DNA of 32,192 nucleotides from Caulobacteraceae bacterium (GTDB lineage: Bacteria > Pseudomonadota > Alphaproteobacteria > Caulobacterales > Caulobacteraceae). Position 1 is the first letter of the stretch. The number at the start of each line of letters is the position of its first letter. The stretch spans positions 1-32,192 of the forward strand of contig CANJMO010000027.1 in the NCBI GenBank assembly GCA_947475845.1, read 5' to 3'. Positions 1 through 32,192 of this stretch are shown here, piece by piece. The position numbers and the translations under genes were made by a program. Under the pieces are notes generated by a model. It had not been told where the DNA came from and ran no database searches. It saw only the letters and a list, made by a program, of their open reading frames with translations.

Positions 1-1506
1 CATCATCATCATCCGGGCGACCCAGAAGAAGATGATGTCGAAGCCGGTAACCAGGACGCTGGTGGGGTAGAAGCGTTTGAGGTCGGCCGTTTCCTCGGGC
101 CAGCCGAGGGTCGAGAAGGGCCACAGGGCCGAGGAGAACCAGGTGTCGAGCACGTCCTCGTCCTGGACGATGGCGCGGTCGTCGCCGTAGTGGGCGCGGG
201 CGGCGGCCTTGGCTTCGCCTTCCGTTTCCTCGACGAAGATGGTCCCGTCCGGGCCGTACCAGGCGGGGATGCGGTGACCCCACCAGAGCTGGCGCGAGAT
301 GCACCAGGGCTCGATGTTGCGTAGCCACTCGAAGTAGGTCTTGTCCCAGTTCTTGGGCTCGAAGACGGTACGGCCGTCTTCCACGGCCTTGATCGCCGGC
401 TGGGCCAGGGTGTGGGCGTCGACGTACCACTGGTCGGTCAGATAGGGCTCGATGACCACGCCGGAACGGTCGCCGTGCGGCACGGCGTGACGGGTCTTCT
501 CGATCTGGCGCAGCAGGCCGAGCTCTTCCATCGCCTCGACGATCTTCTTGCGGGCGACGAAGCGGTCCAGGCCGCGGTAGGCCTCGGGCACGGTGTCGTT
601 GAGGCGCGCGTCCGGCTCCAGGATATTGATCAGCGGCAGGTTGTGGCGCTTGCCGACCTGGTAGTCGTTGAAGTCATGGGCCGGGGTGATCTTGACCGCG
701 CCGGAGCCCTTCTCCGGATCGGCGTAGGCGTCGGCGACGATCGGGATCAGGCGATCGGCGATCGGCAGGCGCACCTGCTTGCCGATCAGGGCCTGGTAGC
801 GCTCGTCGTCGGGATGCACGGCCACGGCGCTGTCGCCGAGCATGGTCTCGGGGCGGGTGGTGGCGACGACGATCTCGCCTGAGCCGTCCTCCAGCGGATA
901 GGCGAAGTGCCAGAACGAGCCCTCGACCTCGCGCTGCTCGACCTCGATGTCGGAGATGGCCGACTGGAACTGCGGGTCCCAGTTGACCAGGCGCTTGTCG
1001 CGGTAGATCAGGTTCTGCTTGTGCAGGGTGACGAACACCTTGCGCACGGCGGCCGACAGGCCCTCGTCCAGGGTGAAGCGCTCGCGGCTCCAGTCGCAGG
1101 AGGCGCCCAGGCGGCGCAGCTGGCGCACGATGGTCCCGCCGGATTCAGCCTTCCACTGCCAGATCTTCTCGACGAAGGCCTCGCGGCCCATCTCGCGGCG
1201 GCCGACATTGCCGGCTGCGGCCAGCTGGCGCTCGACGACCATCTGGGTGGCGATGCCGGCGTGGTCGGTGCCCGGCAGCCACAGGGCCGCCTCCCCGCGC
1301 ATGCGGTGGAAGCGGGTCAGCACGTCCTGCAGGGTGTTGTTCAGCGCATGGCCGATGTGCAGCGAGCCGGTGACGTTAGGCGGCGGGATCACGATGCTGA
1401 AGGCGGCGGCGGCCGTGTCCATCTTGGGCGCGAAGGCGCCGGACGCCTCCCACTGCTTATAGAGGCGCGGTTCGACGGATTTGGGATCGAAGGTTTTTTC
1501 GAGCAT
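1..1506 (-). CDS. valS: Valyl-tRNA synthetase, N-terminal part (runs off the window)
   Basis: Class I aminoacyl-tRNA synthetase that charges tRNA-Val in the cytosol. The reading frame is open from an ATG at 1504-1506 to the window edge, 502 codons with no stop, so the gene continues beyond base 1. The product opens [20 protein letters not shown]. It carries the class I HIGH signature as [15 protein letters not shown] near residue 45. It also has the editing-domain signature [10 protein letters not shown] and the ValS-typical blocks [27 protein letters not shown] and [18 protein letters not shown]. The visible end is [16 protein letters not shown]. The KMSKS loop and anticodon-binding domain lie outside the window. 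popZ lies 73 bases upstream on the same strand. Confidence 0.97.
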
Positions 1507-1579
1507 CACAGGTCAACGAAGCGCAGCACGCGCGCGGGAACGCCGCCTATAGCAAACCGGCGCTGGCTGAAGATAGCGC

Positions 1580-2104
1580 TTAGCGTCTTTGGCGGGCGAT
1601 GCGCTCGACCTCGGCCTGAACCTGGGTCTCGACGATCGACGGCAGGTTCTGGTCAAGCCAGTCCTTGAGCATCGGGCGCAGCATCTCGCGGATCACGTCT
1701 TCCAGCGTGCGGCCGCCCGCTGGCATCAGGATGCTGCGCTCCAAGGCGTCGAAGGCCGAGGCGGCCATGCTGGCCTGAGGCCGGCTGACCAGGGGCTCGT
1801 CGCGCTGGATCGGCGCGGGCGGCGGCTCATAGGCGCGGGGGGCCGGCTCCATGACCTCGATGTCGTCGATGGCGGGTCCGATATCGAGCTCTTCCGGCTC
1901 GTCGACACGCTGAGTCAGCTCGAGAACGTCGTCTTCTTCCAGGACCAGGAGCTCGTCATCGTCTTCCACCAGAGGCGGGGCGACGGCCATCTTGGGGATA
2001 GCGGGCGCGGCTTCGGCTTCGGCGGGCGGGTCGTCCTCGGAGATGATCCGGCGAATGGACGCCAGGATCTCTTCCATGGTCGGTTCTTGAGTGTTGTCAG
2101 ACAT
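1580..2104 (-). CDS. popZ: Polar organising protein PopZ (DUF2497)
   Basis: PopZ self-assembles at the cell pole in Caulobacterales and anchors the chromosome through ParB. It also recruits cell-cycle regulators. The 174-residue product has the family's three-part layout. The N-terminal helix TMEEILASIRRIISEDD (about residues 9-25) binds partners. A long acidic and proline-rich disordered linker follows to about residue 115. The C-terminal helices contain RTLEDVIREMLRPMLKDWL and end near VEAE-type residues plus a basic tail; they drive oligomerisation. Length is close to Caulobacter PopZ (177). The first residues MSDNTQEPTMEEILASIRRI almost match the Caulobacter protein as I remember it. The neighbours valS and a PCMT-like gene point to conserved core synteny. 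This is the best lineage marker in the window. Confidence 0.93.
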   Translation of the reverse strand: MSDNTQEPTMEEILASIRRIISEDDPPAEAEAAPAIPKMAVAPPLVEDDDELLVLEEDDVLELTQRVDEPEELDIGPAIDDIEVMEPAPRAYEPPPAPIQRDEPLVSRPQASMAASAFDALERSILMPAGGRTLEDVIREMLRPMLKDWLDQNLPSIVETQVQAEVERIARQRR

Positions 2105-2199
2105 CGCACCGTCCGGAGGAATCGACTGCAGCAGCGTGGAGCGTAAGCGTGCTCGGCCCGTCCTGCAATCAGCTCCGGGACGTTAGTCCCAATGGGGGA

Positions 2200-2766
2200 T
2201 TAGAAAGCGAAGGCGGCCTTGGGCTCATGGCCCGGCAGATAGGCGGCCGCGGCGTCGAACGCTTCGTAAGAGACCACCCGGCCGTCGGTCTTGGTGTAGA
2301 GGCGAGCCTTGCCCATCGGGCCGTCGCGCACGATCACGGCCAGGCGGCCGCCGTCGGCCAGGGCCGCCGTCCAGGAGTCCGGAACCGCGTTGACCGCGCC
2401 CTCGACCACGATCACCTCGTAGGCGGCGCGGGCGGGTGTCTGCTCGGCGCCGATCTCATCGACGGTGAGGCCGGCGACTCGCAGCACCTGGGTGCCGTAG
2501 GGGGCGGCGATGGCCAGGGCCTTCTCGGTCGCCAGGGGCTTGATCGCCTGCAGCAGCTTGCCGATCACGCGGGGGCTGAGCAGATAGAGGCCGGGCGCGT
2601 ACTGCAGGTCGGCCTCGGCGTAGGCGATGGCCTTCTTGGCCGGCGGGCACAGATCCTCGCGCGGTGCGATGCGCATGGCGTCCTGGATCAGATAGTCGGT
2701 GACATCGTTGGTGCGGACCTGGCTCTCGACCATGGTCAGGCGCGCAGCTTGATAATCGAACGTCAT
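2200..2766 (-). CDS. PCMT-family protein (protein-L-isoaspartate O-methyltransferase-like), cofactor site eroded
   Basis: The 188-residue product resembles alphaproteobacterial protein-L-isoaspartate O-methyltransferases. Those repair damaged aspartyl residues using S-adenosylmethionine. The N-terminal part is typical: MTFDYQAARLTMVESQVRTN, then a YLLSPRVIGKLLQAI block before the Rossmann fold. The second half keeps strand-like blocks (AYEVIVVEGAVNAVPDSW, GGRLAVIVRD). The glycine-rich SAM motif I, usually of the form VLxIGxGxGY, is replaced by ALAIAAPYGTQVLRVAG, which lacks the G-x-G-x-G pattern. The protein may therefore be inactive or have another role. ATG at 2764-2766 is the natural start. 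It is divergent from the tRNA-Cys gene 169 bases away. Confidence 0.75.
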   Translation of the reverse strand: MTFDYQAARLTMVESQVRTNDVTDYLIQDAMRIAPREDLCPPAKKAIAYAEADLQYAPGLYLLSPRVIGKLLQAIKPLATEKALAIAAPYGTQVLRVAGLTVDEIGAEQTPARAAYEVIVVEGAVNAVPDSWTAALADGGRLAVIVRDGPMGKARLYTKTDGRVVSYEAFDAAAAYLPGHEPKAAFAF

Positions 2767-2935
2767 GGGAGGCCCCGGCGCAGAGTCGCGTGGTCTTATG
2801 CAATGCCCCGCTTATAGGGCGGCGGCGGCGCGCAAATCAACGGGGCTGAAGGCGGAGATTGCCCGGCAAGGCGCGGTCTGTTAGGTCGGCGGTTCGCCTA
2901 ATCGCTCGGCCTCAAAACCGGGCGGCGTACCGGAT

Positions 2936-3009
2936 GGCCTGGTGGCGGAGTGGTTACGCAGCGGACTGCAAATCCGTGCACGCCGGTTCGATTCCGGCCC
3001 AGGCCTCCA
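2936..3009 (+). tRNA. tRNA-Cys (anticodon GCA)
   Basis: A full cloverleaf can be folded by eye. The acceptor stem GGCCTGG pairs with CCAGGCC, followed by a discriminator T and an encoded CCA at 3007-3009. The anticodon stem GCGGA/TCCGT encloses the loop CTGCAAA with anticodon GCA at 2968-2970. The T arm is GCCGG-TTCGATT-CCGGC. Length is 74 nt including CCA. No repeat of the 3' end that would mark an integrated element was seen downstream. Confidence 0.96.
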
Positions 3010-3135
3010 ATTTTCTCAAGTACTTACGGCTCGTCGACCCAAACCCGCTGACAGACCGTCAGTGTTTCGTCAGCGCCCCCTACACGCCGCCGTGCTCGCT
3101 TGCCTCCCGGCAAGCGCCGCCGCGCGGTCAGGGAC

Positions 3136-3234
3136 ATGATTCAATTCGCTTTGATTGGTCTGCTGCTCTCGTCTGGCACTGCTTGGCTTTGGTTCTTTCT
3201 TGGCGGGTTGCCCGGACTGGCAATGGCCCCTTAG
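3136..3234 (+). CDS. Possible 32-residue hydrophobic small ORF
   Basis: The 291 bases between the tRNA and the sigma-factor remnant contain no recognisable gene. One short frame stands out: ATG to TAG, 32 codons, opening MIQFALIGLLLSSGTAWLWF and ending LAMAP. It would form one transmembrane helix. The only Shine-Dalgarno candidate is a poor CAGGGAC directly before the ATG, and no homologue is known to me. It could be a chance frame or a worn remnant. Nothing else convincing was seen in 3010-3300. Confidence 0.2.
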   Translation: MIQFALIGLLLSSGTAWLWFFLGGLPGLAMAP

Positions 3235-3314
3235 CGCCAGGAGCGGTCTCGCGTCCTCTCCGTCTCAGCGCACTTACCGTGATCTAGACTGAAGAGGGAC
3301 TCATCGGCCCGCTA

Positions 3315-3676
3315 CTAAACCCGAAGCTTGCTGCGCAGCTTTTCCCGGGCGCGGGCGATGCGCATTTCCAAGGACTTGATGTTGAGGCCGAGCGCTTCTG
3401 CCGCTTCCGCCTGCGATAGGCCGGCGACGGTCACCAGCACCAGCGGAGCCCGTTGGCTTTCGGGCAGGCGCCAGCGCGGCTTCCACCTTGCGCAGTTCAG
3501 ATCGGTACTCAGCCTGGGCCGGATCGATGGTCGGGTCCGGGGCAGATAGGGCTTCAACGCCATCAAGCGGCGCGGCCACGAACCAAGCTTTGCGGGTGTT
3601 CAACCTCGGCGACGGCGCTCTCGCCGAAGTGGCTGTCATTTCCGACGGCCTGCAGCCATTGATCCAGATCGTCCAT
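3315..3676 (-). pseudogene. Remnant of an ECF sigma factor gene (region 4 kept, region 2 lost, frameshifted)
   Basis: Three overlapping short frames make sense only together. A start at 3676 with an upstream GAGG gives MDDLDQWLQAVGNDSHFGES. This looks like the N-terminus of a short anti-sigma or sensor protein rather than sigma region 2 (weak call). A second frame (about 3470-3600) gives a typical linker between sigma regions 2 and 4, PTIDPAQAEYRSELRKVEAAL. A third frame gives a good sigma region 4: LPESQRAPLVLVTVAGLSQ, then AEAAEALGLNIKSLEMRIAR and a basic end. The step between the last two frames, near 3468, is what loss of one GC pair from CTGGCGCGCCTG would produce. It diverges from the czc operon, where an ECF regulator of metal efflux would be expected. 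Confidence 0.65.
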
Positions 3677-3807
3677 AACCCGCCTCGTAAAGGAACCTCT
3701 GCAGGAGTCTACGCGACCCGAGAGGCTTCGCCCTCTATGATCGCAAACCGAGGGTGCCGCTGTCCCGCCGCGTATACCAAGCAAGGACGAGAGGAGAGTT
3801 CACCGAC
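3677..3807. promoter_or_regulatory. Divergent intergenic region between the ECF remnant and czcC
   Basis: 131 bases separate the remnant's start from the czcC start and must hold the efflux operon promoter. The czcC ribosome binding site GAGGAGAG is at 3791-3798. I could not identify a convincing -35/-10 pair or ECF-type promoter by eye. The call rests on position only. Confidence 0.4.
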
Positions 3808-5049
3808 ATGCTGAAACGTCAGCGCTGGTTCGCGGCCAGCGCCATTGTCCTGGTTGCCTGTATAGTTCACCCGGCGTTCGCCGACCCTGCCCCCCCATTT
3901 CCGCTCCTTCTGCGCGAAGCCATGACATCCGCGCCGCGACTGGCGCAGAGCGCCGCCGATGTGCGCGTGGCTCAAGGTATGGCCGAACAGGCCGCCGCGC
4001 GGCCTAACCCAACCTTGGGTTTCGAGGCCGAGAACCTTGCCGTTCACGACAACACCGGCGTGGCGGTCCGCCAGGACACTCTGTCGATCAGCCAGCCGCT
4101 GGAATTGGGCGGCAAGCGCAGCGCCCGCGTGGCTGCGGGACGGGCGGACATCGATGCGGCGCAGGCGCGGCTCAAGCAGAGCCAGGCCGCCTTCGCCGCC
4201 GACCTCGCTATCGCCTATGCCACTGCGGAAACCGCCACGCGCAAGGCCGATCTGCTGCGCGAGGATTTGGGCCGGGCACAAGAAGACGTGCGTGTCGCCG
4301 ACGCCCTGGTCAAGGCCGGGAGGGAAGCGGATGGCCGCGCCGGGCAGGCCCGCGCCGCCGCCTCGGGGACCGAAGCTGACCTGCAAGCGGCCGAAGCCGA
4401 TCAGGCTGAAGCCCTGTCTCGTCTTTCCAGCCTGGCTGGAACCAGCGTCGCCTTCACCGGCATCGGCCGCTCTCTTCTGGACGTGGCCCAGGCCCTGCCC
4501 AACCCGGCGCCGGAACCGCCGCAGGACACACCTGCGCTGATCGTGGCCCGCGCCGAGCGCGAAGCGGCTTCCCGCCGCACGGACGTAGAACGGTCCCGCG
4601 CCATGCCCGACATCACCGTGTCACTTGCGGCGCGGCGGTACGAAGGTGTGGGCGGCACGGGGATCGTCGCGGGTGCCTCGGTTCCCCTGCCCCTGTTTGA
4701 TCGCAACCGAGGCGCGGTCGCCGCCGCGAACGGGCAACTGGCTTCCGCTGACGCCAAGCTGCGCGCCGCAGAGTTGGACGCCCAGGCGGATTGGCGCGCT
4801 GCCGCATCCCAGGCTCGCGCGGGCCAGGGACGCCTGAAGGCCGCGCTGGAAGCGCAGAGGGTCTCCGATGACAGCTATCGCCTGAACCTGATCGGCTACG
4901 ACGCGGGCCGCACGCCCTTGATCGAACTGCTGGCCGCCCGGCGCGCCTTGACCGAAGCCCAGACCCGCGTGCTGGAGGCCCGCTTTGCCCGCGTACGGGC
5001 TGAAGCGACACTAGCCCGGTTGGCCGGCCGTATTCCTTTTGGAGACTAG
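3808..5049 (+). CDS. czcC: Outer-membrane efflux channel of the TolC family, CzcC-type
   Basis: Outer-membrane subunit of a tripartite heavy-metal RND pump. It forms the exit duct from the periplasm. The start at 3808 is chosen over an in-frame ATG at 3754 because GAGGAGAG lies 9 bases upstream. It also gives a clean Sec signal peptide, MLKRQRWFAASAIVLVACIV, ending PAFA. The mature protein has the duplicated OEP layout: a repeat begins near LLREAMTSAPRLAQSA and contains RPNPTLGFEAENL. The second half contains ASVPLPLFDRNRGAVAAA and ends in a long helix, YDAGRTPLIELLAARRALTEAQT. At 413 residues the length suits CzcC. The next gene begins one base after the stop. Confidence 0.9.
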   Translation: MLKRQRWFAASAIVLVACIVHPAFADPAPPFPLLLREAMTSAPRLAQSAADVRVAQGMAEQAAARPNPTLGFEAENLAVHDNTGVAVRQDTLSISQPLELGGKRSARVAAGRADIDAAQARLKQSQAAFAADLAIAYATAETATRKADLLREDLGRAQEDVRVADALVKAGREADGRAGQARAAASGTEADLQAAEADQAEALSRLSSLAGTSVAFTGIGRSLLDVAQALPNPAPEPPQDTPALIVARAEREAASRRTDVERSRAMPDITVSLAARRYEGVGGTGIVAGASVPLPLFDRNRGAVAAANGQLASADAKLRAAELDAQADWRAAASQARAGQGRLKAALEAQRVSDDSYRLNLIGYDAGRTPLIELLAARRALTEAQTRVLEARFARVRAEATLARLAGRIPFGD

Positions 5050-5050
5050 G

Positions 5051-6214
5051 ATGAGCCTTCGCACGTCGCCGTCCAATTTGTGGCCTGCCGTCGGCGCCGC
5101 AGCCGCCGTGGCGGGGCTCGCCGGTTTTGGCGTGGCCAAGCTGACATCCAAGCCCGCGCCGCCGGCAGCCGCGTCCAGCGCGCCCGAAGCTAAGACAGCC
5201 AGCGCAATCACCGTCCCAGCCGCCAACCTTCAGATCATGCAGATCACGGTGGAGCCGACCGCAGCGGGCGATTTGGCGACCGACATCCAGGCTCCCGGAG
5301 CCGTCACATCGGAACCGACCGGCGAAGCACTGATCACCGCCCAGGCCGCCGGAGCTGTGACGCGGGTCAACAAACGCCTCGGCGATCCCGTCAAGGCCGG
5401 GGAGGTCCTGGCCCTGGTCGCCAGCCGTGACGCGAGCGCCATGGCCGCCGACCGCCAGACCGCTCAGAGTAAGGCGGCGCTGGCCCGCAGCGTCCTGCAG
5501 CGTGAGCAGCAGCTTTACGACCAGCGCGTCACACCTAGGCAGGACCTCGAGACGGCCCAGGCCGCGTCAGCAGCCGCAGACGCCGAGGCGCGCCGGGCCA
5601 ACGCGGCGGCGGCCACCTCTCACGTCGCGTCCGACGGCCGCTCCCTGGCTATTGTCAGCCCAATCAACGGCCGCATCACCGCTGCGGGCGTTGCGCTTGG
5701 CGCATTCGTCCAGCCGGAAACCGAGCTCTTTCGCGTGGCCGATCCCCGGAAGGTGCAGATCGAAGTCGCTTTGTCCGCTGCGGACGCCGCGCGTGTCCAG
5801 GCCGGGGATCCGGCGCGTGTTTCCGATCCGGGCGGCGCGGCGATCCAGGCCGTCGTTCGCTCGATCACCCCCACCCTCAGCGCCGACACCCGCTCCGCCA
5901 CGGCGATCCTGACCCTTGCCGAAGGTTCGCGGCGCCTCACCCCCGGGCAGGCCGTCCAGGCCCAGATTTCGCCCAGGAGAGGCGGGGGCGGGGGCGTCGT
6001 GGTTCCCGACACCGCCATCCAGTCCGTCGATGGACGCGACGTCGTGTTCGTCCGCACGCAGACCGGGTTTTCCGTGCGGCCTGTGACCATCGGATCGCGC
6101 AGCGGCAGCCAGGCCGCGATCCTGAGCGGCCTGAGGCCCGGCGAGCCGATTGCCACACGCAACGCCTTCCTGCTGAAGGCCGAACTCACCAAGGGCGGGG
6201 AAGACGAGGAATGA
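5051..6214 (+). CDS. czcB: Heavy-metal RND efflux periplasmic adaptor (membrane fusion protein), CzcB-type
   Basis: Adaptor that joins the inner-membrane pump to the outer-membrane channel. ATG at 5051 follows GGAG at 5041-5044. An in-frame upstream ATG at 5039 is less likely because it overlaps czcC. The 387-residue product has an uncleaved N-terminal hydrophobic anchor (AVGAAAAVAGLAGFGVAKL). A barrel-sandwich half follows, EALITAQAAGAVTRVNKRLG. A helical hairpin rich in alanine and glutamine spans about residues 130-195. The second lipoyl half is SPINGRITAAGVALGAFV, then a beta-barrel domain. Near the end is the usual VVPDTAIQSVDGRDVVFV strand pair. No histidine-rich metal-binding extension is present, unlike some CzcB proteins. 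The stop overlaps the czcA start (ATGA). Confidence 0.9.
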   Translation: MSLRTSPSNLWPAVGAAAAVAGLAGFGVAKLTSKPAPPAAASSAPEAKTASAITVPAANLQIMQITVEPTAAGDLATDIQAPGAVTSEPTGEALITAQAAGAVTRVNKRLGDPVKAGEVLALVASRDASAMAADRQTAQSKAALARSVLQREQQLYDQRVTPRQDLETAQAASAAADAEARRANAAAATSHVASDGRSLAIVSPINGRITAAGVALGAFVQPETELFRVADPRKVQIEVALSAADAARVQAGDPARVSDPGGAAIQAVVRSITPTLSADTRSATAILTLAEGSRRLTPGQAVQAQISPRRGGGGGVVVPDTAIQSVDGRDVVFVRTQTGFSVRPVTIGSRSGSQAAILSGLRPGEPIATRNAFLLKAELTKGGEDEE

Positions 6215-9200
6215 TCGGACGCATCCTCGAATTTTCGATCCGCGCGCGCTGGGTGGTGGTGTTCGCCACCATCGTCGTCGCCGTGTTCGGCATCTGGCAA
6301 GCGACCCTGCTGCCTATCGACGTCACGCCGGACATCACCAACAAGCAGGTCCAGATCAACACCGTCGTGCCTACCCTCGGGCCGCTGGAGATCGAGAAGC
6401 GGGTTACCTTCCCCATCGAGACGGCGCTGGCGGGCCTGGACGGCGTGGACACCACGCGGTCCTTCTCGCGCAATGGCTTCAGTCAGGTGACGGCGGTATT
6501 CAAGGAGAGCGCCGACCTCTACTTCATGCGTCAGCGCATTTCCGAGCGTCTGGCCGAAGCACGCGGCAACCTGCCGGACGGCGCGGAACCCCAGATGGGT
6601 CCGGTTTCCACCGGGCTCGGCGAGGTCTTCCACTACAGCGTCGAATACGCGAGCCCCGACGGCAAGGGCGCTCAGGTCGCCAGCGGCAAGCCTGGCTGGC
6701 AGAGCGACGGCTCGTTTCTCACCGACGACGGCCAGCAACTGCCGGACGAAATCTCGCGTCTGGCCTACCTGCGTACGGTGCAGGATTGGATCGTTCGCCC
6801 ACAGTTGCGCAGCGTGCCCGGCGTGGCCGACGTCGACTCCCTGGGCGGCTATGTGAAGCAATATGTGGTCGAGCCCGACCCGGTGCAGATGTCGGCTTAC
6901 GGCGTCTCCTATACCGACCTAGGCCAGGCTCTGGAGCGGGCCAACCTCTCGGTCGGCGCTGACTACATCAACCGGGGCGGCGAAGCCTATCTGGTGCGCG
7001 CGGACGCCCGCCTGCACTCCGCCGACGAGATCGGCCGGGCGGTGGTGACCACGCGCGGCGGCGTCCCTGTTACCGTCAGCCAGCTCGCGAAGGTCCGCAT
7101 CGGCGGCGAACTGCGCCGGGGCGCGGCCAGCCGCAACGGCTACCAGACCGTGATCGGCTCGGCCCTGATGCTGGTCGGCGCGAACAGCCGCACCGTGGCT
7201 CATGGCGTCGGCGAGAAGATCAAGGTCATCGAGAAGTCGATGCCGGCGGGCGTGGTGATCGTGCCGACGCTGGATCGCTCGCAGCTCGTCCTGGAGACCG
7301 TCTCCACGGTGACGCGCAACCTGGGCGAAGGGGCGCTGCTGGTCATCGCCATCCTGTTCTTCCTGCTCGGCAACTGGCGCGCAGCCCTGATCGCGACCCT
7401 GGTCATACCCCTGTCGATGCTGATGAGCGCCAGCGGCATGAACGCCATGAAGATCTCGGGCAACCTGATGAGCCTGGGCGCGCTCGATTTCGGGCTGATC
7501 ATCGACGGCGCCGTGATCATCGTCGAGAATAGCCTGCGCCGCCTGGGCGAGCGCCAGCACAAGCTGGGCCGGCTGCTGACCGAGAATGAGCGCCTGGACG
7601 AGGTGCTGGAGTCGTCCAAGGAGATGGTCCGGCCGACGGTCTACGGCCAGATCGTCATCTTCCTGGTGTTCCTCCCCTGCCTCACCTTCCAGGGGGTGGA
7701 GGGCAAGATGTTCTCGCCCATGGTCATCACCCTGATGCTGGCCCTGGCTTCGGCCTTCGTCCTGTCGCTGACCTTCGTTCCGGCCATGGTCGCGCTGCTG
7801 ATCCGCGGCAAGGTCAGCGAGATCGAGGTTCCGGCGATCCGCAAGAGCAAGAGCTTCTACGAACCGTGGTTGCGGCGCGCGGTGGCCCGCCCCGCGCCCT
7901 TCGTTGGCGGCGCGTTTGGCGTGTTCGTCGTTGCTCTGGCGGTGTTCTTTTTCGTCGGGCGCGAGTTCATGCCGACCCTGGACGAGCAGAACCTCAACCT
8001 GTCCTCCGTGCGCATTCCCTCCACCTCCATCGATCAGTCGGTGGCGATGGACCTTCCGCTGGAACGGGCGATCATGAGCCTGCCGGAGGTCAGGACCGTC
8101 TATTCCAAAGCCGGCACCGCCAGCTTGGCGGCCGATCCGATGCCGCCCAACGCCTCGGACAACTACGTCATTTTGAAGCCGATCAAGGACTGGCCGGCCG
8201 GGGTGAAGACCAAGGATCAGGTCATCAAGCGCATTCAGGACAAGGCGTCTGTAGTGGTCGGCAACGCCTATGACGTGACCCAGCCTATCGAGATGCGGTT
8301 CAACGAACTGATCGGCGGCGTGCGCAGCGACGTGGCGGTCAAGATTTACGGCGACGACCTCGATCAGCTCTCCGCCACCGCCGGGCGCATCGCGGCCACC
8401 CTGAACAAGGTCAAGGGCGCCACCGACGTGCGCGTGGCGCAGACGCATGGCTTCCCGACCTTCGACATCCTGTTCGACCGCGACGCGATCGCCCGCTACG
8501 GCCTCAACATGCAGGAAGTGGCCGACACCGTCTCGGCGGCGCTTGGGGGCCGCGAGGCCGGGACCATCTTCGAAGGGGACCGCCGTTTTGACATTGTGGT
8601 CCGCCTCAACAACATCGACCGAAACAACGTCGATGCCCTCGGCTCCCTGCCCGTGATGCTGCCGCAGACGGCAACCGGGCCGCGCCGGTCGGTGCCGCTT
8701 CGCCAATTGGCCCGCTTCCAGACCTCCGAAGGCCTGAACGAGATCAGCCGCGATAACGGCAAGCGGCGTATCTACGTCGAGGCCAATGTGCGTGGCCGCG
8801 ATCTCGGCTCGTTCGTGACGGAGGCCCAGAAGCGCATCGATCGGGAGATCAAGCTGCCCGCCGGCTCCTGGCTCGAATGGGGCGGTCAGTTCCAGAACCT
8901 GCAGGCCGCCACCAAGCGCCTGGCCTTGGTGGTCCCGGTCTGCTTCGTCCTGATCTTCGCCATGCTCTACCTCGCTCTTGGCAGCGCCGCCCTGGCCGCC
9001 ACGGTGTTCACCGCCGTTCCTCTCGCCCTAGCTGGCGGGGTGTTTGCCATCGCCCTGCGCGGCATTCCCTTCTCGGTGTCGGCGGCCGTTGGCTTCATCG
9101 CTGTATCCGGTGTGGCCGTGCTCAACGGTCTGGTGCTGATCAACGCCTTCCGCCGCCGGTTAGCCATGGGCGACACTACGGACGATGCGGTGATCCACGG

Positions 9201-9459
9201 TTGCCTGGAGCGGCTGCGCCCAGTGCTAATGACTGCCCTCGTAGCCTCGCTCGGCTTCGTACCCATGGCGATCGCTACCGGGACTGGCTCGGAAGTCCAA
9301 CGTCCCCTTGCCACGGTGGTAATCGGGGGCCTGATCACCTCGACGGTGCTGACCCTGGTGGTGCTGCCGGCGGTGTGCGCCGCGATCATGCGTCGGCGAC
9401 CGCTCAAGGCCACAGCGCGGAGCCTACCTGCGTCCGGCGGTCTTGCGCCTGGGGAGTGA
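6211..9459 (+). CDS. czcA: Heavy-metal efflux RND pump (HME family), CzcA-type
   Basis: Inner-membrane proton antiporter that expels divalent metal ions, most likely Zn, Co or Cd. The 1082-residue product has the RND plan: a first helix (WVVVFATIVVAVFGIW), a large periplasmic porter loop, a block of helices 2-6 from about residue 370, a second loop, and helices 8-12 near the C-terminus. The HME signature in helix 4 is intact as GALDFGLIIDGAVIIVENSL. The proton-relay acidic residues are D426, D432 and E439, with the same spacing as in Cupriavidus CzcA. The early block DITNKQVQINTVVPTLGPLE is also characteristic. Start ATG overlaps the czcB stop by 4 bases, so the three genes form one operon. 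The copper/silver-type motif is not seen; the exact ion is inference. Confidence 0.93.
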   Translation: MIGRILEFSIRARWVVVFATIVVAVFGIWQATLLPIDVTPDITNKQVQINTVVPTLGPLEIEKRVTFPIETALAGLDGVDTTRSFSRNGFSQVTAVFKESADLYFMRQRISERLAEARGNLPDGAEPQMGPVSTGLGEVFHYSVEYASPDGKGAQVASGKPGWQSDGSFLTDDGQQLPDEISRLAYLRTVQDWIVRPQLRSVPGVADVDSLGGYVKQYVVEPDPVQMSAYGVSYTDLGQALERANLSVGADYINRGGEAYLVRADARLHSADEIGRAVVTTRGGVPVTVSQLAKVRIGGELRRGAASRNGYQTVIGSALMLVGANSRTVAHGVGEKIKVIEKSMPAGVVIVPTLDRSQLVLETVSTVTRNLGEGALLVIAILFFLLGNWRAALIATLVIPLSMLMSASGMNAMKISGNLMSLGALDFGLIIDGAVIIVENSLRRLGERQHKLGRLLTENERLDEVLESSKEMVRPTVYGQIVIFLVFLPCLTFQGVEGKMFSPMVITLMLALASAFVLSLTFVPAMVALLIRGKVSEIEVPAIRKSKSFYEPWLRRAVARPAPFVGGAFGVFVVALAVFFFVGREFMPTLDEQNLNLSSVRIPSTSIDQSVAMDLPLERAIMSLPEVRTVYSKAGTASLAADPMPPNASDNYVILKPIKDWPAGVKTKDQVIKRIQDKASVVVGNAYDVTQPIEMRFNELIGGVRSDVAVKIYGDDLDQLSATAGRIAATLNKVKGATDVRVAQTHGFPTFDILFDRDAIARYGLNMQEVADTVSAALGGREAGTIFEGDRRFDIVVRLNNIDRNNVDALGSLPVMLPQTATGPRRSVPLRQLARFQTSEGLNEISRDNGKRRIYVEANVRGRDLGSFVTEAQKRIDREIKLPAGSWLEWGGQFQNLQAATKRLALVVPVCFVLIFAMLYLALGSAALAATVFTAVPLALAGGVFAIALRGIPFSVSAAVGFIAVSGVAVLNGLVLINAFRRRLAMGDTTDDAVIHGCLERLRPVLMTALVASLGFVPMAIATGTGSEVQRPLATVVIGGLITSTVLTLVVLPAVCAAIMRRRPLKATARSLPASGGLAPGE

Positions 9460-9541
9460 ACGGGTCGTTGACCGCCGCTTGAGGTATCGCCGGAAACGCT
9501 TCACGCGCCGGCCCGCATTGCCGTGGTGGAAACCCTCAGCG

Positions 9542-9691
9542 TCAAAGCGCTCGACGGCCGGAAAGCAGCTGGATGACGAACACCACCAGGGCGACGACCA
9601 GCAGAAGGTGGATCAGGCCGCCGCCGACATGGACGGCGAAGAAGCCGAGAGCCCAGAGGATCAAGAGAACTACTGCGATGGTGTAGAGCAT
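9542..9691 (-). CDS. Small Lmo0937-type membrane protein
   Basis: A 49-residue protein opening MLYTIAVVLLILWALGFFAV and ending LLSGRRAL. It has two short hydrophobic segments split by HVGGGLIH. This matches the widespread Lmo0937 family of tiny stress-associated membrane proteins, whose function is unknown. The true start lies inside a longer frame that runs back through the DUF6880 gene. ATG at 9689-9691 is supported by a purine-rich CAGGGA upstream. It follows the DUF6880 gene on the same strand by 42 bases and faces the end of czcA, 82 bases away. Confidence 0.75.
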   Translation of the reverse strand: MLYTIAVVLLILWALGFFAVHVGGGLIHLLLVVALVVFVIQLLSGRRAL

Positions 9692-9732
9692 GAGCGTCGT
9701 GTCCCTGCGGTTCGCCTCGATCAGGCTCGTCA

Positions 9733-10983
9733 TCAAGTCGTGAGCGAGCGGATCGTTCCGCGAGGGGCGCGTCGGCGGCGCGTGGCCTTGGCCGCTTTGA
9801 CCGGGCGGGGAGCCTTGGCCAGAAGCATTTCGGCGGCTTCGGGATGGCGGGCGGTCAGAGTGGCGGCCCAGGGTTCGGCCACATCGGCGGAGATGTCGAT
9901 GTCGCCGGGGCGGGCCAGGATCATGCGGGCGGCTTCGGGCAGGGCCGGCCATTCCATCAGAAACTGAAGGCCGTGCTCGAAGTGGCGATGGGCGGCGGCG
10001 TGGGCGAAGGCGCGGTTCTCGGCCTCGATGTCGTCGAAGTCCGGCAGGCGGCGGACGAAGGCCTTGGCCCGCTGCACCGACAGCGAGCGCTCGAAGGACT
10101 GCCAGCGAACGGCCTGGGCTTCGGCGGCGCGGCCGGTCTGGTCGAGGTAGTCGATCCAGGCGCTCTCCCAGGCGTAGTCGGGTTCGACGGGGCGGCCGAA
10201 GATGAGGTTGCGCGCCTTGGGCTTGAGCGGGCTGGAGGCCTCCAGCATCCGGCCCGCCTCTTCGATACGGCCGGCGGCGAGCAGACGGCGGGCGGCCTCG
10301 GCGGCGGCGGGGGGCTGGGCCAGGGTCTGGGCCGGGAATGTGGCGATGAAGGCGTCCACGTCGCCGGCGGCGTCGGCCAGCTGGCGGACAATGGCGGCGG
10401 CGCCCGCGCTGCCACGCGGCATGGCGGCCAGGGCGGAGGCGGGCAGGGACGGCGGGGCCTGGGCGATCACGGCGGACAGCCAGTCGGCCCAGCGCACGGG
10501 TTGCTCGGTCAGGGCCTCGACCAGACGTTCGGTATGGCGCCCATCCTTGAGCAGGGCGCCGATGTTTCCGGCGGCGTGGAGGAAGACGGCGGCCATGGTC
10601 CCATCGCGGTCGAACACCCGCGCCGACAGGGGGCGGGACAGGGCCATGAACGGCCACAGGCGATCCAGCGCCGCCTCCGGCTCCAGGGCGGCGAGGTTGT
10701 CGGCGATCAGTTTGCGCAGGGCCTCGAGGTCGGCGACGAAGCTGGCCCGCTTGCGCCAGGACACCTTGGATTTGGCTTTGGCCAGGGAGGCCAGGCGCTT
10801 GTCGATCTCCAACTCGAGGTGCTCGGAGCCCTGCTCGGCGGCCAGCTCCATGCGCAGGCGGCGCTTGAGGTCGGGGCGGGTCTCGGCGGCGGCGATCAGG
10901 ATCTGGGCCAGGCGCTCGGCGCCGAGGGCGGCGAGGTTTTCGGCGGTGACCTTCTTGAGGCTGGCGGCGGTGGGGCGCTTCAT
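9733..10983 (-). CDS. DUF6880 family protein
   Basis: A 416-residue soluble, helical, alanine-rich protein of unknown function. The N-terminus MKRPTAASLKKVTAENLAAL, then RLAQILIAAAETRPDLKRRL and a VSWRKRASFVADLEALRKLI block, match what I know of the DUF6880 family. Family members read like TPR-type helical repeat proteins; a later repeat-like pair is AARRLLAAGRIEEAGRMLE and YLDQTGRAAEAQAVRWQ. No signal peptide or membrane segment is present. The C-terminus is basic (KAAKATRRRRAPRG). Its start codon overlaps the dctA stop (ATGA), so translation is probably coupled to dctA. Confidence 0.75.
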   Translation of the reverse strand: MKRPTAASLKKVTAENLAALGAERLAQILIAAAETRPDLKRRLRMELAAEQGSEHLELEIDKRLASLAKAKSKVSWRKRASFVADLEALRKLIADNLAALEPEAALDRLWPFMALSRPLSARVFDRDGTMAAVFLHAAGNIGALLKDGRHTERLVEALTEQPVRWADWLSAVIAQAPPSLPASALAAMPRGSAGAAAIVRQLADAAGDVDAFIATFPAQTLAQPPAAAEAARRLLAAGRIEEAGRMLEASSPLKPKARNLIFGRPVEPDYAWESAWIDYLDQTGRAAEAQAVRWQSFERSLSVQRAKAFVRRLPDFDDIEAENRAFAHAAAHRHFEHGLQFLMEWPALPEAARMILARPGDIDISADVAEPWAATLTARHPEAAEMLLAKAPRPVKAAKATRRRRAPRGTIRSLTT

Positions 10984-12254
10984 TCCGGTTGAACGCGCGA
11001 GGCCAGGACGCGCTTCGCCTGATCGAGGTCGAGCGCGCCTTCCCACTTGGCGATGGCGACGGTGGCCACGCTGTTGCCGATCAGGTTCACGACGGCGCGG
11101 GCCTCGTTGAGGAAGCGGTCGATGCCGAGGAGCAGGACCAGGCCGGTGACGGGGATGCTGTGCATGGTCGACAGGGTCGCGGCCAGGGTGACGAAGCCGG
11201 CGCCGGCGACCCCGGCCGAGCCCTTGGAGGTCAGCAGCAGGACGGCGAGGATGCCCAGCTGATCCGCCCAGCCGAGATGGGTGTTGGTGGCCTGGGCGAC
11301 GAAGATGGCGGCGATGGAGAGGTAGATGCAGGTGCCGTCGGCGTTGAAGGTGTAGCCGGCGGGCAGGACGAGGCCGACCACCGATTTCTCGCACCCGAGC
11401 GCCTCCAGCTTCTGGATCATGCGCGGCAGGACCGCCTCGCTGGAGCAGGTGCCGAGGACGACGAAGATCTCCTCGCGGAAGTAGCGCAGGAAGGCCCAGA
11501 ACGGCAGGCCGGTGGAGCGCATGACCCCCCCCAGCACGATCACCACGAAGGCGATGGAGGTGAGGTAGAGGGCGGCCAGCAGGGTCAGGAGCGACCACAG
11601 TGTGCCCACGCCGTACATGCCGATGGTGAAGGCGACCCCGGCGCCGGCGCCGAGCGGGGCCAGGCGCATGACGATGGCGACGATCCTGAAGATCACCTGC
11701 AGGAAGGAGTCGATCAGGTCGGTGACGTGCTTGGCGGAAGGCCCGCCAAGCTGGCTGAGGGCGGCGCCCATCAGGACGGCGAGCAGGATCACCTGCAGCA
11801 TCGAGCCAGTGACGAAGGCGCTGGTGAAGGTGGTGGGGATGATACCCAGCAGGAACGGGACCACGCCCTGCTCATGAGCGGCGGCGGTGAAGCCGGACAC
11901 GGCCTGGCCGTCGATGCTCGAGGCGTCGATGTTCATGCCGGCGCCGGGCTGCATCAGGTTGACGACGATCAGGCCGATGACCAGGGCGATGGTCGAGAGG
12001 ACTTCGAAATAGACCAGGGCCTTGGCCCCGATGCGGCCGATGTCCTTGAGGTCGCCCATGCGGGCCATACCGACGACGACGGTGCCGAAGATGATCGGTG
12101 CCAGGATCATGCGGATCAGCTTGATGAAGCCGTCGGCCAGGGGCTTGAGCGCAACGCCGAACTCGGGCGCCAGCAGGCCGATGGCCGCGCCGATCAGCAT
12201 GCCGATCAGGACCTGGATGTAGATCTGGCCGAGGAGGCGTCGCACGGCCGGCAT
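10980..12254 (-). CDS. dctA: C4-dicarboxylate:proton/sodium symporter DctA
   Basis: Inner-membrane symporter of the DAACS family for succinate, fumarate, malate and related acids. The 424-residue product is near the length of E. coli DctA (428). It shows the family's functional blocks in order: MILAPIIFGTVVVGMARMGD, the serine-rich hairpin GTCSSEAVLPRM, the helix-7 motif GYTFNADGTCIYLSIAAIFV and the second hairpin LLTSKGSAGVAGAGFVTLA. It ends with the NLIGNSVATVAIAKWEG block. The usual three-serine hairpin has one serine replaced by cysteine. It starts 4 bases after the tartrate dehydratase stop, so the two are co-transcribed. Tartrate or oxaloacetate-family acids are the likely cargo (inference). 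Confidence 0.92.
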   Translation of the reverse strand: MPAVRRLLGQIYIQVLIGMLIGAAIGLLAPEFGVALKPLADGFIKLIRMILAPIIFGTVVVGMARMGDLKDIGRIGAKALVYFEVLSTIALVIGLIVVNLMQPGAGMNIDASSIDGQAVSGFTAAAHEQGVVPFLLGIIPTTFTSAFVTGSMLQVILLAVLMGAALSQLGGPSAKHVTDLIDSFLQVIFRIVAIVMRLAPLGAGAGVAFTIGMYGVGTLWSLLTLLAALYLTSIAFVVIVLGGVMRSTGLPFWAFLRYFREEIFVVLGTCSSEAVLPRMIQKLEALGCEKSVVGLVLPAGYTFNADGTCIYLSIAAIFVAQATNTHLGWADQLGILAVLLLTSKGSAGVAGAGFVTLAATLSTMHSIPVTGLVLLLGIDRFLNEARAVVNLIGNSVATVAIAKWEGALDLDQAKRVLASRVQPE

Positions 12255-12258
12255 GGGG

Positions 12259-13431
12259 TCAGGCGCCGTCGGAGAGGGTGCGCATCACGGCGTAGAGCTT
12301 GGACTTGGCCTCGAAGCCGACGCCGGGGACATCGGGCAGGCCGACGTAGCCGTCCTGCACCGCTATGCCGTCGGCGAAGCCGCCGAAGGGCTGGAAGACG
12401 TCGGGGTAGGACTCGTTGCCGCCCAGATGCAGGCCGGCGGCGATGTTGAGCGACATCTGGTGGCCGCCGTGGGGTACGACGCGGCGCGAGGACCAGCCGT
12501 TCTCGGCGAGCACCTCGAGCGTGCGCATGTATTCGACGAGCCCGTAGGACAGGGCGCAGTCGAATTGCAGGAAATCGCGGTCCGGGCGCATGCCGCCGTG
12601 GCGCAGCAGGTTGCGCGCGTCCTGGTGGGAGAACAGGTTCTCGCCGGTGGCCATGGCTCCGGGATAGTGCTCGGCAAGCGCCGCCTGGAGCGCGTAGTCG
12701 AGGGGGTCGCCGGCTTCCTCGTACCAATAGAGGCCGTAGGGCTTCAGCGCCTTGGCGTAGGCGATGGCGGTGTCCAGATCGAAGCGGCCGTTGGCGTCGA
12801 CGGCGAGGCGGCTCCCCTCCCCCACTACTTCCAGAACGGCGTCGATGCGGCGCAGGTCTTCGTCGAGGGAAGCGCCGCCGATCTTCATCTTCACGACGCG
12901 ATAGCCGCGCTCGACGTAGGAGCGCATCTCGGCCTGGAGTTGAGCGTAGTCCTTGCCCGGATAGTAGTAACCGCCCGCCGCGTAGACCCAGACCTTGTCG
13001 TCGTGCACGCCGCCCCGGTAGCGGTCGGCCAGCAGGCGGTAGAGCGGCTGGCCGGCGATCTTGGCCACCGCGTCCCAGACGGCCATGTCGATGGTCCCGA
13101 CCGCGACCGAGCGCTCGCCGTGCCCGCCCGGCTTCTCGTTGGTCATCATCGTGCGCCAGATGGCGAACGGGTCGAGGTTGGCGCCCGCCTCGTCGATCAG
13201 GGTGTCGGGCTTGGCCTCCAGTAGCCGCGGCAAGAAGCGCTCGCGCATCAGGGCGCCCTGGCCGTAGCGGCCGTTGGAGTTGAAGCCGTAGCCGACCACG
13301 GGTTTGCCGTCCCGCACCTGATCGGTGATCACGGCGACCACCGAGCAGGTCATCTTGGAGAAGTCGATATAGGCGTTGGCGATGGGCGAGGCGATCGAGA
13401 CGGTCTTCTCGCGGATGTCGAGGATACGCAC
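12259..13431 (-). CDS. tarD: D-tartrate dehydratase (enolase superfamily)
   Basis: Mandelate-racemase-type enzyme predicted to dehydrate D-tartrate to oxaloacetate with Mg2+. The start is GTG at 13429-13431, with GGAGA 8 bases upstream, giving 390 residues. The open frame extends further upstream but crosses a terminator. The N-terminal capping domain contains VGYGFNSNGRYGQGA and KPGGHGERSVAVGTIDMAVW. In the barrel, K181 and K183 form the KMK motif. The metal ligands are D212 (VDANGRF), E238 (WYEEAGDP) and E264 (ATGEN). The general acid/base is H321 (VVPHGGHQMS). These are each one residue below the numbers I recall for Bradyrhizobium TarD (K184, D213, E239, E265, H322), and long stretches agree. 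The adjacent dctA fits a C4-acid pathway. Substrate is by family assignment. Confidence 0.85.
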   Translation of the reverse strand: MRILDIREKTVSIASPIANAYIDFSKMTCSVVAVITDQVRDGKPVVGYGFNSNGRYGQGALMRERFLPRLLEAKPDTLIDEAGANLDPFAIWRTMMTNEKPGGHGERSVAVGTIDMAVWDAVAKIAGQPLYRLLADRYRGGVHDDKVWVYAAGGYYYPGKDYAQLQAEMRSYVERGYRVVKMKIGGASLDEDLRRIDAVLEVVGEGSRLAVDANGRFDLDTAIAYAKALKPYGLYWYEEAGDPLDYALQAALAEHYPGAMATGENLFSHQDARNLLRHGGMRPDRDFLQFDCALSYGLVEYMRTLEVLAENGWSSRRVVPHGGHQMSLNIAAGLHLGGNESYPDVFQPFGGFADGIAVQDGYVGLPDVPGVGFEAKSKLYAVMRTLSDGA

Positions 13432-13504
13432 GCTTGGGGTCTCCGGCTTTAGCGGGCGGACCCTAGGGCAGGTCTGGCGCGGCGCAAAGACCGGGAATCC
13501 GGAC

Positions 13505-13535
13505 AAAAAATGGGGGACGCCTCGCGGCATCCCCC
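13505..13535 (-). terminator. Strong intrinsic terminator after the chimeric ORF
   Basis: On the minus strand a 10-base-pair stem (GGGGGATGCC with GGCGTCCCCC, one G-U pair) closes a GCGA tetraloop. It is followed by ATTTTTT. It lies between the chimeric ORF and the tartrate dehydratase, so tarD-dctA probably has its own promoter or depends on read-through. Confidence 0.85.
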
Positions 13536-13577
13536 AGTGTTCGAATTCAGGGAGGCGAATTCGAAGTCTTTGACCGC

Positions 13578-14165
13578 CTAGGGCGCCGGCGGGGCGACCA
13601 AGGCTCCGTCCTGACCGGCGACGTTGAGGGCGGCGCGGATCTTGCCGGTGGCCTTCAGCTCCTCGAGCAGGGTGCGGACATAGGTTGAGGCGACCGGGTG
13701 ACCCTTGGGCAGGGCGACGGCCTGATCGATGCGGGTGTAGCGGTCGGGGATGACGCGGAACTGCGGCTGGCCGCGCGAGGCGTTGACCAGGGCCTGGCGG
13801 ACGCCGGCGACCGCGTCGATCGAGCCGGTCTTGAACAGGGCGATGGCCTCGGGCGATGAGCCGACCCGCTCCAGGCCCGCGTGCTTGAGATTGCGGGTCA
13901 GGTAGAGGTCGTAGGCGGCGCCCGGGCCGCGGGTGGCGAAGCACAGGCCCGGCGTCCCGGTCAGCTTGCCGACGGCCTCGGCCATGTTGGAGGCGGCAGC
14001 CTCGTGACGGCAGACGACGAAGCGGAACTGATCGCCGACCCCGTACATGGCGTCGAGCACGCCGAGGTAGCTTTCGCCCGGGACCCCGAAGCCGAGGTGG
14101 GCGCCGTGGACCAGCAGCTGGTCGATGAGGATCTGAGCGCCATTGCGCCGGCGGACGGCTTTCAT
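13578..14165 (-). CDS. Chimeric ORF: ThDP-enzyme N-terminus joined to C-terminal half of a solute-binding protein
   Basis: The 195-residue product is two unrelated families in one frame. Residues 1 to about 82 are the start of a thiamine-diphosphate enzyme of the acetolactate synthase type. They include LLVHGAHLGFGVPGESYLGV, then CRHEAAASNMAEAVGKLTG with the cofactor-activating glutamate at E55, then CFATRGPGA. From about residue 83 the sequence becomes the second lobe of an amino-acid-type ABC solute-binding protein: AYDLYLTRNLKHA, SIDAVAGVRQAL, and RIDQAVALPKGHPVASTYVR. The join falls at a GGCGCC stretch near 13910-13925. No signal peptide is present, and neither half is complete. Its ATG overlaps the MFS stop (ATGA). 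I infer a deletion that fused two former neighbours. It is unlikely to be an active enzyme or binding protein. Confidence 0.8.
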   Translation of the reverse strand: MKAVRRRNGAQILIDQLLVHGAHLGFGVPGESYLGVLDAMYGVGDQFRFVVCRHEAAASNMAEAVGKLTGTPGLCFATRGPGAAYDLYLTRNLKHAGLERVGSSPEAIALFKTGSIDAVAGVRQALVNASRGQPQFRVIPDRYTRIDQAVALPKGHPVASTYVRTLLEELKATGKIRAALNVAGQDGALVAPPAP

Positions 14166-15420
14166 TGGGCATTTCCCGCAAGATCGATGGACGATAGCGC
14201 GCGGTCGCGCGTCTCCGGAAGGAAGAAGCTGCACAGCAGGACCACCGAGTAGGCGGCCACGGCGGCGACGGCGATGGCGCTGGTCAGGCCGACATCGCCC
14301 GAGAGCACCCCGACCAGGGCCGGGAAGAAGGCGCCGATGCCGCGCCCGGCGTTGTAACAAATCCCCTGCCCGGTCGCGCGCAACTGGGTCGGGAACAGCT
14401 CGGACAGCAGCGGGCCGAGGCCGGCGTTCATCGCCGACTGGCAGAAGCCGAGCGGGAAGCCGAGCAGCAGGATCGCCAGGGAACTGACGCCCAGCATCAG
14501 GTAGCCGAACACGCTGAGCGCGCCGAGCACGGCGAACAGCTTGAGGGCGTGGCGGCGGCCGAGGCCGTCGGAGACGAAGCCGCCGAGGATGTAGCCGGTG
14601 AACGAGCCGGCGATGTTGACCAGCAGGAACAGGCCGGTGTTGCTGTAGGACAGGTGGCGCTCGGTCTGCAGATAGGTCGGCAGCCAGTTGAGCACCGTGT
14701 AGTTGCCGCCGAGCACGCCGAGACAGATCAGCCAGGCGGTGAGGGTGCGCAGGCCGAGCTTGCCGGTGAAGATGGCCAGAGCTTGGGACGCAGTTCCTTG
14801 GCCGCCTTGGCCGTGAGGTAGAGCTCCGAATCCTTGACCGCGCCGCGCACGTAGAACACCAGGCCGGTGGGCAGGATGCCGAGGAAGAACAGGGTGCGCC
14901 AGGCCATGTCCGGGCCGAGGAAATGGAACAGGATGGTGAACAGGATGGTGAACAGGATGGCGGCGGCGCCGTAGCCCACGGCCCAGCCGCTCGCCACAGC
15001 CGAGACTGCCTTGCCGCGATGCTTGGGCGCGACGATCTCGGCCATCAGCACGGCGCCCGCGGCCCACTCGCCGCCGAAGCCGATGCCCTGCAGCGTGCGC
15101 GCCGCGAGCAGCTGTTCGTAGTTCTGAGTCAGGCCGCTGAGGAAGGTGAAGGCGGAGAACCACAGGATGCTGATCTGCAGCACCTTCACCCGGCCGATGC
15201 GGTCGGCCAGGTGGCCGGCGATGGCGCCGCCAACCGAGGACGACAACAGAGCGACGGTGGCGGCGAACCCGGCCTGGGTCTTGCTCAGATGCCAGGCGGC
15301 CATGATGGCGGGCAGGACCAGGGCGTAGATATGGACGTCCATGGCGTCGAGGGCCCAGCCGCCGAAGCAGGCCCAAAAGCCCTTACGCTGACTGCTGTCG
15401 AGCTCTTTATACCAGGACAT
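14162..15420 (-). pseudogene. MFS transporter, interrupted by a frameshift
   Basis: Metabolite:proton symporter of the major facilitator superfamily, close to the aromatic-acid/sialate porter branch. The first frame starts at 15420 (MSWYKELDSSQRKGFWACFG). It contains the loop 2-3 signature as GHLADRIGRVKVLQI and the block GFGGEWAAGAVLMAEI. It stays good to about AKAAKELRP, then turns to nonsense and stops at 14728. The second frame resumes at LAIFTGKLGLRTLTAWLICL and runs through GGFVSDGLGRRHALKL to the stop at 14162. The break lies near 14778-14790. Adding one G to the AAGCT there restores AKELRPKALAIFTG. The combined length, about 420 residues, is normal for the family. It may be a real null allele or one sequencing error. 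It diverges from a GntR regulator. Confidence 0.85.
14927..14960. repeat. 12-bp tandem repeat inside the MFS gene
   Basis: AACAGGATGGTG occurs twice in tandem (14927-14938 and 14939-14950), followed by a partial third copy. It encodes FTIL repeats in a membrane helix (ILFTILFTILFHF). Twelve bases keep the frame, so copy-number change would lengthen the helix by four residues without breaking the gene. Confidence 0.85.
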
Positions 15421-15504
15421 GTTGCCCCCTTCAGAGCCTTACGCGCCGTATCTATTTGTCGTCTCGGCGTTCGCGGCTATAACGGATGATCGATTATCAC
15501 TATC

Positions 15505-15524
15505 TGTATGCAGTGATGTATGCA
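15505..15524. promoter_or_regulatory. Candidate operator: two TGTATGCA direct repeats
   Basis: The 126-base gap between the MFS start (15420) and the GntR start (15547) holds TGTATGCA at 15505-15512 and again at 15517-15524, 12 bases apart. The spacing puts both on one face of the helix, and the TGTAT core resembles FadR-type GntR sites. It lies just upstream of the regulator's start, where autorepression and control of the divergent transporter operon would act. Binding is inferred. Confidence 0.45.
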
Positions 15525-15546
15525 ATCTCTAACGGAGCCTGCCTTT

Positions 15547-16251
15547 ATGAGCGCCAGCGAAGCCTCGGTGGACCGCGACGAAGGCGAAAGCGCCGTCGAA
15601 CGCGTCTACGAACTGGTCAAGCAGATGGCGATCTCGTTCGAGCTTCGCCCTGGCGGCAGGCTGAACGAGCTGGCGATCGCGCGCAAGATCGGCGTCAGCC
15701 GCACGCCGTTGCGCGAAGCGCTCAACCGCCTGACTTCAGACGGCTTTCTGACATTTTCACCGAAACAGGGATTCTTCAGGAAGCCCCTGTCGGTGAAGGA
15801 GGTCACCGACCTCTATGAACTGCGCGAGAAGATCGAGCGCGGCGTGGCGCGCCTAGCGGTCGAGCGGGCCACCGAGGCGCAGATCGACACGCTGGAGGCC
15901 TTTCTGGCCGAGTCGATGAAGGTGACCGGGGTCTCGACCAGCGACATTGTCGATCTGGACGAGCAGTTCCACGAGCAACTGGCGGCCATGACCGGCAACA
16001 CCGAGATCATGCACGCCCTGAAGAACCTGAACGGCCGCATCCGCTTCGTGCGCTGGGTCAATATGGAGGGGCCGCGCGAGCATACCCAAGGCGAGCACCA
16101 CGCCATCCTGAAGGCTCTGCGCGAGCGCGACGCCGACCGGGCCGAAGCCCTGATCGGCGGGCACATCATGCTGCGCCAGGATCAGATCGTCCCGGCGGTG
16201 AAGGAGGCCTTCGCCCGCATCTACATGCAGAACGAAGGCGCCGAGGAGTAG
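15547..16251 (+). CDS. GntR-family regulator, FadR subfamily (FCD domain)
   Basis: DNA-binding repressor or activator with an acid-sensing C-terminal domain. The start at 15547 is preferred to an upstream in-frame ATG at 15520 because ACGGAG lies about 10 bases before it; this gives 234 residues. The N-terminal winged helix contains RLNELAIARKIGVSRTPLRE and ALNRLTSDGFLTF. The FCD domain contains YELREKIERGVARLAVERA and the metal/ligand residues of the form DLDEQFHEQLAAMTGN, then H-x3-H-type GEHHAILKALRERD. Its position diverging from the MFS-to-tartrate genes suggests it controls uptake and use of a carboxylic acid. It converges with the next gene, with 3 bases between the stops. Confidence 0.9.
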   Translation: MSASEASVDRDEGESAVERVYELVKQMAISFELRPGGRLNELAIARKIGVSRTPLREALNRLTSDGFLTFSPKQGFFRKPLSVKEVTDLYELREKIERGVARLAVERATEAQIDTLEAFLAESMKVTGVSTSDIVDLDEQFHEQLAAMTGNTEIMHALKNLNGRIRFVRWVNMEGPREHTQGEHHAILKALRERDADRAEALIGGHIMLRQDQIVPAVKEAFARIYMQNEGAEE

Positions 16252-16254
16252 GAC

Positions 16255-16971
16255 TTACCGGAAGCCGGTCGGGTTTTTCGACCCTTCGACGGTCGGGGCC
16301 CGGTTGTTGTCGCATACGTATTCGGTCATCCGATACGGCGTCTTCCTGTACTCGACCGTGAACGACCACGGCGCGGTGTAGAGGCTGTCGTCGGTGATGG
16401 TCAGCTTGTTGGTGGCGCGCTTGCCGCCGTCCAGCAGGGTCAGACGCTCGGTGACGTGGGTCTTGGGCGATTGCGGCAGGCCGCCCCGGTCGATCTGGAT
16501 CTTATCGTTCATCCCCTCGGACTCGATGACCAGGGTCTGGCCTTCCCAGCGGCCGACCGAGTAGCCCATGTAGGTGGGATCGGGATCCACCGGCAGCTTT
16601 TCGTCCATGTAGACGATGCGCTGGTTGTGATTCACCTCGAACATCATGCCGATCACGGTCGGCTGCTGGAAGATCTGCATCGGGTAGGGCGTGTACATGA
16701 TGCGCGGCATGCCGTGGGGCAGGCAGGAGGTGGCCGAATCGGGCATCTGCTGGCCGGCCTTGATGGCGGCGACGCGCTTGTCGTAGAGCGCCCTGGCCTC
16801 GGGCTTCATCGGCGGCAGGTTGCCGTCGTCCATTTTCACGAACTCATGGAATTTCATATCCCAGAAGCCGCTGAAGTCCGGGTGCGCCTGGGCGGCGGCG
16901 CCCGAGGCGGCCGCGACGGCGATTAAACCGGCCAGGGCCGCGCCGATGCGCTTAAGCTTACGATGGTTCAT
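16255..16971 (-). CDS. Secreted protein of unknown function with a GRWEG motif
   Basis: 238 residues with a Sec signal peptide (MNHRKLKRIGAALAGLIAVA, cleavage after AAAQA). ATG at 16969-16971 follows GGGAAG. The mature part begins HPDFSGFWD and contains CLPHGMPRIMYTPYPMQI, a VNHNQRIVYMD strand, YMGYSVGRWEGQTLVIESEG and LTITDDSLYTAPWSFTVEY. I recognise these blocks as a common secreted family in sphingomonads and Caulobacterales, often near TonB receptors and DUF6152 genes. No biochemical role is known to me. A lipocalin-like beta fold is plausible from the strand pattern (inference). A DUF6152 gene occurs at the end of this window. It diverges from the amidohydrolase. Confidence 0.7.
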   Translation of the reverse strand: MNHRKLKRIGAALAGLIAVAAASGAAAQAHPDFSGFWDMKFHEFVKMDDGNLPPMKPEARALYDKRVAAIKAGQQMPDSATSCLPHGMPRIMYTPYPMQIFQQPTVIGMMFEVNHNQRIVYMDEKLPVDPDPTYMGYSVGRWEGQTLVIESEGMNDKIQIDRGGLPQSPKTHVTERLTLLDGGKRATNKLTITDDSLYTAPWSFTVEYRKTPYRMTEYVCDNNRAPTVEGSKNPTGFR

Positions 16972-17083
16972 ACTCTTCCCTCCTGGGCTCATTGTTTTTC
17001 GTACTCGCATGAGCCACTTGAAATGCGTTGTGAGCGTAATACAATTCCGTACACACAAATAACAACCACTCGGGGATGGCGCC

Positions 17084-18607
17084 GTGCGTTTTTTGACTGA
17101 CGAGGACAAGGCCCGGCTGACGCCCGCCGAGAATCTGCCGCACTTCACGCCCATTCCGACACAGAACATATCGAGCGACGAATATTTCCCCACCCCGCAG
17201 ACGGCCAAGCAGCGCGAGCTGGAGGCCCGCATGTTGGCGATCGGCGACGCCGAGGCCAAGCGCCATGGTGTTTCACGGCGGAAATTCTTCCAGAGCGCGG
17301 CCGGGATGGCCGCCGCCTATGTCGCCCTGAACGAGACCTTCGAGCAGATGTTCGAGGCGAGCCACGCCGAGGCCCAGACCCCGGAAATGGCCAACGCCCG
17401 GGCGCAGGGGCTCAAGGGGCAGTTCATCATGGACATGCACACCCACTTCCTGCGCGACGACACGCGCCTGGTGAGCTTCGCGGCGATGCGCAACGCGGTC
17501 GGCAAGGCCGGCTGGAACAGCGAGCTGGCGGCCAAGGAACAGACCCTCGAGGACCTGAAGTACGACAACTACGTCAAGGAGATGTTCCTCGATTCCGACA
17601 GCAAGCTGGTGGCGATCTCGTCGGCCCCGTCGGACATCCTGGAAGACTGGTTCCTGACCAACCAGCAGATGGCCGACGCACGGGCCAAGGTGAACCAGCG
17701 GTTCGGCTCCAAGCGGCTGTTCTCGCACGCCATCTTCACCCCCGGGCAGCCGGGGTGGCTGGATCAGGTGGACGCCAGCCTGGCGCTGAAGCCCGATGCG
17801 ATGAAGGGCTATACGATCGGCGACAACACGCACAAGGACATCAGCCGCTATCCGTGGCGGATGGACGACGAGAAGACGACCTACAAGGCGTTCGAGAAGT
17901 TCGCCAAGGCCGGGGTGAAGAACGTCTGCGTGCACAAGGGCCTGTTCCCCCTGGCGATGGACAAGCTTTATCCGAACCTGCGCCCCTATGTGGACGTCAG
18001 CGACATTGGCAAGGCGGCCAAGGACTGGCCGCAGTTCAATTTCCACGTCTTCCACTCCGGCTTCCGCCACGTCGGCGGCGACCCGGCGCTGGGCCGCGAG
18101 GAGTGGGAGAAGACCCACCGCCTGTCGTGGGTGTCGGACCTGGCCGAGATTCCGGAGAAGTTCGGCGTCAACAACGTCTATTGCGACACCGGCCAGATCT
18201 TCGCCATGACCGTGGTGTCGGAGCCGCGCGTCGTCGCGGCGATGCTGGGCATCCTGGTCAAGGGCCTGGGCGCCGACCACGTCTGCTGGGGCACCGACGC
18301 GGTTTGGACCGGCTCGCCGCAATGGCAGATCGAGGGCCTGCGCCGCCTGGAAATCCCCGAGGACATGCAAAAGCAGTTCGGCTTCAAGCCGCTCGGCGCC
18401 GCCGACGGCCCGGTCAAGACGGCCATCTTCGGCGGCAACAATGCGCGCCTGTACGGCATCAACCAGAAGCGCGCCGAAGCCGAGATGAGGGGCGACCGGC
18501 TGACCGCGCTGAAGGCCGAGTACGAGCGTCAGGGGCCTGAGCCGAGCAACCTGCGCTACGGCTACGCCGCTCCCAGCCAACCGATCGACTACTCCGTCTT
18601 TGCCTGA
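17084..18607 (+). CDS. Tat-exported amidohydrolase (amidohydrolase-2 / ACMSD-like family)
   Basis: Metal-dependent hydrolase or decarboxylase of the amidohydrolase-2 family, predicted periplasmic. The GTG start at 17084 gives 507 residues. The metal site is visible: H119-x-H121 in MDMHTHF, H284 in CVHKG, H324 in FHSGF and D405 in WGTDAVW. Tat motif SRRKFFQSAAGMAAAYVAL has its arginines at 65 and 66, so 63 residues precede it. An internal ATG at 17231 with a GGAGG site would place the Tat motif at residue 15. I kept the long start because the front segment (PAENLPHFTPIPTQN) looks coding and I recall it in relatives. The family includes decarboxylases of aromatic or semialdehyde acids; the substrate is unknown. 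Its stop overlaps the HiPIP start (TGATG). Confidence 0.85.
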   Translation: MRFLTDEDKARLTPAENLPHFTPIPTQNISSDEYFPTPQTAKQRELEARMLAIGDAEAKRHGVSRRKFFQSAAGMAAAYVALNETFEQMFEASHAEAQTPEMANARAQGLKGQFIMDMHTHFLRDDTRLVSFAAMRNAVGKAGWNSELAAKEQTLEDLKYDNYVKEMFLDSDSKLVAISSAPSDILEDWFLTNQQMADARAKVNQRFGSKRLFSHAIFTPGQPGWLDQVDASLALKPDAMKGYTIGDNTHKDISRYPWRMDDEKTTYKAFEKFAKAGVKNVCVHKGLFPLAMDKLYPNLRPYVDVSDIGKAAKDWPQFNFHVFHSGFRHVGGDPALGREEWEKTHRLSWVSDLAEIPEKFGVNNVYCDTGQIFAMTVVSEPRVVAAMLGILVKGLGADHVCWGTDAVWTGSPQWQIEGLRRLEIPEDMQKQFGFKPLGAADGPVKTAIFGGNNARLYGINQKRAEAEMRGDRLTALKAEYERQGPEPSNLRYGYAAPSQPIDYSVFA

Positions 18608-18862
18608 TGGCCAGCCGCCGGAGCGTGATCGCGGGTTTTCTGCTGGCGGCGGGCGCCTGCGCGCGCGCAGGCGGCCGAACCCGCGCCGGCTCGGGTGCCG
18701 CTGATCAAGGTTTTGCAGGCGGAGAGTCACTATCAGGACAAGCCGAAGGACATCCAATCCTGCGCCATCTGCAGCGTGTTCGTGAAACCGGACCTGTGCA
18801 AAGTCGTCGAAGGTAAGGTCAGTCCCGATGGTTGGTGTACGCTGTTCGATCTCATGGATTGA
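18607..18862 (+). pseudogene. High-potential iron-sulfur protein (HiPIP), frameshifted
   Basis: HiPIPs are small periplasmic one-electron carriers with one 4Fe-4S cluster. The start codon overlaps the amidohydrolase stop. Frame one gives a Tat-type leader, MASRRSVIAGFLLAAGACAR, then drifts. Frame two, from about 18662 to TGA at 18860-18862, gives AQAAEPAPARVPLIKVLQAE, YQDKPKDIQSCAICSVF, KPDLCKVVEGKVSPDGWC. All four cluster cysteines are present in the C-x2-C...C...GWC pattern. The frames meet in a GCGCGCGC run at 18659-18668. Adding one GC dinucleotide restores a continuous protein with an ARAQA cleavage site. Loss by slippage in this run is the simple explanation; a read error is the other. 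The electron partner is probably the adjacent amidohydrolase or another exported enzyme (inference). Confidence 0.8.
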
Positions 18863-18875
18863 ACGGAGATTCACA

Positions 18876-19580
18876 ATGAAACGCTTTCTCGCCCCGACCC
18901 GGCTCCTGCGCCTGCTCCTCGCCCTGGGGCCGATGGCGCTGCTGCTCGCCGCCTCCCCTGCCCTGGCGCAACCGGCCTATCGCCTGGTGGTCCGCTATGC
19001 GGAAGCCCCGCCCACCGGCGTTCAGCGCCTGGCCAAGACCCTGCAGACCTATGCCGCCGAGACGCGCAAGGACGAGCCGTGGACCCGGGTGGAAGTGCTG
19101 AGCGAGCTCGGCCGGCCCAACCGGATGGTGGTGATCGAGCGCTGGGAAAACATGGACGGGGCCCAGGAAGCCCGCCTCAACGCCCGCGTCGACGGCCTGG
19201 TCGCCGGCCAGACCGTGGCGCCCGTGGACCATCGCCGCAACGACGCCCTGACCCTGCCGATCTTCGAGCGCCCGCCGGCGAGCGCTTTCCACGTGGTGAT
19301 GCACCTGGATGTGGTGCCCGACGGCAGCGCGACGGCGGCGCGCGCCCTGTCGGAACAGCGCGCGGCGGTGCTGGCCGCGCCCGGCGCGATCAGCTTCGAG
19401 GCCTCGACCCAGTCCAACCGGCCGAACCACTTCGCCGTCTACGAAGTGTGGAGGAGCCGCGCGGCCTACGAGGCCTATATCGCCACGGCTCCCGCTCAGG
19501 ACCTGCGCAAGCAGCTGACCCCGATCAAGGGCGCGCCGTTCGACGACCGTTTCTACACCGCCGCGGCCACGCTCAAGTGA
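18876..19580 (+). CDS. Secreted protein with two ABM-like domains
   Basis: 234 residues. ATG at 18876 follows ACGGAG. A Sec signal peptide runs through LRLLLALGPMALLLAASPALA. The mature part holds two copies of a ferredoxin-like fold of the antibiotic-biosynthesis-monooxygenase (dimeric alpha-beta barrel) type. Copy one contains YRLVVRYAEAPPTG and RPNRMVVIERWENMDGAQEA. Copy two contains AFHVVMHLDVVPDGS and RPNHFAVYEVWRSRAAYEAY. Each copy keeps the NxxxxxExWxxxxAxxA pattern that closes the small barrel. ABM proteins act as cofactor-free oxygenases or haem-degrading enzymes, or bind hydrophobic ligands. Export is unusual for the family. It sits 13 bases after the HiPIP frame and likely shares its transcript. 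Confidence 0.75.
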   Translation: MKRFLAPTRLLRLLLALGPMALLLAASPALAQPAYRLVVRYAEAPPTGVQRLAKTLQTYAAETRKDEPWTRVEVLSELGRPNRMVVIERWENMDGAQEARLNARVDGLVAGQTVAPVDHRRNDALTLPIFERPPASAFHVVMHLDVVPDGSATAARALSEQRAAVLAAPGAISFEASTQSNRPNHFAVYEVWRSRAAYEAYIATAPAQDLRKQLTPIKGAPFDDRFYTAAATLK

Positions 19581-19622
19581 GGCCCTAGCTCATGCCCCCC
19601 GGAACCCAAGGACAGTAACCCC

Positions 19623-20117
19623 ATGCCGTTCAAGGACGTCAGATCCATACCCTTGCATGTGGGACCGCTGAAGAACTCGGCGGCGATGTCCGGGGCGGTC
19701 ATCGGACTCAGCTTCCAGCTGACCACGACCGCCACCGCGACCTACGGCAAGATCGGTCTGGGGTCGCTGGAAGCGCGCATGCTGCTGGAGCTGTCGCACT
19801 ATGACGCGGTCAAGGCGGCGCAACTGTCCAACCTGCTGAAGTCCGACCCGTCGGCGGTGAGCCGGACGGCCAAGACCCTGCGCGACCGGGGGCTGGTGAT
19901 GCACACCGGGGCCAAGCAGCTGCTGTGCCTGACGGAGGCGGGGCGCGACATCGCCGAGCAGGTGCGGATGATCAGCCAGGAACGCGAGCGGCGCCTGTTC
20001 GCGGGCATCTCGGGTGACGAGGCCAAGGTCCTGTCCACGCAACTGGACCGGCTGCTGGGCAATTCGACGGACCTGGCCGACCTGGCCCATCGCCTGAGGC
20101 GGTTCCTGGCCGAGTAG
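19623..20117 (+). CDS. MarR-family transcriptional regulator
   Basis: 164-residue winged-helix regulator. The HTH is AAQLSNLLKSDPSAVSRTAK, followed by the wing TLRDRGLVMHTGAKQLLCLT and EAGRDIAEQVRMI. The N-terminal helix (SGAVIGLSFQLTTTATATYG) and the long C-terminal helix make the dimer interface. AAGGACAG lies before the ATG. Such proteins are usually repressors released by aromatic acids. Its place directly after the exported enzymes suggests it senses the pathway substrate (inference). Confidence 0.88.
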   Translation: MPFKDVRSIPLHVGPLKNSAAMSGAVIGLSFQLTTTATATYGKIGLGSLEARMLLELSHYDAVKAAQLSNLLKSDPSAVSRTAKTLRDRGLVMHTGAKQLLCLTEAGRDIAEQVRMISQERERRLFAGISGDEAKVLSTQLDRLLGNSTDLADLAHRLRRFLAE

Positions 20118-20179
20118 GCGAAGCCGTACATCCCACAGTTGATTCCTCCAGATGTTGGTCGCTTGACTGTATTTTTTAC

Positions 20180-20202
20180 AGCCGCAAAGTACAGCGGCTT
20201 TA
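20180..20202 (+). terminator. Weak hairpin in the MarR-fecI gap
   Basis: AGCCGC and GCGGCT form a 6-base-pair stem with an 8-base loop, followed by only TTA. Just before it, CTGTA and TACAG flank TTTTT (20167-20181), a second small inverted repeat. TTGACT at 20163-20168 could be a -35 box for fecI, but no good -10 follows. The remaining bases of 20118-20336 show nothing else apart from the fecI ribosome site AAAGGA. Confidence 0.3.
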
Positions 20203-20336
20203 GTCCGAATAACGCTCACTCAAGTGGGCGCTCCGACCGCCGTTCAGTCTGATCCTGGCCCCTTAGCGCGGCGATATTTGCGTTCTGCCTACGGAAAGCG
20301 GGCCTCCATTCGTCTTCACCGCAAAGGACCGCAACG

Positions 20337-20918
20337 ATGCCTATGGATGCAGACAGCAAGCGGCGCACGGCCTGGGTCGCAGGAAATCTCCTGCCTATCG
20401 AGGGCGACGTCCGCGCCTGGCTCTTGCGACGCCTGAACCGGCCGGACGAAGCGGACGATCTGATCCAGGAAGCCTACTGCCGCGCGTGGACGGTGACCGA
20501 GCTCGGCGCCATCCTCAATCCCAAGGCCTATTTCTTCAGGACCGTGCGCAACATCCTTATCGATCAGGTGAGGCGGGCGGCGGTGGTTCAGATCGGCCTG
20601 ATGGCGGACATAGAATCGGCCGGAGGACAGGAGGATCTTGCGTCCCCCGAACGTATTCTGTCCGCCCGCCAGGATCTCAACCGTGTGCAGACACTGATCG
20701 ACGCCCTGCCCGATCGATGCCGCCGGATCGTGATCATGCGCAAAATTCGCGGCATGTCGCAGCGCGAGATCGCCCATGAGTGTGGTGTGACGGAAAGCGT
20801 TGTAGAGAACGACCTTCGGCGTGGCTTAAGCCTTGTCCTCAAAGCTTTTGAAATCGGCGAGCCTGCAGAGCGCTCGCGAACTGCCGACAGAAGGGCCAGT
20901 AAGCGTGCACGCAGTTGA
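20337..20918 (+). CDS. fecI: FecI-type ECF sigma factor
   Basis: 193-residue sigma factor of the iron-starvation/TonB-signalling class. Region 2 includes DEADDLIQEAYCRAW and NPKAYFFRTVRNILIDQVRR. Region 4 includes LPDRCRRIVIMRKIRGMSQR, EIAHECGVTESVVENDLRRG. A second in-frame ATG two codons in is also possible. AAAGGA precedes the start. The fecR gene overlaps its 3' end, and a transducer-type TonB receptor follows. This is the full sigma/anti-sigma/receptor signalling layout, in which substrate at the receptor releases the sigma factor. Confidence 0.9.
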   Translation: MPMDADSKRRTAWVAGNLLPIEGDVRAWLLRRLNRPDEADDLIQEAYCRAWTVTELGAILNPKAYFFRTVRNILIDQVRRAAVVQIGLMADIESAGGQEDLASPERILSARQDLNRVQTLIDALPDRCRRIVIMRKIRGMSQREIAHECGVTESVVENDLRRGLSLVLKAFEIGEPAERSRTADRRASKRARS

Positions 20919-21857
20919 CATCGCCGGCCGTGCGGAAGGCTGGATCATACGAGTCGACAAGGGAGAGCTCTCCGACGAGGAGCGCGCCGAGCTGGACGCT
21001 TGGCTGGACGCCGACCCGCGCCACCGCGGCACCTATGTCCGCGCCGCCGCCGCCTGGAACCTGCTGGACCGGGCGCGTGCGCTCAGCCCTCAACAACCCG
21101 AGACCCGCCGCGTCGATCGCCGATGGGCCATTGCCGTAGGCGTGGCGGCGAGTGTCTGCGTCGCCGCCGGTCTCACCTTCATGCTGGCGCCGCACTGGAC
21201 GGACTACACCACCCGCCATGGCGAGATTCGCCGCGTGCGCCTGGACGACGGCTCGATCGCGGTGCTGGATTCCGACGTCTTGATGAAGACCGCGATGAGC
21301 CGGGGCCGCCGCCGCATTCGCCTGGTTCGAGGCGTCGCCTGGTTCGAGGTCGTGCATGACCGATCGCGGCCTTTCGTCGTCCAGGCGGGCGAGTCGCAGG
21401 TGCGGGCGGTGGGCACGGCGTTCTCCGTACGGCGTACGGTCGCCGGCGCCGAAGTGATGGTCACCGAAGGCGTGGTCGAGGCGCGGCCGGCGCCGACGGC
21501 GCCTCCCCTCAGCGTAGCCGCGGGCGGGGGCGCGATCATCGAGAATGGGAGGGTCGGCCTCAAACGGATATCGGCTGAAGAGATCGATCGGGAGCTCGCC
21601 TGGCGCGACGGCCGCATCGCGCTCAACGGCGTGTCGTTGCGCGAGGCCGTCGCTCGCTTCAACCAATAAACGTCCGCAAGCTGATCCTGGCGGATCCGGA
21701 TCTGGGCGGGCTCAACGTGGTGGGCTGGTTCAAGCTCAACTCGCCGGAAGCCTTCGCCCACGCCGTCGCGGTTGGATTTCCCGCTGACGTCACGATCCAG
21801 AACGACAGCATCGTCATCGCTCGAAAATCCGCGAAAAAAACTACGGGTGAAACCTAA
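20905..21857 (+). pseudogene. fecR: FecR-type anti-sigma/sigma regulator, frameshifted near the C-terminus
   Basis: Inner-membrane protein that passes the receptor's signal to FecI. A GTG start at 20905, with AAGGG upstream, puts the family's N-terminus at the right place (GWIIRVDKGELSDEERAELD, DPRHRGTYVRAAAAW); a longer start at 20833 is possible. One membrane helix follows, WAIAVGVAASVCVAAGLTFM. The FecR core is intact: GEIRRVRLDDGSIAVLDSD, GVAWFEVVHD, VRAVGTAFSVRR. The frame stops at 21669 after AVARFNQ. The DUF4974-like end continues in another frame as NVRKLILADPDLGGLNVVGW and FPADVTIQNDSIVIA to TAA at 21855-21857. Restoring one C (TAAAC to TACAAC near 21668) makes FNQYNVRKL and joins the parts. 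The lost part is the domain that contacts the receptor. Confidence 0.85.
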
Positions 21858-21925
21858 GGAACCGGCTCGCCGGCTCGTCTTCCAAAAGGACGCCCAAGAA
21901 CAAGAGGCGCCTCGAGGAGGGATAG

Positions 21926-24895
21926 ATGCGAGCAATCCACGCGTTGTTTGCGGCCGCCAGTACGCTGGCGATTGCCGCCGCCAGTCCGGCGATGGCCCAG
22001 GAAGTGGCATTCCACCTGGCCGCGCAGCCGGCCACAGCCGCCATTCAGGAATTTGGCCGCCAAGCCGGGGTGCAGATATTCGCGCGCGGCGACGCCCTGG
22101 CCCGGGTGACGACCAACTCCGTCCAAGGCCGCTATGATGTGCACAAAGCGTTGTCGATGCTGCTCGCGGGCACATCGCTGGAACTGGTTTCCGAAGACGG
22201 CAAGGTGCTGGTAGTCGATCGCCCCGCCCCTCAATCCCTGCGCGTGCCGATACGCACCCAGAGCACCTCGGCCCCCGCCGCTCCGCCGCCGGCCCCCGCG
22301 CCGCAGCAGGCCGTCGCCTCGGTCGGGATCGAGGAAGTGGTCGTCACGGCGACACGCCAGACCTCGACGGTCAACAAAGTCGCCCTGTCGGTCACAGCGG
22401 TGACCGCCGCGACGCTGGAAAAGCAAGGGTCCAAGGATCTGGCCGAACTGGCCAATACGGTGCCGTCGGTGGTGTTCCGCCGCTCGGGCAACGAAGGCAA
22501 CCCGAGCATCACCATCCGCGGCCTGGGCTCGGCGCTGGGCGCCCCGACCACCGCCGTCTATCTGGACGACACCCCGATCCAGAAGCGCGACTTCAGCGGC
22601 CTGAACACCGGCAACGGGACCCCCTACCCGCAACTATTCGACCTGGAGCGGGTCGAATTCCTGCGCGGCCCGCAGGGCACCCTGTTCGGCGGCTCGGCCG
22701 AAGGCGGCGCGGTGCGCTTCATCACCCCGACCCCGAGCCTGAGCCGGTACTCGGGCATGGCCAAGGGCGAATGGTCGACCATGCCGGGCGAAGGCTCGCC
22801 CAGCTATGAAGCCGGCTTCGCCATCGGCGGACCGATCGTGCAGGACAAACTGGGCTTCCGCGCCAGCCTCTGGCAGAGGCATGCCGGCGGCTACATCGAC
22901 CACGTGTCGATGTATGACGGCCACACGATCTCCAAGGACACCAACTCGGCCAACGAAAAGATGATCCGCCTGGCGGTGACGTGGGCGCCGACAGCCAACT
23001 TGAAGATCACCCCGGCGATCTACTGGTCGCAGGACCACTCGGACGACAGCGACAATTTCTGGCTGGACGTGCCCAGCTACACCACCAACTCGGGCTTCTT
23101 CCTTAACAAGGGCACGATCAACGGCGTCGCCTACGATTTCCCGGATCAGTTCTATCAGGGCAAGACCTACCCGGCGCTCAAGTACGGGCCGTATAAGAGC
23201 GGCGTGGCGGTCTACAACGACGAAGCCGGCAATGCGCGGACCTTCCAGAGCAACCGCATCTCGACCATCCTCCTGCCGACCCTGACGCTGGATTACGACC
23301 TGCCGTTCATGTCGGTGAAGTCGGTCACTTCGTATCTGAAGGACGTCAACAAGGGCTTCACCGCCGGCAGCGGCGGCCCGACGCGCACCGCCCTGTTCCC
23401 GATCACCACCAACGCCGGCTTCGTCACCGTGGCCAGCCACACCGGCCAGAACGTCGGCACGCCGGTGACCGGCGGCATCGGCGTGCCGGGCATGATCCTG
23501 CCCGGCTTCCCGACAGCGTGGAACGAGAACCGCTACAACAACCAGCGCAAGTTCTTCGTCGAGGAACTGCGCTTCTCGTCGGCGCCGGGCGAAGGCCGGC
23601 TGAGCTGGGTCGGCGGCATCTACTATTCGAACACCGACGCGGCCAGCGACGTCGGCCAGCGCGGCACCGGGGCCGCCGACAACTTCAACCTGCGCGGCAT
23701 CAACCAGGCCTGGCTGCTGGGCATGACGGAGATCTCGCCCGGGAACAACTCGGTGCGATCGGTGCGCGACAAGGAAAGCGAAATCGCCGGCTTCGGCGAA
23801 GCCAACTACAATCTGACCTCCAAGCTGAAGCTGACGGCCGGGGTGCGGGTGTCTAAATTCAACATCAGCTACAGCCAGGCCAGCGGCAGCGCGATCCAGG
23901 GGGCGCCTCCAGGATACGTCGGCTTCGCCGCCGGCGGCACGGTCACCAACGTGCAGTGCGGCCTGAACCCGGTCAGCTGTAACTCGGCGACCTTCCACCC
24001 CTTCCCCAACCAGCCCGGCGACGACAGCTACACCCGCTTCTCGGGCAGCCAGAAGTCGACCCCGGTGACGCCGAAGGTCGGGGTGTCGTACCAGCTGAAC
24101 AGCCGCAGCCTGCTGTATCTGACGGCCTCGCAGGGCTACCGCACCGGCGGTCTGAACCAGCCCGCGGCGATCCCCAACTGCTCGCCCGACCTGGCCGCGA
24201 TCGGCCTAACATCCACGCCCGCCACCTACAATTCCGACAGCGTGTGGAGCTATGAAGGCGGCGCCAAGCTCGGCCTGCTGGACGGGCGGATGCAGGTCAA
24301 CACCAGCCTGTTCCACATCGACTGGAAGGATCCGCAGCTGAGCATCAAACTGCGCTGCGGCCAGACCTATATCCAGAACGCGGGCAGCGCGGTCAGCCAG
24401 GGCGCCGACGTCCAGGCCCAGGGCCGCTTCGGTCCGTTCCTGATCGGCGGGACGGTGTCCTATACCGACTCGCACTACACCAAGACCTACGCCCTGCCGG
24501 GCCCCTCCGGCACCACGGTGCTGATCGTGTCCAAGGGCGACAGCCTGGGCGCTCCGCCCTGGCAGTACAGCCTGAACGGCGAATACGACTTCAACGTGAT
24601 GGGCAAGTACGCGGCTTACCTGCGGGCTGACTACGCCTTCTCCAGCCAGTACCAACCGGGCGTCGGCCCCGGCGCGGTCGGCTACGATCCGGTGCTCGCG
24701 CGAGGGGCGGCGACGCACCTGGCCAACATGCGCGCCGGTGTCACGCGCGATACCTGGGAGGCGGCGGTGTTCGTCAAGAACCTGACCCAATCGCAGGACC
24801 TGCTGACGCTCAACCACGCGGCCAGCTCGCCGCTGATCACCTCGTCCACCTTCCGCCCGCGTGAAGTCGGCGTGTCGCTGGCCTACCGCTTCTGA
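21926..24895 (+). CDS. TonB-dependent transducer/receptor with STN signalling domain
   Basis: 989-residue outer-membrane receptor. GGAGGG precedes the ATG. The signal peptide ends SPAMAQ. The short secretin/TonB N-terminal (STN) signalling domain spans about residues 26-97: LAAQPATAAIQEFGRQAGVQ, ALSMLLAGTSLELV. A proline-rich linker and the TonB box region EEVVVTATRQTSTVNK (from E136) follow. The plug contains ITIRGLG and the usual FDLERVEFLRGPQGTLFGG. The barrel ends RPREVGVSLAYRF with the terminal aromatic residue. Sequence does not resemble classic siderophore receptors closely enough to name a ligand. The neighbours (exported amidohydrolase, aldolase) suggest an organic acid or aromatic compound (inference). 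With fecIR it forms a signalling trio. Confidence 0.92.
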   Translation: MRAIHALFAAASTLAIAAASPAMAQEVAFHLAAQPATAAIQEFGRQAGVQIFARGDALARVTTNSVQGRYDVHKALSMLLAGTSLELVSEDGKVLVVDRPAPQSLRVPIRTQSTSAPAAPPPAPAPQQAVASVGIEEVVVTATRQTSTVNKVALSVTAVTAATLEKQGSKDLAELANTVPSVVFRRSGNEGNPSITIRGLGSALGAPTTAVYLDDTPIQKRDFSGLNTGNGTPYPQLFDLERVEFLRGPQGTLFGGSAEGGAVRFITPTPSLSRYSGMAKGEWSTMPGEGSPSYEAGFAIGGPIVQDKLGFRASLWQRHAGGYIDHVSMYDGHTISKDTNSANEKMIRLAVTWAPTANLKITPAIYWSQDHSDDSDNFWLDVPSYTTNSGFFLNKGTINGVAYDFPDQFYQGKTYPALKYGPYKSGVAVYNDEAGNARTFQSNRISTILLPTLTLDYDLPFMSVKSVTSYLKDVNKGFTAGSGGPTRTALFPITTNAGFVTVASHTGQNVGTPVTGGIGVPGMILPGFPTAWNENRYNNQRKFFVEELRFSSAPGEGRLSWVGGIYYSNTDAASDVGQRGTGAADNFNLRGINQAWLLGMTEISPGNNSVRSVRDKESEIAGFGEANYNLTSKLKLTAGVRVSKFNISYSQASGSAIQGAPPGYVGFAAGGTVTNVQCGLNPVSCNSATFHPFPNQPGDDSYTRFSGSQKSTPVTPKVGVSYQLNSRSLLYLTASQGYRTGGLNQPAAIPNCSPDLAAIGLTSTPATYNSDSVWSYEGGAKLGLLDGRMQVNTSLFHIDWKDPQLSIKLRCGQTYIQNAGSAVSQGADVQAQGRFGPFLIGGTVSYTDSHYTKTYALPGPSGTTVLIVSKGDSLGAPPWQYSLNGEYDFNVMGKYAAYLRADYAFSSQYQPGVGPGAVGYDPVLARGAATHLANMRAGVTRDTWEAAVFVKNLTQSQDLLTLNHAASSPLITSSTFRPREVGVSLAYRF

Positions 24896-24918
24896 TCCGC
24901 GAAAACAGGAAACCCAAG

Positions 24919-25743
24919 ATGAGAAACGCAATCCCGCTGCTGGCCACTGTTTTCGGCGCAGCCGCCCTGGCGGCCGCTTCGGTCGCTTCGGTCGCTTCGG
25001 CCCAGACTCTGCCCTATCAGTCCACCGACCCGAAGATGAAGGCGGCAGTCGACGACCTGTATGCGGCCAACCGCATCCTGGCGTTCGAGGGTGTGATCAC
25101 CGGCGCCGGGCACGTCAGCGTGCGCTCGCCGACCAATCCGGCGCACATGCTGATCTCGCGCTCGCTGGCCCCGCCGCAGGTGGTGCCGGCGGACATCCAG
25201 GAACTGGACATCGCCACCTGCCAGAACGTCAACCCCAAGGGGCCCCTGCTGTATCAGGAGCGTCACATCCACTGCAGCATCTACAAGGCCCGCCCGGACA
25301 TCAACGCTGTGGTCCACAGCCACACGCCCAACATCATCGTGTTCAGCGTGATCAAGACGCCGCTGCGCGCCATGATGAATGGCGGCCGCATCCTCGGTAA
25401 CGGGGCGCCGATCCACGACATGGCCGACGTGAAGACCAAGACCGCCAACCTGATCGCCAGTATCGACGCCGGCGACTCCCTCGCCGCCGCCATGGGCAAG
25501 GGCAATGTGGTTCTGTTGCGCGGCCACGGCTCGGCCGTGGGGGCCGCCGACCTGCATACGGCGGTCGGCAACGTGATGGGCATCGAGGAGAACGCCACGC
25601 TACAGCTGCGGGCCATGGCCACCGGCAGCCCGATCACCTGGTCCAAACCCACCGACTTCGTCCAGACCGAGGAGATCACCCGGGTGCTGGCCGGCGAGGA
25701 CCGCAACTGGAACGCCGAGAAGTTTCGCGCCGGCGTGAAATAG
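24919..25743 (+). CDS. Exported class II aldolase/adducin-family protein
   Basis: 274 residues, 23 bases after the receptor stop, so probably co-transcribed. Class II aldolases are normally cytosolic zinc enzymes that cleave or epimerise sugar phosphates or decarboxylate hydroxy acids. This one has a Sec signal (MRNAIPLLATVFGAAALAAA, cleavage after VASA). The zinc ligands are in place: H133-x-H135 in VVHSHTP and H203 in LLRGHGSAVGA. GAGHVSVRSP is the usual glycine-rich substrate loop. A 9-base unit encoding ASV is repeated about three times in the signal peptide. The product may be a periplasmic lyase in the same pathway as the Tat amidohydrolase. The specific reaction is unknown. Confidence 0.85.
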   Translation: MRNAIPLLATVFGAAALAAASVASVASAQTLPYQSTDPKMKAAVDDLYAANRILAFEGVITGAGHVSVRSPTNPAHMLISRSLAPPQVVPADIQELDIATCQNVNPKGPLLYQERHIHCSIYKARPDINAVVHSHTPNIIVFSVIKTPLRAMMNGGRILGNGAPIHDMADVKTKTANLIASIDAGDSLAAAMGKGNVVLLRGHGSAVGAADLHTAVGNVMGIEENATLQLRAMATGSPITWSKPTDFVQTEEITRVLAGEDRNWNAEKFRAGVK

Positions 25744-25785
25744 ACAGGGCTCGCCTCAGCTCGGGTTCGGCCCGGGCGGGGCGGC

Positions 25786-27072
25786 CTACAGAACCCCCTG
25801 AAACCAGGCCGCGCAGGCAAGTGCGGCCTGGTCTTTTCTATGCGGCGCGACCAGCTGGACGCCGAGCGGCAAACCGGCCTGGCCGCTGCCGGCGGGGACG
25901 GTGACGCAGGCCGCGTGCAGGGCGGTCCACAGGGCGTTGAAAGCCGGGTTGCCGGTGGAGGCCAGGCTGTGGGGCGCCTCGCCCGGCGCGCTCGGGGTCA
26001 GGACGGCGTCGAAGCCCGACATCAGCTCGGTGAAGACAACGCGGGCGCGGCGCAGCACCTCGCGGGCGTCGTCCAGCGCCTGGGGCGACGCGCGGTCGGG
26101 GCCATCGACACGGGCGATCAGCATGTCGGAGACCTGGTCGCGGCGCGTGGTCAGCTCCCAGGCGATGGCCTGGGCGGACTCGGCGTTCATCACGATCGGA
26201 TGGGCGGCGTAGGCGGCGAGCAGTTCACGGGGCAGGTCGATCTGCACGACCTCGACCCCCGCGTCGGCGGCGGCCCGGGCGGCGCGGGCGATCAGGGCGA
26301 CGGTGTCCGGCGTGGCTAGGTCGGGCGTGGGGCCGAGGGTGACGGCGATACGGAGCGGCCGCGGCAGCCGACCTTCCAGCGCGCCGAAGTCGCGACCGGC
26401 GCAGGCGCCGACCAGCAGAGCGCAGTCGGCGACGCTGCGGGCGATGGCGCCGATGGTGTCGAGGCTCTCGCTCATCACCTTCATCCCTGCCCGGTGCAGC
26501 ATGCCGTGGCTGGGCATATAGCCGACCACGCCGCAGAATGCGGCGGGGCGGATGATGCTGCCGCCGGTCTGGGTCGCGAAGGCGGCGGGGAAGAAGCCGG
26601 CGGCCACGCCGGCGGCGGAGCCGGACGAAGAGCCGCCGGGGGTGTGGGCGGGGTTGTGCGGATTGGTGGTCGGGCCGGGCTTCTGGGTGGCGAATTCGGT
26701 GCTGACGGTCTTGCCCATGACCACGGCGCCGGCCGCCCGGGCCAGGGCGACACAGGCGGCGTCAGCCATCGGCCGGTGGCCCTGCCAGATCGGCGAGCCG
26801 TAAGCGCAGGGCATGCCCGCCACGTCGATCACATCCTTGACCCCGATCGGCACCCCCAGCAGGGGCAGGCTGTGGCCGGCGGCCACGCGGGCGTCGGCGG
26901 CGCGGGCGGCGGTCAGGGCGGCGCCGGCATCCAGATGGACGAAGGCGTGGACGGTATCCTCCCGCGCGGCGACGCGGTCGAGGCAGGCCTGCATCAGGGC
27001 CTCGGCCGTGAGCGAGCCCGGGCGGATGCGTCTGGCGGCCTCAGCGGCGCCGAGCGAAGCGGGATCGGTCAT
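25786..27072 (-). CDS. Amidase (amidase signature family)
   Basis: 428-residue cytosolic hydrolase of amides or related C-N bonds. ATG at 27070-27072 follows AGAGGTGAG. A longer open frame upstream crosses a terminator and is rejected. The Ser-cisSer-Lys triad sits in the standard blocks: lysine in LLGVPIGVKDVID, the glycine/serine-rich loop HTPGGSSSGSAAGVAAG, and the nucleophile block ATQTGGSIIRPAAFCGVVGY. The last block has SII where many members have SIR, so substrate contacts may differ. No signal peptide. Members of the family act on aryl or acyl amides; the substrate is not predictable here. It converges with the exported aldolase, and the aldolase's likely terminator overlaps its last codons. 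Confidence 0.9.
   Translation of the reverse strand: MTDPASLGAAEAARRIRPGSLTAEALMQACLDRVAAREDTVHAFVHLDAGAALTAARAADARVAAGHSLPLLGVPIGVKDVIDVAGMPCAYGSPIWQGHRPMADAACVALARAAGAVVMGKTVSTEFATQKPGPTTNPHNPAHTPGGSSSGSAAGVAAGFFPAAFATQTGGSIIRPAAFCGVVGYMPSHGMLHRAGMKVMSESLDTIGAIARSVADCALLVGACAGRDFGALEGRLPRPLRIAVTLGPTPDLATPDTVALIARAARAAADAGVEVVQIDLPRELLAAYAAHPIVMNAESAQAIAWELTTRRDQVSDMLIARVDGPDRASPQALDDAREVLRRARVVFTELMSGFDAVLTPSAPGEAPHSLASTGNPAFNALWTALHAACVTVPAGSGQAGLPLGVQLVAPHRKDQAALACAAWFQGVL
25803..25839 (+). terminator. Intrinsic terminator for the receptor-aldolase operon, inside the amidase 3' end
   Basis: ACCAGGCCGC and GCGGCCTGGT form a perfect 10-base-pair stem around a 10-base loop, followed by CTTTTCT on the plus strand. 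It lies 60 bases after the aldolase stop. On the opposite strand the same bases encode the final residues of the amidase (LACAAWF). One sequence thus serves as both terminator and coding region. Confidence 0.7.
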
Positions 27073-27108
27073 GCTCACCTCTGAAGGTCCGGCGCATGGA
27101 CGGGCCAT

Positions 27109-27140
27109 AAAAAATGGGAGGCGCCTGGAGGCGCCTCCCA
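27109..27140 (-). terminator. Strong intrinsic terminator after the second TonB receptor
   Basis: A perfect 11-base-pair stem (TGGGAGGCGCC with GGCGCCTCCCA) closes a 4-base loop. On the minus strand it is followed by TTTTTT. It separates the receptor gene from the amidase downstream on the same strand. Confidence 0.88.
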
Positions 27141-27164
27141 CTGTTTGTCGCAAATCGGCGGAGA

Positions 27165-29903
27165 CTAGAAGTTGTAGTTGATCTGCATGCCGATGGTGCG
27201 CGGCTGGAACGAGGTGCCGGTGAAGAGGAACGAGGAGTTGGTGATCAATTGCTTGTCCACCCACTCGTTGGAGTCGGTCAGGTTCTTCACATAGACCGCC
27301 ACTTCGAACTGCTTGAGGTAGATGCCGGCGCGCGCGTTCATGGTGTGGGTCGCGTTGCCGTCGTGGGTCGAGGCGATGTAGCCGCTGCTGCCCAGGCCCG
27401 TCGTGCGGTCGTACTTGCCCGTGTACATGTAGTCGACGCGGGCATAGGCGGGCATTTCGAACAGACGGTGATCGTACTGGACGCCGGCGTTGATCGTCCA
27501 ATCCGGCGTGCCGAGATTGTCACCCTTGAGGGCCAGCTTGGCGCTGGCCGCGCCCTGCGAAGGCACCGACAGCACATCCTTAGCGTACACCGCTTTGTCG
27601 TAGGCGATGTTGGTGTTCAGGGTGAAGTCGGCCAGGCGGCCGGTGATCGAGGTTTCGAAGCCTTCCGAGATCGCGGACGGGCCGTTGGCCACGTAGGACG
27701 AGCCGCAGGAACGAAGCTGGTTGGTGAACTGGATGTTCTGCCAGTCGATCTTGAACACGCTGGAGTTGACCTGCATGCGGCCGTCGAACAGGCGGAACTT
27801 ACCGCCGATTTCGTACGACTTGGTGGTGTCGTGCAGGTAGGTCGCCGGCGCCGCGGTCAGGCCGAGCAGGGCCAGGTCTGGAGCGCAGGTGACGGTGAAC
27901 ACCGGCGGGTTGACGCCGCCCACGCGGAAGCCTTCGGCGTAGGTGAAGTAGATCAGGTCCGTGGCGCTCAGCTGGTAGGAGATGCTGGCCTTGGGCGAGA
28001 TCGGCATCTCCTTCAGGTTGTTCAGCGTGTAGGCGTAGGGGCAGCCCTTGGTGTTGTCGGTGGTCGGGCAGGCCGCGTAGTTGGTCGGGAACGGCGTCAG
28101 GGAGTTCTTGTTAGTCTCGACCGTGCCGGGTCCATCGGACGAGGTGCCGACGAAGCCCGCGGGAGCGCCAGTCACCGAACCGCCTGAGATCTGGGCGAAC
28201 TTCTGGGTGTAGTTGGTGATCCGGCCGCCAGCGGTGATCTTCAGCTTGTCGGTGACGGCGAAGGTGGCTTCGCCGAAGCCGGCGATTTCGTCTTCGAGGA
28301 TGTCGCCGTCGCGCGTCGACAGTTCGATCGGTAGGCGTCCGGGAACCTGCATCAGCGGGGTCAGGGTGCCGCCGACAAAGAACGGCAGGCCGACACCGCG
28401 CAGCTGTTCGCTGAGGAAGCTTTCGTTCCACTCCGAGCCCGTGGTCACGTGGGTGTGGGAATGGTCATAGAACAGGCCGGCCACGAACTGCAGACGATCC
28501 GACGGATCGGTCGTCTGGATGCGCAGCTCCTGGCTGTATTGGTCGCGCTTGTTGTTGTAGATCGAGTAGGCGAACCCGAACAGCGGGTAGACGCCGCCGT
28601 CCTCGACCTTGGTGGTCGGGTTGATGCTGCTCATCAGATACTGAGGCACGATGCCGCCGAGCACGGACAGCGGCATGGCGGGCGCGCGAACCGTGGAACC
28701 CGAGCGTTCGGCCGAACCGCCGCCGAAGCTCCAGCCGCTGGTGCGCTGGACGTCGTAGGCGGTGATCGACTTCAGCGCGAGCTTTTCACCCAGGTTGTAG
28801 TCCAGGGTCAGGCTCGGCACGTTGATGATCGTGCGGCGCGGCGAGGCCACGTAGCTGACGTTGGTGGTCGAGGTGTAGAGGCCGCTCGCGACGCCGCGGT
28901 TGATCCCGTAGAAGTTCTGAGCCGGGATCGTGTACTGCGGGAAGGTGTAGGACGGGAACGAGTAACGGACCCCGTTGATGGTGCCGGTGTTGTTCAGGCG
29001 GCGGGCCGCGGCGGTCGTGGCGCCGACGTTGAGCGCCGGGGTGTTGACCCGGAACACCGAGGTGTCCTGATCGTAGTTCATCTGCGAGAACAGGGTGACC
29101 GTCGCCTTGAAGTCAGGCGTGATCTGCCACAGCAGCTTGCCGTTGATCGAGTAGTCGTTGCCGCGGTTGATGTCCGACGAGAACTTCTGGCCGTTGTACT
29201 GGTTGAAGGCGTCGAGCCAGCCGGCGCGGGCGTCCTCGGCGATGGCCAGGCGGAAGCCGACCTTATCCTGGATGATCGGGCCGCCGACGGCGAGGCCGAC
29301 GTCATGGCTGATGCCGCCGTCATGGATGAAGCCCACGTCGACGCGGGCGCGGCCCGAATAGGTCGTCAGGCTGGGGGTGGGCGTGATGAAACGGATCGCG
29401 CCGCCTTCCGAGGCGCCACCGTACAGGGTGCCTTGCGGGCCGCGCAGCACTTCCACGCGGTCCAGGTCGAACAGGACGGGGGCGGGTTGGTTGGAGCCGG
29501 AGATCAGGCCGGCGGCCGAGCGCTGCTGCAGGCCGACGTCGTCGAGATAGAGGCCGGTGGTGGGCGAGCCGCCCGAACGGCCGGCGGCGGCGTTGCCGCC
29601 GATGCCGCGGATGGTCAGGTTCGGGTTACCCTCGGGGCCGGTCTTGCGGAAGGTGAAGCCGGGCACCTGACGGGACAGGTCGTCGATGTTCTTGACGCCT
29701 TGCTGGTCCAGCGCCTTCTGAGTCACGGCGGACAGGGAGAGGGCGACCTTGTTGACCGTGGAGGTCTGGCGGGTCGCGGTGACCACCACTTCTTCGAGGG
29801 CGCCGTTGGCGGGCGCGTTCTGAGCGAAGGCGCTCAGGGCGAAGCTGGACGCGGTCAGCGCCGTGGACACAAGCAGGCCAACGCGGATTTTGGATTTGGA
29901 CAT
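27165..29903 (-). CDS. TonB-dependent receptor without signalling domain
   Basis: 912-residue outer-membrane receptor. ATG at 29901-29903 follows GGGAGGG; an in-frame start 10 codons earlier lacks such a site. The signal peptide ends ALSAFAQ. The TonB box/plug start EEVVVTATRQTSTVNKVALS is identical to that of the other receptor in this window. The plug has NLTIRGIGGNAAAGRSGG and FDLDRVEVLRGPQGTLYGG. The barrel ends SFQPRTIGMQINYNF. There is no STN domain, so it transports but does not signal through FecR itself. It diverges from a second fecI gene, which may control it. Ligand unknown; the shared plug suggests a related substrate for both receptors. Confidence 0.92.
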   Translation of the reverse strand: MSKSKIRVGLLVSTALTASSFALSAFAQNAPANGALEEVVVTATRQTSTVNKVALSLSAVTQKALDQQGVKNIDDLSRQVPGFTFRKTGPEGNPNLTIRGIGGNAAAGRSGGSPTTGLYLDDVGLQQRSAAGLISGSNQPAPVLFDLDRVEVLRGPQGTLYGGASEGGAIRFITPTPSLTTYSGRARVDVGFIHDGGISHDVGLAVGGPIIQDKVGFRLAIAEDARAGWLDAFNQYNGQKFSSDINRGNDYSINGKLLWQITPDFKATVTLFSQMNYDQDTSVFRVNTPALNVGATTAAARRLNNTGTINGVRYSFPSYTFPQYTIPAQNFYGINRGVASGLYTSTTNVSYVASPRRTIINVPSLTLDYNLGEKLALKSITAYDVQRTSGWSFGGGSAERSGSTVRAPAMPLSVLGGIVPQYLMSSINPTTKVEDGGVYPLFGFAYSIYNNKRDQYSQELRIQTTDPSDRLQFVAGLFYDHSHTHVTTGSEWNESFLSEQLRGVGLPFFVGGTLTPLMQVPGRLPIELSTRDGDILEDEIAGFGEATFAVTDKLKITAGGRITNYTQKFAQISGGSVTGAPAGFVGTSSDGPGTVETNKNSLTPFPTNYAACPTTDNTKGCPYAYTLNNLKEMPISPKASISYQLSATDLIYFTYAEGFRVGGVNPPVFTVTCAPDLALLGLTAAPATYLHDTTKSYEIGGKFRLFDGRMQVNSSVFKIDWQNIQFTNQLRSCGSSYVANGPSAISEGFETSITGRLADFTLNTNIAYDKAVYAKDVLSVPSQGAASAKLALKGDNLGTPDWTINAGVQYDHRLFEMPAYARVDYMYTGKYDRTTGLGSSGYIASTHDGNATHTMNARAGIYLKQFEVAVYVKNLTDSNEWVDKQLITNSSFLFTGTSFQPRTIGMQINYNF

Positions 29904-30003
29904 ATTCCCTCCCAATGGTGTTCTTATTTGCAACTGTGATGCTTCGCCCCTTTCGAACGCCCCGGTCTTCAGGTCGTGTCGCCAGGGTCTGAATTAGTAT
30001 CAA

Positions 30004-30028
30004 GCGCGCGCATTTCGCATGCGCGCGC
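30004..30028. repeat. Perfect 10-bp inverted repeat between receptor and fecI
   Basis: GCGCGCGCAT, then TTCGC, then ATGCGCGCGC. It lies in the 162-base divergent gap, 38 bases before the fecI start. It could be an operator or a hairpin in the fecI leader. It lacks a following T-run on either strand, so it is not a standard terminator. Confidence 0.8.
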
Positions 30029-30065
30029 CCCGGCTTAATTACAGGCGCCAAGGGAAAATAAAAAC

Positions 30066-30647
30066 ATGAATCCGCTCGAGCCATTCCGAAAGAAGGCGGA
30101 GTCGATCGACCCCCCGGAAACGGCGGCGGTGTCGCCGCTGGCTCCCCTGACTCCCTGGCGTATCGACAATCTGTTCCGCGACCATAACGACGCCCTGGTC
30201 CGGTTCCTGCGGGCGCGGCTGAACAGCGACGCCGACGCCAAGGAAGCCGCCCAGGAAGCCTATGTGCGCCTGCTGCAACTCGATCAGCCGGATCAGCCGT
30301 CTTTCCTGAAGGCCTACCTGTTCAAGGTCGCCTCGAACGTCGCCGCCGACATGATCCGTCAAAGGCGCACGCGTAAGCACTCCGACGAAATCAACGAGAA
30401 CGATCACGCCGCGCCGGCGCACCAAGAACGGGCGCTGTCGGCCAAGCAGCAACTGGCCGCCGTGCAGAGGGCTTTGGACGAACTGCCGCCGAAGTGTCGC
30501 GAAGCGTTCGTGCTCAGCCGTCATGAAGGGTTCTCCACGGTCGAGATCGCGGCGCGGCTGAACGTCTCCGATCGCATGATCCGCAATTACCTGGCCCGCG
30601 CCCTCGAACATCTGCAGGCAGCGCTCCGGGTCGAGGCGCCGAAATGA
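30066..30647 (+). CDS. FecI-type ECF sigma factor (second copy)
   Basis: 193 residues, with AAGGGAA before the ATG. After a proline-rich front of about 30 residues, region 2 has DNLFRDHNDALVRFLRARLN, EAAQEAYVRLLQ and FLKAYLFKVASNVAADMIRQ. Region 4 has ALDELPPKCREAFVLSRHEG and FSTVEIAARLNVSDRMIRNY. It is only distantly similar to the fecI at 20.3 kb, so the two are separate lineages and not a recent duplication. Its stop overlaps the start of a truncated fecR (ATGA). The receptor it was built to serve may be the deleted one whose tail follows. Confidence 0.9.
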   Translation: MNPLEPFRKKAESIDPPETAAVSPLAPLTPWRIDNLFRDHNDALVRFLRARLNSDADAKEAAQEAYVRLLQLDQPDQPSFLKAYLFKVASNVAADMIRQRRTRKHSDEINENDHAAPAHQERALSAKQQLAAVQRALDELPPKCREAFVLSRHEGFSTVEIAARLNVSDRMIRNYLARALEHLQAALRVEAPK

Positions 30648-30990
30648 AGTCCGTGCAAAGCAAATCCCCCGCTTCCACCGCGATCGACTGGATGGCCTTC
30701 GACTGGCTTATCCGTCTGCGCTTCGACGAGGTGAGCAGCGAGACCCTGTCCGAATGGACCCGCTGGCTGGAAGCGCCGGGCGCCCGTGAAGCCTATGATC
30801 GCGCACTGCAGGCCTGGTCTCTGTGCGGCCTGGCCTGGGCCCCGCGGCCCACCGAGGAAGACCTGCGCGAGGACGCCTACGATGGCGCGGTTCCGGTCGC
30901 CGCCTGGCGCGAACGGCCGCAGCAAGTCGCCCCGCCGCTGATGTTCAGCATCCCCGCCCAGCGACCCAAACGCCGGCCGGCCAACGGCGG
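30644..30990 (+). pseudogene. 5' fragment of a fecR gene
   Basis: The first ~115 codons of a FecR-type regulator. The DUF4880-like N-terminal domain is clear: AFDWLIRLRFDEVSSETLSE, WTRWLEAPGAREAYDRALQA, WSLCGLAWAP. Before the membrane helix and the FecR core, the sequence switches near 30990 to another family in another frame. The fecR frame itself then runs on to a stop at 31036 without sense. The anti-sigma N-terminal domain alone could in principle still bind the sigma factor, so the fragment may not be silent. Confidence 0.8.
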
Positions 30991-31158
30991 GATGAAGTGG
31001 GCTACTTCGACAAGCTGGAGGCGGCCATCTACGTGAAGAACCTGACCGACTCCAACGAGTGGCTGGACAAGAATCTGGTGACCAGTTCGCAGGTCTACTA
31101 TTACGGCAACTCGTTCCAGCCGCGCACGATCGGCGCCCAGTTCAACTACCGATTCTAG
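30991..31158 (+). pseudogene. 3' tail of a deleted TonB-dependent receptor
   Basis: In its own frame these bases encode 55 residues: EVGYFDKLEAAIYVKNLTDS, then NEWLDKNLVTSS and finally SFQPRTIGAQFNYRF. This is the last few barrel strands and the terminal aromatic residue of a receptor. It is closely similar to the end of the receptor at 27.2-29.9 kb (VKNLTDSNEW and SFQPRTIG are shared). No start codon or export signal remains. The receptor body and the end of fecR were evidently removed in one deletion, with the junction near 30985-30991. Confidence 0.88.
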
Positions 31159-31163
31159 GGCCT

Positions 31164-31409
31164 CTAGCCGCCGCCTCTCGGCGCCGCGCGCCCGGCCAGG
31201 GCGTCCATCGAATAGCCGTAGAGCTCGGCGAGGATCGACAGTTCCATCGCATCGACCTTGCGCGTGCCGCGCTCGACCAGAGACACGGCCGTGCGCGGAA
31301 TGCCGAGCAGGTGCGCCACCTTGGCCTGGCTCAGGCCGGCATGCTTGCGGGCCTTGAACAGACGCTCGCCCATGTCCCGCCGGAACTGGATGTCATAGGC
31401 TGGATACAT
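31164..31409 (-). CDS. Small XRE-family transcriptional regulator
   Basis: 81 residues with ATG at 31407-31409. GGAG lies about 10 bases upstream; an ATG 9 bases earlier is too close to that site. The helix-turn-helix is GERLFKARKHAGLSQAKVAH, LLGIPRTAVSLVERGTRKVD, followed by LSILAELYGYSMDALAG. Beyond the domain there is only a short tail. Many relatives carry or precede an IrrE-type peptidase domain, absent here. It ends 5 bases from the receptor tail, so the deletion there may have removed a partner gene. Target unknown. Confidence 0.85.
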   Translation of the reverse strand: MYPAYDIQFRRDMGERLFKARKHAGLSQAKVAHLLGIPRTAVSLVERGTRKVDAMELSILAELYGYSMDALAGRAAPRGGG

Positions 31410-31462
31410 GGCCGTCATTCTCCAGCGGGCCGCCAGCGCCCTATCGGCGCCCGGCAAAAGGA

Positions 31463-31518
31463 GGGGGTGGCTGAGCCACCCCCCAGAAAATCCGGATTTG
31501 GCAGGGGGCAAATCCGGA
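31463..31518. repeat. Two adjacent perfect hairpins upstream of the XRE gene
   Basis: Hairpin one: GGGGGTGGC, TGA, GCCACCCCC (31463-31483). Read on the minus strand it is followed by TCCTTTTG, a weak T-run. Hairpin two: TCCGGATTTG, GCAGGGGG, CAAATCCGGA (31491-31518). Only 7 bases separate them. Both lie 54-110 bases before the XRE start, in its likely leader. They could be an attenuator, a terminator of a short upstream transcript, or protein-binding sites. Confidence 0.75.
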
Positions 31519-31568
31519 CGAACGCTTGATGGCGGGATGGGATCACAGGCGGCTCGATCCGATCTCGA

Positions 31569-31661
31569 TCAGCGCGCCGCGGATTTGGCGCAGGTCTGCG
31601 AGCCGCCGGCCGACACGGCCACGGCGGCAAGTCTCTTCCGGATCGAATGACGCACGGACAT
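31569..31661 (-). CDS. Possible small ORF behind a perfect Shine-Dalgarno
   Basis: An exact AAGGAGG (31669-31675, minus strand) sits 7 bases before an ATG. The ATG frame gives 30 residues opening MSVRHSIRKRLAAVAVSAGG. A neighbouring frame over the same bases looks more protein-like, reading VRASFDPEETCRRGR and then RLADLRQIRGALIEIGSSRL to a stop at 31543. A frameshift just after the start would join the strong ribosome site to that frame. I do not recognise either product. It may be a worn small gene. Confidence 0.3.
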   Translation of the reverse strand: MSVRHSIRKRLAAVAVSAGGSQTCAKSAAR

Positions 31662-31759
31662 TGGCTGCCTCCTTGTTGTGGACGCGGCGGTGTTCTGCTC
31701 ACCGCGCGCCCTTTTTGTCCCCGGCGTTGGCTGGCCGAGATCAGGCTAAGACGCGCCAG

Positions 31760-32083
31760 ACAGAAAAATCGGAATTCTAGTCAGCAAAAAGATTCACTCA
31801 TTGATGAATCAATTTTCCAGAACTGAAGCTCCAAACACCCGTGCCATGAAAAACAGAGCAGCTATATTGAAAACATCTGGTGTGTATAGATGAATAGGCC
31901 TAGCGACATGGACGGCTCAACTCCGTCACCTGAGGGGGGCCTGTCGATGCCGGACAATGGCGAAAAGCGAGCGATTGGACTTCCGCTTCCGGGCGTTTGT
32001 CCGTCATAGTCACGTACAAGCGGCCCAAAAGGGCGGCGGAGTTCCGAACCGACGGGGCCCGTGGAAATAGGGAAGAGATGAAC
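31760..32083 (+). promoter_or_regulatory. AT-rich leader before the DUF6152 gene
   Basis: Bases from about 31760 to 31900 are far richer in A and T than the rest of the window. They include the palindrome ATTGAT-GA-ATCAAT at 31800-31813. No gene was recognised between 31662 and 32083. A 39-codon frame at 31890-32009 has no ribosome site. The stretch probably holds the promoter and upstream controls of the DUF6152 gene, or marks acquired DNA. Confidence 0.4.
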
Positions 32084-32192
32084 ATGCAAGTTTCGAAGAA
32101 GATGCTGGCCCTGGCCGGCTTTGCCACCGTCGCCCTGGCGGCTGCCCCGGCGTTCGCGCACCACTCGTTCGCGATGTTCGACAGCCAGAAGA
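32084..32192 (+). CDS. DUF6152 family exported protein, N-terminal part
   Basis: Truncated by the window edge after 36 codons. The start at 32084 is preferred over an ATG two codons earlier because GGAAGAG lies 7 bases before it. A signal peptide is clear (MQVSKKMLALAGFATVALAA, ending APAFA). The mature N-terminus HHSFAMFDSQK is the signature of the DUF6152 family, small periplasmic beta proteins of unknown role. It often accompanies the GRWEG-type secreted family, present here at 16.3 kb. Confidence 0.8.
   Translation, partial: MQVSKKMLALAGFATVALAAAPAFAHHSFAMFDSQK

Follow-up and report, generated by a model that had tools for sequence, protein, structure and literature searches.

The window analysed here is a 32,192-nucleotide stretch of a Caulobacteraceae genome (contig CANJMO010000027.1), and its central genes encode predicted enzymes, regulators, a TonB-dependent receptor and a secreted protein that we call SEC (Table 1). 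An earlier note had described these genes as a periplasmic catabolic system with its own receptor and electron carrier. The gene list in that note was mostly right: the secreted protein, the Sec-exported protein with two ABM domains, the MarR regulator and the Sec-exported class II aldolase were all found as described. The HiPIP reading frame, the FecR reading frame and the Tat signal of the amidohydrolase were not as stated. An MFS gene upstream is also frameshifted. Export signals in the window proteins were judged by eye from the sequence.

Table 1 Features of the locus and a dehydratase-like gene in the same window
Feature	Position	Strand	Basis or remark
Secreted protein SEC	16255..16971	-	N-terminal signal; without Pfam/NCBIfam family
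Amidohydro_2 protein, ACMSD/5-carboxyvanillate/2,6-dihydroxybenzoate decarboxylase fold	17084..18607	+	Pfam, fold comparison
HiPIP-like gene, broken reading frame	18607..18862	+	Overlaps amidohydrolase stop
Protein with two ABM domains and Sec-type signal	18876..19580	+	Domain match, signal by eye
MarR-family regulator	19623..20117	+	Domain match
ECF sigma factor, FecI type	20337..20918	+	Domain match above cut-off
FecR-type anti-sigma factor, C-terminal part out of frame	20833..21669	+	Above cut-off
TonB-dependent receptor: plug, barrel, sub-threshold STN-like domain	21926..24895	+	Domain match
Class II aldolase-fold protein, Sec-type signal, HMPDdc/PhtC decarboxylase-like group	24919..25743	+	Pfam/NCBIfam/PDB-sequence comparison
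Dehydratase-like protein	12262-13431		Best model L-talarate/galactarate dehydratase, 123.9 bits vs cut-off 500

The aldolase-fold protein matched Aldolase_II (PF00596) with 96.4 bits against a cut-off of 22.2. Its nearest solved structure was PDB 2z7b (Mlr6791; E = 3.5e-29), with which it shares the class II aldolase fold and aligned ER.IH and H.H motifs; we take Mlr6791 to be 3-hydroxy-2-methylpyridine-4,5-dicarboxylate decarboxylase, an aromatic decarboxylase. The top NCBIfam model was 3,4-dihydroxyphthalate decarboxylase PhtC (NF053537, E = 1.6e-19), at 70.2 bits, below the curated cut-off of 200. Residues E114, H133, H135 and H203 were kept in all 15 aligned aldolase sequences, and from the fold family we take E114 to be the catalytic glutamate and the three histidines to bind the metal. 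Unlike 2z7b and PhtC, the window protein bears an export signal, as do 7 of the 14 relatives aligned with it (8/15 in all, Sec-like or Tat-like); in these relatives the Sec-type signal is either kept or swapped for a Tat-like one. These signals diverge faster than the enzyme (identity of 0.24-0.38 in the signal versus 0.38-0.91 in the mature part). They were judged by eye because a crude hydrophobicity score failed to tell every case apart: G355, whose sequence begins at the enzyme core, scored 1.92, and two signal-bearing sequences scored 1.95-1.96. Judged by sequence, export of the class II aldolase seems genuine. Matches on plasmids were found in 129 records, all below 60% identity, and in the 20 listed they start at residue 29 or later.

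The amidohydrolase scored 31.2 bits against the Amidohydro_2 cut-off of 26.4, and its residues 112-460 are predicted to fold as a TIM barrel. Searches of PDB sequences found no solved relative, either with the single sequence or with a profile. By fold comparison, its top match was the uncharacterised structure 3irs (Z = 23.9), and it also resembled LigW (5-carboxyvanillate decarboxylase, 4l6d; Z = 19.6, 259 residues aligned, rmsd 4.3); identities were 11-19% among the matches listed. In 23 sequences, H121, H284, H324 and D405 were invariant and H119 was at least 90% conserved. By analogy, these residues would be the HxH, His, His and Asp metal ligands, whose positions are shared with LigW, gamma-resorcylate (2,6-dihydroxybenzoate) decarboxylase and ACMSD. 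Unlike those enzymes, the window protein has about 110 extra N-terminal residues containing a twin-arginine motif (SRRKFF at 64-69, with the twin arginine at 65-66, and A-x-A at 95-97). The proposal that this is a Tat amidohydrolase holds for the enzyme, and the motif itself is good, but its export by the Tat route is doubtful because the motif follows a conserved 62-residue extension, evolves like the enzyme core (residues 63-100, 23 sequences) and is confidently folded in the predicted model (pLDDT 90-96). The aldolase signals, in contrast, diverge relative to their mature part. The earlier reading is partly supported: the aldolase and the ABM protein, from usually cytosolic families, carry signals, whereas export of the amidohydrolase, which is central to that reading, is in doubt. 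Both enzyme folds found here include decarboxylases: one ring-cleavage product is reported to be decarboxylated both by DhbB, a class II aldolase of strain MT1, and by OpaD, which belongs to the metallo-dependent hydrolase superfamily (PMC6362003).

The HiPIP-like gene is not a single open reading frame. Its Tat-like start (from 18607) and its cysteine part (to 18862) lie in different frames, and the Tat-type HiPIP is to this extent not as the note stated. The four-cysteine pattern CxxC..C..GWC is present in one frame, and the Pfam HIPIP model scored 18.0 against a cut-off of 22. Intact HiPIP homologues adjoin other amidohydrolase copies; among the loci searched, amidohydrolase and HiPIP are paired in the window and at just three others (L002, L010 and L053). 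We considered a periplasmic electron chain from HiPIP to amidohydrolase and dropped it, because enzymes with the amidohydrolase-type fold do not require an electron carrier and the HiPIP reading frame is interrupted.

The sigma factor, FecR and STN-like receptor follow one another as in FecI–FecR–FecA signalling. The proposed FecI/FecR/TonB transducer stands as far as this gene order goes; it differs from the known system in that a frameshift at about 21.67 kb removes the C-terminal part of FecR (the remaining frame continues to about 21858) and in that the cassette is absent at the matching locus of a related genome, G025. The receptor has a plug and a barrel, and its STN domain scored 24.7 bits, below the cut-off of 28.4. 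The ABM protein gave weak ABM matches and two de novo barrels in a search of PDB sequences. Genes for it were found in 2 of 149 family genomes, including the window's own, and the second lies beside a 4-hydroxyphenylacetate pathway.

To examine the gene set in relatives, we compared 15 window proteins by tblastn with 65 loci; among the 62 of these that were listed, the G025 contig alone showed the aldolase or the receptor near the amidohydrolase. Among 56 amidohydrolase loci in the contig search, the aldolase or the TonB receptor was nearby only at L011, a contig of G025 (C111), with flanks of at most 10 kb, many ending at contig ends, from which receptors unlike that of the window could escape. 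Conservation of the whole cluster was rejected on these results and on longer stretches from five further family genomes, described below. On the G025 contig, the amidohydrolase (80%), receptor (62%) and aldolase (85%) keep their order and strand, and the distance from amidohydrolase to aldolase is 6.4 kb, compared with 6.3 kb in the window. The genes between them are replaced: HiPIP, ABM and FecI/FecR are absent from this locus, and the receptor there shows neither an STN domain nor adjoining FecI/FecR genes, with the aldolase kept. In two species, the aldolase gene immediately follows that of a TonB receptor. The amidohydrolase was found in 7 and the aldolase in 5 of the 149 family genomes, and both together in two, the window's own and G025. 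In the five other family genomes, stretches of 19-20 kb at the amidohydrolase yielded no further window protein; in 20-kb stretches with the exported aldolases of G017 and G347, no relative of the window receptors was found. One conserved pathway that joins amidohydrolase and aldolase with HiPIP, ABM, FecI/FecR and TonB genes across relatives is not supported by these distributions. Instead, smaller conserved pieces make up the gene set like a patchwork. Many beta-proteobacterial amidohydrolase loci are another setting, where the commonest neighbours, judged by eye from their first residues, were a Bug-type receptor, a cyclase-like protein and housekeeping genes.

Genes of aromatic metabolism lie beside several relatives of the window genes. 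On a second G025 contig (C68), a phenol 2-monooxygenase (1024 bits, cut-off 560) accompanies three exported aldolases; paired SEC genes, a receptor, a LigXa_C Rieske protein and a PdxA-like protein are also encoded there. In G012, an exported ABM protein and a SEC gene stand beside HpaH and HpaG, which score above cut-off, and HpaI and HpaR, which score just below it. In G347, an HpaB-like monooxygenase, below cut-off, lies near the exported aldolase.

The most unusual item of the gene set is SEC. The window's genome of 2.65 Mb encodes 54 paralogues, enriched near TonB receptors, so a single copy in 9.5 kb is unremarkable. Neither Pfam nor NCBIfam matched any of 46 members. A WEGDTLVVDT-like motif and two cysteines are conserved in the family, whose signal has an identity of 0.30-0.37 compared with 0.40-0.61 in the mature part, a weaker control for signal divergence than the aldolase. 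The predicted model, a strand, two helices and eight strands, resembles an FABP/calycin-like barrel. Foldseek matched it to FABP-like barrels with probability 1.00 and E = 3e-5, although the superpositions were loose, with rmsd values of mostly 6-7 and a query-based TM of about 0.35; VIA gave Z = 9.7 against 5h9a (124 aligned, rmsd 3.4), little above the 7-8 reached by models without a clear match. In the prediction, SEC shares this order of elements with the FABP/CRBP lipid-binding proteins but is secreted, bacterial and longer, and has its own motif and cysteines. A profile search of PDB sequences found no FABP/CRBP match, and a single-sequence search found no solved relative; one marginal profile match, to EF-G (E = 0.008), was taken as chance. 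With a single SEC protein as query, homologues were found in at least 41 of 149 family genomes (E = 1e-6, best 18 candidates per genome scored) and at least 9 of 398 phylum genomes (E = 1e-8, best 7 scored), the window's own included in both. A profile search of the class gave at least 4 of 289 genomes, a count that is too low because only the best 9 candidates per genome were scored. Plasmid matches came from eight records, unnamed or 'hypothetical protein', with annotation in two of the five regions examined. It is possible, if rather doubtful, that SEC proteins are lineage-expanded secreted FABP-like barrels, often encoded by overlapping gene pairs, which serve TonB receptors as carriers in the periplasm and pass hydrophobic aromatic ligands on to exported decarboxylases. 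Gram-negative bacteria would then have an uptake module in the style of lipocalins.

Since related genes adjoin those for phenol and 4-hydroxyphenylacetate, we favour, at about even odds (probability roughly 0.5), a patchwork locus that takes up carboxylated phenolic or related aromatic compounds and decarboxylates them in the periplasm. The TonB receptor would import the compound, or an iron-bound form of it, into the periplasm, where the aldolase-fold enzyme encoded behind it would most likely strip a carboxyl group, a reaction that its cytosolic relatives perform inside the cell. The SEC barrels would be probable binders of the ligand, which the ABM protein may oxidise. The amidohydrolase, which has a decarboxylase fold and is coupled to the HiPIP gene, belongs to the same locus and may act in the cytosol. 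FecI/FecR, the receptor STN domain and MarR would form a control cassette of this species.

It is also conceivable, though we consider it unlikely, that there is no functional unit, and that independent genes and conserved pairs (amidohydrolase–HiPIP, receptor–aldolase, FecI–FecR and SEC copies) have become neighbours by chance. A 2.65 Mb genome with 28 plug domains and so many SEC genes makes such encounters easier, and in most relatives the amidohydrolase or aldolase is not accompanied by HiPIP, ABM and FecI/FecR. However, amidohydrolase, receptor and aldolase lie on one strand with equal spacing in G025 despite the differing genes between them, and the co-occurrence of the two enzymes in 2/149 family genomes also argues against chance. 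The same G025 receptor, which keeps its aldolase without STN or FecI/FecR, speaks against a locus for iron, in which a FecI/FecR/STN receptor would import a ferric chelate and exported enzymes would modify the chelator in the periplasm. We regard this reading as improbable: the FecI–FecR–receptor order with an STN-like domain fits it, and the TonB-siderophore model matches the receptor with E = 5e-27, but at 94.7 bits against a cut-off of 223.5, and some related aldolases have aromatic-pathway neighbours. That the exported enzyme instead works in the periplasm as an aldolase or epimerase, with a sugar or sugar acid as its substrate, seems very improbable. The class II aldolase fold and the best model of the dehydratase-like protein (Table 1) would suit such a role, yet in sequence the enzyme resembles the 2z7b/PhtC group more than it does fuculose or ribulose phosphate aldolases, and phosphorylated sugars are, to our knowledge, not expected in the periplasm.

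In titles and parts of abstracts on TonB receptors, class II aldolases and related decarboxylases, amidohydrolases with HiPIP, long Tat n-regions, lipocalins and lignin-derived compounds, we found no paper about an exported class II aldolase or about the SEC family. Our literature search returned nothing on DUF6152 or on Caulobacteraceae with humics. In the pathways known to us, aromatic-acid decarboxylation is cytosolic. If uptake and periplasmic decarboxylation are the function of this locus, an exported decarboxylase-like enzyme behind a TonB receptor would mean that aromatic catabolism can begin in the periplasm. The analysis also brings to light a secreted family, modelled by neither Pfam nor NCBIfam, with 54 copies in a genome of 2.65 Mb.

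The solid core finding from this locus (see table) is an exported member of a decarboxylase-like family encoded behind a TonB receptor. The class II aldolase-fold protein was nearest to 2z7b (Mlr6791), which we take to be 3-hydroxy-2-methylpyridine-4,5-dicarboxylate decarboxylase, with an E value of 3.5e-29 that placed it far ahead of the other 29 listed sequences. It was also near the NCBIfam PhtC decarboxylase model, at a score below the model cut-off. Export signals were judged by eye, aided by position, divergence and structure models. The predicted signal of the aldolase is convincing because, in five relatives, residues 1–29 were 24–38% identical to the window protein versus 38–91% for the mature part. 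Among the genomes searched, 8 of 15 aldolases carried a signal at the start (the window protein, five in G025, a genome of the same genus, a G017 protein and a G347 protein), with twin arginines within the signals of the G017 protein and one G025 copy; the other seven started at the enzyme core. The start of the G501 protein was chosen by hand, and those of G424 and G526 were read within a longer open frame. Signal-bearing aldolases did not group together in a small tree, several inner nodes of which were weakly supported; gain or loss of export may therefore have occurred repeatedly. The double ABM protein also had a plain signal, as did its homologue in genome G012.

Features of the locus in order along the window; SEC is the first gene within 16255–25743 and the class II aldolase-fold protein the last
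Feature	Coordinates	Strand	State
Gene remnant	13581–14252		remnant
MFS transporter	14162–15420		split by frameshift
SEC, secreted protein of unassigned family	16255–16971	minus	
Amidohydro_2 protein (amidohydrolase)	17084–18607	plus	
HiPIP-like gene		plus	frame broken
Double ABM protein		plus	
MarR		plus	
ECF sigma factor		plus	
FecR		plus	end broken
TonB receptor with STN-like domain		plus	
Class II aldolase-fold protein (aldolase)	24919–25743	plus	
FecR-like start and TonB receptor tail in another frame (by eye)	30644–31158		

The earlier note had described a candidate periplasmic catabolic system in which clustered exported enzymes have a receptor and an electron carrier to themselves. That observation was partly right and the interpretation partly supported: the aldolase and ABM proteins carry export signals, but the cluster of exported enzymes with an electron carrier was not borne out. 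The HiPIP frame is broken, and the amidohydrolase N-terminus reads better as structural. Twin arginines at residues 65 and 66 of the amidohydrolase were present in all of 23 sequences, at identities as low as 32%; the 62-residue extension that precedes them has its own invariant positions. Conservation at residues 63–100 was 0.59–0.64 versus 0.53–0.69 in the catalytic part, in five of eight pairwise comparisons identity at residues 63–98 was at least as high as elsewhere, and the model reached a pLDDT of 90–96 for residues 41–110, although conservation and pLDDT are not independent lines. A structural region thus appears to fit better than a conserved Tat signal. The three broken frames (those of HiPIP and the upstream MFS gene, and that of FecR at its end) could be either sequencing indels or decay. 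Contig C35 of the window's own genome also carried two receptor genes with short frames (292 and 294 residues; this assembly comprises 2.65 Mb in 101 contigs, the window being C27), and G025 had one such receptor gene (264 residues). The best matches of the split MFS transporter, as a fragment, were aromatic-acid symporters. In the adjacent remnant, the N-terminal part matched thiamine-pyrophosphate enzymes (residues 32–113) and the rest resembled, by eye, the end of a solute-binding protein; a deletion probably created this fusion. The feature at 30644–31158 is apparently a deletion junction.

With the own genome counted, the amidohydrolase was found in 7 of 149 family genomes (E 1e-30), and the aldolase in 5 of 149 family and 7 of 385 class genomes (E 1e-40). 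In genome_contigs there were 56 amidohydrolase loci, mostly beta-proteobacterial by title. Both genes occurred together in the own genome and G025. On G025 contig C111, the amidohydrolase, receptor and aldolase (80%, 62% and 85% identical to the window) retained their order and orientation, the outer two lying 6.4 kb apart versus 6.3 kb in the window; a second aldolase and SEC genes lay beyond. Where the window has HiPIP, ABM, MarR, FecI and FecR between them, C111 has oppositely oriented genes for a sigma-54 response regulator and a histidine kinase, and no STN domain was found in the C111 receptor. Because the trio is kept while the genes between differ, it looks like a core with exchangeable control genes, though in only two species of one genus. 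Conserved co-occurrence of the whole set did not hold: in the five other family genomes with the amidohydrolase (G043, G058, G091, G142 and G143), the 19–20 kb fetched around it contained no match to the 14 remaining window proteins. HiPIP adjoined an amidohydrolase paralogue in the own genome, the second G025 copy and a Bradyrhizobium copy; at the own-genome paralogue (G000:C15:5101-6621; 75%) the HiPIP gene is intact. ABM was found in 2 of 149 family genomes (own genome counted), the G012 gene being split across two contig ends. DUF1549/DUF1553 (PSCyt2/PSD1) and DUF1501 genes, presumably of types associated with Planctomycetes, neighboured the amidohydrolase at fetched locus L067:3-5116, an aldolase relative at L092 (8521–13076) and another Amidohydro_2 gene at L150 (6808–12170); in L092 and L150 the large genes were identified by eye, as was the DUF1501 gene in L150.

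Over residues 112–460, the amidohydrolase model matched ACMSD-type hydrolases and decarboxylases. LigW topped the Foldseek list. In VIA, 3irs, an uncharacterised protein, came first (Z 23.9); LigW reached Z 19.6 and 2,6-dihydroxybenzoate decarboxylase Z 19.5. Aromatic or ring-cleavage decarboxylases occur in both folds: according to PMC6362003, one and the same semialdehyde is decarboxylated by the class II aldolase DhbB (strain MT1) and by OpaD (PTH10), a member of the metallo-dependent hydrolase superfamily. The fold by itself is insufficient to assign either reaction. Relatives of the window genes sit with predicted aromatic pathways. G025 contig C68 carried phenol 2-monooxygenase, a Rieske protein with a LigXa_C domain and a PdxA-like protein, together with an anion symporter, a receptor, three exported aldolases and a SEC pair. 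On G012 contig C111, HpaH and HpaG were above the cut-off and HpaI and HpaR just below; an HpaB-like protein lay near the G347 aldolase, and an FAD monooxygenase and an Amidohydro_2 protein accompanied the signal-less G009 aldolase. However, DctA, amidase and a sugar-acid dehydratase-like gene near the window locus indicate no aromatic, and no aromatic-pathway genes were recognised around the G017 aldolase. Aldolase surroundings in G355, G424, G501, G523 and G526 lay outside this reading.

At E 0.001, SEC had 54 matches in the own genome and 76 in G025; G038, which is less complete, had 30. At E 1e-6, 108 of 149 family genomes gave no match. None of 46 aligned members (44 from the own genome, two from G025) had a Pfam or NCBIfam hit at an E value of 0.001. 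The model of the member in the window (pLDDT 88, built with 46 sequences) had pLDDT 54–65 at residues 1–30, as expected for a signal, and 88–98 at residues 31–220. Foldseek matched it to cellular retinol-, retinoic-acid- and fatty-acid-binding proteins at a probability of 1.00 and an E value of 3e-5, but with an rmsd mostly of 6–7 and a TM by query of about 0.35. In VIA it reached Z 9.7 (rmsd 3.4, 124 aligned). Because this Z is barely above that of models without a clear match, the likeness to an FABP-like barrel is a hint of fold, not function.

SEC genes were enriched near TonB receptors in the own genome and in G025. We placed 52 SEC genes in fetched regions of the own genome, 51 by profile and one by search coordinates; they formed 40 groups, ten with more than one gene, and several pairs had stop/start overlaps of 1–4 bases. 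Thirteen groups were no more than 5 kb from a receptor plug versus 3.4 expected, a number reached in 0 of 2,000 random placements, for which contig extents were partly interpolated; counts were 9 versus 2.5 at 3 kb and 16 versus 4.8 at 8 kb. For G025, using 72 of the 76 SEC places found, 13 of 51 groups lay within 5 kb versus at most 6.3 expected (binomial p 0.008; 0.004 at 3 kb and 0.02 at 8 kb). Most groups were more than 5 kb from a receptor (27/40 and 38/51, respectively). In G060, SEC genes flanked a receptor-like gene. DUF6152 genes or look-alikes repeatedly adjoined or lay near SEC genes (loci L147, L149, L158, L159, L167, L169 and L173), also on a Novosphingobium humi plasmid; look-alikes were assigned by first residues, three of all these genes were checked by Pfam, and no mention of DUF6152 was found in the literature searched. 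The SEC family is the widest lead arising from the locus.
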